Part shown: positions 1-64,000 of the stretch, piece by piece
Numbering within the stretch: the first letter of the stretch is position 1
How the letters are laid out: every line of letters begins with the position of its first letter
DNA from: Paenibacillus assamensis DSM 18201
GTDB taxonomy: Bacteria; Bacillota; Bacilli; Paenibacillales; Paenibacillaceae
Reading direction: 5' to 3'
Assembly: GCF_000422445.1 (NCBI RefSeq)
Contig: NZ_AULU01000020.1
Span: 1 to 64,000 of the forward strand
DNA length: 64,000 bases
Notes under the pieces: model-generated
The model's database searches: none
Told to the model about the DNA's origin: nothing
Seen by the model: the letters and a program-made list of their open reading frames with translations, nothing else
Position numbers and translations under genes: made by a program

Positions 1-218
1 AAGACACTTTTCGCATCCTTGATCGCTTGGTTTTTTACCGCACTTGGCAGATTAGCAAAAACGTCCTTTGTCGTCTTCTTTGTACTTTTCATTTCTTCTA
101 CCATTTCGGCTACAAGTGCATTAATGACTTGAATATATTCTTGTCCACTTCGCTTCAACATCTTGATTTGTTCTGAGGTTGGAAGTAGTTTTACTTTGAC
201 TGTCACTGTTTGACTCAT
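1..218 (-). CDS. tnpB: TnpB, IS200/IS605 RNA-guided nuclease (N-terminal part only)
   Basis: The reading frame opens with ATG at 218 and runs off the left edge, giving about 72 residues that begin MSQTVTVKVKLLPTSEQIK. This N-terminus is typical of TnpB proteins of IS200/IS605 elements. These are RuvC-type nucleases guided by an RNA made from the element's right end. The catalytic part and the guide-RNA end lie outside the window, so activity cannot be judged. The gene starts six bases after the tnpA stop, as in autonomous IS605-type elements. Confidence 0.75.
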   Translation of the reverse strand, partial: MSQTVTVKVKLLPTSEQIKMLKRSGQEYIQVINALVAEMVEEMKSTKKTTKDVFANLPSAVKNQAIKDAKSV

Positions 219-223
219 GCGTA

Positions 224-622
224 TCACCCCCTCGTCTTTTGTTGCTCTACATAACGTTTAACTATATCATTGGATACATTTCCTGCCGTAGAAACAAAGT
301 ATGATCGTGTCCAAAGACTAGGCAAATGCCGAAGATGTGGAAATTCTTCGCGTAGTTGTTTAGATGTGACGCCTTTCACTTTTGCCATAATATCAGCAGG
401 ACTTAAAGAAGGCAGAGCATTCAGAAACATGTGGGTATGATCTTTGTCGCACTCAAGGGCTACAATTTCAATACTTAGTTCCGAACATACGTCCTTCACA
501 ATCTCCTTGAATCGTTGCTCAACTTCTGACTTTAGAAATATCTTTCGCCTGTATCGTGGACAAAACACAAAATGATAGTTAAGCAAGGATACCGTTGTGG
601 ATGTTCTTCTATATTCATTCAT
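224..622 (-). CDS. tnpA: TnpA, IS200/IS605 family Y1 transposase
   Basis: A 132-residue protein of normal length for the Y1 HUH transposases that move single-stranded IS200/IS605 DNA. The metal-binding pair appears in DKDHTHMFL near residue 60, and the nucleophilic tyrosine is in the C-terminal helix VKRYVEQQ. The frame is intact. tnpB follows directly on the same strand. The subterminal hairpins expected as TnpA targets lie upstream, between about 640 and 800. The element is probably complete on its left side and potentially active. Confidence 0.9.
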   Translation of the reverse strand: MNEYRRTSTTVSLLNYHFVFCPRYRRKIFLKSEVEQRFKEIVKDVCSELSIEIVALECDKDHTHMFLNALPSLSPADIMAKVKGVTSKQLREEFPHLRHLPSLWTRSYFVSTAGNVSNDIVKRYVEQQKTRG

Positions 623-639
623 GCTAGCATTGTATCAGT

Positions 640-800
640 TTATAGATAAAACTGAAACAAAAAAAGACAAAAGTCAACAACTTTCGGATACTTAAAGCAC
701 CACAAACCTTCGGTTGAGTGGCACTCCGTATACGACCTCACTTTCATCCCATATCTAAAGAAGTGGGCTTTCCCGTTTGGGAAGGGCTGTAAAAATTACG
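640..800. repeat. Left end of the IS200/IS605 element
   Basis: This non-coding stretch upstream of tnpA contains a stem-loop (TTCCC at 770-774, loop GTTT, GGGAA at 779-783) and surrounding imperfect palindromes. IS200/IS605 elements carry subterminal hairpins instead of terminal inverted repeats. The exact outer boundary cannot be fixed without an empty-site comparison. Confidence 0.5.
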
Positions 801-868
801 TTGACGGGGCTGTATTTGTGGCTTAGTGTTATTTATTAAATCGTATATTTGCCCAATAACTTAAAAAT

Positions 869-899
869 AAAGGTGGCCGTTGTTGAACGACCACCTTTT
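869..899 (-). terminator. Terminator after the glycosyltransferase gene
   Basis: AAAGGTGG and CCACCTTT form a stem with further pairing inside. On the minus strand the stem is followed by ATTTTT. It lies 24 bases downstream of the minus-strand stop at 923. Confidence 0.7.
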
Positions 900-922
900 C
901 TTACGCTTATCTATTTCCCCGC

Positions 923-1681
923 TTATTTCCACAATCGTTGATAGGCAGGATAAAGTCTTAAATCACTGGATTGCTGCACATAATGCATATACGCCTGCTC
1001 CAGTTCTTCACGATTAACCATGTGTTGATGTCCTAACATGCTGCGAATACTATTCTTTGACATCGTTGGGCCAATTTGAAGCTTACGCAGCTTCATTTCA
1101 TCCGTCCATGGACTGAAATAGCATTTAATAACAAACGCAGGATCCGGAACATCAACAAATGGAAAGTGTGAAAAAGATTGATTCGTGGAATGTCTGCCAA
1201 CCGTATAGCCTCCATGTGTATAACGATGGATGAACCTTCCGGCTTGCGGTAATAGGAAGCCATGATGTCGCTGTTTCACGAGAGAAACTTCGGGGTTAGG
1301 TGCTGTATAACCATAGTCAGGATCATCGACTAGAAAAATAGTTCGCAAATGATACATAGCACTACCCTGCGCTTCAAGTTTTGAAAAAAATTGCTTTTTA
1401 TCTGTAAAGCAAAGAAACTCCGTCGTATTCAACACCATTTTCCAACCGTTGCACTCCGCTTCGATTTCCATCACTTCACGATCAACGAGAAAAGCGTCGA
1501 ACTCTGCTACTTTGGAATCTCGAACTTCCCAATGCGGAGCAAGCTTCTTGCATATATCAACTGAGCGGTCGGTAGAACCACGATTAATCAGAATACCATG
1601 CTCAAACAACGGGATATGATGATTTAGCCACCATGGAAGTAAATACTCTTCATTGTAAAAATGAGAAATAATCGTATTCAT
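923..1681 (-). CDS. Glycosyltransferase, GT-A fold (family 2/92-like)
   Basis: A 252-residue protein that opens with a nucleotide-sugar transferase pattern: ISHFYNEEYLLPWWLNHH, then LINRGSTDRSVDIC, close to the usual NGSTDxS of family 2 enzymes. The segment FLVDREVMEIE may supply acidic metal-binding residues. It has no membrane segment or signal peptide, so it is probably cytoplasmic and adds sugar to a surface glycan or protein. It stands alone with its own terminator and the acceptor cannot be predicted. It could instead belong to the DUF616/GT92-like groups. Confidence 0.65.
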   Translation of the reverse strand: MNTIISHFYNEEYLLPWWLNHHIPLFEHGILINRGSTDRSVDICKKLAPHWEVRDSKVAEFDAFLVDREVMEIEAECNGWKMVLNTTEFLCFTDKKQFFSKLEAQGSAMYHLRTIFLVDDPDYGYTAPNPEVSLVKQRHHGFLLPQAGRFIHRYTHGGYTVGRHSTNQSFSHFPFVDVPDPAFVIKCYFSPWTDEMKLRKLQIGPTMSKNSIRSMLGHQHMVNREELEQAYMHYVQQSSDLRLYPAYQRLWK

Positions 1682-1771
1682 GCTACGATCCCCCTTTCAT
1701 GTTTACAATATGACCGTAGCATGAAAAATGGTATCTGCTATTATCCTCGTGACATGCATCTTATCGGTTCA

Positions 1772-2956
1772 TCAAACAAACTGTATCATTTGCATAAATC
1801 TTCCCATCCGCTCCAACACTCTCTCCAAATCAACGAGCGACGTTGCGTAAGAGCAGCGGATAAAGCCCTCTCCACCAGTGCCAAATACATGTCCCGGCAC
1901 AACCGCCACTTTCGCTTCACCCAGCAACCGAAGAGCAAACTGCTCAGAGGACATACCTGTAGATACAATGGAAGGAAAGGCATAGAAAGCTCCCTCCGGC
2001 TCGTGACAGGTTAACCCGATTGCATTTAGGCCAGCTACAAACAACTTGCGGCGCTCATTGTAACTCGCCATCATTTCATCTTTGGCCGCCAAGCCATACC
2101 GCAATGATTCAAGCGCAGCAATTTGTGAAATGGTAGGAGCGCTCATGGCCGTATATTGATGGATCTTCAACATACCAGCTATTAATTCATTCGGCCCGCA
2201 TGCATAACCGACCCGCCAGCCTGTCATCGCAAATGCCTTAGAGAAGCCGCTGATGACAATGGTGCGCTCTTTCATGCCTGGCAAAGAAGCAATACTGACG
2301 TGCTTACTTCCATAAGTCAATTCTGCATAAACTTCGTCCGAGATAACAACTAAATTGTATTTGATCATAAGTTCAATAATGGGTAACCAATCTTGCTTAG
2401 TCATTACTGTTCCAGTCGGATTACACGGATAATTAATCATCAAAACCTTTGAATGCGGCGTAATCGCTGCTTCAAGTGCTTGTGCTGTCAGCTTAAACTG
2501 CTCTTCTGCAGTAGCGTGCACCTCTACAACTTTTCCTCCATGTAAATGGGTAATCGGTTCATAAGCGATATAGCATGGTGCTGGGATTAGCACTTCATCA
2601 CCGGGATTTAGCACGGTTCGCAGCGCTAGATCAACCGCTTCACTGCTCCCCACTGTCACGATAATTTCTTGCTTTGGATCATAAGATAGTGCAAAGTTGC
2701 TTGAAAAATAAGCCGAAATCTCCTCGCGCAGTTCCATTAATCCAGCATTTGAGGTATATTTCGTGTCACCTTCACGTAATGCCTGAATACATGCCTCACG
2801 TACCTTTTCCGGTGTCAGGAAATCGGGTTCACCAACCCCAAGGGAAATGGTATCCCCGCCAGTTACATTAAGATCAAAAAATGCGCGAATTCCAGATGGT
2901 CGAATATCCTTTACACGTGAGGATAAAAATTGTCCTGAGCCTTCTACTTTAAGCAT
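1772..2956 (-). CDS. PLP-dependent class I/II aminotransferase (PatA/AspC-like)
   Basis: A 394-residue fold-type I aminotransferase. The PLP lysine sits in SGFSKAFAMTGWRVGY. Other family motifs are INYPCNPTG, VISDEVYAEL and the C-terminal RCSYATS with the substrate-carboxylate arginine. The length is normal. It starts one base after the ddl stop, with a GGAG site inside ddl, so the two genes are translationally coupled. Similar enzymes act on aspartate, aromatic amino acids or N-acetyl-diaminopimelate. The ddl linkage suggests a role in wall precursor amino acids, but this is inference. Confidence 0.85.
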   Translation of the reverse strand: MLKVEGSGQFLSSRVKDIRPSGIRAFFDLNVTGGDTISLGVGEPDFLTPEKVREACIQALREGDTKYTSNAGLMELREEISAYFSSNFALSYDPKQEIIVTVGSSEAVDLALRTVLNPGDEVLIPAPCYIAYEPITHLHGGKVVEVHATAEEQFKLTAQALEAAITPHSKVLMINYPCNPTGTVMTKQDWLPIIELMIKYNLVVISDEVYAELTYGSKHVSIASLPGMKERTIVISGFSKAFAMTGWRVGYACGPNELIAGMLKIHQYTAMSAPTISQIAALESLRYGLAAKDEMMASYNERRKLFVAGLNAIGLTCHEPEGAFYAFPSIVSTGMSSEQFALRLLGEAKVAVVPGHVFGTGGEGFIRCSYATSLVDLERVLERMGRFMQMIQFV

Positions 2957-2957
2957 A

Positions 2958-3890
2958 CTACACCATCTCCCATTCCTGTTTCCGTACGTGCAGTGAGCTG
3001 GATATAATACGATCTAACAACTGTGCAAAGCTCATACCTGCTGCGGCTGCACTCTTCGGAAGGAGGCTGTTGGCGGTCATCCCCGGTAACGTGTTGATTT
3101 CCAATACATACGGTATATCCTGACGCAATATCATATCAACTCTTGCATATACTTTACACTGAAGCAGCTGATAGCTGGCAAGTGCAGCCTCTCGCACACG
3201 CTGCTCTATGAGAGGAGGAAGCTCAATCACTTTCTCCTCAGCCCCGCCATTCTCATATTTTGCTTTGTAATCGAACCACTCCGAGTGGGCAGCACGAATA
3301 CCGATAATCGGGAATACTTCACCATCGACAATCGAGCAGGTAAGCTCAGTACCTTTTATATAAGGCTCAATTAAAATGGCTTGGGCCAAGCGGAAAGCCT
3401 CTTGAACAGCTGGCAGCAGTTCCTTCTCATTATGCACAATTTGAATACCGATGCTAGATCCACCCATATTCGGTTTTACAATAATCGGATAACCTAGCGA
3501 TTCCACAGCTTGAGGATTACAGTCGTCCATCCCCTGCCAGTATAGGCCCGCAGGCGTATACACGCCTCCTGCCTTCAACAACATCTTCGACAATTGTTTA
3601 TTCATACACAGGCTGCTAGCAAGAACACCGCTCCCTGTATATGGAACGCCCAACGTTTCCAGCGCTCCTTGTACCGTGCCGTCTTCACCATATTGACCAT
3701 GCAGTGCCAATAGTGCGAGATCAATACCCGCCTGCTGTACCAATGTAATTACATCCGCTCGTTGGTCAATAACAATTGGAACTACCTCATACCGAGTGCG
3801 ATCCAAATGATTAATCATCTCTTGACCTGTCTGTAAAGAAACCTCACGTTCGGTAGAAATACCACCCATTATGACACCAATCTTCATCAT
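2958..3890 (-). CDS. ddl: D-alanine--D-alanine ligase
   Basis: A 310-residue ATP-grasp ligase that joins two D-alanines for peptidoglycan. Visible motifs are the N-terminal GVIMGGISTEREVSL, the ATP-binding PIIVKPNMGGSSIGI and the C-terminal LEINTLPGMTANSLLP. It follows the MocR gene by seven bases and uses a Shine-Dalgarno overlapping that gene's stop (TGAGGTG). The second ATG at 3887 has better spacing and may be the true start. The Y/F residue that separates D-Ala-D-Ala from D-Ala-D-Lac ligases was not resolved; nothing nearby suggests vancomycin resistance. Confidence 0.92.
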   Translation of the reverse strand: MMKIGVIMGGISTEREVSLQTGQEMINHLDRTRYEVVPIVIDQRADVITLVQQAGIDLALLALHGQYGEDGTVQGALETLGVPYTGSGVLASSLCMNKQLSKMLLKAGGVYTPAGLYWQGMDDCNPQAVESLGYPIIVKPNMGGSSIGIQIVHNEKELLPAVQEAFRLAQAILIEPYIKGTELTCSIVDGEVFPIIGIRAAHSEWFDYKAKYENGGAEEKVIELPPLIEQRVREAALASYQLLQCKVYARVDMILRQDIPYVLEINTLPGMTANSLLPKSAAAAGMSFAQLLDRIISSSLHVRKQEWEMV

Positions 3891-3896
3891 GACACC

Positions 3897-5375
3897 TCAT
3901 TTTTTTAATTGATCGCCGATAATCTGAATACCACGTTGGATATTTTCATCCGATACTCGTGAGAAACCAAGCCGCAGTGTGTTCGTCCCTTCGCCTTCTT
4001 GAATAAAAAATTTGTCTCCCGGGGTAAAAATAACGCCCTGTTCTGTGCAGGCTTCCAATAGCTCGCGTGTATTCACGCTTGACGGGAAGGTTAGAAATAA
4101 ATGCAATCCCCCGTCGCCAGACAGCTGCGCATCAGGTAGATAGGCTTCGCAGCATGCCTTGGTTAACTCGTATTTGCGCTTATATTCCATACGCGCTTTT
4201 TTTACATATTTATCGAAATTTCCATTGAGCAAGTATTGATAAAGTATCGCTTGATCAAATGTTGATGTATGAATCGTTCGTGCTCGCTTGATACTTTCTA
4301 AATTGTCGATTAGAGCCCGATCTCCCAGCACCCAACCTACTCGCAAGCCAGGGAACAGCACCTTGGAAAGACTACCAATATAGATGACTCCGTTGCCCTG
4401 TCCTGCTGTCGCAATTAATGGCGCAACATGCGCTCCCGAGTATCGCAGCTCCTCATTGAACCCATCTTCAATGACCGGAATTTGATAGCGTCTCATTAAT
4501 TTCATAACAGCGCTGCGTTTCGCAGGCGACATGACAATACCTGTAGGATTATGATAGGACGGTGTCAAATAAGCTAGGTCAAAGCTGTTTGCTTGCTTTT
4601 GCAATACAGACTCAAGCTGTTCTACATTAATACCATCACGCTCCATCGGAATGCCGGTAATGTCAAATCCATGCAGCTTCAAGTTTTTTATTGCGGTATG
4701 ATGCGTTGGATTTTCACAAATGGCTCTCCCTCGACGTCCAGAAGGTCGTAATGCGGAAAGCACAATGTCAAAGCCTTCAGTGAAGCCACTAGTAATCAGC
4801 ATTTCCTTACCGCTTGTATCGACGCCCTTGTTCTCCATATAATGCATCAGATAATCAATTAATGGTTTGTAGCCCTTGGCATAGCCATAGTTCAACAGCA
4901 CTTGCCCTTCGATTGCCATCCGATCCATAAAGGCGCGCTTTACATCTCCGAGATCAAACAATTGTTCATCTGGAGCAATGCTTGTAAAGGAGATCGTTCC
5001 TTTTTGAGCGCGAATTCCCTGCTTCATCAAATCCAATTCCACTGCTGATACAGCATAATCGTTCATTCTCGCCTTCCAATCGATCTGCCAAGCTGTAGAG
5101 CTATCGCTCTCCCCGCTACTCGTATCCAAATGACTGATCATCGCAGCTACATAACTGCCTTTGCCGGGAATGGTGTATGTAAATCCGTCATCCTCTAATC
5201 CTTCATAAGCAGCAATAACGGTATTGCGACTCACCTTAAGCATATCGCTCATTTCTCTTGTGGATGGCAGCTTCTGATCGGCTTGATAGGACCCTTTTAT
5301 AATTAAACGTTTGACGTATTCTTTTACTTGTAGCGCGACCGGACGGTCACGAACGACTTCAAAATCTTGGAACAT
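3897..5375 (-). CDS. ddlR: MocR-family regulator (GntR HTH + aminotransferase-like domain), DdlR-like
   Basis: A 492-residue protein with a GntR winged helix at residues 1-80 (QKLPSTREMSDMLKVSRNTV) and a fold-type I aminotransferase-like domain after about 110. The PLP lysine is in GSLSKVLFPGLRVGW. MocR proteins use PLP to sense an amino acid or vitamin. A MocR regulator of ddl called DdlR is known from Brevibacillus. Here the regulator is the first gene of the same operon, seven bases ahead of ddl, so the name rests on context. Alternatives are regulators of other PLP-linked pathways. Confidence 0.8.
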   Translation of the reverse strand: MFQDFEVVRDRPVALQVKEYVKRLIIKGSYQADQKLPSTREMSDMLKVSRNTVIAAYEGLEDDGFTYTIPGKGSYVAAMISHLDTSSGESDSSTAWQIDWKARMNDYAVSAVELDLMKQGIRAQKGTISFTSIAPDEQLFDLGDVKRAFMDRMAIEGQVLLNYGYAKGYKPLIDYLMHYMENKGVDTSGKEMLITSGFTEGFDIVLSALRPSGRRGRAICENPTHHTAIKNLKLHGFDITGIPMERDGINVEQLESVLQKQANSFDLAYLTPSYHNPTGIVMSPAKRSAVMKLMRRYQIPVIEDGFNEELRYSGAHVAPLIATAGQGNGVIYIGSLSKVLFPGLRVGWVLGDRALIDNLESIKRARTIHTSTFDQAILYQYLLNGNFDKYVKKARMEYKRKYELTKACCEAYLPDAQLSGDGGLHLFLTFPSSVNTRELLEACTEQGVIFTPGDKFFIQEGEGTNTLRLGFSRVSDENIQRGIQIIGDQLKK

Positions 5376-5418
5376 GCTTCATCGCCCCCATACATAATGA
5401 TGGCATACCAACGGAGAG

Positions 5419-5463
5419 AAAAAAAGAACCACCGCATTGGATTTTTCATCCGTGGGTGGTTCT
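5419..5463 (-). terminator. Terminator overlapping the end of the CHY zinc-finger gene
   Basis: On the minus strand AGAACCACC pairs with GGTGGTTCT across an A-rich loop and a long T run follows. The upstream arm overlaps the stop codon of the CHY gene. It separates that gene from the ddlR operon promoter. Confidence 0.85.
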
Positions 5464-5784
5464 GTCGCTTTCGTTCGATTCAAAATAAATCGAATAGTGC
5501 AGTGAGCAGCGCTCATTGAATGCAGCCTGGCAATAAGGACAATCGTTCGTATTCATATACTGCAGGATCGTCATCTGGCCACGACAACTTCCGCACAAAA
5601 CAGCTTTTTCGTCAAATTGTTCCTGCGGCCAAGCTTGAATGTCGTGGTCTTCATTCTCTTCGTGGCATTTGTAACATGGGTAATAGCGATTACAACAATA
5701 AAATTTGATAGCGATAATATCTTTCACTGTATGATAGTGCGTGCACCGGGTCTCACTATCTATGATTGCGCCGTAAATTTTCAT
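5446..5784 (-). CDS. CHY zinc-finger protein
   Basis: About 112 residues with paired zinc ligands: CTHYHTVKDIIAIKF, then CCNRYYPCYKCHEE, LCGSCRGQM and CPYCQAAF. This is the layout of bacterial CHY zinc-finger proteins, whose role is unknown. I place the start at ATG 5784, behind AGGGGAAG. A longer upstream frame to 5913 would run into CRISPR repeat sequence and is unlikely. The gene lies 64 bases downstream of the last, degenerate repeat of CRISPR array 1 on the same strand, with no terminator seen between, so it may be read from the array. Confidence 0.8.
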   Translation of the reverse strand: MKIYGAIIDSETRCTHYHTVKDIIAIKFYCCNRYYPCYKCHEENEDHDIQAWPQEQFDEKAVLCGSCRGQMTILQYMNTNDCPYCQAAFNERCSLHYSIYFESNESDRTTHG

Positions 5785-5847
5785 TTTTACTTCCCCTATG
5801 TCCACGGATTTGTGGACGGATTTAATCGGATACATCATTGGTTTTGT

Positions 5848-6416
5848 ATACATCCATATTAATTCTCCTAGGATGCGACTAACAGCATCCAGACAAGTAC
5901 TTGTATATCCCAAGCTGTTTCAATCCACGCATCCATGTAGGATGCGACAGAGACAATGACGACCGTTTACACCGTTCACTATAAGTTTCAATCCACGCAT
6001 CCATGTAGGATGCGACAAAAAATTTGTCTCCAGGCCAAACGGTTTGATTCGTTTCAATCCACGCATCCATGTAGGATGCGACAGAAGCAGACCACAGCGT
6101 TGCGGCTCTTATCGCAGTTTCAATCCACGCATCCATGTAGGATGCGACTTGAGCTAACGATAGGGACGTCTACTTACCTGATAAGAGTTTCAATCCACGC
6201 ATCCATGTAGGATGCGACTAATGGCGTTGCGCCATCCACGCTTGAAGTAAAAGTTTCAATCCACGCATCCATGTAGGATGCGACCCTGTATTTTTCAGGA
6301 TATATTCTTGCAGTTGGTGTTTCAATCCACGCATCCATGTAGGATGCGACTGATGGCCTGAATGACTTCGGTCGGTATAGTATCGTTTCAATCCACGCAT
6401 CCATGTAGGATGCGAC
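5848..6416 (-). CRISPR. CRISPR array 1 (8 intact repeats plus a degenerate one)
   Basis: Eight identical 32-nt repeats start at 5917, 5985, 6051, 6117, 6187, 6253, 6319 and 6385. The seven spacers are 34-38 nt. A degenerate copy at about 5848-5879, keeping TAGGATGCGAC, bounds an eighth 37-nt spacer. In the transcribed sense (minus) the repeat begins GTCGCATCC and ends GTGGATTGAAAC, with a CGCATCC/GGATGCG stem and 5-nt loop. That is the look of type I-C repeats. The decayed end is on the left, so the leader is on the right (6417 onward). None of the spacers obviously matches this window. Confidence 0.97.
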
Positions 6417-6590
6417 AGCGAAATTACAGCAATAAAAGAACATTAGTTCTTCTTTTGCTGGGAACAGTCAATCAAATAGTGCACATATCCCCAAATCAAT
6501 AGACGTGCATGCAACAAAAAAGTAAATAACTAGAAAATAATTGGTGCGAATGTCCCAAGGATTTTATGTGCACTTCACATTCGCACCAAG
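6417..6590 (-). promoter_or_regulatory. Leader of CRISPR array 1
   Basis: This is the AT-rich region next to the first, leader-proximal repeat. It aligns with the flank of array 2 over AGCGAA at the repeat side, a stem-loop (6427-6460), the block AAAAAGTAAATAACTAGAAA and an outer inverted repeat GGTGCGAAT (6543-6551) / ATTCGCACC (6579-6587). The stretch 6591-6731 between it and the cas6 stop shows nothing I can name. Confidence 0.8.
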
Positions 6591-6731
6591 CAATGATAGT
6601 TCGATCAATCAGCAAAAGTCGTGCTTCCATCATACTCTATTCCACTTTTAAATGCTATCTGGTAACTTGAACATGCATTATCTATTAACTTTTAAAGTCT
6701 ATAACCATGTATCTAAAGAACATAGTCATTT

Positions 6732-7610
6732 TTACGCAAATACAACGTCAACCTGACCGCATCCAAAAGTCGTATTACGACCAATATGAAGCGTCCGTGC
6801 AGCATTCAGCCAAGGAACAAAAGGAGTCAAATCCCCTTCTAGCGTCATTGCACCCAACATACCGCTCATATCCATCGTTTTACTACGACGATTAGAATAG
6901 CGCTGGACTTCGCTCAAGTACAAACCTGATGAAATTGTGCGAACGGCGGATGACCATTCAACTAGCTCCGAGATAGTATCTGACGATGCATGTCCTCCAT
7001 AGCGTTCGGTTACAGCTGCTACTCTTCGAGTTATATTTCGGATTACAGTAGGAAAATCGATATATTGCAGCAACTCCCCATTACGACGTATTCGCAACGG
7101 CGTTATACATTGAATCGAACAACGTGTAACATTGGATTGAGCAGATACTGTAAGCACTTCGGAGGTAGCTGCGGCTACATCTACCTCACCATTGCGCCAA
7201 ATCGGACTAAACTGCTCTCCGTGCAAAATATCGACCAGTCTAAATTTTTTTCTGCTGGCTCCGAGTTCGTAGCACCGTTCATTCGTCAAAGCCTTTACCA
7301 CATCGTTAAAGTAATCAGTTGCATTGCCCAACAGAATTAGCTTGAAAGATAACATATCCCCATGTCGGTACATGGATCGATATCTTGGAACCTCGATTAG
7401 ATAAGGATTGACGATGTCCTGATTGCCAGCGCCAAAGCGACGATTTTCAAATAAATACTTGTATGCTGCGGCTTGCTTCGATAACTTCCATCCGATTACA
7501 CCATGAAGGGTTGATCCCAGAAAAGGCGGTAATTGAACGGGATCACAACATTCCAGACGAATCATTAACGGCAAATAAGATAATGAAAATGCTAACGTTT
7601 TACTCGACAT
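6732..7610 (-). CDS. cas6: Cas6-family pre-crRNA endoribonuclease
   Basis: A 292-residue RAMP protein. The C-terminal glycine-rich loop LHIGRNTTFGCGQV matches the Cas6 pattern GKxTxFGxG, and an internal CITPLRIRRNGEL is typical of its second ferredoxin fold. Cas6 cuts repeat RNA to make crRNAs with an 8-nt 5' handle, here ATTGAAAC. It is last in the operon, nine bases after the Csm5-like gene, and faces the leader of array 1. Its presence with type I-C-like repeats is notable because true type I-C systems use Cas5d for processing. Confidence 0.85.
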   Translation of the reverse strand: MSSKTLAFSLSYLPLMIRLECCDPVQLPPFLGSTLHGVIGWKLSKQAAAYKYLFENRRFGAGNQDIVNPYLIEVPRYRSMYRHGDMLSFKLILLGNATDYFNDVVKALTNERCYELGASRKKFRLVDILHGEQFSPIWRNGEVDVAAATSEVLTVSAQSNVTRCSIQCITPLRIRRNGELLQYIDFPTVIRNITRRVAAVTERYGGHASSDTISELVEWSSAVRTISSGLYLSEVQRYSNRRSKTMDMSGMLGAMTLEGDLTPFVPWLNAARTLHIGRNTTFGCGQVDVVFA

Positions 7611-7619
7611 GAATTCAAC

Positions 7620-8408
7620 TTACTCCCATTTTATCTGTACGAGACCATGAGGCAATTTCTGTTGCTTATCGAAATAGATTGCACTCTTCTGTTCTGTATC
7701 ATTGTTATCGATATATAGACCTGATAGAATTGCCCCTTTATAACCACCGAGCAGTATGATCAATTCAGATGTACTATCGTCTTTTAATTGATATAAGCAA
7801 CCCTCTGAACGTTCCTTTACCTCTTGCAAATCAGCCCTATCTTTCGTATCTCCCATATTTAGCATACTGAACTTCAACTGCTCAACATACTGATGAAGGG
7901 TATGTGCTGTCTTCTGTTTCACACGTAACAAATACTCTTTAGGATCTTGATCACAATACACTACCCCTTGGTACTGTACACCTGCATTCAACATCTCTAC
8001 AGCAACATTTGGGAAAAATACCTCTATCTTTGCAGTCGACTCCGTATCCGTTCCAGCATGCTGCACTTTATACAAATTACGCAGTCGAATATCTTTACGA
8101 TCAACGCTAATATCATCTACCATCAACTGCGTTGGAAGAGGAGCAAACCCGCTAGCTCTAAGCGCCCCTTTCATAGAGGACCCTGGTATGTAATATTGTG
8201 CGCTTTGCGGATTGTATTTATTATAGGAACCATATTGGTAAAATGGATAGATGACATTTGCTTCCTTCATTTCTTCTTCTGAGTCAACTATGATCGCTTC
8301 AGTAGCAAAGTCCCCAGCAATACGATAGAAGCTATGTTGCTCTCGCGGGGAAAGCACTAAGCTGGAAATTGTCTGTAGTTGAAAATTATACGTTTTTAGT
8401 GATGCCAA
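7620..8408 (-). CDS. csm5: Csm5-like RAMP protein (Cas7 family) of a type III complex
   Basis: A 262-residue protein with the RAMP signature YYIPGSSMKGALRASGF near residue 75, as in Csm5 and other Cas7-like subunits. Csm5 caps the 3' end of the crRNA in type III-A effectors. It is shorter than many Csm5 proteins. Its frame overlaps the end of the Csm4-like gene by 23 bases, so the two are coupled. The Csm5 call comes from operon position and motif; it could be another Cas7 paralogue. Confidence 0.65.
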   Translation of the reverse strand: MASLKTYNFQLQTISSLVLSPREQHSFYRIAGDFATEAIIVDSEEEMKEANVIYPFYQYGSYNKYNPQSAQYYIPGSSMKGALRASGFAPLPTQLMVDDISVDRKDIRLRNLYKVQHAGTDTESTAKIEVFFPNVAVEMLNAGVQYQGVVYCDQDPKEYLLRVKQKTAHTLHQYVEQLKFSMLNMGDTKDRADLQEVKERSEGCLYQLKDDSTSELIILLGGYKGAILSGLYIDNNDTEQKSAIYFDKQQKLPHGLVQIKWE

Positions 8409-9411
8409 GTAATGACCTCCCTTCGATGTCTAAGGGGAACAAACATGCATGTCCAAAAACAACATCCCGAGCACGATGAGGGAACGGCGATGAAATGGAT
8501 CGACCTGCCTGTTGCCAGCTGTTGTTTACAGATACGATACTGCCTGCATCAATAAAGCTGATGAACTGCCCTGATAATTCGTTATTGTCCCACTTACCGA
8601 AAGCTTCATATGGTCGACGCTCCGATGTATACAGTTGGATGAAAGATTGTTCGTAATTGATATTTTTGGGCAACAGCATCCCCATATTTAAAAAAGTCCG
8701 CAATCCATCCTTTACCGCCCACTCCTCTGCTCGTATCGCAGTAATCATATATTGATTTAATCCTTGAGAGGCGCGAGCACCTAAGAAAAATCGTCTGCTG
8801 TCACTTTGAGCATGGTGCAACGCATCTAGTAGCTCCGCTGATTCCAGGCTATCATCGAGACATAGGTAGAAGGAAAATGCAGTGACATGCTTATCTTTTC
8901 CTGTTTTAGATTCCTTCTCCAAAACAGTAACTTCAGGTACAGAATATAAGTTAGGATCAAGACCCGGTATGTTGAACCTCACACTATCGATTGACGCATG
9001 AATTTGTTGCCCTGATCGAATATGCACATACGGAAAAACATTGGCTGCATGCTCAGGATTAACAATAAAATTTTCGAGCTGCTCCTTTTTGACATACACG
9101 CGCTTTTTAATCGCTTGGTATATTTGTTTGGCCGTAAGGCGATCCCCAGCGTTATCATGCTTAGGTAGTCTAGCTGCTTGATCTAGTAAATAAGATTGCG
9201 GCACTGGTAAGTGATCTAGCGGCATCATATTAGACAATGATACATACATTTCCTCTTCCCGAATTTTCGAAACTAGCAATGCCGCTTTCTGAGAGGAGTA
9301 GTAGTCAGCATACATGTATATGAGCGCACCAAAAATCTTCTGTGAGTCGGGTAATTGAGTAAGCCGGCCTTGCAGCGACATTTCAATCTTATACGTCTTG
9401 ATAGCGGTCAA
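8386..9411 (-). CDS. csm4: Csm4-like (Cas5-family) RAMP protein
   Basis: A 341-residue protein. Near the N-terminus LPDSQKIFGALIYMYADYY resembles the SDTLFGAL segment of Csm4/Cas5, and RRFFLGARASQGLNQY resembles the glycine-rich RAMP loop. The C-terminus has VFGHACLFPLDIEG. Csm4 holds the 5' handle of the crRNA and contacts Cas10. The gene begins one base after the Csm3-like stop. Its position between Csm3-like and Csm5-like genes follows the type III-A order. Confidence 0.7.
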   Translation of the reverse strand: MTAIKTYKIEMSLQGRLTQLPDSQKIFGALIYMYADYYSSQKAALLVSKIREEEMYVSLSNMMPLDHLPVPQSYLLDQAARLPKHDNAGDRLTAKQIYQAIKKRVYVKKEQLENFIVNPEHAANVFPYVHIRSGQQIHASIDSVRFNIPGLDPNLYSVPEVTVLEKESKTGKDKHVTAFSFYLCLDDSLESAELLDALHHAQSDSRRFFLGARASQGLNQYMITAIRAEEWAVKDGLRTFLNMGMLLPKNINYEQSFIQLYTSERRPYEAFGKWDNNELSGQFISFIDAGSIVSVNNSWQQAGRSISSPFPHRARDVVFGHACLFPLDIEGRSLLGITKNV

Positions 9412-9412
9412 C

Positions 9413-10132
9413 CTACTCGTCCTCCCCCATAATCTCTACTTGTATTTTACCGTATCCACGACTTCCAGAGTTACCAAGACGATACACGCCATCATTAAAC
9501 TGCTGGATCGCATCAATGATAAGTGTTCTCACCGTCTGAGGTTCAATCGATAATTTGTTCATCATGTACATGTTAATTTCGCCTGTAAACTGTACGCCAG
9601 GACGTACGGTCTTATAAGTTCGTGGATTAGCTGAGATAGCAGATGCTGCTCCATCATTTCTGATTTCAATCGTGTTTTTAGAGTCGATGGAAAATGGATC
9701 AGCTGCGTGGCAAGACAGTCGCAAATCATTAAATAATAACTTCGGCGTATGATTGAATCCTTCCAGTCCAAACAAACATTCCGCAGATGCTTGTTTCTTT
9801 ACACGCTTAAATCGATCCGACACTTTCTTTTTTCGTTCCTCTTCAATTTTCATTTGCTCTAACTGCACTTCGTTTTCTTTTTCCGTTCTTTTCAAATAAG
9901 TTAGGTAACTTTGTTTAATTTCATCCGCATCCGATAGAACACCTTCATTTACTAGATCGCGAACGATTGTACGCAAACTCCCTTTGAAGGAAGAGGCAGG
10001 AATGTATGGATTGCCTTCATGATCCGTAACAGTAAACAAATCGACACCGCCAATTTCAAACGTGGCTGGCGATCCTCCGATAAATAAATTCGAAAGCGTA
10101 GTCACTTTAAAACGAATCGTTTCGATACTCAT
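9413..10132 (-). CDS. csm3: Csm3-like Cas7 backbone protein, probable target-RNA nuclease
   Basis: A 239-residue RAMP with IGGVDLFTVTDHEGNPYIPA followed by SSFKGSLR, and a C-terminal GNSGSRGYGKIQV. Asp31 in GGVD sits where Csm3 has its catalytic aspartate, so RNA cleavage every six bases of target is plausible. A charged helix-rich insert (about residues 80-115, rich in K, R and E) is longer than I expect in the thumb region. The start overlaps the cas10 stop by four bases. It is the only Csm3-like subunit in the operon. Confidence 0.85.
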   Translation of the reverse strand: MSIETIRFKVTTLSNLFIGGSPATFEIGGVDLFTVTDHEGNPYIPASSFKGSLRTIVRDLVNEGVLSDADEIKQSYLTYLKRTEKENEVQLEQMKIEEERKKKVSDRFKRVKKQASAECLFGLEGFNHTPKLLFNDLRLSCHAADPFSIDSKNTIEIRNDGAASAISANPRTYKTVRPGVQFTGEINMYMMNKLSIEPQTVRTLIIDAIQQFNDGVYRLGNSGSRGYGKIQVEIMGEDE

Positions 10133-12294
10133 CTCTTTTTCCCCCTGTATGACTGCTGTCCTTTGTTAAATGATCGTTGTGCATTTTTATGTGGTGGCTT
10201 CGTGTTTTTCGCTTCTTGCCCGGGTGATAATTTGGGATTGCTTTTAAATTGGATCGATAACTCATTGTACTGATAAAGGATGTATAGAGAGTCGATATAG
10301 TCCTGGGTCCACAGTTGTGAACGTTTTGCCGTACGTATAAAACTGTCCTTGTCAAAAAATAAGTTGGGAGGTGCTTTCTTCTCACTCGCTCGTTGCTCCT
10401 CTAACTCATTGATCGTTTCTTCTGTTCGATCATTAAAATAATGAATCATCTCAGCAGCCTTGTAGATATCGATTTGCTGCCTATTCTTTAGTCGATGAAA
10501 CATAGAGCTAGAAATGCGAAGCGTGCGATAAATTTTAACGTTTTCCGCTTCCCTCGTTGTTTCCTTAGCTGAATACTCTGTATGTTTCACTAATATGTCT
10601 CGAAACGTCTTCCTATTATCTTGACTGGAAGCACTTCCCGTTTTCTTAAGTGAGTAAAGCAGACTTTGTTCATACAAATACCGTAACGCCTTATTGAAAA
10701 ACGTTTTGCGGATATCGTTACCGTTATATTCCACGCGGGAATTAGATTGTTGGTCTTCGCTAATATTGAATCTTGGATCTGAAAACAATAACAGTAAGCG
10801 AACGTAAGACTCTAGACGCTTACGCTGTTCAGGCTTAACATTCAAAAAATGTGGAGCTTTCTGGTACGTCCCCCGCTTCACTAAAAGCTGTTTGATAAGT
10901 GATTCGAGAATTAATAATTCGGATTTTGCTAACTCTATGTTGCTGCTGCCGAGATTCGCAGGCAACAAATGATAGAGTACGGCGTTGCTGTATTTCACAT
11001 CGGTCTTACATATCGTAGGGTCAGTAATTTTTTCAAGCAAATGATAGAAGAAGTGATGACCTACATACCCTTGGCTTATTGCTTGCTTCAGACGCTTAAC
11101 CATGTTTAAGAAGTGTCTCCAGTTCGGAATGTCTGCGTAGACTTCCTTCTTATCTTTAGGCGGATCAAAGTCATAAAACACATACTGATTGATGCTTACT
11201 TTGACATACGAAGCAGATAATTCCTGTAATGGAGGTACCTGTTTGGCACACTCTACTTGTTGCTGTACCCGCTCATAGTAATAACGAATTGGCTCACGAT
11301 TGAATGTAAAGTCAATGCCGATACTCATGGAAAGCGGTTGAAGATTGGTACCATACGTTATGTTGATTGCTTTTATTCCTTCATTTAATTGCTCCAACAG
11401 ATTTTTACATATGTTCACACCTTCAGTCAGCCACGGTGAAGCGACCGCAAAGAAAATGTCATCGCCTGCTATGTAGAGCGGATAGAGAGTAAAATGATTG
11501 CGTTTATCATTCTGCGTGTCCTTAGATTTATCACGTTGCTTGCCTTTATTTTTATTTTGATAACTCTGTGCTTGACGATGTAAGGATTCCAAAGAAATAT
11601 CGCTTGATAACAGGTCACTTACCGCTTTATACCCCTCATATGTCTTGATTTGTCCAAACCAATCACCCATTCCATCCAAATCGGCTTTTATCACCGCAAT
11701 ACGGAAATGGTTCTCATTCCCCTTCTCCTCATTTGAAAAAAGCTCGTTGATCGTACGAGAAAAAGCGGGATACTTGCTGTCATCAATAGTGGATTTACTT
11801 TTCCTATAAGATGGAGGAACTTTATTAAATTGAAATAACAGCTCATGTTGCCTTTCAATCATCGCATTTAGACATGATGTTTGTCTAAGTCTCTCTTTAC
11901 TTTCTTTGATCGCTTCTAGCTTGTGCTGACCATTTACAATCTCTTTCTCAAAGTAAACATATTTGACCAACAGTTGTCCTGCAAACGATTTATAGTAATC
12001 TTGAAATAAACAATCTGCTCTATCTATAATTTCGTTCGGATGTAACGAAGTCATAAAAATACATATTCCCGAGCACTTCAACAGTTCTTTTGACACGTGA
12101 CTGCTAAATACCCCAGTGTCCCCTTCCAGTCCGATATCTTGAAAGAACTGTTCAGAGATCAGTTTCGAGGAGTTCATAATGTCTTTTAACGTGCCGCTGT
12201 TCGACTGATTTTCTTGTATATTTACGCACAGGACATGATAGAGAAAGGTTTGTACTTTGTCGATTGAAAAAGCTACGATGTACTGCTTCATCAA
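10129..12294 (-). CDS. cas10: Cas10 large subunit without HD domain, AGDD active-site variant
   Basis: A 721-residue protein that begins directly with the first palm strand (FSIDKVQTFLYH, residues 9-20). The HD nuclease domain normally in front is absent. The second palm domain carries IKADLDGMGDWFG (202-214) and IAGDDIFF (275-282). The usual GGDD is AGDD, with Asp278 and Asp279 kept, so cyclic oligoadenylate synthesis is possible. A low-complexity K/Q/N stretch (about 245-265) lies between them. After the usual domains comes a long helical C-terminus (about 560-690) and a basic tail. It is coupled by 4-base overlaps to the nuclease and Csm3-like genes. Confidence 0.85.
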   Translation of the reverse strand: MMKQYIVAFSIDKVQTFLYHVLCVNIQENQSNSGTLKDIMNSSKLISEQFFQDIGLEGDTGVFSSHVSKELLKCSGICIFMTSLHPNEIIDRADCLFQDYYKSFAGQLLVKYVYFEKEIVNGQHKLEAIKESKERLRQTSCLNAMIERQHELLFQFNKVPPSYRKSKSTIDDSKYPAFSRTINELFSNEEKGNENHFRIAVIKADLDGMGDWFGQIKTYEGYKAVSDLLSSDISLESLHRQAQSYQNKNKGKQRDKSKDTQNDKRNHFTLYPLYIAGDDIFFAVASPWLTEGVNICKNLLEQLNEGIKAINITYGTNLQPLSMSIGIDFTFNREPIRYYYERVQQQVECAKQVPPLQELSASYVKVSINQYVFYDFDPPKDKKEVYADIPNWRHFLNMVKRLKQAISQGYVGHHFFYHLLEKITDPTICKTDVKYSNAVLYHLLPANLGSSNIELAKSELLILESLIKQLLVKRGTYQKAPHFLNVKPEQRKRLESYVRLLLLFSDPRFNISEDQQSNSRVEYNGNDIRKTFFNKALRYLYEQSLLYSLKKTGSASSQDNRKTFRDILVKHTEYSAKETTREAENVKIYRTLRISSSMFHRLKNRQQIDIYKAAEMIHYFNDRTEETINELEEQRASEKKAPPNLFFDKDSFIRTAKRSQLWTQDYIDSLYILYQYNELSIQFKSNPKLSPGQEAKNTKPPHKNAQRSFNKGQQSYRGKKR

Positions 12295-13163
12295 ATTCCC
12301 TCCCTCTGAAAATCAAATAGTTTGGCATATGCTCGATGTGGGAAAAGGATCGGATTGTTAATCAGCATTAGTAGCTGGTTAAGTTGGAAGTTGAAAGTAA
12401 GCAAGGATATTTCGTTTCCATCGGAATTATATACTTTATATTGCTCTAGATCGATATCTGCTAATTTCTTGTTTTCTGCCTCAGAAAGTTTTTCGACACA
12501 CTCATAAAAATTAAGTTGTTCAAACCAATCGGATAAGTTCTTATGATCAGTATACTTAATATCAATCCGTCCTTGACCTGATGATTTATCTTCTTGAACC
12601 GCAGATAAGACAATATCAAAGCCGTCGGAAATGCCCTCTTTAACTTGTGACTGAAGAGCACATAGGATGCGAATCGGTCTTGTAGAAGCTTGTGTTGACG
12701 CTGGTTTATTCGCTATTGAAGTCGCCATTCTTGCTGTGGAATCATCAGAAGTACGCAATTTTTTTATACTTTTAGTCCACTTTTTAATGGCTATTGGAGT
12801 AAGACTTTTACTTTTGCACTCCACGACGACAGCAACCGCTTCAATCGGGATAAATTTAATACGTCCATTTCGGAAGATATAAGGGGTATACGTTTCATCC
12901 ATAATCGCTAGATCTACCTCTCTAGAAACATTACCTTTCGAATCGATGATAAACACAGACGACTCGATAACAAACTTTTTCGGAACAATCATCTCAAACA
13001 ATTGCTTCCATATATCTTCTCGATTCGAACCGACAGTCGTCCCATGTAAATCATGCTTCATGTACAACTGCTCTACAATCGACTTCTCTAATTGGCGATA
13101 ATTTGCACGAATGTTTTCAATCATGATTTGTTTTGGTGGCTTAGTGTTCGATTTCGTTGTCAT
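12291..13163 (-). CDS. PD-(D/E)XK-like nuclease (DUF6602-like), first gene of the type III operon
   Basis: A 290-residue protein with a restriction-endonuclease-like core: Glu49 in VGSNREDIW, Asp84 in SREVDLAIMD, then IPIEAVAVVVECKSKS with Glu115-x-Lys117. This spacing fits PD-(D/E)XK enzymes and the uncharacterised DUF6602 group. There is no CARF domain or membrane segment. The start has a strong GGAGGAG site and the stop overlaps cas10 by four bases (ATGA). It may be the nuclease that replaces the missing HD domain of Cas10. That role is inferred from operon structure only. Confidence 0.7.
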   Translation of the reverse strand: MTTKSNTKPPKQIMIENIRANYRQLEKSIVEQLYMKHDLHGTTVGSNREDIWKQLFEMIVPKKFVIESSVFIIDSKGNVSREVDLAIMDETYTPYIFRNGRIKFIPIEAVAVVVECKSKSLTPIAIKKWTKSIKKLRTSDDSTARMATSIANKPASTQASTRPIRILCALQSQVKEGISDGFDIVLSAVQEDKSSGQGRIDIKYTDHKNLSDWFEQLNFYECVEKLSEAENKKLADIDLEQYKVYNSDGNEISLLTFNFQLNQLLMLINNPILFPHRAYAKLFDFQREGI

Positions 13164-13369
13164 TTGACTCCTCCATTGCGTTAAATGTTGGCATGATTAT
13201 TACGTTGAATAAGTGGGCTCTATAAGCTTGGTAACCTGATTTAATACTCCATATAACACCATATTTCTACGTGAATCACCTGAACTCCTCTCTGTTCAAA
13301 TCAAATTTCGGTTGAATTCCCCTAAAGTCGACAATCATCAACCATATATGCTGCATTTACGTGAATAAC
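13164..13369. promoter_or_regulatory. Upstream region of the cas operon
   Basis: About 200 bases lie between the terminator of array 2 and the nuclease start. The region must hold the cas operon promoter, since transcription from array 2 should stop at 13370-13427. It has two short related blocks on the minus strand, each beginning TTCACGTA and followed by ATATGG-like sequence. I cannot identify -35 and -10 boxes with confidence. Confidence 0.35.
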
Positions 13370-13427
13370 AAAAAGACGGACCTTCTCTCTAGCATACAAG
13401 CTAGACTTAGCGAAGGTACCGTCTTTT
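13370..13427 (-). terminator. Terminator downstream of CRISPR array 2
   Basis: AAAAAGACGG (13370-13379) pairs with CCGTCTTTT (13419-13427), with further pairing of CCTTC and GAAGG inside. On the minus strand the stem ends in a T run. It sits 36 bases beyond the degenerate final repeat and insulates the cas operon from the array transcript. Confidence 0.7.
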
Positions 13428-13463
13428 CAAACTTATTTTATCAACACAACTATTCTCGCTTTT

Positions 13464-13825
13464 ATTTCAACCATCATTGTAGGATGCGACTGTTTGCAAA
13501 AGGAACTATCCACGTATGGTTCAAAGACATTTCAATCCACGCATCCATGTAGGATGCGACTGGGATAGTCGAGCATGTCTTCCAGAGGGCAGAATATGTT
13601 TCAATCCACGCATCCATGTAGGATGCGACGAACGGCGAGGACACGCCGGAACGTAAGGCGATGTTTCAATCCACGCATCCATGTAGGATGCGACCACATC
13701 TCTAAAGCATTTGTTGAGGAGGCAGAGGTTTCAATCCACGCATCCATGTAGGATGCGACTCAGCGCTTTGATCGCGACGTTTACACCATCAATGTTTCAA
13801 TCCACGCATCCATGTAGGATGCGAC
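13464..13825 (-). CRISPR. CRISPR array 2 (5 repeats plus a degenerate one)
   Basis: The repeats have the same 32-nt sequence as array 1 and start at 13529, 13598, 13663, 13728 and 13794. The copy at 13529 has A in place of the first G. A shortened degenerate copy lies at 13464-13490. The five spacers are 33-38 nt. Orientation equals array 1: transcription on the minus strand, leader on the right. The spacer at 13630-13662 reads through as an open frame on the plus strand, as expected for a piece of a phage gene, but no target can be named. Confidence 0.96.
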
Positions 13826-14001
13826 TCACAGCGAATTTCCATCAAAAGAAGAACGTTAATTCCCCTTTTGATGGAAACATTAAAATAAAAATTATATTTA
13901 TTACCAAAAAAGAAGGTGTGCACGAAACGAAAAAAGTAAATAACTAGAAAATAAATGGTGCGAATCTCCCGGGAATTTCATGTGCACTTCACATTCGCAC
14001 C
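13826..14001 (-). promoter_or_regulatory. Leader of CRISPR array 2
   Basis: Homologous to the leader of array 1. AGCGAA starts at 13830, four bases further from the repeat than in array 1. A perfect 13-bp stem (13836-13848 with 13865-13877) lies near the repeat. The block AAAAAAGTAAATAACTAGAAA and the outer inverted repeat GGTGCGAAT (13957-13965) / ATTCGCACC (13993-14001) are also kept, with the same 27-base spacing as in array 1. Confidence 0.8.
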
Positions 14002-14037
14002 ACGAAATAAATAAAGAGATCGCTTTTACTATCAACT

Positions 14038-14312
14038 CTATACATCAGATCGTGGTTTCGAATTCATAGCAAGGTCGCTAAATATTCCACTTACTCTTTC
14101 ATACTGTCTCAGTGTTCCCTCAAATGTAAAGTTCAACTTCTGTAATACTTTGGTTGAATTCACATTCCCCAGCTCTACATTGGCTTCAATCAGATTAAGC
14201 CCTAAAATTGAAAATCCGGTTATCTATTAAAGAGCGAATAGCTGTCCTCTTCCCCAAAATGTTTTAGCAATGTCATATCCGATTTCTGCTGTTGCATGTT
14301 CAAAATTTTTAT
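14038..14312 (-). pseudogene. Decayed GNAT acetyltransferase fragment
   Basis: This stretch aligns base by base with the C-terminal half of the intact acetyltransferase gene at 19487-20029. Shared blocks run from CATCAGATCG to the segment coding for the acetyl-CoA loop. A small internal deletion and in-frame stops break it, and the 5' part is missing. It sits directly behind the leader of array 2, just as the intact copy sits behind a half leader at 19391-19440. The two loci are therefore duplicates. Confidence 0.8.
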
Positions 14313-14398
14313 CATGTGTTTGAATCTATAATATGGAACTCTCTATCGGATGTGTATTATGTTTACATATTCTCAGAGCCGAATAAAAGAATATTCAT

Positions 14399-14639
14399 AC
14401 TATAGTATAATAGTGGGATGTTTGCGTCAACTTCTCACGTTAAAATAATATAGTATTTTGTACATATATTTATATGTTTCACTAGGTTTCGTTTAGCTTA
14501 AACCTGTTTCTGATATATACACGCAATAAATTCCACTGATACATTCAGTAAATCTCAACTAGGAAGGAACAAACTAATGATTTGGGGAAATGTATGATTT
14601 TTTTTGCTTTTGATAGCAGGATCGTCTGTGAATACTACC
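14399..14639 (+). promoter_or_regulatory. Promoter-region duplicate upstream of the SMI1/KNR4 pseudogene
   Basis: The block TATAGTATAATAGTGGGAT, followed by CGTCAA and TTAAAATAATATA, matches the region at 31571-31625 in front of the intact SMI1/KNR4 genes. It includes a TATAAT box. The following bases up to 14640 are AT-rich and hold only vague remnants of coding sequence. Confidence 0.5.
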
Positions 14640-15199
14640 TTATCCGTTCAATTGAAGAAGAACTTGGATGCAAGCTCCCCTCTTCTTATATAGCCCTAAT
14701 GAAACTGAAAACGACGGAGTGCCGAAGAACACCTGCTTAGGCCTTGTGAACGAAGAAGAATATGATACTTCTGAAGAGGACAAGACAAAAGCACTTTACA
14801 AAGTAGCTCACGGCAAATTTTCTCCGTTATTTGGAGGAACTTTGCTCTCGAGTAACAGAAGTTGATCAGATTGAGATGAAGATTCGCACAGTCTGTACAA
14901 AAATTGTTGAGGAAAAAGGTTATTTTTCCTTTCATGCCAATGAGTTATCATATTTAATGTATGATGTGCAGTTTTGGCTGTACACCAAATCATATCCAGA
15001 AACGAATCGCGAGCAGTACCTTGCTGTTTATGAGAAGATGATTGCCTTCGGTGGCGAATTTGGTCAGAGCGGCTACGCACCTAGCAGTATTAGCGAATGG
15101 TTGGATCGGCGAAAACAAGAAGGAGGAATCGTGAAAGATCATGAGCAACTTCGCTTTACAGATCGGTTCACAGCCGAACTGTTTAAAACCAATTTCTGA
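14640..15199 (+). pseudogene. SMI1/KNR4-type immunity gene remnant
   Basis: A broken copy of the 3' half of the gene at 32411-33796. It begins with the SMI1 motif IRSIEEELGCKLPSSYIALM, shifts frame after that, then lacks about 340 bases relative to the intact copy. It resumes at EEEYDTSEEDKTKALYKVAH, shifts frame again near 14830, and ends with the last 120 residues nearly intact. At least two frameshifts and one deletion make a full product impossible. The final open stretch from 14831 may look like a gene but has no start signal of its own. Confidence 0.85.
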
Positions 15200-15225
15200 C
15201 ATCTGAGTAATATAGCCGTAACAGA

Positions 15226-15276
15226 AATAACACCTATTCCCTTCCATCTGTTGCAAGAAGATAGGTGTTATTTTTT
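15226..15276 (+). terminator. Terminator after the SMI1/KNR4 remnant
   Basis: AATAACACCTAT pairs with ATAGGTGTTATT and is followed by TTTT. It lies between two convergent units, the pseudogene and the gene ending at 15318. Confidence 0.75.
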
Positions 15277-15317
15277 CTTATCCATGCCCGATCAATGATT
15301 TTTAAAAGGATATACGT

Positions 15318-16997
15318 TTAAAGTTGTCCCAACAGCTCCTCCAAGCTTTCTTTTAGGGGCGAATCTGCTTTCTTGGCTGCTGCGCTCAGTTTCTTCACAC
15401 TCCCGAAAATCCGGCACACAACCAGCTCGACTTCATAGACTTCTTTACCCTTTAGTGCCTCGACAAGTGCATCGGCAAGCTCAGGACGATCGATGATCAG
15501 ATTTTTGACCTGTCTTCCTTCTTCATTGCCTCCTAGCAAAATGGAGACAATCACAGGCATATGCTCTGCCTTTACGCCATGAGCCTCAATAAATGCTTCT
15601 GCATAGCTATCCTGCACCATTTGATGCTCTGTATCCACCAGTTCCATATAACGGCATACTAATGGAAAATAAGCTTCGCTGTACAATCCGAGGCCAAATA
15701 CGGCGTAAGTGCCCGGCATGACGGATTTTTCTCCCGGCTCCACATCGTTGTACCACGCGAACTCTTCCATCGCGGTATCCGCATATTCCGCAAGCTTAGG
15801 AAATAGGCTCGGATAGCTGAGCGCATTGGCAAAAAACTGATGCAGCTTGGACTTCGCCAGTTTTTTCAACGGTAGAAAATGTTTTTGACTACTTTTTAAC
15901 TTTATATGGTAGCCTTTCGGGAAATCTTGTCGCAACAGTTGGATGATATAATCAAGTGCTTCCCTGTAAGCCGTCTCTTCTTCAGAGAGGATTCGGATGT
16001 CGATCGTCTGCATGACATCATTGTTTCGGGCCTCTATCTGTTCTCCTCGATAGGTACTCTCAAATTTTCCACTGCCTATTTTTAAATAGTCCGCTGCTTG
16101 TTTAGAACCTAGAATGACCGCCAACTCTAGATACTTCTTCCGAGTATCCGGCTCTGTAAAGCCAATCTGCAAGGCTGCATATAGAAAGAATTCCATTTCT
16201 TCTGCATCCACAGAAGGATGATCCCCCTGTTCCTTCGCGACCCAATGGGATCCGTAATCTTCAGAATGGTTAAAATGCTGCGGTAAAAAATGCTCCTCAG
16301 ACCATTCGCTGAAGGCTCTTGTATATTGAGTAATCCAATCATGTTTACGTTCTTGATTCGTCGTAAGCTTGTCGGAGAGCCGACGAATCAGAGGCTCAAT
16401 CTCTTCAACTTTCTGCTGCATCATATCTGGATTGACCAAATGATAGGCAAAAAAGAATATATCCTTTTCTTTGGGCAGCACGGGCGGATCGGACAAAATC
16501 TTCGTTTGGATAAATTGCTCCAAAGATTGTTGAAGTTGAATCCATTTAGGTTCATTCAGCAGCTTCTTTGTTAGCATGACCTTCGACTGCTCCCACTCGA
16601 ATTCAAATACAACCTCAAACTTGTAATTAAAGAACCGAGGGCCCCATTCCTCTGAAAGAAATAATTGCTCCATACGTCCGCATAATGCAGGAAAAAACTG
16701 TTCCGTCAAAAGCTCATCGGTTAACTCCGTAATATAGGAGCCAGCTTCGATTTTATACGAGTCGTCGCCCCAAGAAAATGGTTCATAAACATCAATATGA
16801 ATCTTCCCATTCGCCCATGCAAACTTACCCTTGCGCCACGCAACACGAACATAGTCCTTAATACCTGCTTGCAAGCTGCTTCGGTCTTTTAATTCATCAA
16901 TCCTCTTTCTTTCTTTCGCATAGATTGACATAACTTCCTGCCATACATCGTCCAAAAAAGCTTCAACAGCCTGATTCAACGGTTTCTCCCCTTTCAT
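15318..16997 (-). CDS. Large immunity-island protein, DUF6138-like
   Basis: A 559-residue soluble protein without signal peptide or membrane segments, rich in aromatic and acidic residues. The pattern and length resemble DUF6138 proteins that occur in immunity-gene clusters of Bacillota, but I am only moderately sure. Recognisable stretches are the N-terminal VEAFLDDVWQEVMSIYAKER and the central YLKIGSGKFESTYRGEQ. It is the first of four minus-strand genes without an accompanying toxin. Biochemical function is unknown. Confidence 0.5.
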   Translation of the reverse strand: MKGEKPLNQAVEAFLDDVWQEVMSIYAKERKRIDELKDRSSLQAGIKDYVRVAWRKGKFAWANGKIHIDVYEPFSWGDDSYKIEAGSYITELTDELLTEQFFPALCGRMEQLFLSEEWGPRFFNYKFEVVFEFEWEQSKVMLTKKLLNEPKWIQLQQSLEQFIQTKILSDPPVLPKEKDIFFFAYHLVNPDMMQQKVEEIEPLIRRLSDKLTTNQERKHDWITQYTRAFSEWSEEHFLPQHFNHSEDYGSHWVAKEQGDHPSVDAEEMEFFLYAALQIGFTEPDTRKKYLELAVILGSKQAADYLKIGSGKFESTYRGEQIEARNNDVMQTIDIRILSEEETAYREALDYIIQLLRQDFPKGYHIKLKSSQKHFLPLKKLAKSKLHQFFANALSYPSLFPKLAEYADTAMEEFAWYNDVEPGEKSVMPGTYAVFGLGLYSEAYFPLVCRYMELVDTEHQMVQDSYAEAFIEAHGVKAEHMPVIVSILLGGNEEGRQVKNLIIDRPELADALVEALKGKEVYEVELVVCRIFGSVKKLSAAAKKADSPLKESLEELLGQL

Positions 16998-17079
16998 AGG
17001 TGCAAAGCGCTGCCGTCCGTTTTATTGTTCTACATTGCTGTATGTGCTGCTTGCAGCGCGGTTCTCCCCGCAGTAAAGA

Positions 17080-17772
17080 TTAGGACAATCTTGCATTTAT
17101 CCTTAAGGCAAGCTCTTTCCAACGCAACCCCGCTACTGTTTCCTTGAGCTCCGAATCGTCCTTCTCCAACCAGTAATCACCTTCTAGCAGCTCGTACATG
17201 TCAAGCAGTGTAATCTCGGAAATGGCCGAGTTCTCGAAGGCTGACATCATTGGTTCTGGACCGTCATCCCAGTTATACCGATTCACAATCGCATGCAGCA
17301 GAACCGAGGAATGCAAGCGACCGATTTTTTCGCACACTTTTTTTAGAGACTCCTCATATAAAATCTCATCTACGATCTCTTGTTCCTGTGCCGTCAAAGT
17401 TAGGCGAATCGCCCCCTCCGTCTCAAGCAGCAAATCGGCCATTTTGGTATCGCTGCGTGCTGCATTCCAAGCCGTCGCTAAAATACCACGCGTCGAATTA
17501 AGCTCCGCACCTGCTTCGATTAATTTATGAATCGCATCGGTCTGCTTGAATTTAACTGCCTTTTTAAGTGCTGTATCTCCAAGCTTATCCTCTAAATCAA
17601 GCGCTGCCCCCTGTTCGATTAACAGTTCAATCGCTTGGATAGGCATTCGATTGGTTAAAAATAGCATGAGAGGCGTTCTTCCCCGCTCGTCCTGTTCATT
17701 CACATTTAGCTTGGTTAGAGCTTTGCTAATCTCTTCTAGGTCCCTCATCTTGCTGACTTCTTTCCAATCCAC
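17080..17772 (-). CDS. Ankyrin-repeat protein
   Basis: A 230-residue soluble protein. Residues about 20-115 form three to four ankyrin repeats (for example DERGRTPLMLFLTNRMPIQ and LEDKLGDTALKKAVKFKQTD). The C-terminal half is acidic and helical. Ankyrin proteins of this size in bacterial accessory islands often act as immunity or anti-toxin partners through protein binding. No partner toxin is present here. The frame is intact. Confidence 0.75.
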   Translation of the reverse strand: MDWKEVSKMRDLEEISKALTKLNVNEQDERGRTPLMLFLTNRMPIQAIELLIEQGAALDLEDKLGDTALKKAVKFKQTDAIHKLIEAGAELNSTRGILATAWNAARSDTKMADLLLETEGAIRLTLTAQEQEIVDEILYEESLKKVCEKIGRLHSSVLLHAIVNRYNWDDGPEPMMSAFENSAISEITLLDMYELLEGDYWLEKDDSELKETVAGLRWKELALRINARLS

Positions 17773-17842
17773 AAAAAGTCGACCTCCGTTATCAATCTAG
17801 TATTTCTTGAACAATTGTATATGTATTTGATCTGAACTACGT

Positions 17843-18202
17843 TCAGCTTGGAAATTTTCCTTGAAGATAGGACTTCCACAAGTCATAAATAAATGGAATA
17901 TCGATCTTGTTATCAACTGCTTTGGAAATAAGACCAAAATCATCCGACGTATATCCTGCCAATTCTGGATTTTTCGTAATACGAAACGTTTGCTTAAACG
18001 CAAATTCCCTAATATCTCGAATCATCTCATGTTCATCGGGAACGAGATGATTTAATTTTTCATAACTCAAACGCCATACACTATCAAATTCAGCAGCATC
18101 TCTTGCGTCTAACTCTGCGTCCCAATCTACTTCTTTATCGAAAATACTTTCAAAGAAGCCGTCTGTGCGGATGATTGCGAAAATTTCATTTATGGTTGTC
18201 AA
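17843..18202 (-). CDS. Small acidic protein, immunity-like
   Basis: A 119-residue soluble, acidic protein that I do not recognise. It opens MTTINEIFAIIRTDGFFESIF and contains KEVDWDAELDARDAAEFD. A good GAGGAGGG-type site precedes the ATG at 18202. Size, charge and neighbours fit an immunity protein of a polymorphic toxin or contact-dependent system, but there is no direct evidence. Confidence 0.55.
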   Translation of the reverse strand: MTTINEIFAIIRTDGFFESIFDKEVDWDAELDARDAAEFDSVWRLSYEKLNHLVPDEHEMIRDIREFAFKQTFRITKNPELAGYTSDDFGLISKAVDNKIDIPFIYDLWKSYLQGKFPS

Positions 18203-18285
18203 TGGAACCCTCCTCTTGAGTTGTACTCGTCCCTCATTACTATTTTAGTTATGCGCTCTTACCGTTGCAGCTCCACATTCAGGAA

Positions 18286-19083
18286 CTACAAATATTCCCC
18301 AAAGTAGTCTTTCAACCTATCCGCACAGTACCGATCCTCGCCTCTCCAGGTTGCCATTGAGACAAAGTCAGTTCCACGTCCACGCTCTTTACGGTAATCA
18401 TTCTGGGACTGTAACAGACCAGCGTAGCCCCATATTTCCATCACGCGATCTCGTTCATGCTGGTTGCTAGGAAAAATTTCTTTCCAGCGCTTCTCCAACT
18501 GTCGGGCTGCATCCTTTTCCTCGCATGCCTCTACGGCTTCGATCATTTGCTTGAGAATATCAATATCTTCGCTTCTAACCTCAAACTCCGCTTCCTGACT
18601 AAGTAGATTCAAGTCCATCATACAATAGAGCAGCCAGTTCAAACGGACGCCGCCCCATTTGATTCGCTCAAAATTAAGTACATTCAGATCCTCATCATCA
18701 TAATGTTCCTTCGCCATCAGTTTATTGTCATTGCAATCGCCACAAGCACAGTAGTTTATTTGTTCTGCCGCCCGTTCTGCGAAAGTATGTATCGGTAATT
18801 GATGTGTCAAGGCAAAGCTGGACAGGGCGCTTCGTAAATAAACCTTGCGCGTGGATAAACTGTGTAGAAAGGCACGAACTACTATTTCTTTTGTTATTTT
18901 TCGCTCGTGCAGTTCTCTTAATGCCAGCACGCATTCCTCATGTGATAGCGTTATTGGATCGAACATTAGTCCTTTACTTTTCGCATATTGAAAGTCTTCT
19001 TCCGTATAGGAGTAACCGCCTGACCTCCATCCGCCAGAGCTCCAGAACGTGTTAATCAATATTTTTTTTGCTTTAGCATCCAT
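18286..19083 (-). CDS. Hypothetical protein of the immunity-type cluster
   Basis: A 265-residue soluble protein of unknown family. It has an N-terminal FWSSGGWRSGGYSYTEEDF, a cysteine motif CACGDC that could bind a metal near residue 113, and a C-terminal tail with YRKERGRGTDFVS. It is co-oriented with the three preceding genes. The frame appears complete and the upstream region has no strong terminator. Function is unknown. Confidence 0.6.
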   Translation of the reverse strand: MDAKAKKILINTFWSSGGWRSGGYSYTEEDFQYAKSKGLMFDPITLSHEECVLALRELHERKITKEIVVRAFLHSLSTRKVYLRSALSSFALTHQLPIHTFAERAAEQINYCACGDCNDNKLMAKEHYDDEDLNVLNFERIKWGGVRLNWLLYCMMDLNLLSQEAEFEVRSEDIDILKQMIEAVEACEEKDAARQLEKRWKEIFPSNQHERDRVMEIWGYAGLLQSQNDYRKERGRGTDFVSMATWRGEDRYCADRLKDYFGEYL

Positions 19084-19266
19084 TGCAATTCGACTCCTAC
19101 TATTGAAATGTATTGTCTATCTTTTATGATACACTTGCAAAGCTATACGGTGACAGAGACGAATTTCACAAAAAAGATGAACAATTGCACACTTTATCAA
19201 AAAAATGCTAGTTCATCTCCACGTTACAAATAATTTTAATAGCTGAATGAAATATATCGAATACAA

Positions 19267-19300
19267 AGAAACCCTGCACCATTAAGTAGGCAGGGTTTCT
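19267..19300 (-). terminator. Terminator of a lost gene
   Basis: AGAAACCCTGC pairs with GCAGGGTTTCT, and the minus strand continues TTTGTATT. Directly upstream in that sense is only a gene fragment (19297-19381), so this is a leftover terminator. Confidence 0.6.
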
Positions 19301-19381
19301 GTACGACTTATCCTTACCTTTCCAAGTAAGTTTTCGTTTTTATTCGTTGTATCTTTTTTCGCAGCGAAGTATTCATACTCT
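19297..19381 (-). pseudogene. Fragment of a BlaR1-type sensor-domain gene
   Basis: On the minus strand this reads KKKEYEYFAAKKDTTNK and continues NENLLGKV. That matches the region around KKQNEYKYYPAKK of the broken gene at 41511-42133. Only about 28 codons remain. It abuts the half CRISPR leader at 19391-19440, so the junction looks like a recombination scar. Confidence 0.6.
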
Positions 19382-19390
19382 TTCTTTTTA

Positions 19391-19440
19391 TCCCGGGGAT
19401 TTCATGTGCAATTCACATTCGCACCACGAAATAAATATAG
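19391..19440. repeat. Half CRISPR leader without an array
   Basis: The sequence from TCCCGG through TTCATGTGCA, ATTCACATTCGCACC and CACGAAATAAAT matches the outer half of the leader of array 2 (13968-14012) almost exactly. The inner half, the stem-loop and all repeats are missing. It is followed by an acetyltransferase gene, as array 2 is followed by a decayed copy of that gene. Confidence 0.75.
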
Positions 19441-19486
19441 AGGACGTTTCCTATAAGGTATGCTAATCTTTGAACCTTTTAATCAT

Positions 19487-20029
19487 CTATGCATCAGATC
19501 GTAGCTTCGAATACATAGTAAGGTCATTAAATACACCATTTATTTTTTCATACTGTCTTAATGTTCCCTCAAATGAGAAGTTTAACTTCCGTAAGACCTT
19601 TGCGGAGTTAACATTCTCCGGTTCTACTTTTGCTTCAATTCGATTAAGCTCTAGCGTTGAGAAGCCGTAATCTAGCAAAGATTGAATCGCCTCCGTGGCG
19701 TATCCTCTACCCCATGATGTTTTAGCAATGTCATAACCGATTTCTGCTTTGGCATGTTCAAAATCCAAGTAATTGAAGCCACAAGAACCTATAATTTCAT
19801 TCGATACCTTATCAATAATTGAGTAACGAATGGCTTTGTTATCTTGAGAAAGTTCATCTAGAAGTTTAATTAGATCTTTCGCTTGACTTTCCTCAGTAAA
19901 ACTACTAACATTCATAAATTCGGTGACATCTGGATCAGACCAAATTTTAAATAAGCTCGGTGAATCCGACACCTTCATTTTCCTCATGTGCAAGCGTTCA
20001 GTGTGTAGCTCCGTATTCCAAGTAATCAA
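19487..20029 (-). CDS. GNAT N-acetyltransferase (RimJ/RimL type)
   Basis: About 180 residues with the GNAT fold: the opening HTERLHMRKMKVSD, the acetyl-CoA loop WGRGYATEAIQSLLDYGF and the C-terminal RLNFSFEGTLRQ of RimJ/RimL-like enzymes. I place the start at TTG 20029, preceded by GGAGGT at seven bases. The frame extends upstream to 20155 but that part does not resemble the family. Substrate unknown: a protein N-terminus or a small amine. A decayed copy lies at 14038-14312. Confidence 0.8.
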   Translation of the reverse strand: MITWNTELHTERLHMRKMKVSDSPSLFKIWSDPDVTEFMNVSSFTEESQAKDLIKLLDELSQDNKAIRYSIIDKVSNEIIGSCGFNYLDFEHAKAEIGYDIAKTSWGRGYATEAIQSLLDYGFSTLELNRIEAKVEPENVNSAKVLRKLNFSFEGTLRQYEKINGVFNDLTMYSKLRSDA

Positions 20030-20194
20030 TATTTTTACCTCCATTTTATAGTTGAAATAGTTGGTTATAAAATATTGACCATCTGCGCATAGTTCAGTCC
20101 CTTCATACAAAAAGATAGTTCCATTATACAAGGGAATACAAACTTTATCTATCATATTTACCCAAAATGTGGTTTTTAAATATGTATCTAATAC

Positions 20195-20225
20195 AAATGG
20201 CTGCCTGCAGATGTGGCAGCCATTT
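20195..20225 (-). terminator. Terminator after the proline-rich gene
   Basis: AAATGGCTGCC pairs perfectly with GGCAGCCATTT over a 9-base loop. It lies nine bases beyond the minus-strand stop at 20234. The T run is weak. Confidence 0.6.
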
Positions 20226-20233
20226 CGAATGTT

Positions 20234-20563
20234 TTAAAAACAAGTAAATGAAACAATTTGTCTCAAATCAACCCCAAAGAACATCCATCTTCCGCGGAAA
20301 AATCTAAATCCTGATACTGAAGTTCGCCCTACAAAGGTTGGAAAAAACCAGAAGCTATCCCCATTTCTCAACCAAACGTACGTATTGCGAAACAAACAGC
20401 GGGATATGGCTCCGGGATCAATAGCAAGAGGAGACATTTGAGGAATAAATGGTGGAGGTGGAGCTGCTGGTACCTGTTGACCGGGTCCTTGAGGTCCCTG
20501 TCCTGGACCTGGCGGTGGAGGCATCATCGGTCCAGATGGCCCTGGCAATGGTACAAATGCCAA
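20234..20563 (-). CDS. Small proline/glycine-rich protein
   Basis: A 109-residue protein. The first 45 residues are almost only P, G, Q and M, with short runs such as PPPPGPGQGP. The second half is aromatic and basic (YVWLRNGDSFWFFPTFVG) and ends FGVDLRQIVSFTCF. Small Bacillota proteins with this kind of tail are known but have no assigned role; spore coat or surface location is a guess. A clear ribosome site AAGGAG precedes the start, and the gene has its own terminator. Confidence 0.65.
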   Translation of the reverse strand: MAFVPLPGPSGPMMPPPPGPGQGPQGPGQQVPAAPPPPFIPQMSPLAIDPGAISRCLFRNTYVWLRNGDSFWFFPTFVGRTSVSGFRFFRGRWMFFGVDLRQIVSFTCF

Positions 20564-20793
20564 TAGATTTCACTCCTTTTACAAGTAGGCTAAAACAATG
20601 TATGTTGGAGTGAATGCATTGGATTGGACGAATACCTATAAGAAAGTTACGTAAATAATTGCTGGTTCTTTATTTACGTAGTGAATTCGATAACACAGTG
20701 ATTGGGGCTACACGGGACACTTTAAAGACCTTGATGGGCATCTATGCGAAATTGTAACTTTCAAAGTTTTATATAAAACAATACGAAAAATAC

Positions 20794-20830
20794 AAAAAAG
20801 TCGATCCCTTAGCTAGGAAATCGACTTTTT
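20794..20830 (-). terminator. Terminator after the stalk-domain protein gene
   Basis: AAAAAAGTCGAT pairs with ATCGACTTTTT, giving a stem with A and T flanks usable in both directions. It lies 25 bases downstream of the stop at 20855. Confidence 0.75.
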
Positions 20831-20854
20831 AAATTGTTTCACTTCATTACTCCT

Positions 20855-21760
20855 CTATTTTCGAGCATCCTTACGCTTCTCACCTTCAATTGCAACAATC
20901 ACTTTACTTTTGTTTTCAGGTTGTGTTCTATCAATCCGCCCAAGCTTTGACTCTACACCAGCACTATCAATTTTTCCATACTCTGTCGTGTCAAGCATCA
21001 ATTGATCGATAAAGTAAATAGAATTTCCAAACGCTGCAGGTTTCTTACCCCACTCTCGTTTCTTGGCGCCTGGAGTGTTGTACTTATCTTCTGCCCACTT
21101 TACTTCAGCAAATCCATGTTCACTGATTTCAATATATTCCCTCAGATCTCTATGCTCTTCAATGAAACGCAAAGCTTCACCTTCAGGGAAAACATAACGG
21201 CTGGTGAACCCTTCCCCTTCTCTCTTTAATGCGTCCTTCTCGTATATAACTGGTAACGAAATAGCAATCTGCCGTGCATCTGATAACTCCCCTTCCATTA
21301 GCGTCTTCATTTGCATGACGCGTGAAGGAGTTTGAACGACCGTACTTTTGCTCTGCTTATGGTAGAAGACGCTACCACCGAGCTGTTCTGACAGAAAACG
21401 AAGTGGTACATAGGTACGTCCATTGCGAATCGTTACGGGAACATCCAGCGTTTTTTTAGTTCCATTAACCAATGCTTCTTGCTGCCCAGCTGTAATCCGG
21501 ATGTCAATTGTTTTCGCTTTATTCGTAATGCTTATCGTTTTCGTATGTTTATCGTAGGAATAGTTCGTCCAAGTCGGATCATTGAATGCCACCAATTGCA
21601 CTAACGTGCGACCCTCCAATGTTAAGACATCACTTTGCCATATGCCATCTATGAACACTTGTGGAGAAGTATGTAAACTTGATGCTTGTACATTGGTTCC
21701 TCCTGAAATAGATCCCCATACAAGGGCTGCTGCCATCATGCCTAGAAGCTTTCTCTTCAT
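20855..21760 (-). CDS. Exported protein with copper amine oxidase-type stalk domain
   Basis: 301 residues. An N-terminal signal peptide (MKRKLLGMMAAALVWGSISG) precedes a stalk domain at about residues 30-140, seen in LVNGTKKTLDVPVTIRNGRT followed by YVPLRFLSEQLGG. Such domains are common in Paenibacillus exported proteins and probably bind wall or polysaccharide. The C-terminal half (FPEGEALRFIEEHRDLREYI) is unassigned. It is monocistronic with its own terminator. Confidence 0.8.
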   Translation of the reverse strand: MKRKLLGMMAAALVWGSISGGTNVQASSLHTSPQVFIDGIWQSDVLTLEGRTLVQLVAFNDPTWTNYSYDKHTKTISITNKAKTIDIRITAGQQEALVNGTKKTLDVPVTIRNGRTYVPLRFLSEQLGGSVFYHKQSKSTVVQTPSRVMQMKTLMEGELSDARQIAISLPVIYEKDALKREGEGFTSRYVFPEGEALRFIEEHRDLREYIEISEHGFAEVKWAEDKYNTPGAKKREWGKKPAAFGNSIYFIDQLMLDTTEYGKIDSAGVESKLGRIDRTQPENKSKVIVAIEGEKRKDARK

Positions 21761-22014
21761 AACGTACCTCCAGAGTTGATAAGATATTTTTTGTATATGT
21801 ACTTATATATATAGACGAAATAACGATTAAAAAAGTTTCTGTGGACTGCGTCTAATCACTAGGGAACTTGAGAGTACCTATAGCACTTCAAAGTACGTAC
21901 TTCACAACTGGTTGTATATTGTCCATAATTGCAGCTATATCCGGTCATTACCCAATATGCTGAGCTGTTATTCAAAAAATTACCGGAATTCTACAATAGG
22001 AAGGTTGTTGAACG

Positions 22015-22575
22015 ATGAAAGCTCTTATTACCGTAACCCATCCTCGTACAAATTCTCTCACTCATGCTGTGATGAATCGCTTTGTAGAAGGTCTTAAGCA
22101 AAATAACCACCAGATAGATGTATTAGACTTGCATCGTGATGGGTTCAACCCCATTTATACGGCAGAAGATGAGAAGGACTGGATAAAGCCAGATAAGATC
22201 TACGCTCCAGAGGTTCGTAAGGAGATGGATCGGATTGCAGCTGCAGACACCCTTGTTTACGTATTTCCATTATGGCAGTACAGCGTGCCCTCCATGTTAA
22301 AAGCGTATCTGGATAAAATATGGAATATGGGGTTGTTTGGTAAGATAGGTGAGAAAAAAGTGCTGTGGATTTGTCTGACCGGCGGAGATAAAGAGCATAT
22401 GTCCAAATACAACCGCGAGGAGATGTTAAAGCACTATCTTAATGTAGCTGTATCTGGCTATGCTCGTGTGAAAGAATCCAATGTCGAGCTTCTATACGAC
22501 ACCCTCTCCGAGTCAAAGGAACATATTGAAAGTTTGCTAGAACGTGCTTATGAACTTGGGCGAAACTATGCGTAA
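22015..22575 (+). CDS. NAD(P)H-dependent oxidoreductase, flavodoxin-like fold
   Basis: A 186-residue protein of the MdaB/KefF/NQO group that reduces quinones or electrophiles with FMN or FAD. Motifs are ALITVTHPRTNSLTHAV (flavin phosphate loop), FPLWQYSVPSMLKAYLDKIW (family core) and LWICLTGGDKEHM. Length is normal and a GGAAGG site precedes ATG 22015. It is a single gene in the opposite direction to its neighbours. Confidence 0.85.
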   Translation: MKALITVTHPRTNSLTHAVMNRFVEGLKQNNHQIDVLDLHRDGFNPIYTAEDEKDWIKPDKIYAPEVRKEMDRIAAADTLVYVFPLWQYSVPSMLKAYLDKIWNMGLFGKIGEKKVLWICLTGGDKEHMSKYNREEMLKHYLNVAVSGYARVKESNVELLYDTLSESKEHIESLLERAYELGRNYA

Positions 22576-22762
22576 TGAGAAATGCTAGCGAATATGCTTG
22601 AAACGGAAGCTTGTTAAAGTACGTATTCCTTACTTTTGAAGCTTACGCAGCTCGCATGTTGACTTGTCGTATTTTAACATGCGAGCTTATTCTATGCTTA
22701 CAATGCGTGGTTACTATCCTATTTTATTTATAAATCAAGCGTATTATCTTCATATTCAACAG

Positions 22763-23077
22763 TTACTTATCCTTACGGCAGTTGACGATAGCATTCGCTT
22801 CATCATCCCAACGCCAAGGTACCGACTTCCCTAATACATGCACGCCGCCAAGCCACATATCGATACCATTTAATGCTATCCAGTCAACTTTACTTTCCAG
22901 CACTTGTCGCCCCAGTTCCGTAAGGGAGATACTGCAGTTATGAAAGGAAGGTGGCGTACCTTGGAAATGTGGAAAAGACTCCAATCCTTCGATATGCAGA
23001 AGTGGCTGAGTACCTTGCGAAAGCTTAGATAATGCATGCCAATATTGCAAATCCCCCATGCCAAGCTCATGCAGCAT
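22763..23077 (-). CDS. C-terminal part of a DUF1835-type protein
   Basis: 104 residues matching only the end of larger DUF1835-like proteins: LTELGRQVLESKVDWIALNG and MWLGGVHVLGKSVPWRWDDE. The N-terminal domain is absent and the sequence further upstream does not supply it in any frame. A GAGGGGG stretch precedes ATG 23077, so a short product may be made. It is more likely a truncated gene. Confidence 0.55.
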   Translation of the reverse strand: MLHELGMGDLQYWHALSKLSQGTQPLLHIEGLESFPHFQGTPPSFHNCSISLTELGRQVLESKVDWIALNGIDMWLGGVHVLGKSVPWRWDDEANAIVNCRKDK

Positions 23078-23183
23078 CCCTTTTCCCCCTCAAAAGGTTA
23101 CTATTTTCGAAAATGTAAAAAATGACAGGAAAAGTGCCTGCAACGCGACCTGCGCAGACACTTTCGATCTTCTCATATACTAG

Positions 23184-24698
23184 TTAAGGCAGCAAATGGT
23201 GTGATTTCAAAAATTGTTTGGCCACCGAGGCTGCATCTTTTTTCTCCACATTTACGTTGTAACTCATGAGTCGCATTTCATCATCCGTAATTTTGCCGGA
23301 AAGCTTGTTCAATACGTTTTCCAGCTCGGGATATTTCGCTAACGTATCAGCTTTTAATAAGGGTGCTCCTTGATAAGGTGGAAAAAGATGTTTGTCGTCC
23401 TCTAATACAGTAAGGTTATATTGCTGGAGTTCACTATCAGTTGAATAGGCATCAATCACATGAATGTTTCCAGCATTCAAGGCTGTGTATCTTAGTGCTG
23501 GCTGCATAATGTTGATCTTGGCGAATTGAATGCCGTACAACTTCTGAATACCTAAATATCCATCTTCCCGTTCAGGAAATTCCGGTGTGAAACCAGCTTG
23601 AAGCAGATGTTCGACTGCTTTTAAGTCAGAAATCGTGCTAAGATTGTATTTCTCTGCCAGAGCTGAAGGAACAGCAAGCGCGTATGTATTATTGTAAGCC
23701 ATTGGCTCCAGCATCCGTAAATTCAATTTGTTCTGCAACCCATTTCTCGCTTGCTCAAATACTTTCGTTTGGTCTGTGCTTGCAGGTTGCTCTTTCAAAA
23801 GATCAACAATAGCGGTCCCCGTAAATTCAGGATATAGATCGATACTGCCAGATGTAAGCGCGGTATATACAAAAGAGGTTCCGCCCATATTGGGCTTCAG
23901 CTCTACGTTAAGCGACGTATTTTCTTCTATAAGAAGTTTGTACATATTCATTAATAATTCCGGCTCTGCTCCCAGTTTCCCTCCTATAACTAAATCTTTT
24001 TGGGGTTGAAACCCAAGAGATACAAAAATCAATAGAAAGACGGCGACAACAGTAGAAACAACCGATACCATTGACTTCTTAAATGAAATTTTTTCGATTT
24101 TCCTTAATAAAAAATCAAAAAGCAAAGCCAATACAGCAGCAGGAATTGCACCAAGGACAATAAGGCTAGTATCGTTCCGATCAATTCCAACGATAATTAA
24201 ATCCCCAAGCCCACCTGCTCCGATAAGAGAGGCTATCGTCGTCGTCCCTATAATCAATACCATCGCTGTACGTATACCCGCCATAATGACTGGCATCGCA
24301 AGAGGAAGTTCCACTTTAAGTAAGAGCCTGCGATTGTTCATACCAAGACCTCTGGCAGCTTCAATCAAACTGCGATCTACTTCTGTAATCCCTGTATATA
24401 TATTTCTAAGAATGGGTAGCAGTGCATAAAGAACGAGCGCAATGATGGCTGGCACTGTTCCAATTCCAACTAGCGGGATAAGCAGGCCAAGTAGAGCTAA
24501 AGAAGGGATCGTCTGACATACTGCAGCTGCTCCAATCACGATCTCAGCAGCTTTTTTCTTTCGTGTCAAATATATTCCTAGAGGAACGGATATCAATAGC
24601 GCAAAAAATAACGAGACAAATGAGATAGTCATATGCTCGATTAATGCGCTCCATAAGTCTTCTTTTCGATCGAGAAAGGTCTGCCACAAAGTACTCAT
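23184..24698 (-). CDS. Osmoprotectant ABC transporter, permease fused to substrate-binding domain
   Basis: 504 residues in two parts. Residues 1-220 are a multi-span permease with the inner-membrane signature EAARGLGMNNRRLLLKVELP. After a further membrane span near 225-235, residues about 240-504 form a choline/glycine-betaine binding domain (LVIGGKLGAEPELLMNMYKL, PNMGGTSFVYTALTSGSIDL). Fused OpuB/OpuC-type proteins take up betaine, carnitine or choline. The start overlaps the ATPase gene by four bases, so permease and ATPase are coupled. Confidence 0.9.
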   Translation of the reverse strand: MSTLWQTFLDRKEDLWSALIEHMTISFVSLFFALLISVPLGIYLTRKKKAAEIVIGAAAVCQTIPSLALLGLLIPLVGIGTVPAIIALVLYALLPILRNIYTGITEVDRSLIEAARGLGMNNRRLLLKVELPLAMPVIMAGIRTAMVLIIGTTTIASLIGAGGLGDLIIVGIDRNDTSLIVLGAIPAAVLALLFDFLLRKIEKISFKKSMVSVVSTVVAVFLLIFVSLGFQPQKDLVIGGKLGAEPELLMNMYKLLIEENTSLNVELKPNMGGTSFVYTALTSGSIDLYPEFTGTAIVDLLKEQPASTDQTKVFEQARNGLQNKLNLRMLEPMAYNNTYALAVPSALAEKYNLSTISDLKAVEHLLQAGFTPEFPEREDGYLGIQKLYGIQFAKINIMQPALRYTALNAGNIHVIDAYSTDSELQQYNLTVLEDDKHLFPPYQGAPLLKADTLAKYPELENVLNKLSGKITDDEMRLMSYNVNVEKKDAASVAKQFLKSHHLLP

Positions 24699-25666
24699 TT
24701 GACGTTACCTACTTTCATTTTCACATGAGCCGATAAATGCTGCAGCATCGCTTGGCGATCTAATATACCAACAATTGCTCCGTCTCTTACGACGGGTACC
24801 TGCTCCTGTTGGGATAACAGCTCTAGTGTGCGTTCCAATGTGCTATTTACATGTAGCATTTCCATTCCTTCATAATTCCCTGTAAAGGAGGTTGAATCGG
24901 ATATCAGTGTTGTCAGGTCAAAATCTGTGATAGGTAATTTGGTATCTGTCCTACCAATAAAGCTGCTCACAAAGTCATTGGCTGGACGATGAACTAATTC
25001 ATCAGGAGTTCCCACTTGCACCAATTCTCCGTCCTTCATGATCGCGATGCGGTCCCCCAGCTTTAATGCTTCCTTCATATCATGTGTTACAAATACGATT
25101 GTTTTCTTAATCGATTTTTGCAATGTGAGTATATCGTCCTGCAGCTTTTCTCTGCTAATCGGATCTAGTGCACTGAAAGGCTCATCCATAATGATGATGT
25201 CAGGATCTGCTGCAAGTGCTCGAATGACCCCCACTCTTTGCTGTTGCCCGCCAGACAGTTCTCTCGGTTTTCTATCTCTATAAATGTGGGGCTCCAAGCC
25301 TACCATCGTCAGTAATTCATCTACCCGCTCCGCCATTTTATTCTTCGTCCATTTTTTCATTTCAGGTACAATGGCGATATTCTCCGCAATAGTCATATGA
25401 GGAAATAACGCAATTTGCTGCAGCACATAGCCGATGTTCCAACGTAGTTCGTGGATATCATAGTCACTGATCTTTTTTCCGTGAATAAGAATCGTGCCTT
25501 CCGATAGATCGATAAGTCGATTTATCATTTTCAAAGTTGTTGTTTTCCCGCTGCCACTTGGGCCAATTAAGACAAAGAATTCACCTTTATGAATAGTCAA
25601 ATGTAACGATTTTACGATAGGTGCACCTTGATCGAAGTGCTTGGATACATTTTGGAATTGGATCAT
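24695..25666 (-). CDS. Osmoprotectant ABC transporter ATP-binding protein (OpuBA/OpuCA-like)
   Basis: 323 residues. Walker A is GPSGSGKTTTLK, the ABC signature LSGGQQQRVGV and Walker B IIIMDEPFSALD. The C-terminal 80 residues contain a CBS-type segment (EQVPVVRDGAIVGILDRQAM), which in this family senses ionic strength. It is the first gene of a two-gene operon with the fused permease/binding protein. Confidence 0.9.
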   Translation of the reverse strand: MIQFQNVSKHFDQGAPIVKSLHLTIHKGEFFVLIGPSGSGKTTTLKMINRLIDLSEGTILIHGKKISDYDIHELRWNIGYVLQQIALFPHMTIAENIAIVPEMKKWTKNKMAERVDELLTMVGLEPHIYRDRKPRELSGGQQQRVGVIRALAADPDIIIMDEPFSALDPISREKLQDDILTLQKSIKKTIVFVTHDMKEALKLGDRIAIMKDGELVQVGTPDELVHRPANDFVSSFIGRTDTKLPITDFDLTTLISDSTSFTGNYEGMEMLHVNSTLERTLELLSQQEQVPVVRDGAIVGILDRQAMLQHLSAHVKMKVGNVK

Positions 25667-25773
25667 GATTTAACTCCTTTATTGCTTTTATACGAGTCCA
25701 CTACTTGCCGTATTCAATCTTGTCTTCCTTAGACATATTGGTTACTGTTGAAACATAGTACTCATCATATAGT

Positions 25774-25801
25774 AAAAAACCGCGATGATCGCGGCTTTTT
25801 T
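25774..25801 (-). terminator. Bidirectional terminator
   Basis: CCGCGAT-GA-TCGCGG with A and T runs on both sides. It lies between the alkylsulfatase-like gene (stop 25864) and the transporter operon start at 25666, and would terminate the former. Confidence 0.8.
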
Positions 25802-25863
25802 ATTAGATATTCAGTTGGAGCTATACCTATGATGTGGTTATGTTATCCTAACTATTTTTTACA

Positions 25864-27753
25864 CTAAGGAGTTACAATATTGGACATAATGTCGAACGTA
25901 TCCAAAAGCTCTAAAAATTCATTCAGTTTCGCAGAATCACCCGATATAGCTAAGTGACCATCTGCCAGTGCTTGTTCTGGTGTAAGTTGACCCGTTCCTA
26001 TTTTATAAAATGCCGCTTTGTCGATAGTTAGGGCAGCATCCGGTTGGTCTACTGCTGCTGCTTTGTATGTCAACACACTATTTTCCACATACAGTGTGTA
26101 CGTCTCGGTTATATCTGTGAAGGTCACATGTATCGTGACGGTGATCCCCTCCGCCTTTGGCCCATTCAATTTAATCGCCAACAGCTTGAAGAAGTCATCT
26201 ACTGGCACATCGTTTAACATCTTCGATGAATTTTTCGTTTCGGATTTGACGCCATGTCTGAGTTCGTGGGCACCAGACAGATATACATTGCGCCAAATCG
26301 CAGATTCTGCTTGGAATCCCAGTTGTTCAAAGGCATCAGCTAGCAATTGCTTCGCTTCTTCATGCTCTGGTTCGTACATAACGACATGCTTCAAAATTTG
26401 AGCAACCCACCGGTACTCTCCTTTTTCATAATCGACTCTAGCTTGTTCGATTACCTTTGACGCTCCACCTATATATTGAACATACTTTTGGGCAGACTCA
26501 ACTTGAGGTAACGGATTCAAATCGGATGGATTGCCGCTGTAATACCCTAAGTAAAAATTGTATATCGCTTTCACATTGTGCTTAAGCGTCCCATAATAGC
26601 CTCGATTTCCCCAATACGTATTCAACGTAGAAGGAAGTTGAATCGCTTCTGCGATTTCATCCATCGTATATCCATGATTAGCTAGGCGAACGGTTTGATC
26701 ATGCATAAATTTGTACATATCACGCTGCATTTTTAAATGGTATAGGGCATTTTCCTTCCCAAACGCAGGCCACGCATGTATCATAATCAACGCTTCAAGC
26801 TCAACATTTTCACAAAAATCAATCGTTGTATCCAGAGCATGCACCCATGCTAATGCATCTCGTGGCTTTGCACCTCGTAGTGTATAGATTTGATGCATCG
26901 TTCTATTGGCATTTTCGGATGCAAACATGACCTTATAATCATGAATATAAAAATGCATCTCCGAAGGAGCTTCTGTGTTTAGAGCCAATTGGAATTGAAA
27001 CGTGATGCCATCAATTTCTGTTTTAAGGAAGTTTTCCTGGACTTCGGTTGTAGGTGCTTTAAAGCTTATCGTACCACTACCTACATCAAGGCCTATGCCA
27101 GCGTTTATTTGCCCTGTTGGACCAATCGGCAGCATCGCTCCAGCTTGATATTGTGCACGACGACTCATGATTGTACCTAATAGTACTTGCTCACTCATCG
27201 TTTCTTTGGTGAAGTTTTCTGGGGCAATAATCGGGATATTTGCGTTCTCCGCATAGTGCAGTATACCATGGATGCCACCATAATGATCAATATGGCTTTG
27301 GCTAATAATAATGGCGGATACCGGTTTTTTGGGTCTATGTTTATAATACAGCTGCATGACTGCTTTGGCCGATTCTATCGTTGATTGTGTATCACACACA
27401 ATCACTCCTGTTTTACCTTCGATCAGAATCGTGTAGGCTAATCCTTGACCTCGTACTTGATAAACACCCTCAACGACTTCAAATAAGCCTGTAATCGTCT
27501 GCAATTGTCCATTTCTCCATAAGCTTGGATTCACTGTCTCAGGCGCAGGGTCTTGCTCTATAAATTTCATTTGTTCGATATCCCAAGCAATTTCACCTTC
27601 ATCATTAAACACTTTCGTTTCTAATGGAGCGATGAACCCTTTTTTAGCCTCTTCATAATCTTGTTTATTTTCAAAGTTCAACTCGTTATAAAAATGTTCG
27701 TGTACTTTTTTTGTAAAAGAAGTAGCTGATCGAGATGCAGCTTCATTTGCCAT
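25864..27753 (-). CDS. Alkylsulfatase-like metallo-beta-lactamase protein, altered metal site
   Basis: 629 residues with the layout of linear alkylsulfatases (SdsA1/BDS1 type): metallo-beta-lactamase fold at about 90-330, helical dimerisation domain to about 500, and an SCP2-like C-terminus. YTLRGAKPRDALAWVHALD is typical. The first zinc motif reads SQSHIDHYGG; the usual pattern is HxHxDH, so the first histidine is Gln. The later IHAWPAFG also differs from the common HHWPTWG. No signal peptide is visible. It may be a divergent sulfatase or have another substrate. Confidence 0.8.
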   Translation of the reverse strand: MANEAASRSATSFTKKVHEHFYNELNFENKQDYEEAKKGFIAPLETKVFNDEGEIAWDIEQMKFIEQDPAPETVNPSLWRNGQLQTITGLFEVVEGVYQVRGQGLAYTILIEGKTGVIVCDTQSTIESAKAVMQLYYKHRPKKPVSAIIISQSHIDHYGGIHGILHYAENANIPIIAPENFTKETMSEQVLLGTIMSRRAQYQAGAMLPIGPTGQINAGIGLDVGSGTISFKAPTTEVQENFLKTEIDGITFQFQLALNTEAPSEMHFYIHDYKVMFASENANRTMHQIYTLRGAKPRDALAWVHALDTTIDFCENVELEALIMIHAWPAFGKENALYHLKMQRDMYKFMHDQTVRLANHGYTMDEIAEAIQLPSTLNTYWGNRGYYGTLKHNVKAIYNFYLGYYSGNPSDLNPLPQVESAQKYVQYIGGASKVIEQARVDYEKGEYRWVAQILKHVVMYEPEHEEAKQLLADAFEQLGFQAESAIWRNVYLSGAHELRHGVKSETKNSSKMLNDVPVDDFFKLLAIKLNGPKAEGITVTIHVTFTDITETYTLYVENSVLTYKAAAVDQPDAALTIDKAAFYKIGTGQLTPEQALADGHLAISGDSAKLNEFLELLDTFDIMSNIVTP

Positions 27754-27909
27754 TTACGAATACCTCCGTATGTTTACTCACTTGTATAGTTGTCAAAACA
27801 TAATGCGTAATGTGAAAACGCCTGCTATATTCATTGCTATTGTCTCCGTTTTTTCAATGTTTATGTTAAGCACAACAGCCGTATATAGACAGTCGCTTTC
27901 CAAACAAAG

Positions 27910-27955
27910 AAAAAGCCCATGAAATCCTAGTATCTCACTGGACCGCATGGGCTAA
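27910..27955 (-). terminator. Terminator of the blaI-blaR1-type operon
   Basis: AGCCCATG pairs with CATGGGCT over a 24-base loop and the minus strand continues with TTTTTC. It lies about 75 bases after the stop at 28027. Confidence 0.7.
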
Positions 27956-28026
27956 CCGCTTCAATAACTTAGAGTAATTCGCGCTGGGCTAACTCGTATA
28001 TTAGCTGCGCACGATTACACCTTATT

Positions 28027-29868
28027 TTATTTTTTAACCGCTTCTTTTAACAGTTCAATCTTGTCTTTTTTAGACATATCAAATGTAGCTGAAACGCTGT
28101 ACTCATGCTTATCATCATGCCAGAACATATACTTTGGATAAATATCGGCTGGCAAATCATCCTCAAAGAAACCTTTTTTCTTCCCAGCATCTACGCCCAT
28201 TGTATACTTAGAAATCGCAATCGTGTCTTTACCGTTCGTATATTCCAGACGAATAGTTGCCGCTTCTGTCCAATCTATCTTTTTTACGTAAATAGGTTTA
28301 CCGCTCTTCTTCCCTTCGGCTCGTACTTCTTCAACGAATTTTCCTTCTGTTGGCCCTTCGATTCTAGCTTTTGAGAATGTAAATCCCTCTGGCAAGTTGG
28401 ACGGCTGCTGTAAAATGGACCCTTCTAGCGTCGAGGCTTTTTTCTTGTAGTCCTCGTAGCTGCTGTAATGATCGATTCCACCCCAATAGCTTAGATCCAG
28501 TCCACTATTGATGTCTTTGTATTTATGATACAAAACAAACATGTCGCCTGTTTGTTCATGTAGTTGTTTCACTCTATTTTTCTCGTCTTCAATAAACTTT
28601 AAATGCTCCGCAGGTATGGATTTGGCTGCTTCAGCGGATTTTCGGTTAGCTTCGTCTATTGCTTTCTTATAGCTCGCACGTTCTTGCGCAGAATCTACTC
28701 CCTCAGGGTAAACAATCGCTGGTTGTGGTGTATGGCCTGTATGGCTTTCTTTAGCATTAACCAATGATACGCTGCCAAGCGCAAGAAGCATCGTTAATCC
28801 TAGAATAGATAATTTATATGATTTTTTATGAAAATGTTTAATCATGATAAGTCTCCTTTTCATTTGTTTATGAGTGGCAGACAAAGCAGCAACCCCTGGC
28901 TGCTGATGATGCCCAGTAAAATGCTCCAGCACGTGGAGAATCGTTAGCCCGTAGGCATGGTTTTGCTGCGGACTCAATCGATCCAGTGCACATGCATCAC
29001 ACGCAAGCTCTTGATGCTGCCTTGCTTTGTGAACAGCAAGCCATAGGAGCGGATTGAACCAATGGAGAATCAGTAGGAAGTGCATCATCCAATTGACAGC
29101 CACATCCCAGCGCTTAATATGTGCAAATTCATGCACGAGAATATAGCGCAGCTGATCCCTTTGTAGTGTTACAAGCAATCTGGGTGATATAACGATCGCA
29201 GGGTTTCGTAAGCCAACCACTGCTGGTCCGGGAATTTGCTCTGAGGCGACGAAGCGAACGTTTCGTTGTACATTCAATAACTGCTTCGTCTCCTGAAATA
29301 ATGACGATAAATAAGGAGTGTCAATGGCTCGGCCTGCACGAAGCGCTTGTTTTAAGCGAAATTGATCAACTACGGTCTTTATAGTTAGTATCATAACGCC
29401 TGCAAACCATATCACCATCAGCATATTTATGAATCCGAATTGCTTGACAATGCTCCACCATGAAGCATCTTCTTGCCCCATCCCAGATAAAAGATTCTCA
29501 TTTGTTCCATCCGTTATTTCGATATTGGAAAGCCCTTGAGCATAAACGCCATCTTCCAAGATCCCTCGCGTGTCCTTCCGCCAATGATGCCAACTCGCTG
29601 AATCTTGAACTCGCTCATGCACACTAGGCGCAATACTTTCCAGTGCGAACATATTGTATACACTTAGCGATGATTCTGGTGCCCATGGGAGCAGCAGACG
29701 GATGACGACAGGCATCCACAGTAAATAGTGCCATCTCGCTTCCAGTTTGTTTTTCATTATAAATTGCAAAACGAGTACAAATATAACTAATATGCTTGCC
29801 ATGAAGGATGCCTGAATGACCCACTCGAAAATGGACAATAAACTTGCATATAAGGAAGAACCCATCAT
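28027..29868 (-). CDS. BlaR1/MecR1-type M56 membrane metalloprotease with a non-penicillin sensor domain
   Basis: 613 residues. The N-terminal half has membrane spans (about 10-35, 45-60, 145-165) and the zinc protease motif HEFAH at 246-250. A further hydrophobic span near 350-370 leads to an outside domain that ends the protein. This domain (about 375-613, with LDLSYWGGIDHYSSYEDYKK and GPTEGKFVEEVRAEGKKSGK) is not the penicillin-binding domain of BlaR1 and resembles DUF4367-like exported domains. The start overlaps the blaI-type gene by four bases. The protease probably cleaves that repressor when the outer domain senses an unknown signal. Confidence 0.85.
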   Translation of the reverse strand: MMGSSLYASLLSIFEWVIQASFMASILVIFVLVLQFIMKNKLEARWHYLLWMPVVIRLLLPWAPESSLSVYNMFALESIAPSVHERVQDSASWHHWRKDTRGILEDGVYAQGLSNIEITDGTNENLLSGMGQEDASWWSIVKQFGFINMLMVIWFAGVMILTIKTVVDQFRLKQALRAGRAIDTPYLSSLFQETKQLLNVQRNVRFVASEQIPGPAVVGLRNPAIVISPRLLVTLQRDQLRYILVHEFAHIKRWDVAVNWMMHFLLILHWFNPLLWLAVHKARQHQELACDACALDRLSPQQNHAYGLTILHVLEHFTGHHQQPGVAALSATHKQMKRRLIMIKHFHKKSYKLSILGLTMLLALGSVSLVNAKESHTGHTPQPAIVYPEGVDSAQERASYKKAIDEANRKSAEAAKSIPAEHLKFIEDEKNRVKQLHEQTGDMFVLYHKYKDINSGLDLSYWGGIDHYSSYEDYKKKASTLEGSILQQPSNLPEGFTFSKARIEGPTEGKFVEEVRAEGKKSGKPIYVKKIDWTEAATIRLEYTNGKDTIAISKYTMGVDAGKKKGFFEDDLPADIYPKYMFWHDDKHEYSVSATFDMSKKDKIELLKEAVKK

Positions 29869-30275
29869 CTATCTCTCTTTTCTTGTTGTTTGTCGCTGCC
29901 ATTATCGTCAAATAAAGCTTTCAATGCCTCAATCTCCTGGGTATTCAATTTTTCATCTTCTAAAAAGTGGGCCAGCATCGGCCTCCATGATCCGCCATAC
30001 AGCTTTTTAACAAAAGATTTAGTTTCAGCTCGCAAATATTCCTGCTCGCTAATGAGCGGATAAAATAGCTGAAAACGCTTTGCACTATTATCTAGCTTCA
30101 CCCCAACTGCTTCTTTCTGCACCAAACGGTTCAAGAGCGTTCGAGTTGTATTCGGACTCCATTGCATTCGATCCGCCATTATTTTTACGATTTCGCTAGA
30201 CAGACGATTTGGATTTGTCCATAAAATACGCATAACTTCTAGTTCTGCATCGGTAATGGATGGTATGTGCTGCAT
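29865..30275 (-). CDS. BlaI/MecI/CopY-type repressor
   Basis: 136 residues from ATG 30275, which follows GGAGG at eight bases. The winged helix reads ITDAELEVMRILWTNPNRLS and WSPNTTRTLLNRLVQKEAV, typical of BlaI, with a helical dimerisation tail. Earlier in-frame ATGs lack ribosome sites. Palindromes of the form ACTAC-n4-GTAGT at 30328-30367 overlap its promoter, so it should repress itself, the protease gene and the gene at 30436-31173, which carries the same sites. Confidence 0.9.
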   Translation of the reverse strand: MQHIPSITDAELEVMRILWTNPNRLSSEIVKIMADRMQWSPNTTRTLLNRLVQKEAVGVKLDNSAKRFQLFYPLISEQEYLRAETKSFVKKLYGGSWRPMLAHFLEDEKLNTQEIEALKALFDDNGSDKQQEKRDR

Positions 30276-30327
30276 TTGTGAAACCTCCACGGTCCATTTT
30301 CTCAGATTACGTGTAGACAATTTTCAG

Positions 30328-30380
30328 ACTACGTATGTAGTTATATATTAGATACTACATTTGTAGTTTAGTAATGTCAA
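30328..30380 (-). promoter_or_regulatory. Promoter with two BlaI-type operators (repressor operon)
   Basis: On the minus strand TTGACA (30375-30380) and TAGTAT (30352-30357) are 17 bases apart. The palindrome ACTACAAATGTAGT (30354-30367) covers the spacer and the -10 box. A second, ACTACATACGTAGT, lies at 30328-30341, 26 bases further. This arrangement fits a BlaI-type repressor. Confidence 0.85.
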
Positions 30381-30435
30381 CCTATTTAGTCGAGAAAAGT
30401 TGCCATATATTTGGTACCATGCAGCATCTTTATAA

Positions 30436-31173
30436 CTATTTTTTCTTGATTGCTTTTTTCAAAATTTCGATCTTTTTCTTTTTTGACATATCAAATGTTG
30501 TGGATATACTGTAGCCATACGTATTATCCTGCCAGTACACATATTTAGGATAAATATGTTTCGGGAGCTCATCTTCGTAATATCCTTTTTTCTTCGTGGA
30601 ATTTTTGTCTAATATAAACTTAGAAAGAGCAATAGTATCTTTGCCATTCGTATATTTCAGACGAATACTTGCGGCTTCTTTCCAATCTATCTTCTTTGTA
30701 TAGAGCGGTTTTCCACTTTTCTTGCCTTCGGCTCTCGCTTCAGCAACGAACTTCCCTTCCGTCGGGCCTTCGATTGATGCTTCTGAAAACGTATAGCCCT
30801 TTGGTAAATTGGAAGGCTGCTGCAAGATTGAGCCTTTCAGCGTAGAGGCTTTTTTCATATAGTCCTCATACGTTTTGTAGGAATGCATCCCTCCCCAGAA
30901 GCTTAGATCAAGTCCGCTATTCAATACTTTGTATTTATGATACAGAATAAACATATCACCGGACTTCTCGCTTAACTCCTTTACTCTTTTCAATTCATTT
31001 TCAATAAACTTTTTGTCTTCTTCCGGAATAGCTTGGGTTGATTTGTCTTCTTTTTTAGCAGGCTTTTGCTGCGCAGCCTTATTCGCTGCTACCCCTGCTG
31101 TAAAGTGCAAGGTGGAGCCGAACAATAAGACTCCGCTTAGTACTGCAACTGCTGCTTTTGATGCTGTGTTCAT
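30436..31173 (-). CDS. Exported stand-alone copy of the BlaR1-type sensor domain
   Basis: 245 residues. A signal peptide (MNTASKAAVAVLSGVLLFGS) is followed by a domain that matches residues about 400-613 of the neighbouring M56 protein almost throughout (GPTEGKFVAEARAEGKKSGK, YPKYVYWQDNTYGYSISTTF). The protease half is absent. Its promoter carries the same paired operators, so it belongs to the same regulon. It may compete for the signal, protect its target, or be the induced output. Confidence 0.85.
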   Translation of the reverse strand: MNTASKAAVAVLSGVLLFGSTLHFTAGVAANKAAQQKPAKKEDKSTQAIPEEDKKFIENELKRVKELSEKSGDMFILYHKYKVLNSGLDLSFWGGMHSYKTYEDYMKKASTLKGSILQQPSNLPKGYTFSEASIEGPTEGKFVAEARAEGKKSGKPLYTKKIDWKEAASIRLKYTNGKDTIALSKFILDKNSTKKKGYYEDELPKHIYPKYVYWQDNTYGYSISTTFDMSKKKKIEILKKAIKKK

Positions 31174-31211
31174 AGTTGTGTTTCTCCTTTCTACCTCATT
31201 CTGATTTTTAA

Positions 31212-31263
31212 ACTACAATTGTAGTTACAAGCTAATACTACATCTGTAGTTTGGTGATGTCAA
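31212..31263 (-). promoter_or_regulatory. Promoter with two BlaI-type operators (stand-alone sensor gene)
   Basis: TTGACA (31258-31263) and TAGTAT (31235-31240) are 17 bases apart on the minus strand. Palindromes ACTACAGATGTAGT (31237-31250) and ACTACAATTGTAGT (31212-31225, perfect) are 25 bases apart. The layout and even flanking bases repeat those at 30328-30380. Confidence 0.85.
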
Positions 31264-31378
31264 CCTATTTCCATAGAAAAGACCCTTTTATTTTTGTATC
31301 AGTAATTACATATAAGACGCTGAATTACAAAAAACTCCCCCTACTTATGTAGAAGGAGTAAATATACTTGTATCGTTT

Positions 31379-31540
31379 TTATATTCCAGTATTTATAACT
31401 CCATAATGAATAAGATCCTCATACTTACCTTCTTTATAAACATGCTGTACAAGCCTGCCTTCTTCCAGCATGGGTTCTGTGCTCTTCATTGTACATAGTC
31501 CTGCCTCCTCCATATACTTACCCAGCTTAATCCCATTTTA
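31379..31540 (-). pseudogene. C-terminal remnant of a GNAT acetyltransferase
   Basis: The minus strand reads IKLGKYMEEAGLCTMKSTEP and ends EGKYEDLIHYGVINTGI then stop. This resembles the last 50 residues of RimJ/RimL-type acetyltransferases. No start and no upstream domain remain. The rest of 31264-31728 holds a small hairpin near 31333-31360 and the promoter block of the SMI1/KNR4 genes. Confidence 0.55.
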
Positions 31541-31570
31541 TTAAGTGCCCTACATATGAGGATTCTTGAT

Positions 31571-31625
31571 ATAGTATAATAGTGGGATTTTATCGTCAAT
31601 CGATTTACGTTAAAATAATATACAA
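31571..31625 (+). promoter_or_regulatory. Promoter block of the SMI1/KNR4 genes
   Basis: ATAGTATAATAGTGGGAT with TATAAT at 31575-31580, followed by CGTCAA and TTAAAATAATATA. The same block stands in front of the SMI1/KNR4 pseudogene at 14399. Conservation between the duplicates supports a regulatory role; no clear -35 box was found. Confidence 0.5.
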
Positions 31626-31728
31626 TTCTATTCATATGTTCGTTTACAGCACTACTCTGAATACAGTTTTACCTATTGCAGTTAGTCGATAAAAATTCCA
31701 AATATATCCTGCTAGGAGGAGCTGCGAC

Positions 31729-32283
31729 ATGGTATGGCAAGCTATTTTCGAAAGGTGTTACCACAAGTGTCCCGAATTGTCAGAACAACAATTAGAACGC
31801 TTTATACATACTTGGAATCAACCTCTATCCGAGCACGAAATTCAGGAAATCATAGAAAGACAGCGCAACCCTTTTCCAGTAACAGATCCCCTACATAAAC
31901 GGTACCAACCCTTCCATCCTACAAAATGGAACATTCCGAACAAACGATTACCAACTGCTTACATAGAGTTGCTTCGTTATTCCAATGGCGGTGAGTTCAG
32001 CAATGGGGAAAGGCATTTTCAATTTTTTAGCGCTGATGAGTTGAGGTCCATGATGCTTGCCTATGAATTTCCCGAGTATATGCCTGGAGCTGTACCATTT
32101 GCCATGGATGGATGCGGCCATCATTATGCATGGGACATGAGAACAGACAAGCATCAAGATGAATATCCTATTCTCGTAACTCACTCAGGAAATTTAGGTT
32201 ATGAGGATGCTGTGCCTATTGCTGAGACATTTATGGAACTGTGCAAAGGGACTATTTCAGCTGAACATATACGATATGGCTAA
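31729..32283 (+). CDS. SMI1/KNR4-family protein
   Basis: 184 residues with the SMI1/KNR4 (SUKH) core: PNKRLPTAYIELLRYSNGGE, then FFSADELRSMMLAYEFPEY and YAWDMRTD. SUKH proteins are common immunity proteins against polymorphic nuclease toxins. A strong GGAGGAGC site precedes ATG 31729. The next gene, also with a SUKH domain, follows on the same strand 127 bases later. No toxin gene is adjacent. Confidence 0.85.
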   Translation: MVWQAIFERCYHKCPELSEQQLERFIHTWNQPLSEHEIQEIIERQRNPFPVTDPLHKRYQPFHPTKWNIPNKRLPTAYIELLRYSNGGEFSNGERHFQFFSADELRSMMLAYEFPEYMPGAVPFAMDGCGHHYAWDMRTDKHQDEYPILVTHSGNLGYEDAVPIAETFMELCKGTISAEHIRYG

Positions 32284-32410
32284 AAACAAAACTCGTACGG
32301 CATGCCTATTAAGTTTAGTATCTCTTGCATGATTTACTCTAATAGATGTATTGCATGATTATCCGGTTTATATCGTGAACTTTTTAACCATTACAATGTT
32401 GGAGGATACA

Positions 32411-33796
32411 ATGGATCAATCCCTTATTGAACAATTCAATCAATGGCATGAAGAAGACAAACATCAGTATATCGTGGATACATTGTTGTCCATTCCCGAG
32501 AATGAATGGGATTATGAGGCTTTTAGTCGAATAGGAAGAGCCTATAACAATTTGGGCCTTTATGAAGAGGCACTCCAACAATTCGATAAAATTGCTGAAG
32601 AAGGACAACAAGATTCACTGTGGCATTATCGGGTTGGCTTTGCCCTATTTCATCTAAGAAGATTTGAAGACGCGGTTCAGGCTCTGCGTTCCGCTGATGA
32701 ACTTGAAGCTGGTGATCCGAACATCGAATATTTGTTAACATTAAGTGTGCAAAAGGCTAAAAAACAGCAGCGAGAAGAGCTTCGGATTGCCGCGAAGCGA
32801 AAACATGCTATTGAATCGCACGGGTCAACAGCAGATAATATTCCTTTTGCGAATATTTCCTTAGATGATTTTTGGGAGGATAGTGAATATGCGAAACAAT
32901 CTTATCTCTCTGATCCTCCGTCTGTTGAGATGATCCATTCAATCGAAGATGAGTTAGGATACAAGCTCCCCTCCTCTTACATCACACTGATGAAGCAGCA
33001 GAATGGAGGAATTCCTAAGAACACCTGCTTCCCAACAGAGGAAGCAACTTCTTGGGCTGAGGATCATATTGCCATTACAGGCATTATGGGCATTGGCCGA
33101 GAGAAAAGTTATTCCCTTTGCGGAGAGCTCGGCAGTCCGTTTATGATCGAAGAATGGGGCTATCCCGACATCGGCATCGTTATTTGTGACTGCCCTTCAG
33201 CAGGACATGACGTAGTCATGTTAGACTACCGAGCATGCGGGCGAGACGGCGAGCCTGAGGTCGTTCATGTTGATCAGGAAAATGATTATGAAATTACATT
33301 TTTAGCTGATAATTTTGAAGCCTTTATTTGTGGACTTGTAAGTGAAGAGGAATATGATACTTCCGAGGAGGACAAGACAGAGGCACTTTACAAAGTAGCC
33401 CACGGGAAGTTCTCACCCTTGCTGGAGGAGCTATGTTCACAAGTATCAGAGGTTGACCAAATTGAAATGAAAATTCGTGCGATTTGTACAAAAGTTGTTG
33501 AAGAAAAAGGACATTTTTCCTTTCATGCAGATGAATTATCGTATTTGATGTATGATGTACAGTTTTGGTTATATACAAAGTCATATCCAAATACGAATCG
33601 CGAGCAATATCTGAAAATGTATGACCAAATGATTGCCTTCGGCGGTGAATTTGGGCAAGGTGGCTATGCGCCAGGATGGATTACCGATTGGCTAGAACGG
33701 CGCATGAAGGAAGGTCAAATTATACAGGAAAATGAACGCTTACGGTTCACCGAGCCATTCACTAAGGAATTGATGAATACCCTACTGGTTATTTAA
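32411..33796 (+). CDS. TPR and SMI1/KNR4 fusion protein
   Basis: 461 residues from ATG 32411, which has GGAGG at five bases; a frame extension to 32351 lacks a site. Residues about 1-140 carry tetratricopeptide-like helices (YEAFSRIGRAYNNLGLYEEA). A SUKH domain follows (IEDELGYKLPSSYITLMKQQ, FMIEEWGYPDIGIVICDCPS). The last 140 residues form a separate acidic domain (HADELSYLMYDVQFWLYTKS). Probably an immunity-type protein. A decayed copy of its 3' half lies at 14640-15199. Confidence 0.8.
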   Translation: MDQSLIEQFNQWHEEDKHQYIVDTLLSIPENEWDYEAFSRIGRAYNNLGLYEEALQQFDKIAEEGQQDSLWHYRVGFALFHLRRFEDAVQALRSADELEAGDPNIEYLLTLSVQKAKKQQREELRIAAKRKHAIESHGSTADNIPFANISLDDFWEDSEYAKQSYLSDPPSVEMIHSIEDELGYKLPSSYITLMKQQNGGIPKNTCFPTEEATSWAEDHIAITGIMGIGREKSYSLCGELGSPFMIEEWGYPDIGIVICDCPSAGHDVVMLDYRACGRDGEPEVVHVDQENDYEITFLADNFEAFICGLVSEEEYDTSEEDKTEALYKVAHGKFSPLLEELCSQVSEVDQIEMKIRAICTKVVEEKGHFSFHADELSYLMYDVQFWLYTKSYPNTNREQYLKMYDQMIAFGGEFGQGGYAPGWITDWLERRMKEGQIIQENERLRFTEPFTKELMNTLLVI

Positions 33797-33950
33797 AGTT
33801 ATTTAAAGTTACTGAAAAAACAGCTATTATAAGGGATTGAATTCCACGCGCCTACAAAGAAGGTCGGTATGAAGTATATCCGATTTAGATGAACATTTCC
33901 GTAGGATACGATGGTGAACGCTACTCCTATAAGCTTCTAGCTTAGCCGAG

Positions 33951-34150
33951 TGACAAATGTGCAAATGTGCAGTTATTTACTCCGAAAATATCCTTTTTCG
34001 GAGTAATATTGACAAAAATGCAGTTATTTCGGTTTAGTTATCGATATCAATTGCATAATCAAGAAAAATAAATGCACGTTTGTCCAAATCCATCGAAAAT
34101 GGATAATCTCTCGTTATAGTAACTGCACTTTTGTCCAAAGCATCGATAAG
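33951..34150. repeat. Intergenic short-repeat cluster with hairpin
   Basis: A perfect 11-bp stem (33978-33988 with 33995-34005, TACTCCGAAAA) could terminate the upstream plus-strand gene. Around it lie related short words: ATGTGCAGTTATTT, AATGCAGTTATTT, and in inverted form GTAACTGCACTTTTGTCC and GCACGTTTGTCC, each near CATCGA. The rest of 33797-34234 shows no gene. Confidence 0.55.
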
Positions 34151-34234
34151 TGTACTATTGCATCGAAAGAATGCGAGTACAATTAGGAAGTAGTACGTCT
34201 GTTTCACACTACCTTTATAGGAACCAGCATGCAT

Positions 34235-34271
34235 AAAGCCCCCATCCACTGTAACGTGGTATGGGGGCTTT
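34235..34271 (-). terminator. Terminator after dctP
   Basis: AAAGCCCCCAT pairs with ATGGGGGCTTT. It lies ten bases beyond the dctP stop at 34281 on the minus strand. Confidence 0.85.
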
Positions 34272-34280
34272 ATGTATTTC

Positions 34281-35582
34281 CTACTTTGCTTCTGTTACTG
34301 GCGTATTGGCAATAACTGCACGATTTTTAAAGTCACTATCAGCTGCATACTCTGCAGGTGGATGGAATTCTTTCTCCATTTTGGCCACGACAACCGTAGC
34401 GACGCCGTTTCCGATCAAGTTTGTAATTGAACGTGCCTCAGACATAAAGCGATCTACGCCAATCAAGATAGCTAGACCGGCAATTGGGATCGTCGGGAAC
34501 GCTGCCAGCGTTGCGGCAAGTGTAATAAAGCCTGAACCAGTTACCCCTGCAGCACCTTTAGACGTGAGCATCAAAATTCCGAGCAATACAAGCTGCTCCC
34601 ATACGCTAAGATCAACACCGTAAGCTTGTGCTATAAAAATAGCAGCCATAGATAAGTAAATGGATGTTCCATCCAAGTTAAAGGAGTAACCCGTTGGAAT
34701 AACTAAACCAACAACGGACTTCGAACAACCATACTTCTCCAGCTTATCCATCATGCGCGGCAGTGCCGATTCCGAAGAAGATGTACCAAGTACGAGCAAT
34801 ACTTCATCTTTAATGTAGCGAATAAATTTGAATAGACGGAAGCCATACAATCTTGCGATACCACCCAAAATAAATACTACAAACAAGAACATCGTAATGT
34901 ACACGCAAGTCATCAACAAACCTAGTTTTGTTAAGGAGCCTATACCGAACTTGCCAATCGTGTACGCCATTGCACCAAATGCTGCAATGGGAGACACTTT
35001 CATAATCATATTGACGACATTGAAAAATGCGTGTGACAGCCGATCAAATAAGTCGATGACTGGCTTTGCTTTCTCGCCCATAGCTGTTAACGCCAAGCCG
35101 AACAATACCGCAAAGAACAAGATCGGCAGCAAGTCGCCACTTGCCAACGCTGCAACTACATTTTCAGGCACGATAGAAACGACGAATTCCATCATGGTCT
35201 GATTGCCTTCCTCTGCCTTTTGTACATATGTACTTACGTCGCCTTGCACAGCAGCTGTGTCAAACCCTTCACCTGGTTTGATGACGTTGACTACGATAAG
35301 TCCGATCGCCAACGCAATGGTTGTAACGATTTCAAAATATAGCAGTGCTTTACCGCCGATGCGGCCAACTTTTTTCATATCCCCCATACTGGCAATACCA
35401 TTCACAACGGTGAACAAAACGATTGGTGCGATAACCATTTTAATCAACTTAATAAAGACATCTCCGAGCACTTTGAGCTTCTCACCAAAGGCTGGAAAGA
35501 AATGACCGACCAAAATCCCAATAATTATGGCGATTACTACTTGGACCGTCAAATTTTTAAAATTGATTCTCAAGAGGAACAC
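34281..35582 (-). CDS. dctP: C4-dicarboxylate/glutamate symporter (DctP/DctA/GltP type)
   Basis: 433 residues with about eight hydrophobic spans and two re-entrant loops. The hallmark motifs of the dicarboxylate/amino acid:cation symporters are present: serine-rich [20 protein letters not shown], then [20 protein letters not shown] and [19 protein letters not shown]. It should import succinate, fumarate or malate with protons or sodium. The neighbouring binding protein and two-component pair match the dctB-dctS-dctR-dctP set of Bacillus. Its 170-base upstream region repeats TTGGTCTTTTTGGTCTT, a possible DctR site. Confidence 0.9.
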
Positions 35583-35753
35583 CCTTTCTTGTCAAGTTCT
35601 ACAATGTGAAGAAAATGTGAATTTGTGTCCTCATTGTAAAAAAGAAAGCGGTTCCAATCAATAATGTGGTCATATTGGTCTTTTTGGTCTTGCTGTTGTG
35701 CATCTATATCGTTAATTATGAACGTTGATTAAGAAATTAAAGTTTCCACGCCA

Positions 35754-36818
35754 TTATGGACTGTGTGTATCATATTTATGTCGAAGTGACTTAATTTGGG
35801 CCAGTAAAGGAGCTCCAACCTCTTGCTCCACCTGCTCGTAAATGGGGGCTAACTTCTTTAACCACTCTTCTCTTTCCTCAATAGTCAGCTGATGAATATC
35901 CATCAGACCGCTCTTTTTAATGTGCATAAGCTGCTGGTCATTTAACTGCTGAGCAAGCACCCGATTCCATTCGGTCGTCTCTGCTAATATCAATTCTAGT
36001 TCTCGTCGAATATCTGCAGGAAGCCCCTCCCAGAACGAGCGATTGACGATAACCGCATATCCTAAATAGCCATGATTGCTGATCGTCATATACCGCTGTA
36101 CTTGATAGAGACGTTTACTATATATGTTCGAAATCGTATTTTCCTGTCCATCGACATCACCTCGTACTACGCTGTGGTACACCTCCGTGAAGGGCATCAT
36201 GGACGTTTGCGCGCCAAATGCATGAAACTGCTGCTCCAACACTTCGCTCGGCAATATGCGGAACGTCTGACCCGCGAAATCTGCAGGATGAATTAATGGC
36301 CGCTGGGCACTTGTTACCTGCTTGAATCCATTGTTCCAAAAGGAAATGCCTTTCATATTTGCATTGGTCAGTTCACCAAGCAACTGCTTGCCAATCTCTC
36401 CTTGTAACGCTTCATCTACCGCTTGTTGATTAGGAAAAGCAAAAGGCAGATCAAAAGCTTTCCAACTTGGAAATGCATTGGTTAGATTCGAAAAAGACGG
36501 CGCAATCATTTGAATGTCCCCTCGACTAAGAGCGTCTAGCTCATGCTTGTCTGAATATAAGATTCCATTCGGGTATACTTGCACTTCAACCCGATCACTC
36601 AATCGCTCGCGAACGAGCTTGGCAAATCGTTCTGCGGCCAACCCTTTGGGCGTGTTTTCAGCAACAACATGATTAAACTTAATGACAATGCGATCTTTGA
36701 GCCCCGCTTGTTCTGCATCATAAGGCAATGGTTTGGACGTATGGAGTGGAAAACCGATTAATATAGCAGCAATGAGACCAACAAGTACAAATAACCCAAT
36801 AGTAACGAAAGATCTCAT
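35754..36818 (-). CDS. dctB: C4-dicarboxylate-binding protein (TRAP DctP type), DctB-like
   Basis: 354 residues: an N-terminal signal anchor (about 1-25) and a TRAP-type binding fold with RIVIKFNHVVAENTPKGLAA, and FAGQTFRILPSEVLEQQFHA containing the substrate-carboxylate arginine. No TRAP membrane subunits are nearby. In Bacillus subtilis DctB works instead as a co-sensor for the kinase DctS. The gene is divergent from dctS, with 84 bases between the starts, so both promoters share that space. Confidence 0.85.
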   Translation of the reverse strand: MRSFVTIGLFVLVGLIAAILIGFPLHTSKPLPYDAEQAGLKDRIVIKFNHVVAENTPKGLAAERFAKLVRERLSDRVEVQVYPNGILYSDKHELDALSRGDIQMIAPSFSNLTNAFPSWKAFDLPFAFPNQQAVDEALQGEIGKQLLGELTNANMKGISFWNNGFKQVTSAQRPLIHPADFAGQTFRILPSEVLEQQFHAFGAQTSMMPFTEVYHSVVRGDVDGQENTISNIYSKRLYQVQRYMTISNHGYLGYAVIVNRSFWEGLPADIRRELELILAETTEWNRVLAQQLNDQQLMHIKKSGLMDIHQLTIEEREEWLKKLAPIYEQVEQEVGAPLLAQIKSLRHKYDTHSP

Positions 36819-36902
36819 TTTTTCTCCCCTTCCCTGTTGATTATTTCCATTTATTATTTCACAATGATAGAAAGACGTAAATGGTAGGGAGCGAAACTAG
36901 CC

Positions 36903-38531
36903 ATGCACCAAATCAACATTCGCCACTTGCGATACATACGCAATTTGCCTGTATATGGTAAAATTGCACTACTTGCATTTGGTCTAACTTCGTTCTCTCT
37001 CTTAATAGGCGGCATCATCGTCGTAGGCATTATGACACGTATGACCGAGGATGAGCTTGGTCGCCGATTAATGACGACAGCGCGAACCGTTGCAGAACAG
37101 CCGCATATCCGAGAAAAGGTCCAGCTTCCGGTAGCAGCAGCACAAGACATCGCCTACGAAACGGAAAATATCCGAATGATTAATGAAGTATCTTATATCG
37201 TCGTGCTCAATATGGACCGAATTCGCTATTCGCATCCGATCACGGATCGGATCGGTAAGTCTATTACGGATGATAAAGACGTGGAGCCCGCGTTCGCGGA
37301 GCATTCTTACATATCTAAAGTAAGAGGCGAAGCTGGTCCCGCGCTGCGGGCTTATGTGCCAATCATGAATGTGCAGCATCATCAAGTAGGTGTTGTTATG
37401 GCTGGCTTGCTGCTGCCCAGCATCAACCAGATGATTTGGGAACAACGTGGGCCCATTGCGGCAACGCTCATGCTCGCCCTTCTATTCGGATTGCTTGGGG
37501 CGTGGCAGCTATCCCGAAATATTAAGCGGCAAATGTTCAATTTGGAACCGCAAGAGATCGCGCGCATCTTATTAGAACGCACAGCTGCTTTTCAAGCGAT
37601 GCACGAGGGTGTTATCGCAGTAGACAACAAAGAGCGCATCACTATTTTTAATGAGCGTGCGAAGCAAATTTTTGATATCGAAGGCAATCCAGTTGGCCAG
37701 CCCATTCGTGATGTCATTCCAGATACGAGGCTTCCTGAAATTTTGACGTTGCAGCAGCCCATTTATAATCGAGAGCTCATCGTGCGCAACGCGGTGATTT
37801 GGAGCAATCGTATTCCTATTACCGTGCAGGGCCAGACTGTCGGAGCAATTGCTATTTTCCAAGACCGAACGGAACTAGCCCACATGGCGGAAGAATTAAC
37901 AGGTGTTAAGGCATTTGTCGATGCGCTGCGCGTCCAAAATCATGAGTATATGAATAAACTCCATACGATAGCAGGCCTTATTCAGCTCGAACATTACGAA
38001 CAAGCACTCGATTATTTATTCGAGGTATCTGAACGGCAGGAAGAACTGCTTTCCTTCGTTAAAGAACGCTTTTCAGATGAAGGGATCGGCGGACTGCTGC
38101 TCAGCAAAATTTCACGTGGTCAAGAACTTGGTATTCACGTAGAATTAGACAAGCGTAGTGGATTGACACAATTTCCACCGAAGTTGGATCGACACGATCT
38201 TGTGCTGCTGCTCGGAAACTTAATTGAAAACGCTTTCGATGCTTTGGAGTTGTCTGAACGCGAATGTAAAGAAATAGTAGTCAGCATAGAACAAGATGAT
38301 GAAGTGCTGTCGATTATGGTCGAAGACAACGCGAACGGAATGGACGAATGTACACAGCAGCATATGCTTGAAAAAGGTTTTTCCACTAAAGCTGTCGACG
38401 GGCGCGGCATCGGTTTGTACTTAATTGGCAACATCATTGAAAAAGGCTGCGGCGAGCTTGTCTGTCACTCCTCTATTGGAAACGGAACATCCATGATTAT
38501 CATCTTTCCGATGAATGAGGATGCATCTTAA
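36903..38531 (+). CDS. dctS: Sensor histidine kinase of the CitA/DcuS type, DctS-like
   Basis: 542 residues. Two membrane spans (about 20-42 and 183-200) enclose an outside PAS-like sensing domain. A cytoplasmic PAS domain (about 225-325) follows, then the histidine box QNHEYMNKLHTIAGLIQLEH with the likely phosphorylated His347. ATP-binding motifs are GNLIENAFDALE, MVEDNANGMDE and GRGIGLYL. It should phosphorylate the regulator encoded next, in response to C4-dicarboxylates together with DctB. Confidence 0.9.
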   Translation: MHQINIRHLRYIRNLPVYGKIALLAFGLTSFSLLIGGIIVVGIMTRMTEDELGRRLMTTARTVAEQPHIREKVQLPVAAAQDIAYETENIRMINEVSYIVVLNMDRIRYSHPITDRIGKSITDDKDVEPAFAEHSYISKVRGEAGPALRAYVPIMNVQHHQVGVVMAGLLLPSINQMIWEQRGPIAATLMLALLFGLLGAWQLSRNIKRQMFNLEPQEIARILLERTAAFQAMHEGVIAVDNKERITIFNERAKQIFDIEGNPVGQPIRDVIPDTRLPEILTLQQPIYNRELIVRNAVIWSNRIPITVQGQTVGAIAIFQDRTELAHMAEELTGVKAFVDALRVQNHEYMNKLHTIAGLIQLEHYEQALDYLFEVSERQEELLSFVKERFSDEGIGGLLLSKISRGQELGIHVELDKRSGLTQFPPKLDRHDLVLLLGNLIENAFDALELSERECKEIVVSIEQDDEVLSIMVEDNANGMDECTQQHMLEKGFSTKAVDGRGIGLYLIGNIIEKGCGELVCHSSIGNGTSMIIIFPMNEDAS

Positions 38532-38602
38532 TCTGCAATGGATAACCATGTAACTATGTATAACTAGGTAAGATGATGCGCTTGTGAAAGGAGTCAAAAT
38601 CC

Positions 38603-39337
38603 ATGAATAAGAGGCAACCTCAAATAAATGAGTACCGTGTCTTGCTCATTGAAGACGATCCGATGGTGCAAGAAGTGAACCGCCAGTTTGTTGAAAATGT
38701 GACTGGATTTCGTGTTGAGGGCATCGCTGGAAACGGTGTGGAAGGTTTGAAATTGGTGCGGGACTTAGAGCCCGACCTCGTATTTCTTGATATGTTCATG
38801 CCTGTACAGGATGGCGTCGAAACCCTTCGGCAAATTCGGGCTGAAGCCCTTCCTGTCGATGTTATAGTGGTGACTGCGGCTAAAGATCTGCCTACAGTGA
38901 AAAACATTATGCAAAAAGGTGTCTTCGACTACGTTATCAAGCCTTTTAAGTTCGAGCGTATCGCGGCGGCACTGGAGCAATATCGAGCGTATCGTCAGGC
39001 GCTGCACGAAGAGCGCCATATTACACAGGCAGAACTGGATGCGATTTTACGCAGCACGACTACGGGCTTTGTATTAGATGCTGGGGCGACATTGCCGAAA
39101 GGCTTGCAATCAAGTACCATGCGACAAGTCATTCATTTGCTCCAGCACCAGCGTTCCTTTTTAACTGCGGAAGAAGTAGCTGACGGTGTGGGTTTGGCGC
39201 GGGTAACTGCCCGCCGTTATTTAGAATATTTGGTTCAATCAGGATCTGTTCGCCTTGATATCCGATACGGCAGCGTGGGCAGACCGGTAAATCGTTATGG
39301 ACTTCTATCATCTGTCGATCAGCACGAACGTTCTTAA
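38603..39337 (+). CDS. dctR: Response regulator of the CitB/DctR type
   Basis: 244 residues. The receiver domain has acidic LLIEDDP, phosphorylation site Asp63 in LVFLDMFMP, and the lysine in YVIKPFKF. A C-terminal helix-turn-helix (TAEEVADGVGLARVTARRYL) is typical of the CitB/DcuR family. An AAAGGAG site precedes the start. It lies 71 bases after dctS in the same operon and should activate dctP. Confidence 0.9.
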   Translation: MNKRQPQINEYRVLLIEDDPMVQEVNRQFVENVTGFRVEGIAGNGVEGLKLVRDLEPDLVFLDMFMPVQDGVETLRQIRAEALPVDVIVVTAAKDLPTVKNIMQKGVFDYVIKPFKFERIAAALEQYRAYRQALHEERHITQAELDAILRSTTTGFVLDAGATLPKGLQSSTMRQVIHLLQHQRSFLTAEEVADGVGLARVTARRYLEYLVQSGSVRLDIRYGSVGRPVNRYGLLSSVDQHERS

Positions 39338-39402
39338 CATCTCTAAGGATGTAGTTGCAAGTGAGAATAGAAACATTTCTCCTTTACAAATGTTCTTCCT
39401 AA

Positions 39403-40161
39403 TTAATAAAATTTTGGATATACTTCCTGTACCTTTCCTTGGTCAATATCATGACCAAAGAAAATGATGTTCGGCTGTATTTCCTCCATTTTCTGTTTGA
39501 TTCGCTCAATAGATTGATTGGCCTGCCTATGATCGTACGTAAAAAATGGGGTCCCTTCTTCATAATTGCTTCGCGTATACGCCATATCTACAGTTAATAA
39601 AATAGGACCTGTTTTCATCGTTGTCGCAAGCACGGATTGATGCCCAGGTGAATGTCCAGGCGTAGACAAAAGCTGTAACCCTGGGAACGGTTCAGTATCA
39701 CCTTCTACAATCTTGTAATTCAGATTTGGCAGCAAGCATTCTGGAGGCGCATATGCAGAGTTCCTCTGTCTAACCATTTCCCATTCCTGCTGTTGAATAT
39801 AAATCGGTGTATCAGGAAAATAAGGATTACCTCCAGCATGATCCATGTGAAGATGCGAATTGATCACTGCGATCATATCACTTGGTGAGTAACCTGCCTT
39901 TTTTAGCACAGAGACAATATGATCATCACGCTCCATTAGCGGAATGATTCGTCCTTCGTATAAAGTACCCTTAAAATAATCGGGGTTGTTCATAAAGGAT
40001 TCAGGCATTCCCGTGTCAAATAGGATCGGACCGTCCTGAGTGACCAATAAAAAAGACCAAATTGGGATGGTCACTATCTGACCTGGCCGTACCGTTTGAT
40101 TAAGTATGGAACAATCCAAGGAAACTTTGCCTGCTGGAAGCCAATACAATTTTTCGATCAT
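39403..40161 (-). CDS. aiiA: N-acyl homoserine lactonase (AiiA-like metallo-beta-lactamase)
   Basis: 252 residues, the length of AiiA from Bacillus. The dinuclear zinc motif HLHMDHAGG has His103, His105, Asp107 and His108; STPGHSPGHQSV and ITIMDF-region equivalents VDMAYT and IIFFGHDI follow the AiiA order. AiiA opens the lactone ring of acyl homoserine lactones and so silences quorum sensing of Gram-negative neighbours. No signal peptide, so it acts in the cytoplasm. It stands alone between dctR and a hypothetical gene. Confidence 0.88.
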   Translation of the reverse strand: MIEKLYWLPAGKVSLDCSILNQTVRPGQIVTIPIWSFLLVTQDGPILFDTGMPESFMNNPDYFKGTLYEGRIIPLMERDDHIVSVLKKAGYSPSDMIAVINSHLHMDHAGGNPYFPDTPIYIQQQEWEMVRQRNSAYAPPECLLPNLNYKIVEGDTEPFPGLQLLSTPGHSPGHQSVLATTMKTGPILLTVDMAYTRSNYEEGTPFFTYDHRQANQSIERIKQKMEEIQPNIIFFGHDIDQGKVQEVYPKFY

Positions 40162-40218
40162 TACAATTCACCTCTATTAAAATGGATGGTTGCGATATTT
40201 CTAAAGTAGATATAGATT

Positions 40219-40247
40219 AAAAACCTCCTAGACAAATAGGAGGTTTT
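40219..40247 (-). terminator. Bidirectional terminator
   Basis: AAAACCTCCTA pairs with TAGGAGGTTTT over a 6-base loop. It lies between the gene ending at 40305 and the aiiA-like start at 40161. Confidence 0.75.
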
Positions 40248-40304
40248 AGAAAGCTAGGATGGCTCCGAATACCTTTGTCTTCGTTTCACATAAATGCCGT
40301 AACT

Positions 40305-41303
40305 TTATTGGATGAATTGGGAAGCGTTGAAATCATTGAAATAGTGCACTCCGTCATGCAACAGGTCCGTCGATGTCTTTTTTCGATTCGTATTAAACCA
40401 GAGCTTATCACCATGGGCAACTCCGACACCTTCAATTTCAAATAATTCTGGATAGGTAGAGGAAGTAATGCGGAATGAAAGATTATTATCTGCTTGAATC
40501 GTACCCGAAGCACTTGCTACATTACGATAAACAAGTACAATGCTGACATTTTTATATGTCATCGGTACAAAGATTGTATCTTTATAAAGACCGAATCCTT
40601 GGAATACATAGGAGCCGATGTTTGATAAAGGGCTGCCGTTAACGAGTGCATTTTGTGTATTTATACTAAAGGCAGTTGATAGATTAATCGTCCCACTGTT
40701 GGCAGTTAGCGGAATAGTTCCTTTGTAAAAATTATGTCCTGTTTTGAAAAGAAACGTAATGTTGTTGGCATCTTTACTGAGGATTTTTACACCTGACATT
40801 GCCTTATCCGTACCATTTAGTTTGATCGTATAGTCACCAACTTGGTAATACGTGGAGCCTACATACTTCAGTTTTACAAGACTCATATTGCCAGCTTTCA
40901 TCGTGATAATAAACATATAGAGTTCGCCGTTGATCGTGCTAAGTACCATATCGTTGGCATGGTATAGGTTAGTCGTGTAGGTCGTACCGGTGTCACCGTT
41001 TGTCATAAGATTCGTCGCACCTGTGGTCATATTCGTACGGTAAATGACCTGCTTGGCATTGCCATTGGCAACTTTAACGGTATAGGTATAAGTAGAACCC
41101 ACGGCAAATGCCTGTGCGGAATTTCCACCATTCGCATTTTCAAGCGTTGAGACAGTCGTATAGGTGTTGAAATAAGCGGCACTAGCTGTGATCGGGAGCA
41201 GCATCGTAGATATAAGGAGAAGGACTACAAATAGGTTCAACCCTTTCTTGGGCCTCACGGTCATGTTAATTGTACCTATTCTTCTGGGAAATATACTTTT
41301 CAT
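40305..41303 (-). CDS. Exported protein of unknown function
   Basis: 332 residues. A long basic N-terminus is followed by a hydrophobic segment (LFVVLLLISTMLLPITASAA), a clear signal peptide with an AxA cleavage site. The mature part is rich in T, N, G and S with repeated beta-strand patterns such as GSTYTYTVKVANGNAK and NMTTGATNLMTNGDTGTTY. It could be a beta-propeller-like surface protein. I do not recognise the family. It is monocistronic. Confidence 0.7.
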   Translation of the reverse strand: MKSIFPRRIGTINMTVRPKKGLNLFVVLLLISTMLLPITASAAYFNTYTTVSTLENANGGNSAQAFAVGSTYTYTVKVANGNAKQVIYRTNMTTGATNLMTNGDTGTTYTTNLYHANDMVLSTINGELYMFIITMKAGNMSLVKLKYVGSTYYQVGDYTIKLNGTDKAMSGVKILSKDANNITFLFKTGHNFYKGTIPLTANSGTINLSTAFSINTQNALVNGSPLSNIGSYVFQGFGLYKDTIFVPMTYKNVSIVLVYRNVASASGTIQADNNLSFRITSSTYPELFEIEGVGVAHGDKLWFNTNRKKTSTDLLHDGVHYFNDFNASQFIQ

Positions 41304-41470
41304 ACATCATACCTCCAAATCTTTTTGTGATGATAGGAAGAAGTTGTGGTAAAACGTTCATCGGGGAAATCGTAGACTTATTTCGTGACATAAATATACC
41401 CGCAGCCCTATGAAAAGTCCAGTAATTTCTGGATATAAAAAAATAGCTGCTGCAGCTTACTCAAAATAAA

Positions 41471-41496
41471 AAAAGCCCGCCTAAACGGACTTTTCT
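41471..41496 (-). terminator. Weak terminator after the broken sensor-domain gene
   Basis: On the minus strand AAAGTCCG and CGGGCTTT pair with one G-T pair, followed by a T run. It lies 15 bases after the stop of the pseudogene at 41511. Confidence 0.55.
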
Positions 41497-41510
41497 TAAG
41501 TAAAAACAAT

Positions 41511-42133
41511 TTAATTTCTACCAATCATTGTTTCTGAGAATGTTATCAATTCTTCCTTCGTCAAAGGATTATCCGCATTCGTAAAGATGCTGTAAGACTT
41601 ATCCTTGCCATACCAAGTAAGTACGTTTTCTTGTGGTTTTTTATTTGCCGCATCTTTTTAGCTGGGTAATATTTATACTCATTCTGCTTTTTACTATGTT
41701 TTGAATCTACCTCGTAAAAATGGATACGCACATAGTTGTCCCCATTTGAAAACTTCATCGACGATGCTTCTATTGTGTTCCATGTGTATTTTTTAGAATG
41801 TACTGCTTTGCCATTCTTTGCTGCTTCCTCTCTCAAATCTTGCTTAAACTTTGGATCTAAATTGGCCATATCTTGTAATTGATAGAGTCGATAACATTCA
41901 TCAATTGTAATGTTCGCCTTTCCGTTATACAACTTATCAAATTCTTCTCTACTTAATCGTTTGTTTTCATTCTGGGAAACGGAAGCAGACGTAACTGTTA
42001 ATTTTTGATTCAACTGTGCCACTACAGTGTCTGGTTGTTGAATTGAGCTAACACTTGGCTTTGCATCAACCAATGAAACACTGCTTAGTGCCAATATCGT
42101 GGAAATTCCTAAAATGGATAAGCTATAAAAATG
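41511..42133 (-). pseudogene. Broken BlaR1-type sensor-domain gene (frameshifted, 5' truncated)
   Basis: The reading frame starts inside a hydrophobic anchor (SLSILGISTILALSSVSLVD) that matches the last membrane span of the M56 protein at 28027-29868; the protease half is missing. After YKYYPAKK a one-base loss in an A run near 41660 shifts the frame. In the other frame the domain continues as NVLTWYGKDKSYSIFTNADN and ends at 41511, which restores the family C-terminus. It is therefore a decayed paralogue. A shorter fragment of a relative lies at 19297-19381. Confidence 0.75.
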
Positions 42134-42194
42134 CTATAGCAGTAGACTCAGAAGCTTTATTTAAATAGTTAATAATGATCATACATTCATTTAT

Positions 42195-43082
42195 TTAGTT
42201 TGTAAGAGAATCATCTCGCTTCATTATCCTTTTCTGTACGAATAGCTTAACCCCCAATATTACGAGGGATACAACACTGCCTCCAATAATCACCACTAGA
42301 GGAATCATGCCTATAGTCCCTGGCATGGATTCATCAAAAGTTATCATCGGTGGTGAGCCATATGCCTTGGCCATGACAATAAATCTCATTATTTCTAAAT
42401 ACGCAAGATGAAATCCAATCGATGCCCATATGTTCCCGCTCCATAGACGAACCAATTGCAACACAAGTCCAAAGCTTAAAATGAGTATGATGTAACCCAT
42501 ATGAATACTGTTGCCCGGAGCCATTCCAACGAGAACTTGAAGCAGAGTTACCGATATAGGAACAGAGATAAATAGCAGCATTTGCAATGGTATAGCCAGC
42601 CATGTGGCAAATCGATCACGCAGCACATCATATAGGAATCCTCGCAGTCCCAATTCCTCTGGGAAAGCTTCGTATAAGAAAGCGATAATGATATTTATGA
42701 ACAGCGCAGCAAACCACTGATCAGGTGCATGCCATTGTACATTGGCTATTAATCCTTGAGTACTGAGTATAATGAAACCCACCGCAGCGAGCGCTATTGC
42801 AAAGAACATGCCTGTAAACAAGTGATATAACTTTTTCCACGAATATTCCAGTGTTCTAGGTTTAACTCCAGTTATCCGATACACATATCGATACAAATAT
42901 AAAATAGTCGGAACAATAAGCGCAGTCATTACGATGGCTTGAACCCATTGTTGACCCATCCTTGGCAACCCAAACACCTGCTCAGCTACTGCGGCTGAAC
43001 AAGTAGCGAGGAACAATCCTAGTACTATGGTTGCCCACCCAGCAAATATGAATTGTATCCATTGCATAGTTTTCATTTTCAT
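42195..43082 (-). CDS. CPBP-family intramembrane metalloprotease
   Basis: 295 residues with about eight membrane spans. The CPBP (Abi) motif EELGLRGFLYD near residue 142 carries the Glu-Glu-x3-Arg signature; later conserved His lies in GFHLAYLEI. Such proteins cut membrane peptides or mature bacteriocins and protect producers. It is the last gene behind a GntR/ABC transporter set on the same strand, 82 bases after the permease. Confidence 0.85.
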   Translation of the reverse strand: MKMKTMQWIQFIFAGWATIVLGLFLATCSAAVAEQVFGLPRMGQQWVQAIVMTALIVPTILYLYRYVYRITGVKPRTLEYSWKKLYHLFTGMFFAIALAAVGFIILSTQGLIANVQWHAPDQWFAALFINIIIAFLYEAFPEELGLRGFLYDVLRDRFATWLAIPLQMLLFISVPISVTLLQVLVGMAPGNSIHMGYIILILSFGLVLQLVRLWSGNIWASIGFHLAYLEIMRFIVMAKAYGSPPMITFDESMPGTIGMIPLVVIIGGSVVSLVILGVKLFVQKRIMKRDDSLTN

Positions 43083-43164
43083 AGGACAAGCTCTCCTTTA
43101 CTTATTATCTATACCGTTACCTTCTATATGAATCTTTAGCCTTACAGTAGCATTTACTTCTATG

Positions 43165-43785
43165 TTATAAGTCCTTCTTCGTAAACAGATATACCGTTAC
43201 ATAACAAGATGCAGCAAACAATATTAAGGTACTACATAATGATCCATATACGAGTGGATAATTAATTCCATTTAGAGATGCCCTGTGAATGGTCTGAGCT
43301 ACGGGATCTGCCATTATAAGAAATAGGCATAGAAATATAACATTTAACACAGGCGCCCCTTTTTCACTTAAGCTGTAAAAAAGCGGCAAGTATACGGAAG
43401 CTAGAACAAGCACAATCGCAATAGGAACCAAAATATCTATCATGCTGTAATCTACGGTGATGTACCCAGGAACGGCTATTTTCACTAGCGAGTGAACAAT
43501 ATAAGAAGCAAGTACTGCAATAATGATACAAATGAGAGATATCACATATTTGGCCTGCACAATATGTTTGCGACTGACAGGTAATGTAACTAGAAAATGA
43601 TGATTATGATTTTTAGTATCGTTAAGCGTAAGGCTGCTAATTGTGGAAAAGGCTGTAATGATACCGACAAAATGCATAGACATTTCTTTTTTCATAAAAA
43701 ATATACAGAATATTGTAAAAATTAAGATACTCATTGCTAAAGATGTTTTTGCCGCTATGAAGTCTTTACGAAGTAGGTTAAGCAT
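43165..43785 (-). CDS. ABC-2 type transporter permease
   Basis: 206 residues with six hydrophobic segments and little else. It begins MLNLLRKDFIAAKTSLAMSI, typical of ABC-2 permeases in YtrA-type operons. The start overlaps the ATPase gene by eight bases. It probably exports a lipid, peptide or antibiotic with its partner; the substrate is unknown. Confidence 0.8.
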   Translation of the reverse strand: MLNLLRKDFIAAKTSLAMSILIFTIFCIFFMKKEMSMHFVGIITAFSTISSLTLNDTKNHNHHFLVTLPVSRKHIVQAKYVISLICIIIAVLASYIVHSLVKIAVPGYITVDYSMIDILVPIAIVLVLASVYLPLFYSLSEKGAPVLNVIFLCLFLIMADPVAQTIHRASLNGINYPLVYGSLCSTLILFAASCYVTVYLFTKKDL

Positions 43786-44644
43786 GAACGCGGCCTCCTT
43801 TGGCGTTGTAATAGATAATGTCTTCTAAGGATGCTTTTTCAAATACAGCGTAATTGCCAAATAATTGCTCGGCCGCATGCCTATCCTCCACTAATCCTTC
43901 AAATCCGAAAGCCGTCTCACGCACCCCAGCAAATTTCTTTCGAATGTCCGAATCAAGCAGTTGCCTGTCTCCTTTCACTATTGCGTACCTATCAAGCACT
44001 TCATCTTTCGGTTCACTAAATACGAGCTCCCCACGGTTAACGAAACTAATATAATCAGCAATACGATCCAAATCCGTTGTAATATGGGTCGAGAAAATAA
44101 TTGTATTTCGCTCGTCCTGCATCATCTCCGCAAGTAGATCAAGTAATTCTCTTCTAAACACAGGATCAAGCCCAGAGGTCGGCTCATCCATGATGAGCAG
44201 CTCTGCCTCATGAGATAGAGCCACGGCAAGCGCAAACTTTATCTTCATCCCTTTGGACAACTGTCCAATCTTCTTCTTGGGCGACAGCTCGAATCTTTCC
44301 AAATAACGATTAAACTTTTGTTCATTCCATTTCTTATAGAACGGAGCAATTATACGCTTCATATCACGAATCGAAACATCTTCATAATAAAAGCAATCAT
44401 CTGACACGATACCGATGCGCTGCTTAATGTCGATCTCCTGTTTAGGCATGTCATACCCTAATATTTTTACGCTGCCAGAATCGGGGCGAACCATACCGAG
44501 CATCATTTTAATTAAAGTGCTTTTACCGACGCCATTTGGTCCAATCAGTCCGGTAATATACCCTCGCTTCACATCCAAAGATACGTTGTTAACCGTAAAT
44601 TGAGGGTATATTTTCGTTAGATTACGTAATTCGATTGCATTCAT
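43778..44644 (-). CDS. ABC transporter ATP-binding protein (YtrB-like)
   Basis: 288 residues from ATG 44644, which follows GGAGGATC. An upstream extension would overlap the whole GntR gene and is rejected. Walker A GPNGVGKSTLIK, signature QLSKGMKIKFALAV, Walker B LLIMDEPTSGLDP. The start overlaps the GntR stop by four bases. With the permease it forms an exporter probably induced by wall-active compounds, as in ytr operons. Confidence 0.9.
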   Translation of the reverse strand: MNAIELRNLTKIYPQFTVNNVSLDVKRGYITGLIGPNGVGKSTLIKMMLGMVRPDSGSVKILGYDMPKQEIDIKQRIGIVSDDCFYYEDVSIRDMKRIIAPFYKKWNEQKFNRYLERFELSPKKKIGQLSKGMKIKFALAVALSHEAELLIMDEPTSGLDPVFRRELLDLLAEMMQDERNTIIFSTHITTDLDRIADYISFVNRGELVFSEPKDEVLDRYAIVKGDRQLLDSDIRKKFAGVRETAFGFEGLVEDRHAAEQLFGNYAVFEKASLEDIIYYNAKGGRVHA

Positions 44645-45024
44645 GATGTCTGATCCTCCTCGAACAATAGTGTCAGATGCTCCATTACATCTTGCTGACT
44701 CATGTTTAATTCTTTGCTGTCTTGGATGACTTCCAATAGCTTCTCTTCTAATCGTTTCATTCGTTGCTCCCGAATAAAGTCTTTGTTGGCTCCTGATACG
44801 AAACAACCTTTGCCTACCACGGAATCGATAAGCTGCTCTTTCTCCAGCTCTTCATAGGCGCGTTTCGTTGTAATGACACTTACTTGCAAATCTTTAGCTA
44901 GCTGCCTAATCGACGGAAGGCTATCACCGGCTTGCAATTCCCCACTTAAAATACTCTGTCTGATCTGGTTCAATATTTGCATGTAAATCGGATCGCCGGA
45001 TGCATTGGAAATAATAATGTTCAT
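44641..45024 (-). CDS. GntR-family regulator, YtrA subfamily
   Basis: 127 residues: winged helix with GDSLPSIRQLAKDLQVSVIT and a short helical tail without the usual effector domain. This is the YtrA type. It heads an operon with ABC ATPase, permease and CPBP protease. YtrA proteins repress their own operon and respond to antibiotics that block lipid II. Confidence 0.88.
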   Translation of the reverse strand: MNIIISNASGDPIYMQILNQIRQSILSGELQAGDSLPSIRQLAKDLQVSVITTKRAYEELEKEQLIDSVVGKGCFVSGANKDFIREQRMKRLEEKLLEVIQDSKELNMSQQDVMEHLTLLFEEDQTS

Positions 45025-45188
45025 GTTCTACCACCTGGTTTATGTTAATCGATTAACTATCGTATATATACAATATATACACTATTTACTTGTACGTCAA
45101 CATATGAATGGATGTACAAATGAAGTTTAAGTATTTTACCTATTGATCTATCCTCCATTGAGAATATCAACTTGGCTCATGCACAATG

Positions 45189-45213
45189 AAAAAACCGCCT
45201 AACGGCGGCTTTT
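45189..45213 (-). terminator. Terminator after the PI-PLC-like gene
   Basis: AAAACCGCC and GGCGGCTTTT form a short stem with a 4-base loop, 33 bases after the minus-strand stop at 45246. Confidence 0.65.
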
Positions 45214-45245
45214 AAAGGAGATATTCAGATTCGTTCTAGAGACAG

Positions 45246-46481
45246 TTAGACTGAAAATTTATTAGTCGCAATGATTCTTTGCACTAAGCTTGGGATCGGT
45301 TTGTTCGGGAAATCCATAATTATCGTACCTATTCTCTTCGACGCTGTTTGCTCCAAGTAACTGTACATACGGGAATTAAGACCTTCAATACCAGGGCTAC
45401 CTTCTGCAACCGTATAAGGATAGGCACCAGCGGATGTCCCAGATGTAAAATTGAGATACCAGTCTGTGTGTACACCATCTACAGCACGATCCAAAAGTGA
45501 TTTGACATGATTCCACTTACTACCGATATGAAATACGGTTGGTACTTTGTATTCATCTTGAATCCGAAGAACAGCATAAGAGCTCTCAATCGAGAACGTT
45601 GCATCATCCTTCCATGCCGTTGCATCTACACCTAGAGAAAGATTGGACTTAAAACGGCGAAGCAGCACAATTTTCCCCCGCACCTCATCTAATCTTGGAA
45701 CGTTCTCATCTAAATACCACATCGATTCATTGCCTTCCAAATACCAGCGGAACGTATCTTCAAAGCTTCTCGTGTCATCCGCATCGTCGTATTCATGTTT
45801 TACCGACATAATAATCGTCTCTCGCGGATGATCTTCTAAAAATTTCAGACATACATCTCTGACTCCACCGCCAAACATTAAATGCTGGTACATTATACCG
45901 TGGTGAATTGCAAATCGATTCTCAATATGGCGACATCGAATGTCTATGAATCGAATACCAGCATCCAACTGCTCTCTGAGCGTCTGTGTCTGGCAAATGG
46001 CCAAGTCCCCACCATATAAGGCACAAGTATCATGTGTACCAGGAATGTTAAGCTCAGACAATAATGGATTTCCCGCTATTTTATCCATCCATCCGTTAGT
46101 AGGCAAACGCAGTGATATCGTAATCTTGTTCCAATTATCTCCGGAAACTTGCGTCGCAATGTATTTGCCTGCACTTTCACCATGTAGTGTAATTTCCCGT
46201 TTATGATCATGGCGGGCATCGTATTGATCATTTCGGAATGAAATGGTATCGCCATTTTGAAATTGCATATGGAGGGTATACCACGCTGAACTTGCCCAAT
46301 AGTTAAGCTCTTCACGTTCCTCACGGCTGTTGTAGGCTGCAAGACTTACATTTTGAAAATTATGATCAGGCCTTGATACCCCATCCCAGTCATAATTATC
46401 GGTATCCGTCACCCAAATTCGTACCATTTGTAGCGGAGTATTATTGGTTATTTTCAAATCCGTTCGAATAGATGCCATCAT
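45246..46481 (-). CDS. PI-PLC X-domain phospholipase with an N-terminal beta domain
   Basis: 411 residues. Residues about 130-411 form a PI-PLC catalytic domain with His150 in NIPGTHDTC and a second histidine (193/194) in FAIHHG, the pair used in acid-base catalysis. DIRCRHIENR and EDHPRETIIMSVK are typical. Residues 1-125 look like a beta-sandwich of the aegerolysin or hemolysin type (LKITNNTPLQMVRIWVTDTD). No signal peptide is visible. It may release on lysis or act as a host-membrane toxin. Confidence 0.85.
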   Translation of the reverse strand: MMASIRTDLKITNNTPLQMVRIWVTDTDNYDWDGVSRPDHNFQNVSLAAYNSREEREELNYWASSAWYTLHMQFQNGDTISFRNDQYDARHDHKREITLHGESAGKYIATQVSGDNWNKITISLRLPTNGWMDKIAGNPLLSELNIPGTHDTCALYGGDLAICQTQTLREQLDAGIRFIDIRCRHIENRFAIHHGIMYQHLMFGGGVRDVCLKFLEDHPRETIIMSVKHEYDDADDTRSFEDTFRWYLEGNESMWYLDENVPRLDEVRGKIVLLRRFKSNLSLGVDATAWKDDATFSIESSYAVLRIQDEYKVPTVFHIGSKWNHVKSLLDRAVDGVHTDWYLNFTSGTSAGAYPYTVAEGSPGIEGLNSRMYSYLEQTASKRIGTIIMDFPNKPIPSLVQRIIATNKFSV

Positions 46482-46710
46482 TCTCCTCCTTTATGTACAT
46501 TTGTAGCACTCAATGATCCTAACTCACGAAAAATTATATGATTTCCAATTAAGTACGATACCAAGTCTATCAGTAGCTATTCAAGTTAGTAATTAACAAT
46601 CATTTGTGAAAGGAAATTGATTACTGATATCCATCATGTATCACCATTATTTAGGCAGATGCATAGAAATATAGCATCAGACAATATCTGATAAGCAATG
46701 GAGGGATATC

Positions 46711-47055
46711 ATGACGAATGAATTGCATTCACAATTCGATGCATTTATTAATAGTGCTGCATTTTCACTAGACCCGTGTACGGTCGCAACCGCTATCGCT
46801 TTAACGAATCAGCCAGTAAGGGAAAAGCTTATTGAAAAATTCAATGCAGGATATATGTATAATGGATATGGATGTTTAAAAGTTGTTGGGAATCTAGGGG
46901 TTTCCTACGTTGCTTTTAAATTTAGTTGTCCTGCTGGCGTTCATTGCTTTATCAATCCATCATTTGTAGCAGTAGTTAATTTAGTAACAAAGAAAGTTAT
47001 AGATATTATTGACCCTTTTCATGTTTCAGAATATGAAGAGTTACGATTGAATTAA
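46711..47055 (+). CDS. Small protein of unknown function
   Basis: 114 residues. GGAGGG precedes ATG 46711. It reads HSQFDAFINSAAFSLDPCTV, then VSYVAFKFSCPAGVHCFINP with three cysteines overall. No signal peptide or membrane span. I do not recognise the family; the cysteines could bind metal or be chance. Confidence 0.55.
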   Translation: MTNELHSQFDAFINSAAFSLDPCTVATAIALTNQPVREKLIEKFNAGYMYNGYGCLKVVGNLGVSYVAFKFSCPAGVHCFINPSFVAVVNLVTKKVIDIIDPFHVSEYEELRLN

Positions 47056-47238
47056 ATGGTACTTCCTATTTCGTCCATGAAATCGTACCGTTAAAATTAT
47101 TGTTGAAGATAACTATACGTGGCAGTGGATGCTCTCGCAGTTGCTTGTCACATTAGTGAAAGGATTTACTACACTGGACAAGCGCAAAACCTTATAATTA
47201 ACTTTATTGTTCTACTAGATACAAGGGAGAGGCTCAAG

Positions 47239-47946
47239 TTGACGATGCGTCCTAAAAAACTGGCGTCCACATTCATGATCAGCACCAGCACCTTGCGAAA
47301 TTACGAAGCTAAAGGCCTTATTCCCCCTGCTGAACGATCTGCTAATGGCTATCGTGTTTATACGAATTTGCATGAAACTTATTTGGCGTGTATTCAAGCA
47401 ATGGCTCCAGCTTTCGGAATGGAAGTAACTACGGAGGTACTGCATAGCCTCCATCAAGCGAAGCCGTACGATGCTTTATGGTTAGTGCGGGAGCGAGAAG
47501 TCGCTTTGCATGAGGAAAAAATGAGATTGGATAAGCTGATCGAAGATATTCAACGATATACAGAAGGAAGTCCAGCTCTCCATCAAGAAATAAGACTCTC
47601 TATAAACGAAGTCTCAGAAATAACGCAGGTTTCCAAATCAGCAATCCGCTATTGGGAGCAAGCTGGCTATGTGACGGCAGATAGAGACCCTACTAACCAT
47701 TATCGTCATTATAACAGGGCACACTTGCTTAAAATTAGGCTGTTGCAAGTACTGCAAAACTCTGTTTATTCAGAAGACACCGTCCAATTGAAGCAATCGA
47801 TTGCTTCAGCGGAACATACAGATTCATCACACCTCCTACAACTGGCTAAAAATATCCGTTCGTATTTCAATCAGCTCATCGAAATGCAAATACGAGGGAT
47901 CGCGAATCTGTACTCATTAATGAGGCTAACACAAACTCCTCAATAG
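47239..47946 (+). CDS. Regulator with two MerR-type DNA-binding domains
   Basis: About 235 residues. The start is TTG 47239 after GGGAGAGG, or ATG 47245. The first MerR helix-turn-helix is MISTSTLRNYEAKGLIPPAE at about 10-30. A second, complete one lies near 125-150 (EVSEITQVSKSAIRYWEQAG) after a coiled coil. MerR proteins usually have one such domain. There is no effector domain. The upstream region to 47119 is open but lacks signals. Confidence 0.8.
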   Translation: MTMRPKKLASTFMISTSTLRNYEAKGLIPPAERSANGYRVYTNLHETYLACIQAMAPAFGMEVTTEVLHSLHQAKPYDALWLVREREVALHEEKMRLDKLIEDIQRYTEGSPALHQEIRLSINEVSEITQVSKSAIRYWEQAGYVTADRDPTNHYRHYNRAHLLKIRLLQVLQNSVYSEDTVQLKQSIASAEHTDSSHLLQLAKNIRSYFNQLIEMQIRGIANLYSLMRLTQTPQ

Positions 47947-48002
47947 CGAGATATCGAGCCTAGGTAACATCTGAAGAAGGACAAACTACCTAAAGCATAA
48001 AG

Positions 48003-48034
48003 AAACCGTCCTCTCTCCAAAGGACGGTTTTCTT
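48003..48034. terminator. Bidirectional terminator between convergent genes
   Basis: AAACCGTCCT pairs with AGGACGGTTT and a T-rich tail follows. It serves the MerR-type gene (stop 47946) and the acetyltransferase (stop 48038). Confidence 0.8.
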
Positions 48035-48037
48035 TAC

Positions 48038-48568
48038 TTATCGATCAGTACCAACCTTTTTACTATCTATCTTGTACACCTTGCTATACAAAATATCTCT
48101 ATATTGTGAAAACTCATCCTCAGTGAGTGTCCTAGGGTAACTCATCACCTGCAGCGGAACATCCGGCTGTCCTTCCTGAAGTGATGGTTGTACATATCCG
48201 AAATCATTGAGGTGAAGCCCCAATCGTTCATAAAAACCGATTCTCCTCTGAGCCAAGTCCGTCTCAGGCAACTCGACTTCCAAAATAACGGGATTTTGTG
48301 ACTCGCCAATGTAATCGCTCATTAACTTGCCACCGATACCACTTCCCCGCCCAGCTGGGGTGACCGCAATATGTTCAACAAAGCAGAACATGGAAAATTC
48401 CCATACAGCCATGAAAGCAATCAATTGATTCATGTCATTAACTTTCGAAATGATGCGGTAGTGTGGATCGTCTAACAACTGCTTCTGTCCATCATACGTT
48501 CTCCGCTCATATTCAGGAAAGGAATCTTGCATAATCTTATAAATCGTATCGAAATCTTTTTCGTTCAT
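48038..48568 (-). CDS. GNAT N-acetyltransferase
   Basis: 176 residues. The acetyl-CoA motif is VEHIAVTPAGRGSGIGGKLM and the C-terminal part GFYERLGLHLNDFGYVQPSL. The opening FDTIYKIMQDSFPEYERRTY is shared with small GNAT enzymes that lie in Bacillota stress loci. The start follows GGAG. Substrate unknown. Confidence 0.85.
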   Translation of the reverse strand: MNEKDFDTIYKIMQDSFPEYERRTYDGQKQLLDDPHYRIISKVNDMNQLIAFMAVWEFSMFCFVEHIAVTPAGRGSGIGGKLMSDYIGESQNPVILEVELPETDLAQRRIGFYERLGLHLNDFGYVQPSLQEGQPDVPLQVMSYPRTLTEDEFSQYRDILYSKVYKIDSKKVGTDR

Positions 48569-48626
48569 GTATAATTTCTCCTTGTGTAAACTGATTATTG
48601 GTCATCTGTTTCGACAAAATGTTTAA

Positions 48627-49106
48627 CTACGTTAATTGTTTCATCATTTTAAAGTTTACTAGTGTAACACCGTTTCGCTCAACATTCTGTGTTTGCATGA
48701 TTTGGTATCCTCGATTCAAGAAAAAGGGCTTTGCTGTAATACTTGCATCCGTGCTCAGCCGCGTCAGAGCAAGTTTATTGGCCTCGAACTCAACCATATT
48801 TACTAATGATGAAGCGACTCCTTGCCGTTGAAAATCTTTATGCACGTACAGCCTATCCAAATATCCACTATGGGACATATCAACAAAGCCAACCATTGTT
48901 CCGTTTATATGAGCGACATATGAGATGTTGTTACGTAAAGACTCTGTCCACAGCTGTTCTTTATGCAATTGATCGTCTTTAGACGCCCATGCGTCTAATT
49001 GTGCTGACGAATAATCCCGAGCGTTAATGGCATGTACAGTCTCATAAAAAAGCGAAATAACTTCTTTTATGTCGGAATCCATATACCGAGTGATTTGTAT
49101 ACTCAT
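48627..49106 (-). CDS. GNAT N-acetyltransferase
   Basis: 159 residues; acetyl-CoA motif LDRLYVHKDFQRQGVASSLV and C-terminal AKPFFLNRGYQIMQTQNVER. This sequence is close to the YafP/PhnO-like GNAT group. It lies 58 bases downstream of the next start on the same strand and may be co-transcribed with the DUF1904 gene, which ends ten bases upstream. Confidence 0.85.
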   Translation of the reverse strand: MSIQITRYMDSDIKEVISLFYETVHAINARDYSSAQLDAWASKDDQLHKEQLWTESLRNNISYVAHINGTMVGFVDMSHSGYLDRLYVHKDFQRQGVASSLVNMVEFEANKLALTRLSTDASITAKPFFLNRGYQIMQTQNVERNGVTLVNFKMMKQLT

Positions 49107-49115
49107 CTCTATTCT

Positions 49116-49457
49116 TTACATAGAAGCCGATGTTTTCGGTAAAGCATTCAATGGCTTCCCCTCTTTGTAGTAAAGCGAAGGTGATAATATAACAAAGAAG
49201 ATGTGTGGATGCTGACATCCATAGTCACTTACCTTTGCATATATCATAGAAGCAACGGCATCATGAATTTCTTGTTCACGTTGAAACATATATATTTCTA
49301 CCGATAACGGTGAATTAGTAATTTGATCCACATGAAGAAGTTCTATTTTCACAATCTCTCTTGGAATATCAACAATGTTAGAAAATTTCTCAATAATAGC
49401 CGGTGATACTTGTTCGATAATGCTTTTATCAAATCCCTTAAATCTCAAAAATGGCAT
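49116..49457 (-). CDS. DUF1904-family protein
   Basis: 113 residues starting MPFLRFKGFDKSIIEQVSPA, with IPREIVKIELLHVDQITNSP. This matches DUF1904, a small family related in shape to the tautomerase-like 4-oxalocrotonate fold. Its function is unknown. The stop lies ten bases before the following acetyltransferase start, which suggests an operon. Confidence 0.75.
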   Translation of the reverse strand: MPFLRFKGFDKSIIEQVSPAIIEKFSNIVDIPREIVKIELLHVDQITNSPLSVEIYMFQREQEIHDAVASMIYAKVSDYGCQHPHIFFVILSPSLYYKEGKPLNALPKTSASM

Positions 49458-49599
49458 ACAATCAATTCCCCTTCTACATACTTATTATTAGTATACAGCT
49501 AATTAACGTACTTTAATATCACTGAATTTTTGCGATTTTATACAATTAAAAGTATATAATTTACACGATACATTTTCGCACCAGGAGGTTTCGATCATA

Positions 49600-50736
49600 T
49601 TGAATAACCAAAACAATCATTCCTATGATTTAAGCAAATTAGCTGCGATGCTGCACAAAGACCATATCGCATGGAGCTTCCGCAATATGGACAAGATCAT
49701 GCCTAAGAACGATATTCACGCGTCAGAGCGACCCTTTTTGTTTGAAAAGAAAGAACTTCCACTAACGGAAATTAACTATGAATTTGATGGGCGCAGCAGT
49801 AACGTTGCCGAGTACTTGCAAAAGGTTTCTGCTACCGGATTTCTCGTCATTCATGACGATACGATTGTGACAGAGCAGTACTACAATGGTTATAACCAGC
49901 ATTCGACCGCCATGTCGATGTCTGTAGCCAAATCGATCGTTTCTGCTCTCGTTGGGATTGCAATGGAGGAAGGTGCTATGCAAGATGTCCTTGATCCTGT
50001 CACATCGTATTTGCCTGAGCTTATAGGAAGCGGCTTTGACGGGGCTAGTATTAAAGATGTGCTGCAAATGTCATCCGGTGTACGCTTCAATGAAGACTAC
50101 ATGGATAAGGATGCAGAAATCCACACCTTTTTGAGTGACGTGTTCGGTGAAAAAGCTGTTCCAATCTCGAAATATGTACAGCAGCTGACAAAATTACAGG
50201 AGCCAGGTCAGTTTGAATATAAGAGCGTCGACACGCAAGTGCTTTGGATGCTGCTTGAAAGAACGACAGGTACAAATGTTTCTACTTACTTAGAAGAAAA
50301 GCTTTGGAAGCCGCTCGGTATGGAGCAGGATGCTTATTGGAGCACCGATCTACATGGCAATGAAATAGCATTCACCTTTATAAACGCGACACTACGGGAT
50401 TACGCTAAGTTCGGAAGATTGTATTTGTATAATGGCAACTGGAATGGGAGCCAAATTATATCTGAGCAGTGGATTAAGGAATCGGTCACACCCGATAGAG
50501 CGGATTTGATGCCAGGAGCAGCTAATGATTTCTTCGGTTATGGATATCAATGGTGGTCTCCACTAGGCAGTGACGGAACGGAGTTTATGGCACGAGGTAT
50601 ATACGGACAGCATATTTACGTGAATCAAAAGGAACGAACGGTTATCGTTAAATCGGGGGTTGATCCTACCGTATTTAACATTCATGACTATGAGGCAGTT
50701 ACGGCTTACCGTACGATCATTGAGCATTTGACGTAA
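49600..50736 (+). CDS. Serine hydrolase of the beta-lactamase/CubicO family
   Basis: 378 residues from TTG 49600, behind GGAGG at eleven bases. The catalytic motif is Ser108-x-x-Lys111 in SMSVAKSIVSALVG, followed by Tyr207 in FEYKSVDTQ. These enzymes are usually esterases, amidases or peptidases rather than true beta-lactamases. No signal peptide is present. A second, more distant member lies at 50824-51846 and converges on it. Confidence 0.85.
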   Translation: MNNQNNHSYDLSKLAAMLHKDHIAWSFRNMDKIMPKNDIHASERPFLFEKKELPLTEINYEFDGRSSNVAEYLQKVSATGFLVIHDDTIVTEQYYNGYNQHSTAMSMSVAKSIVSALVGIAMEEGAMQDVLDPVTSYLPELIGSGFDGASIKDVLQMSSGVRFNEDYMDKDAEIHTFLSDVFGEKAVPISKYVQQLTKLQEPGQFEYKSVDTQVLWMLLERTTGTNVSTYLEEKLWKPLGMEQDAYWSTDLHGNEIAFTFINATLRDYAKFGRLYLYNGNWNGSQIISEQWIKESVTPDRADLMPGAANDFFGYGYQWWSPLGSDGTEFMARGIYGQHIYVNQKERTVIVKSGVDPTVFNIHDYEAVTAYRTIIEHLT

Positions 50737-50762
50737 GTAAGTTGGACAAGGGACTGCTTAAA

Positions 50763-50794
50763 AAACCATCCTATGATTGTTTCATCAGGATGGT
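50763..50794. terminator. Bidirectional terminator between the two serine hydrolase genes
   Basis: AACCATCCT pairs with AGGATGGTT over a 14-base loop with A and T flanks. It separates convergent genes ending at 50736 and 50824. Confidence 0.75.
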
Positions 50795-50823
50795 TCTCAT
50801 GCTTCAAGTGTAATAACTTGTAT

Positions 50824-51846
50824 TTACGATATACATGCGGGGACAATGCATTCTTTAATCAATGTCCATCTATCATTAGCATTCATCATGAAGGATGATG
50901 ATATGGTTACAACGAGATTTAGTTCTGGAATGCAGCAAATGACATTTCCACCATCCCCTAATGCTAAGTTTGCACGAACACCATCCTCCTCTCGTAACCA
51001 CCAAAGATAACCATAATGATTGGCATTCAGCGCCGTTGATTCCTCTATCCATTTATGCGGAATGATCGACTGATTATCCCATACCCCATGCTTCAAATAT
51101 AGCAAACCGAAACGTGCCATATCACGCGTGCTTAGTGTAAGACCCCAGCCTCCAGTGGAATAGCCATTCGGATCGCGAACCCACCCTCTCACCTTATTCC
51201 CGAACAAGTCCTCGAAGCCAAATGACTCCATTTCATAGTTCGGAATTTCTTTCATACCTATGCGGCAAAATAAGTGCATGTTGGCGAACTCACGAGCACT
51301 TTTCCCTGTACTGCGTGTAAGGATAGCTGACAGTAAGTGTGCTCCTGCAGTGGAATACTTAAAGGAGCCAAGCTCCCCGTTCTGCCCGAGCATATCCAGC
51401 GTATAGGTTATCCAATCTTGCTGCATGCATAATTTATCTAAGGGTTCACGCCAGTCTTCAAATGGATATGGAACTGTCATAGTGAGAAGATGTTTTATAG
51501 TGATTTCATGTTTTTTCTTACTCGTGGCATCGGGCACATATTCAGGGAAGAAGTCCAATATTTTTTGGTCTACACTTTTAAGGTATCCCTGTTCTACAGC
51601 AATACCAATAAGCGCAGATAGAATACTTTTCGTTACAGATGCTACATGATGTGTATCATTCGGGCTGTAGCCATTAAAATAATTTTCGTAAGCGATACAC
51701 CCATTTCTTACAACAACGATACCATTTATATTTTGATAGTTGGATTGCACCAAATGTTCGAGTTCAGCAAGTTTATTGGCATCCATTTTCAAAAGGCTAG
51801 GGTCAGTGACTTGCCATTCTGCTGTTGGATTGTCGATTCTTTTCAT
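50824..51846 (-). CDS. Serine hydrolase of the beta-lactamase/CubicO family
   Basis: 340 residues. Ser70-x-x-Lys73 in VASVTKSILSALIGIAVEQG is the nucleophile pair; a Tyr motif FKYSTAGAHLL follows. No signal peptide. Upstream, on the same strand, is a MerR regulator (51921-52775). The two may form a small unit, since 74 bases separate them, but a promoter in between is possible. Confidence 0.85.
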   Translation of the reverse strand: MKRIDNPTAEWQVTDPSLLKMDANKLAELEHLVQSNYQNINGIVVVRNGCIAYENYFNGYSPNDTHHVASVTKSILSALIGIAVEQGYLKSVDQKILDFFPEYVPDATSKKKHEITIKHLLTMTVPYPFEDWREPLDKLCMQQDWITYTLDMLGQNGELGSFKYSTAGAHLLSAILTRSTGKSAREFANMHLFCRIGMKEIPNYEMESFGFEDLFGNKVRGWVRDPNGYSTGGWGLTLSTRDMARFGLLYLKHGVWDNQSIIPHKWIEESTALNANHYGYLWWLREEDGVRANLALGDGGNVICCIPELNLVVTISSSFMMNANDRWTLIKECIVPACIS

Positions 51847-51920
51847 GTATATGTACCTCCTATACTGTCACTAACCGTGATGATTTTTATGTGGTAAGTA
51901 TCTAGGAAAGTGTCTTGTCT

Positions 51921-52775
51921 TCAGGACTCAAGTGTCTTAGGTCGTGCGGCTATTTTTTTCCTTACAGGGAAATACACCTCTGTGACCATCTCCTCAGGTG
52001 CTGCACCCTGTTTGGGATCGGTTACATAGATTTCATAGGGTGAATCCACCAATTCATAGTTTTCATGTTCTATCCATTCTCTCAGCCTAGCGTAGATCGA
52101 TGTCAACTCTGCATATGCTCCAGTTAAAACCGTCTTTGCACAAAGACCAGCAGGTAAAACTCTCGTTCCCTTTATCGCTTCTTTAATGGGAATCGCAAAT
52201 TCCGTATCATTCCCTGATGGATTGAATTCTGGACTATGATAAATTGTCATCGGCGAACCTAGCATCATTAGTTGTTCAGTCGCAATCTTTTCATACAAGC
52301 TGTTAAAATACATACCATATCCAGTAGTGTAGTCTTCCCTACTCATCATTTTGCGTAAATATAAAATATTCATTGGCTGGGACTCTACAAGTTGTACGTT
52401 TATTTGATCTAGATAGGCCATAATCGGAATGCCCTTTTCTAAATTTAAAATATCACTAGTCATTTGCGTTAAAGTGTACTCCATCGCATGCAGCCTATCT
52501 TGTATTTCTCTTTTCTTTCGATGAAGAACAGAGCAAAGTTTCTCTTCTGCTACATCCTCTTCCAACTCCAGAATAGCTTTGATTTCTTCGAGCGAAAAGT
52601 GATACGATTTCATGCGAGTAATAAAGAGCATTGTTTTGAGCTGCTTGATGGAGTAATATCGATAACCGTTCTCTGGGTTAATCTCCTCCGGTTGAATTAA
52701 GCCCATCTCCGCGTAGTAGCGAAGCGTTTTTGTAGAGACTTCGCATATTTTCGAGAATTCACCAATCGACAGCAC
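51921..52775 (-). CDS. MerR-family regulator with GyrI-like effector domain (BmrR type)
   Basis: 284 residues from GTG 52775, with GGAGG seven bases before. ATGs further upstream lie outside the family start. The MerR helix-turn-helix is LSIGEFSKICEVSTKTLRYY, then a coiled coil, then a GyrI-like ligand pocket at about 130-280. BmrR-type proteins activate exporters or stress genes on binding cationic drugs. The next gene downstream is a serine hydrolase. Confidence 0.85.
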   Translation of the reverse strand: MLSIGEFSKICEVSTKTLRYYAEMGLIQPEEINPENGYRYYSIKQLKTMLFITRMKSYHFSLEEIKAILELEEDVAEEKLCSVLHRKKREIQDRLHAMEYTLTQMTSDILNLEKGIPIMAYLDQINVQLVESQPMNILYLRKMMSREDYTTGYGMYFNSLYEKIATEQLMMLGSPMTIYHSPEFNPSGNDTEFAIPIKEAIKGTRVLPAGLCAKTVLTGAYAELTSIYARLREWIEHENYELVDSPYEIYVTDPKQGAAPEEMVTEVYFPVRKKIAARPKTLES

Positions 52776-52973
52776 TAGATCTCCTCCGTTCTCTCTTTTG
52801 TACTGAGCTACTTGTTGCATCGCTATCGGAACTTGCTGCCATTTCACTGTACACTTTCCCCTAAGGGCAAGGTCAACACCAAAATGACATCAAGTTATTC
52901 GCTAAATTGAATTTTGACTCCGCTTTATGAACAAGCGCTCGTTACTGACGACTCAAAAATCCCCATTCCAATT

Positions 52974-53682
52974 GGAGTGCACCCCTTATAGTGGACATTG
53001 GATAAACACCCCTGGTGTTACAACCGATGAAAACCTATAGGGGGTGCTTTTGTTATGGCGAAGAAGGGGCAAACATTCGTTTCATACAGCTTCGAGACGA
53101 AGAAGAGAGCAATTGAAATGCGGCTTAGAGGGATGACCAAAAAGAAAGTGGCAGAGGAACTAGAGATAGCCGACATTGGACGGCTAAAGCATTGGATGCG
53201 TAAGAACAATCATATGGGCGATTTTGGACCTATGGATCATCGTGGAAAAAGAGAGCAGTACATGGATGAAAGTCGCTACATCAAACGTTTAGAGATGGAG
53301 AATGCTGTCCTAAAAAAGTGGTTGGCCATTACGAAGGCGGAGGTGTACCAGAGAAGCATAGGCTCGTCCATGAGCTCCGTGAAAGCTTTAGTGTTACAGA
53401 GCTCTGTAACGAGGTTGGAGCCCAAATCAGCATGTCACGACGAGACAATTGTTATGACAATGCCTCAATGGAGAGTTTCTTCTCACACTTAAAAGTGGAA
53501 GGTCTCTACCCTTATAATATTCGAACCGTCGAAGAAGCACAAATGAGAATTGAGAGCTACATCTATTTTTATAACAACAGCCGTCCACAAAGAAAATTAA
53601 ACAAGCTAACTCCGGTACAATACCGAAATCAGCTTGTTGGCAGTAGTGTTTCTTAATTGTCCACTAAATAGGGTCTTGACCA
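52974..53682 (+). mobile_element. Internally deleted IS3-family element
   Basis: Left end near 52974 (GTGCACCCCTTATAGTGGAC) and right end near 53682 match as imperfect inverted repeats sharing TAGTGGACA. Inside are the start of orfA, a short piece of the orfB start and the C-terminal orfB part, so about two thirds of a normal 1.2-1.5 kb element are gone. It cannot encode a working transposase but could be moved by an intact relative. Boundaries are approximate. Confidence 0.75.
53055..53656 (+). pseudogene. Remnant of IS3-family transposase genes orfA and orfB
   Basis: orfA begins at 53055 (FVSYSFETKKRAIEMRLRGM, helix-turn-helix, then KRLEMENAVLKKWLAITKAE leucine zipper). An orfB frame follows at about 53318 (EKHRLVHELRESFSVTELCN), but the text jumps from GAQIS to the C-terminal catalytic piece MSRRDNCYDNASMESFFSHL. 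That join skips the first catalytic aspartates. The final Glu segment and YFYNNSRPQRKLNKLTPVQY are intact. Confidence 0.85.
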
Positions 53683-54069
53683 AAATAAAACTAAGCCTAA
53701 AGGAACTGTTATCTCTCGAAAATGACGTCACAGTCATTAAGCTATTCTTGCTAATAGCTTGTCTATATTTAAATCTTAAAGGTTTAATTCAGCAATGGTA
53801 TACTTAAAAAGGTATAACAAATAACCGTCCCAGGGGTTTTGGAAAGCTTTCCCTCAGAAGGTTTGCATTTTCTTATTCAATTCAGTCGAAATGCTTCTTT
53901 TTTGGGGTAGTACCAGCGTAGCTGACACCATCCACAAACGCATGACTACCACATCGCCATCAAGCTAGGACCATCGCCCCAACGGAACCCAGCGATTTTC
54001 TTCGTCCAGCTTTTCACCGAAGGGCAAAAAAAATCGCTTGGCATGATCAATTGATTTTCGAGGTTTCCT

Positions 54070-54360
54070 TTGCATATAATTTCGACACAATTGGACCAAA
54101 ACCCTTATTCTTATGCGTTATTTATCCACTTATTCGTCGTTCACCCGTTAGGTTTAGCCGCTAGTTACAGGGCCTCACCCTACTGGGGTAAAATTACCTG
54201 TAGGGCAGTCAGGGGGGCTAGTTCTGTAGCGCATAAAATTTTGTCAGAGAGACTTAGCCAAGTTACTTCTAAGTCTGAGGCTATAAAAACAATAAAGTCA
54301 TTTGTTGGTATTTATGTAAAAGATAGGGCTAAACAAGTAAGAGCTTTTAAATGTGGATAA
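54070..54360 (+). CDS. Possible C-terminal toxin fragment
   Basis: An open frame of 96 residues. The last 65 (YRASPYWGKITCRAVRGASS, KTIKSFVGIYVKDRAKQVRA) look like the C-terminal tip of a larger polymorphic toxin. The first 30 residues have no ribosome site and look out of frame. The 410 bases before it (53660-54070) hold only fragments, such as HIAIKLGPSPQRNPAIFFVQ in another frame. The immunity-type gene follows 14 bases later. The original toxin has been lost. Confidence 0.45.
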   Translation: MHIISTQLDQNPYSYALFIHLFVVHPLGLAASYRASPYWGKITCRAVRGASSVAHKILSERLSQVTSKSEAIKTIKSFVGIYVKDRAKQVRAFKCG

Positions 54361-54374
54361 TGGAGGGAAAGTAA

Positions 54375-54821
54375 ATGCAGACTGCAAAATTTTCATTTTC
54401 AACGGATACTGCAACTCTGGCTGTTTTTGATCTAGAGGCTATAAAGCATAGAATAAATGATTCACCAGATTGGTGGAGTATACCTGAAGATGAGCTTGAT
54501 GAAATAAATCAAGGAAATATTATATTTTTAGGCTTAGGTAGCGATGGGGCTTATAGTGTTGACATATTAGATAGTATGAGTGATTGTGATGGTTCACTGT
54601 ATATGAAGGCTCCTTCAGGGCATATATATGTCGGTGCAGGAGAAGATACTACAGGGGGGGATTTAGAACCAGATGGATCTGAGTATATGTCAGGGATTTA
54701 TTTAAAATTAGAAATTGGCAATTACTTAGTAAGATTTAAGAGAGAAGATAATGTAATTAAATTGTCGTTTAGTTTGGCTGATAGAGATTTTAATAAACTA
54801 GACTCTCCAATTAGTTTATAG
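54375..54821 (+). CDS. Immunity-type protein, DUF6386-like
   Basis: 148 acidic residues: FSTDTATLAVFDLEAIKHRI, then NDSPDWWSIPEDELDEINQG and FLGLGSDGAYSVDILDS. The pattern recalls DUF6386, a small immunity-associated family, but I am not certain. A GGAGGG site precedes ATG 54375. It sits 14 bases after the toxin-tip-like frame, the usual toxin/immunity order. The local DNA is more AT-rich than its neighbours, a sign of transfer. Confidence 0.6.
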   Translation: MQTAKFSFSTDTATLAVFDLEAIKHRINDSPDWWSIPEDELDEINQGNIIFLGLGSDGAYSVDILDSMSDCDGSLYMKAPSGHIYVGAGEDTTGGDLEPDGSEYMSGIYLKLEIGNYLVRFKREDNVIKLSFSLADRDFNKLDSPISL

Positions 54822-54837
54822 GTGTCAAAGTGATTTT

Positions 54838-55297
54838 ATGATACTTAATTTGAGGAGCCGAAGTCTGTTCCGCAAGAGTTTTCTCAACGTACCTATGCCT
54901 AGGAACCTCCCGAGGTTCCTACCCTTAAAACATGGGTGTAGCAGACGTGGTAAATCATGTAAACGATACAAGGGAGCGAAGCTTATGTTTCTGCGTGCGC
55001 ATAGAAGAAATCGTTCTAAAACTCGAAAAGAAGTACGGGGAAGTTTTAAGAAAGATGGATATGCCAGAATTGCTACTGCGCGAAAAAGCTCTTCCAGCGC
55101 TATACAATGCAAGGTCTGCTCGATGAACTGGACATGATCGATGCTACGAACGGCCTGGGCAAGAATTAAAATTGGAGAGATCACCAGGTGCCAGATTGAA
55201 CTTGATAAAGCACTGGAAACTTCGCAAGCTTTGATTAAATTAATCAACGTCCTTCTTGTGACGCCAAAATACTTCAAAGCATTCTGACCAGTTAAAG
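54838..55297. other. Region with decayed coding sequence
   Basis: Between the immunity-type gene and the TniQ-like gene the plus strand holds short open stretches in different frames, such as EEIVLKLEKKYGEVLRKMDM and, shifted, LLDELDMIDATNGLG. They read like parts of one helical protein broken by a frameshift, but no complete gene or terminator can be supported. Confidence 0.4.
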
Positions 55298-56158
55298 TCA
55301 GTATCTCAAATTGATTAACGATTCTGGAGAAATTTGCGCACAAAAAGAACTTTTATTAATGAAGAGGTAGTTTATGAACTCCTTTGCCAAAAATAAAAAA
55401 TTGTTTCTTCGATCTCTCTTCAACTGAATATAAAAATTCCCAAAACTACTTAGCATCCTTTCAACATTATCTTCGTCAGATTTCGTTCTTATTTCATTTA
55501 AGAACTGGTGAAAACCCATTGGCCAGTTTATTAAAATATCCATAACACGTGTTTGGATGCTTGCAATTTCATTAATTGAGGCTTTCAATCTCGTGAATTG
55601 TGATCTAGATCGTAATTCTCCTACAAATGAAGCTAATAAGAAAAATGTATCGTCGAATTCGCTTAATTCTGCATCAATAAAGAAATTATTTAACTCTATT
55701 GGTCTTTTCGTAATAAGTCCCACTTTCTGATACACCAAGGTGGAGAGCATTATACACTCAATAGAAGCAATGTTTGATTCTGCTAACTTATGAGCGAAGC
55801 CACAATTACACTTTAGAATGTTTGCAATTTGCCATGTAATTGATTTACCACAATTTAAACATTTATCGATTAATAAACAACCATGATAGGGGCATGCCGA
55901 AACATTTATATGATGCCAAATCTTACGAAAATATGCTTTCTCCATTAAACAGTGAGGACATACTTTTGCTTTTAAAGTGGAAATTGATGATATATGTACT
56001 TTTGTATTGAAAGATTCAGATTTTGGCCTGGCCGCTGTTTCCTTCCACTTCATATTGCTTCCAGACGTTGACGAGGTTGCCTCGGCAGCTAGATTCATAG
56101 AACTGAACAGCAGTAAGCCGCTGATTGTCGCAAATGCTACTTTCATTGTCGCTTTCAT
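55298..56158 (-). CDS. Chimera: exported-protein leader joined to a TniQ-like zinc-finger segment
   Basis: 286 residues from ATG 56158, behind AGAGGAAG. Residues 1-25 are a signal peptide (MKATMKVAFATISGLLLFSS). From about 60 the protein reads KVCPHCLMEKAYFRKIWHHI, then CPYHGCLLIDKCLNCGKSIT and CNCGFAHKL: CxxC and CxxH pairs in the order of TniQ, a target-site protein of Tn7-like elements. The TniQ N-terminus is missing. A zinc finger would be useless on an exported protein, so this is probably a fused remnant. No other Tn7 genes are in view. Confidence 0.6.
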   Translation of the reverse strand: MKATMKVAFATISGLLLFSSMNLAAEATSSTSGSNMKWKETAARPKSESFNTKVHISSISTLKAKVCPHCLMEKAYFRKIWHHINVSACPYHGCLLIDKCLNCGKSITWQIANILKCNCGFAHKLAESNIASIECIMLSTLVYQKVGLITKRPIELNNFFIDAELSEFDDTFFLLASFVGELRSRSQFTRLKASINEIASIQTRVMDILINWPMGFHQFLNEIRTKSDEDNVERMLSSFGNFYIQLKRDRRNNFLFLAKEFINYLFINKSSFCAQISPESLINLRY

Positions 56159-56252
56159 AGTTATACTTCCTCTCATGATTGGGTCTCATGAGGTATAACA
56201 CCATCAACTAGAGCAATTGTGGCGTAATTTTCTTATAAAAAGAGAAAATAAG

Positions 56253-56278
56253 AAAGCAGAAGATCTGCTTCTGCTTTT
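56253..56278 (-). terminator. Terminator after the FAD oxidoreductase gene
   Basis: AAAGCAGAAG pairs with CTTCTGCTTT around ATCTG. It lies 14 bases beyond the minus-strand stop at 56292. Confidence 0.75.
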
Positions 56279-56291
56279 CACAACTTTAACC

Positions 56292-57410
56292 TTATTCCAA
56301 TGCTGTTCGAATTTCGTAATCATTTATATCGATATCCGGGTCTATTCCTAAAGCCATTTTTGCGAGCTGCATACCGATATACGGGCCCATGGTTAATCCA
56401 GACGAACCAAGACCATTCGCAGCGATAACACCAGCCCATTCAGGAAACGCCCCGATAACCGGAAGAAAACCAGGGGTAAACGGTCGAAAGCCGACGCGTA
56501 CCTCTTCAAACGTGCTGTTAGCCAACCCAGGCGCCAAGGTTAATCCTTTATTCAGAACTTCCTGCATGCCGCCAGCTGTTATTCTTGTATCATAGCTTTC
56601 TACATCATCTTCATGCGTTGCCCCCATGACGATCTTCTGATGGTCAAACGCTAACAAATATTGATCAGATGGTGGCATCACGACAGGCCAAGTGCTAGTC
56701 TCATGTCCATCTTGAACCTGTACATGCATAATTTGCGCTTTTTGAAAAGTAACCTTAAAGTTTATACCTAAAGGCTGTAGAAGTGGCTTCGCCCATGCAC
56801 CCGCACAAACGACGACCATGTCAGCCGTGTAGCTTTCTGCACCTACTTTTACTCCAGAGACACGATTCAGCTGATATTGCAGCGTGGCATCCCCATCGAT
56901 GAGGGTAGCCCCGTTTCTTTGAGCAGATTGCAATAGTGCATCTCTCAGTGCACGGCCATCTACCCTGGCAGCACCGCTAATGTGCACAGCATGATATCCT
57001 TCTGCCAACAGAGGAAACCGCTCACGAGTTTCATTTTCATCTAGAAGAGTTATCTCCCCGATTTCTGGTGCATCCTCTCTTCGGAGATGAGCTCGCTCTT
57101 CCATTTTGTTTATTTTGTCCAAATCATGATGAAGACTCAGTGAGCCAACTTGAGCATAACCCGTCTGCGTCTCACCCTCGCTTTTGAGTTGTTCAATCAA
57201 TTCAGGATAAAAACGTGCACCAGCCTTCGCTAGGCGGTACCAAGCTTGATTGCGTCGTTGTGTTAGCCACGGGCATATGATACCAGCAGCTGCATCCGTA
57301 GCTTGTCCTTTATCTTTACGGTCTACGACCAGAACCTCTGCACCCATTTTTGCTAAGTGGTATGCGGTAGACGCCCCTAGAATTCCTGCTCCTACTACGA
57401 TGACTTTCAT
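56292..57410 (-). CDS. FAD-dependent oxidoreductase (DadA/glycine-oxidase type)
   Basis: 372 residues. The FAD-binding start VIVVGAGILGASTAYHLAKM is a classic Rossmann GxGxxG. Mid-protein VVCAGAWAKPLLQPLG and the C-terminal RVGFRPFTPGFLPVIGAFPE with ANGLGSSGLTMGPYIG are typical of D-amino acid dehydrogenase and glycine oxidase. It probably oxidises D-amino acids or glycine-like amines. Monocistronic. No ThiO neighbour supports a thiamine role. Confidence 0.85.
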   Translation of the reverse strand: MKVIVVGAGILGASTAYHLAKMGAEVLVVDRKDKGQATDAAAGIICPWLTQRRNQAWYRLAKAGARFYPELIEQLKSEGETQTGYAQVGSLSLHHDLDKINKMEERAHLRREDAPEIGEITLLDENETRERFPLLAEGYHAVHISGAARVDGRALRDALLQSAQRNGATLIDGDATLQYQLNRVSGVKVGAESYTADMVVVCAGAWAKPLLQPLGINFKVTFQKAQIMHVQVQDGHETSTWPVVMPPSDQYLLAFDHQKIVMGATHEDDVESYDTRITAGGMQEVLNKGLTLAPGLANSTFEEVRVGFRPFTPGFLPVIGAFPEWAGVIAANGLGSSGLTMGPYIGMQLAKMALGIDPDIDINDYEIRTALE

Positions 57411-57576
57411 TATGATTGCATTCCTTTCCTAAATCACTGTATCCATTATAGCGAATTCTGTCTAAAAGCATAACATGAACCATTTATTTTAGATAACAAC
57501 AACCATTATCCTAGCAGCTATTCAGCTTAACGAAAGTGAAATACATCATCGTACAAAAGGACAGGCAACTTGCGAT

Positions 57577-58338
57577 CTACTCTACGACTAAATGTTCGTA
57601 AAATAAGTGTTTAATTTTATCAACCACTCGTTCTTCATCATTAATAACCTGTTCCGTTGCCATGCTCGCAAGTTCAGGATGATTCCCTACACATACAGAG
57701 CGCTGAGCGTGCTTAAACATAGACATGTCATTCGCATCGTTGCCAAATGCGATAAATTCATGCGACCGTAGTCCCAAGGCCTGCAGCCCTGCCCATTTAT
57801 CAACACCTACAGGGCTAATATCTATGATGTCTTCAGTTCCGTGCATATTAATTACAATCGGCAGCTGCTGCAATTCACCTAACAAACGTTGCTGATCAAG
57901 ACTATGTAAAATGACTATTTTCACAATCTCAGCCAACTCTGTTACATGTCTATGGTGCGCCCTTTGCTCAGGGTCCACATTTCGTCGTATTGGATGATCT
58001 TGAGCACCTGTGTATGCATAATCCCATTTGCTATCTATTAAATAAGCAGCCTCAAACTCCTTTATCAACTGGAGCAGACTATCTGCTATAGCCTTATCAA
58101 AATGCACAGTAGAGAGAATCTCTCCTCCCCTTGCGACAAATGCCCCATTCCCACCAACCAGCGAATAATGATGCATATGTTCAGGAATGACAGGCAACAG
58201 ATCACGAATCGGCCTTGCAGAGGCAAACATAATTTCATGACCTTCATTTACTAGAAGATCGAGAGCTTGAATCATCTTGTTACTTAGCGGCTTTCCTGAA
58301 AAACATATCGTCCCATCCAAATCAAAAACAATGTTCAT
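57577..58338 (-). CDS. HAD-superfamily phosphatase, Cof type
   Basis: 253 residues. The first HAD motif NIVFDLDGTICFSGK and the last motif IAFGNDANDMSMF are intact; the middle holds the Cof-type cap domain. Members remove phosphate from sugars or cofactors such as pyridoxal phosphate and flavin. It is divergent from the Crp/Fnr gene, 86 bases apart. Confidence 0.88.
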   Translation of the reverse strand: MNIVFDLDGTICFSGKPLSNKMIQALDLLVNEGHEIMFASARPIRDLLPVIPEHMHHYSLVGGNGAFVARGGEILSTVHFDKAIADSLLQLIKEFEAAYLIDSKWDYAYTGAQDHPIRRNVDPEQRAHHRHVTELAEIVKIVILHSLDQQRLLGELQQLPIVINMHGTEDIIDISPVGVDKWAGLQALGLRSHEFIAFGNDANDMSMFKHAQRSVCVGNHPELASMATEQVINDEERVVDKIKHLFYEHLVVE

Positions 58339-58424
58339 CGTTCATTCTCCTTCGTTTTTTACTATTTATCTTATCAATTGCTTGTATAATAAAAAGGACA
58401 GATGTCCCAAATGAGGAGAAAACG

Positions 58425-59120
58425 ATGAAAATTATTCCTGATCGCGATACCATCCAACATTATCTTGTCAACTATGAGCTTGATAACGTATTCGTACCAT
58501 TCCATTCCAACTCCTTGCCACTACAACTTCGTGTGTATGAGCCAAATGAGCTCGTACTCAGAGAAGGAGAAGAGCTGGATGGCATCTACTTTCAAGTTGC
58601 AGGAAAAACAAAAGTATCATCCAGCGTTGAGACAGGCAAAGCCTTACTGCTGCGGTTTTGCCACCCACTATCTGTGTTTGGCGATATTGAGCTGATCCAA
58701 CAGGTTATGATTCAATCTCAGGTTGAAGCGGTTGAGCAGACGACTTTTCTCTTCCTTAACAAGCGTACAGTTGAAACAGAAATGATGACCAATCCTATCT
58801 TTTTACATGAACTGCTAAAACATCTGTCTTATAAGCTTCAGACTTGCACGACAGCTTCAAGAATAAATTTGTTAGCCTCTGTAGAGGAGCGTTTTGCGAG
58901 TTATTTATTAACGACACATCTCCAAAATGAGTTCGGCAAAGAGATGCTGACGCCGCATATTCCTGAGATTGCTTCTTTACTAGGAACGACTCCGCGGCAT
59001 CTCAATCGAGTCATTGTAAAGCTGAATGAGATGAATATCATTCGTAAAGAAAAGAAAAAGCTATACGTGTTAGACTGGGATCGTCTGGATGAAATGTCCA
59101 ATGGACTAAGGTATGAATAA
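58425..59120 (+). CDS. Crp/Fnr-family regulator, YeiL-like
   Basis: 231 residues. An N-terminal cyclic-nucleotide-type beta-roll (about 30-130, VLREGEELDGIYFQVAGKTK) and a C-terminal helix-turn-helix (PEIASLLGTTPRHLNRVIVK). There is no N-terminal cysteine cluster as in FNR. The layout is that of YeiL-type regulators, linked to nitrogen starvation and stationary phase in other bacteria. Start has a GAGGAG site. Confidence 0.85.
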   Translation: MKIIPDRDTIQHYLVNYELDNVFVPFHSNSLPLQLRVYEPNELVLREGEELDGIYFQVAGKTKVSSSVETGKALLLRFCHPLSVFGDIELIQQVMIQSQVEAVEQTTFLFLNKRTVETEMMTNPIFLHELLKHLSYKLQTCTTASRINLLASVEERFASYLLTTHLQNEFGKEMLTPHIPEIASLLGTTPRHLNRVIVKLNEMNIIRKEKKKLYVLDWDRLDEMSNGLRYE

Positions 59121-59173
59121 TGCGTTGACTGAAGCATATGACTATCTGTTCACAGCCCCCTTATATATAGCAA

Positions 59174-59458
59174 CTAGCTATCATATATGTAGCACTTTAA
59201 ATCTGGCATCTTTCTAAGTTTTGTTTTTTGCTCGAAGGCATAAGCTATACGAAAAAGTGTAGGTTCGCTAAGATATTTTTGCAGAGCATAGTCGATCCCT
59301 TTATTTTGTGAATGATATAGATCCGTAATAGAATCTACAAGATATTTCGGGCTCTTTAATGGATGAACAATCTTAGTCATTACGTGTGCAATCCAAAGCT
59401 CTCCGCTCACCTTTTCATCATACTTCTGGCTGCCGGCTACAAAATATACAAAGAACAA
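59174..59458 (-). CDS. Uncertain short protein
   Basis: A 94-codon frame with a TTG start and only a weak AGGAA site. The C-terminal part (KSPKYLVDSITDLYHSQNKG, KYLSEPTLFRIAYAFEQKTK) has a protein-like helical composition. It starts just past the terminator at 59481-59512. It may be a truncated gene. No family recognised. Confidence 0.3.
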   Translation of the reverse strand: MFFVYFVAGSQKYDEKVSGELWIAHVMTKIVHPLKSPKYLVDSITDLYHSQNKGIDYALQKYLSEPTLFRIAYAFEQKTKLRKMPDLKCYIYDS

Positions 59459-59480
59459 TTCCTACTTATTTTTGCACACA

Positions 59481-59512
59481 AAAAAACTTGCGGGGGAACT
59501 AATCCCGCAAGT
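59481..59512 (-). terminator. Terminator after the ferredoxin-NADP reductase gene
   Basis: ACTTGCGGG pairs with CCCGCAAGT and the minus strand continues with seven T. It lies 81 bases beyond the stop at 59593. Confidence 0.8.
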
Positions 59513-59592
59513 CTTCTAAGGCAGCAGTATGATTCAATTAATACACTCCTTGCTATCATGTAATCTAGATTATTTAGCTAATAAAGTCAGCG

Positions 59593-60594
59593 CTAGAACT
59601 TCATATTGCTGCTATGACCCGGAGATAGCTTGGCACTCGGATCAATATATACCTTCGCGTTATTGATCGCCGTTGGTGCTTCACCCAATCCAACAGCGAT
59701 CAGCTTCAACTTACCAGGATACGTCGTAATGTCGCCTGCTGCGAAAATCCCTGGAATGTTCGTCTCCATTTTCGAATCGACACAAATAGAGCCTTTCTCT
59801 ATATCCAGTCCCCACTCTGAAACAGGGCCTAGAGAAGAGACAAATCCGTAGTTCACGATCAATGCATCACAAACAATGCGTTTTTCTTCATCGGTACGAT
59901 TGTTTACAACTGTAATCTCTTTGAGATGATCGTCACCATTAAGCTGTCTTACATCCATAAAAGTGAGAACGTTAACGCTCGACTTCATCAAGTTATCTAC
60001 GCTATGCTCATGTGCTCTAAATTTGTCTCTACGATGAATAAGGGTAACGCTCTTCGCCACACCTTCCAGCATAAGCGACCAATCTACAGCAGAATCTCCA
60101 CCTCCGCAAATGACTACGTCCTGACCAGCGAACGACTGCAAATCCCCTATAAAGTAATGCAGCCCTTTCCCTTCAAACGCAGCCGCTTCAGGAAGATCCA
60201 GCTTACGTGGTTCAAAGGAACCTACGCCTCCTGCAATAATAACGGAACGTCCCAAATGCTCCCCTTTATTCGTAACAACTTTAAATTGGCGCTCATCTTC
60301 TTTAATAACTTGCAGAACTTTCTCCTCCAGGTGGACATCTATCGGAAAAGCATTCATTTGCTCCTTCAAACGATCTACAAGTTCTTGTGCCGTAACTTTC
60401 GGGAATCCTGCTACATCATAAATGTATTTTTCTGGATATAGAGCTGCCAATTGTCCGCCTAATTGAGGCATACTATCTAATAGTTTTGCACTAGCACTCC
60501 GCATTCCGGCATAAAATCCAGCAAACATACCTGCTGGGCCTCCACCAATAATGATCATATCCACAATTCCGTTCGTTTGTTCCTGCTGCATCAT
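59593..60594 (-). CDS. Ferredoxin--NADP+ reductase, type 2 (YumC-like)
   Basis: 333 residues. FAD-binding start [24 protein letters not shown] motif [13 protein letters not shown] and C-terminal [20 protein letters not shown]. It resembles thioredoxin reductase but lacks the CxxC pair, as in YumC-type enzymes, which pass electrons between NADPH and ferredoxin or flavodoxin. Starts with GGAGAACG before ATG. It stands close to a HesB-like gene on the same strand. Confidence 0.88.
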
Positions 60595-60631
60595 CGTTCT
60601 CCTTTTCTATGTAAATATATTCAAGTATCAT

Positions 60632-60907
60632 TTAATTAAAGTAGATTCCCTCTTCATTACTATCTATCTTCAACACCTTATTTTTAAATATCCATGCGTC
60701 ACTATGCTCGATAAAAAATAAGTAGCCACCTATTGATTTTACGAAAGTAGGATCAATGGGTTCTGCACTTGAGTTTATCCCAATTGCAAAGGCATCGTCG
60801 CTTCCACCTGAATACTTAGCATATATTCTTACATATTGTCCATCCTCTAGCGACCATTCATTGTGAAAGGAACGAACAGCGCTTTCAGAAACGATAATAT
60901 CCATCAT
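60632..60907 (-). CDS. HesB/YneR-like protein
   Basis: 91 residues from ATG 60907 (or 60904), behind GGAGGGAG. DIIVSESAVRSFHNEW and YVRIYAKYSGGSDDAFAIGI resemble the HesB/IscA fold, but the two C-terminal cysteines that hold Fe-S clusters are absent, as in YneR. It may not carry a cluster itself. It lies upstream of the ferredoxin reductase gene and is probably in one transcript. Confidence 0.75.
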   Translation of the reverse strand: MMDIIVSESAVRSFHNEWSLEDGQYVRIYAKYSGGSDDAFAIGINSSAEPIDPTFVKSIGGYLFFIEHSDAWIFKNKVLKIDSNEEGIYFN

Positions 60908-61152
60908 TGTCTCCCTCCAATGCATACAGATATAATACTTTTTATATTTATAAGTATATTATCTAACTGATCTTATAGTCAATACTAATCAAATCTTTAC
61001 ATGCATCGATTCTGTCAACCCTAACTAATCAGCATCCCTATTCATATTTTAAGCTTCATAGTATAATAAATAGAATAATAGTTAGTGAAATCATTAGATT
61101 AGGAAATTATTCATGATTTTTCACTCCGCTTGTTCACTGGGGGGATGCTTAA

Positions 61153-61809
61153 ATGGAGACGACGATAAAAAGTACCAAAGATAAGATTCTTAACTTGTTA
61201 AAAAGAGAAGTTGTATTAAGTGTAAATGAACTTACTGAACTTTTAGATATTACGCATATGGCTGTAAGAAAACATCTTACCGTACTAGAAAAAGACGGTC
61301 TAATTGTAACAAATGAAGTCAAGCAGCCGATGGGTCGACCTATGTTAACTTACTCTTTATCAGATAAAGCTGAAATTCTCTTTCCTAAAAATTATGAGGG
61401 AATTAGCATTGAGTTTCTTCAGGATATTCGAGAGCTTTATGGTGAAGAAGCAGTTCAACGTCTATTTGACAAGCGACAAGATCGAATGACGAAAGAATAC
61501 GACATGAGAATGCACAATAAAACTGCATCTGAAAAAGTATCTGAGATGGTTAAGATTCAAAATGAGAAAGGCTATATGGCTGGCTTTTCCCAAGTTAATA
61601 ACAACACATTCGAAATCGTGGAGTACAACTGCCCTATTCTTTCCGTCGCGAGAGAATTCAAGACCGCTTGTCATTGCGAAACGGATATGCTAAAAGATGT
61701 GTTAGAAGCAAATACTATTACTCGCACTTGCTGCCGTACAGATGGAGATAACTTCTGTAAGTTTGTAGTGAAGTTTGATGCCATAGTGCAACACTCTACT
61801 ACACAATAA
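61153..61809 (+). CDS. Winged-helix regulator with a cysteine cluster, SufR/YfmP-like
   Basis: 218 residues. The DNA-binding part is LLKREVVLSVNELTELLDIT and THMAVRKHLTVLEKDGLIVT. The C-terminal effector part has cysteines in EYNCPILSVAREFKTACHCE and ITRTCCRTDGDNFCKFVV, a spacing that could hold an Fe-S cluster, as in SufR-like ArsR/DeoR-type regulators. The promoter lies in the AT-rich 61040-61140 (TATAAT near 61051). It converges with ahpCF, which may be its target. Confidence 0.75.
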   Translation: METTIKSTKDKILNLLKREVVLSVNELTELLDITHMAVRKHLTVLEKDGLIVTNEVKQPMGRPMLTYSLSDKAEILFPKNYEGISIEFLQDIRELYGEEAVQRLFDKRQDRMTKEYDMRMHNKTASEKVSEMVKIQNEKGYMAGFSQVNNNTFEIVEYNCPILSVAREFKTACHCETDMLKDVLEANTITRTCCRTDGDNFCKFVVKFDAIVQHSTTQ

Positions 61810-61821
61810 ACAAAGACAACG

Positions 61822-61855
61822 AAAGCCCCCACTTCATAAGAAGTGAGGGCTTTTT
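61822..61855. terminator. Bidirectional terminator between the regulator and ahpF
   Basis: AAAGCCCCCACTTC pairs with GAAGTGAGGGCTTT over ATAA, with T on one side and A on the other. It serves both convergent genes. Confidence 0.9.
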
Positions 61856-61860
61856 CACGC

Positions 61861-63390
61861 TTAGTTACGTATCAAATAATCAAACGCACCTAGAGCAGCA
61901 GTCGCACCAGACCCCATCGAAATGATGATCTGTTTATACGGACTGTTCGTGCAATCGCCGGCAGCAAATACACCAGGTATATTTGTTGCCCCATGGCTAT
62001 TTACAACGATTTCACCTATACGAGTACGTTCAACGGTATCCGCTAACCAATCTGTATTTGGCACAAGACCTATCTGGACGAAGACACCTTGCAGCTCGAT
62101 ATGCTTCACTTCTCCTGAATCACGTTCGATATAAGAAACTCCGTTTAACTTATCAGTTCCCGTTAGTTCCTTCGTTTGAACATTTTTCAGAACAGTTACA
62201 TTTGGCAAGCTGTACAGGCGATCCTGTAGAACAGCATCGGCTTTGAGCTCTGGAGCGAACTCAAGAACCGTTACATGTCTTACAATACCAGCGAGATCAA
62301 TCGCTGCCTCAACTCCAGAATTTCCACCGCCAACAACCGCGACATCTTTACCTGCGAACAGTGGACCATCACAATGCGGGCAATAAGCTACCCCTTTGTT
62401 CTTGAATTCTGTTTCCCCAGGTACACCGATATTACGCCAACGAGCACCCGTTGAGATAATAACTGTCTTACTCTTCAGAACAGCCCCATTTTCAAGTTCA
62501 ATCTCAATGAAATCGTTCTTGTCTAAACGTGCCGCACGTTGAGTTTTCATAACATCGATGCCATACTCTTTCACTTGCTCTTCGATACTAGCGACAAGTT
62601 TAGGACCTTCTGTGTATTTCACACTAATGAAATTCTCGATGCCCAAAGTATCATTGACCTGACCGCCGAAACGATCAGCAACAATACCCGTGCGGATCCC
62701 TTTGCGAGCTGCATATATAGCTGCACTTGCTCCTGCTGGACCGCCACCGACAACGAGAACATCATACGGTTCCTTTTTATCAAACTCAGATGCATCTGGA
62801 GCAGTACCCAGCTTGGCAAGGATTTCTTCTACTGTCGTACGACCGCTCTCGAAAAACTCGCCATTGAGGTAAATACTTGGAACAGCCATGACGTTCTTCG
62901 ATTCTACCTCTTCTTTGAATACAGCCCCATCAATCATCGTATGCGAAATGCCTGAATTAAAGATACTCATCAAGTTCAGTGCTTGTACCACATCAGGACA
63001 GTTGTGACAGCTTAGGCTAATATAAGATTCGAACGTATACTCGCCTTCGATACTCTTAATTTGATCGATGACACTCTGATCTACTTTCGGAGCTCTTCCA
63101 CTTACCTGAAGCAATGCCAAAACTAAAGATGTAAACTCGTGCCCGAGTGGAGTACCTGCAAAAGATACGCCGGTCTCTTCACCTACACGATTCACACTAA
63201 AGCTTGGTGTTCTAGGCAATTGTGCTGTTTCTACTGTAATCATTGTGGACATACTGACAAGCTCAGCTATAAGAGACATCATCTCTTTAGATGCAGCATC
63301 ATCGCCCGCACTGACCTTTAGAACGATATCCCCTTCCAAGAGCTGAAGATATTGCGCTAGCTGCTGTTTGATGTCGTGATCGAGTGCCAT
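61861..63390 (-). CDS. ahpF: Alkyl hydroperoxide reductase subunit F
   Basis: 509 residues. N-terminal double thioredoxin fold with CxxC in LSCHNCPDVVQAL; central FAD domain VVGGGPAGASAAIYAARKGI; redox CxxC in YCPHCDGPLFAGKDVAVVGG; C-terminal GVFAAGDCTNSPYKQ. It uses NADH to reduce AhpC. Length is normal. It lies 13 bases after ahpC on the same strand, so they are one operon. Confidence 0.95.
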   Translation of the reverse strand: MALDHDIKQQLAQYLQLLEGDIVLKVSAGDDAASKEMMSLIAELVSMSTMITVETAQLPRTPSFSVNRVGEETGVSFAGTPLGHEFTSLVLALLQVSGRAPKVDQSVIDQIKSIEGEYTFESYISLSCHNCPDVVQALNLMSIFNSGISHTMIDGAVFKEEVESKNVMAVPSIYLNGEFFESGRTTVEEILAKLGTAPDASEFDKKEPYDVLVVGGGPAGASAAIYAARKGIRTGIVADRFGGQVNDTLGIENFISVKYTEGPKLVASIEEQVKEYGIDVMKTQRAARLDKNDFIEIELENGAVLKSKTVIISTGARWRNIGVPGETEFKNKGVAYCPHCDGPLFAGKDVAVVGGGNSGVEAAIDLAGIVRHVTVLEFAPELKADAVLQDRLYSLPNVTVLKNVQTKELTGTDKLNGVSYIERDSGEVKHIELQGVFVQIGLVPNTDWLADTVERTRIGEIVVNSHGATNIPGVFAAGDCTNSPYKQIIISMGSGATAALGAFDYLIRN

Positions 63391-63403
63391 TTACAATCCC
63401 ACC

Positions 63404-63967
63404 TTAGATTTTGCCGACAAGATCAAGGCTAGGCTTCAATGTTTCGCTGCCTTCTTGCCATTTAGCTGGGCAAACTTCACCTGGGTTGTTGCGCACGTAT
63501 TGTGCTGCTTTGATTTTGCTGATTAGTGCACTTGCATCACGGCCGATACCACCAGCAGTGATTTCAACAGTTTGGATAACACCGTCTGGGTCGATGATGA
63601 AAGTTCCACGATCTGCAAGACCAGCGGACTCGATCAATACATCGAAGTTGCGGGAGATCACGTGGGATGGATCACCGATCATGATGTACTCAACCTTACC
63701 GATTGCAGGAGAGCTTGCGTGCCAAGCTTTATGTGTGAAATGAGTATCTGTAGATACGGAATATACTTCAACGCCAAGTTGTTTCAACTCTGCGTATTGG
63801 TTTTGCAAATCTTCAAGTTCCGTAGGGCAAACAAACGTGAAGTCAGCTGGGTAGAAGCATACTACGCTCCATTGACCTTTGAAGCTTTGCTCTGTAACTT
63901 CAAGGAATTTACCGCTTTGGAATGCTTGTGCTTTAAATGGTTGTACTTCTGTACCGATTAGTGACAT
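63404..63967 (-). CDS. ahpC: Alkyl hydroperoxide reductase subunit C (peroxiredoxin)
   Basis: 187 residues. Peroxidatic Cys47 in [16 protein letters not shown] and resolving Cys166 in [11 protein letters not shown] typical 2-Cys peroxiredoxin of AhpC length that reduces hydrogen and organic peroxides. It is the first gene of ahpCF. A GGAG site precedes the start. Its promoter and any PerR box lie mostly beyond the right edge of the window. Confidence 0.96.
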
Positions 63968-64000
63968 GTTGTATATCTCCTTTGACTAATAGTTTTATTT

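What the first reader, a model, noticed from the sequence alone, without database searches (positions are those of the whole stretch)
6732..13163. Type III-like CRISPR operon with a PD-(D/E)XK nuclease in place of the Cas10 HD domain
Seen: six minus-strand genes that overlap or nearly touch (nuclease-like, cas10, csm3-, csm4-, csm5-like, cas6). Cas10 begins at its first palm motif with no HD domain, and the first gene is a PD-(D/E)XK-like protein coupled to cas10 by a 4-base overlap. Known: Cas10 HD domains cut DNA, and CARF proteins supply extra RNase or nuclease activity. Here there is no CARF gene, Csm6 or Csm2. Inference: the nuclease may be recruited as a trans-acting DNase, which would be a new effector arrangement.
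Basis: partly seen in the sequence, partly recalled or inferred. Interest (0 to 1): 0.85.

Follow-up and report, generated by a model that had tools for sequence, protein, structure and literature searches.

The report
NucC-armed type III-A CRISPR operon
A Paenibacillus-like bacterium carries an RNA-sensing CRISPR system whose large subunit has lost its own DNA-cutting domain and is paired with NucC, a known DNA-shredding enzyme switched on by a small messenger, an arrangement already described in other bacteria.

Summary
The six genes are real and read as described, and Cas10 does start at its palm domain with no HD domain. The "PD-(D/E)XK-like" first gene is not a new recruit. It is NucC, the cyclic tri-adenylate (cA3)-activated DNase known from type III CRISPR and CBASS. 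HD-less Cas10 plus NucC was shown biochemically in Vibrio metoecus in 2021 (PMC8682760); an HD-degenerate type III-A system with NucC was tested in Serratia (PMC13060164); a Cas11-lacking type III-A variant with NucC as likely effector in some systems was named III-A2 in 2025 (PMC12669027). This locus fits III-A2.

What I add: Cas10 of this group keeps an intact cyclase (DLDGMG and AGDD in 19 of 19). In 18 of 20 group loci nucC directly precedes cas10, in one the two are a single 992-residue protein, one is cut by a contig end. 24 of 25 strong NucC matches in the family lie within 10 kb of a cas10. Cas10 carries about 200 C-terminal residues past the part matched by solved Cas10s, a candidate for the missing Cas11, but my test was inconclusive. 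Verdict: new member of a known variant.

The parts
12291..13163 (-). nucC: cA3-activated PD-(D/E)XK DNase, catalytic D84, E115, K117
10129..12294 (-). cas10, HD-less, with intact cyclase motifs DLDGMG and AGDD and about 200 extra C-terminal residues (model residues ~510-720); ATG start at 12291 likelier than TTG at 12294
   Evidence: Pfam palm2; AlphaFold model and PDB comparison; alignment of 19; start codon
9413..10132 (-). csm3 (cas7), catalytic-type Asp (GG[VI]D) kept in 19 of 19
8386..9411 (-). csm4 (cas5)
   Evidence: PADLOC Csm4 E 2e-11
7620..8408 (-). csm5 (cas7 group)
   Evidence: PADLOC Csm5gr7 E 1.2e-70
6732..7610 (-). cas6, crRNA processing endoribonuclease
   Evidence: Pfam CRISPR_Cas6 E 2.7e-16
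5917..6416 (.). CRISPR array, 8 exact 32-nt repeats, 7 spacers
13529..13825 (.). CRISPR array, 5 repeats (first with 1 mismatch), 4 spacers, plus a decayed copy at 13459 (8 mismatches)
6516..6594 (.). leader-like element of the left array, 79 nt, 90% identical to 13930-14008
   Evidence: reading as a leader is inference
13930..14008 (.). leader-like element of the right array
   Evidence: reading as a leader is inference

Best explanation
[quoted passage not shown] Cas6 cuts the transcripts of the flanking arrays. The Cas10-Csm3-Csm4-Csm5 complex carries the crRNA, recognises foreign RNA and cuts it with Csm3. Target binding switches on the palm cyclase of Cas10, which makes cyclic tri-adenylate. 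This binds NucC, which assembles into its active hexamer and shreds double-stranded DNA, phage and host, giving defence by cell suicide. NucC thus supplies the DNase output that HD-less Cas10 has lost, through a diffusible messenger. Shown here: gene identity, intact motifs, HD loss, linkage. Shown by others in relatives: cA3 synthesis and NucC activation. Inferred for this locus: everything enzymatic, and that the messenger is cA3.
Against: I found no messenger or nuclease assay for this group, so cA3 rather than another cyclic oligonucleotide is assumed. Identity to characterised NucC is low (17-20% by fold) and the C-terminal half does not align by sequence (match ends at profile position 120-138). 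Only one of the five NucC models was good (mean pLDDT 79 against 62-68). No spacer matched a phage over 80% of its length (6 of 11 searched).
Confidence: 0.9

Rival explanations
1. NucC acts as a subunit bound to Cas10 and is switched on by contact or local messenger, not by a freely diffusing signal.
For: nucC is directly upstream of cas10 with an overlap or a gap of at most 23 nt between the longest ORFs in 18 of 20 loci; one natural NucC-Cas10 fusion of 992 residues with D, E and K kept and no second nucC match in that genome; one locus (L080) with a separate nucC and a degenerate NucC-like segment on the N-terminus of cas10. A fusion was also noted by others (passage).
Against: Close neighbours in the same operon are enough for co-expression; in other subtypes of the family nucC lies after the other genes rather than before cas10 (L040, L041, L044, L046, L047; gene order by ORF); V. 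metoecus NucC is reported as a cA3-activated nuclease (PMC8682760). The active unit is a hexamer, hard to build on one Cas10.
Confidence: 0.12
2. A genuinely new effector arrangement: an unrelated PD-(D/E)XK nuclease recruited as a trans DNase.
For: The gene is a PD-(D/E)XK nuclease beside HD-less cas10, with no CARF match among the six operon proteins and no Csx1-HEPN match in the genome.
Against: Full-length NucC by profile and fold and published precedents (PMC8682760, PMC13060164, PMC12669027).
Confidence: 0.02
3. A decayed, non-functional locus.
For: Arrays are short (8 and 5 repeats), one further repeat is decayed, and the genome's only cas1 match is on another contig.
Against: All six ORFs are intact with catalytic residues kept; 12 of 13 repeats in the two arrays are identical; cas1 is present elsewhere in the genome; the close relative L032 keeps the same operon, Cas10 96% identical.
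Confidence: 0.05

Closest known systems
Type III-A2 CRISPR-Cas variant (PMC12669027; section 8, section 7 part 1 of 2 and passages seen)
   Same: Csm-type effector without identifiable Cas11, Cas10 with active-looking cyclase, NucC in some systems, catalytic Asp of Cas7 kept
   Different: No difference seen; reference sequences not compared. The Cas10 C-terminal extension is not mentioned in the text I saw
[quoted passage not shown]
   Same: HD-less Cas10, adjacent nucC, cas6, no associated adaptation genes; cA3 signalling shown
   Different: Cmr (III-B) subunits, prophage-borne
Serratia type III-A + NucC (PMC13060164, passages)
   Same: Csm-type complex; interference depends on the Cas10 palm motif and NucC DNase; HD degenerate and dispensable
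   Different: Has csm2 and a remnant HD domain; nucC placement not checked
NucC-Cas10 fusion of Virgibacillus pantothenticus (PMC11229360, passage)
   Same: NucC joined to Cas10, as in locus L083 here; standalone plus fused NucC, as in L080
   Different: [quoted passage not shown] the window has separate genes

Membership tests
NucC | Full-length NucC profile | tested here: met
   PADLOC PDLC01051 E 5.7e-83, profile 9-240 of 243
NucC | PD-(D/E)XK active site (D-x30-E-x-K) | tested here: met
   D84, K117 in 18 of 18, E115 in 17 of 18 (L080 has Q); aligned with the NucC active site
NucC | NucC fold | tested here: met
   [not shown]
NucC | cA3 binding and hexamer assembly | not testable with these tools
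   K63 and Y92, invariant in 18 of 18, align with positions I recall as cA3-pocket residues R53 and Y81 of E. coli NucC (recalled, from no call)
Type III-A2 | Csm-type subunits (Csm3, Csm4, Csm5) with Cas10 | tested here: met
Type III-A2 | No identifiable Cas11 (Csm2) | tested here: met
   No room in the operon; no PF03750 or TIGR01870 match in the window's genome
Type III-A2 | Cas10 cyclase predicted active | tested here: met
   AGDD and DLDGMG 19 of 19
Type III-A2 | Catalytic Asp of Cas7 conserved | tested here: met
   GG[VI]D in 19 of 19
Type III-A2 | Falls in the III-A2 clade of the Cas10 tree | not tested
CBASS with NucC | CD-NTase gene next to nucC | tested here: not met
   Downstream neighbour is cas10 and the five downstream genes are Cas proteins; upstream lies a CRISPR array. 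No CD-NTase search was run genome-wide

The most novel reading that the evidence does not exclude
The ~200-residue C-terminal extension of Cas10, present in all 19 aligned members and beyond the region matched by solved Cas10s, is the 'missing' small subunit Cas11 fused in cis, so that one polypeptide carries cyclase and small subunit, and in locus L083 also the NucC effector (sensor, signal-maker and killer in one chain).
Probability: 0.2. Interest if true: 0.5.

Novelty: new member of a known kind. Interest (0 to 1): 0.22.

Why it matters
It places an uncharacterised Paenibacillus-like locus in a known defence logic: RNA sensing, messenger, DNA shredding. The group also offers a natural series (separate nucC, degenerate fused copy plus separate copy, full fusion) for asking whether NucC must be free to form its hexamer, and a candidate answer to where Cas11 went in III-A2.

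Tried and rejected
Novel nuclease recruitment: rejected once NucC was identified.

Cas10 C-terminal extension as Cas11/Csm2: hhalign against 4 Csm2 sequences (of 6 loci at hand) gave score 19.9, E 0.021, against 10.3-14.1 for three other Cas10 segments. With 36 Csm2 sequences it fell to score 13.8, E 0.16, no better than the D4 segment (14.6, E 0.13). An intermediate run with 23 sequences (score 13.9, E 0.22) had picked wrong frames in loci on the other strand and is void. Scans of the 19 members found no Csm2 in Pfam, PADLOC or NCBIfam, nor did a profile search of PDB sequences; PADLOC did give scattered weak matches that I read as chance (Cas6f in 1 of 19 at best E 3.6e-4, Csx1/Csm6 in 2 of 19 at best E 0.0052). 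Verdict: inconclusive.

Separate translation of Cas11 from an internal start in cas10: no well-conserved internal start with a good ribosome-binding site in 19 genes; the most shared place (alignment column 755) has only a 4-5-nt match in 6 of 19.

Phage origin of spacers: 6 of 11 spacers searched one by one; 4 had no match, 2 only partial matches (71% and 56% of the spacer). No Cas10 match on plasmids at E 1e-5.

DUF6602 in print: 0 papers in the held library. 'III-A2' with Cas10 and CRISPR since 2019: two papers, one relevant.

HD check of the other family Cas10s: a crude pattern for an HD motif in the first 200 residues rang in L041 and L044; both ORFs nevertheless start at palm1, so I read these as chance.

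Full report
Observation. The six minus-strand ORFs exist at the stated places and match NucC/DUF6602, Cas10 palm2, RAMP/Csm3, Csm4, Csm5 and Cas6. The operon is compact; nucC has a good ribosome-binding site, and the nucC stop overlaps the cas10 start. CRISPR arrays with one 32-nt repeat flank it: 8 repeats at 5917-6416, 5 at 13529-13825 and one decayed copy at 13459. The locus has no cas1: the genome's single cas1 match is on another contig, in what looks by gene order and length like a type I-C operon (only cas1 was tested by profile).

How general is it. Searching 197 genomes of the family with the NucC protein gave matches in 30. I group them, pieces merged, as 25 loci at E below 1e-20 (21 genomes) and 9 weaker ones (9 genomes). 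Of the 25, 24 have a Cas10 palm2 match within 10 kb; of the 9 weaker, none (counted by me from coordinates). The exception, G062:6064368 (L036), lies before cas3-cas5-cas8-cas7-like genes (named by eye) in a genome with other cas10 genes. Of the 19 palm2 places near nucC outside the window's group, 18 cas10 ORFs were recovered; 17 begin at palm1 by eye, the other is a fragment. So NucC near HD-less Cas10 is the rule here, in several kinds of type III operon.

The close group. Cas10 profile searches found 7 of 392 genomes of the order, the window's own included, and 15 loci in the genome collection. nucC directly precedes cas10 in 18; in L083 the two are one 992-residue protein with no other nucC match in that genome; L074 is cut by the contig end. 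In L080 a separate nucC is followed by a cas10 whose N-terminus carries a degenerate NucC-like segment (E 2e-10 in a search of that one sequence with a profile that contains L080's own nucC; E 2.3e-6 with L080's nucC alone; a smaller profile with default filters gave nothing). Csm3's GG[VI]D aspartate is kept in 19 of 19. No Csm2 was found in the window's genome by two models.

Comparison with print. PMC8682760 (abstract and passages) showed an HD-less Cas10 making cA3 that activates NucC, and notes that a subset of Cas10s in gammaproteobacteria, Firmicutes and Bacteroidetes lack HD. PMC13060164 (passages) shows a type III-A complex whose interference depends on the palm motif and NucC, the HD being degenerate and dispensable. 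PMC11229360 (passages) counts NucC in 35 loci of a set of 1113 and notes a NucC-Cas10 fusion. PMC12669027 (section 7 part 1 of 2, section 8, passages) describes III-A2: no identifiable Cas11, cyclase predicted active, NucC probable effector in some. Every feature of III-A2 that I could test is met; tree placement was not tested.

What stays open. Where is Cas11? The C-terminal extension is a candidate, but a first weak signal (E 0.021 with 4 Csm2 sequences) did not hold with 36 (E 0.16), and no library recognised it as Csm2. An internal start for a separate small subunit is not supported. Whether NucC is bound to Cas10 is open; tight gene order and fusions hint at it, the published mechanism does not need it.

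Noticed in passing
L083 (G200:C38), 5353-8331 minus: Natural NucC-Cas10 fusion of 992 residues with NucC catalytic residues kept and no separate nucC match in that genome.
   Followed up: yes
L080, 4731-6881: Fusobacteriales MAG: separate nucC (E115 replaced by Q) followed by cas10 with a degenerate NucC-like N-terminal segment; contig ends inside cas10.
   Followed up: partly
window 10132-10761 (Cas10 residues ~510-720): C-terminal extension present in 19 of 19 aligned group members but beyond the part matched by solved Cas10s; possible fused small subunit, unproven.
   Followed up: partly
L036, 9345-10310: nucC 66% identical to the window's over residues 9-198 sits before a type I-C-like operon (named by eye) with no cas10 palm2 match within 10 kb; the genome has other cas10-nucC loci.
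   Followed up: partly
window 19391-19449 and 19486-19764: Third copy of the leader-like element (90% identical to 13967-14025) with no CRISPR repeat found in 19000-19480, next to a GNAT acetyltransferase gene; partial copies of that stretch (79% and 90% identical pieces) follow the right array at 14037-14306, suggesting a duplication.
   Followed up: partly
window 224-622: IS200-like Y1 transposase gene (Pfam E 1.6e-38).
   Followed up: no
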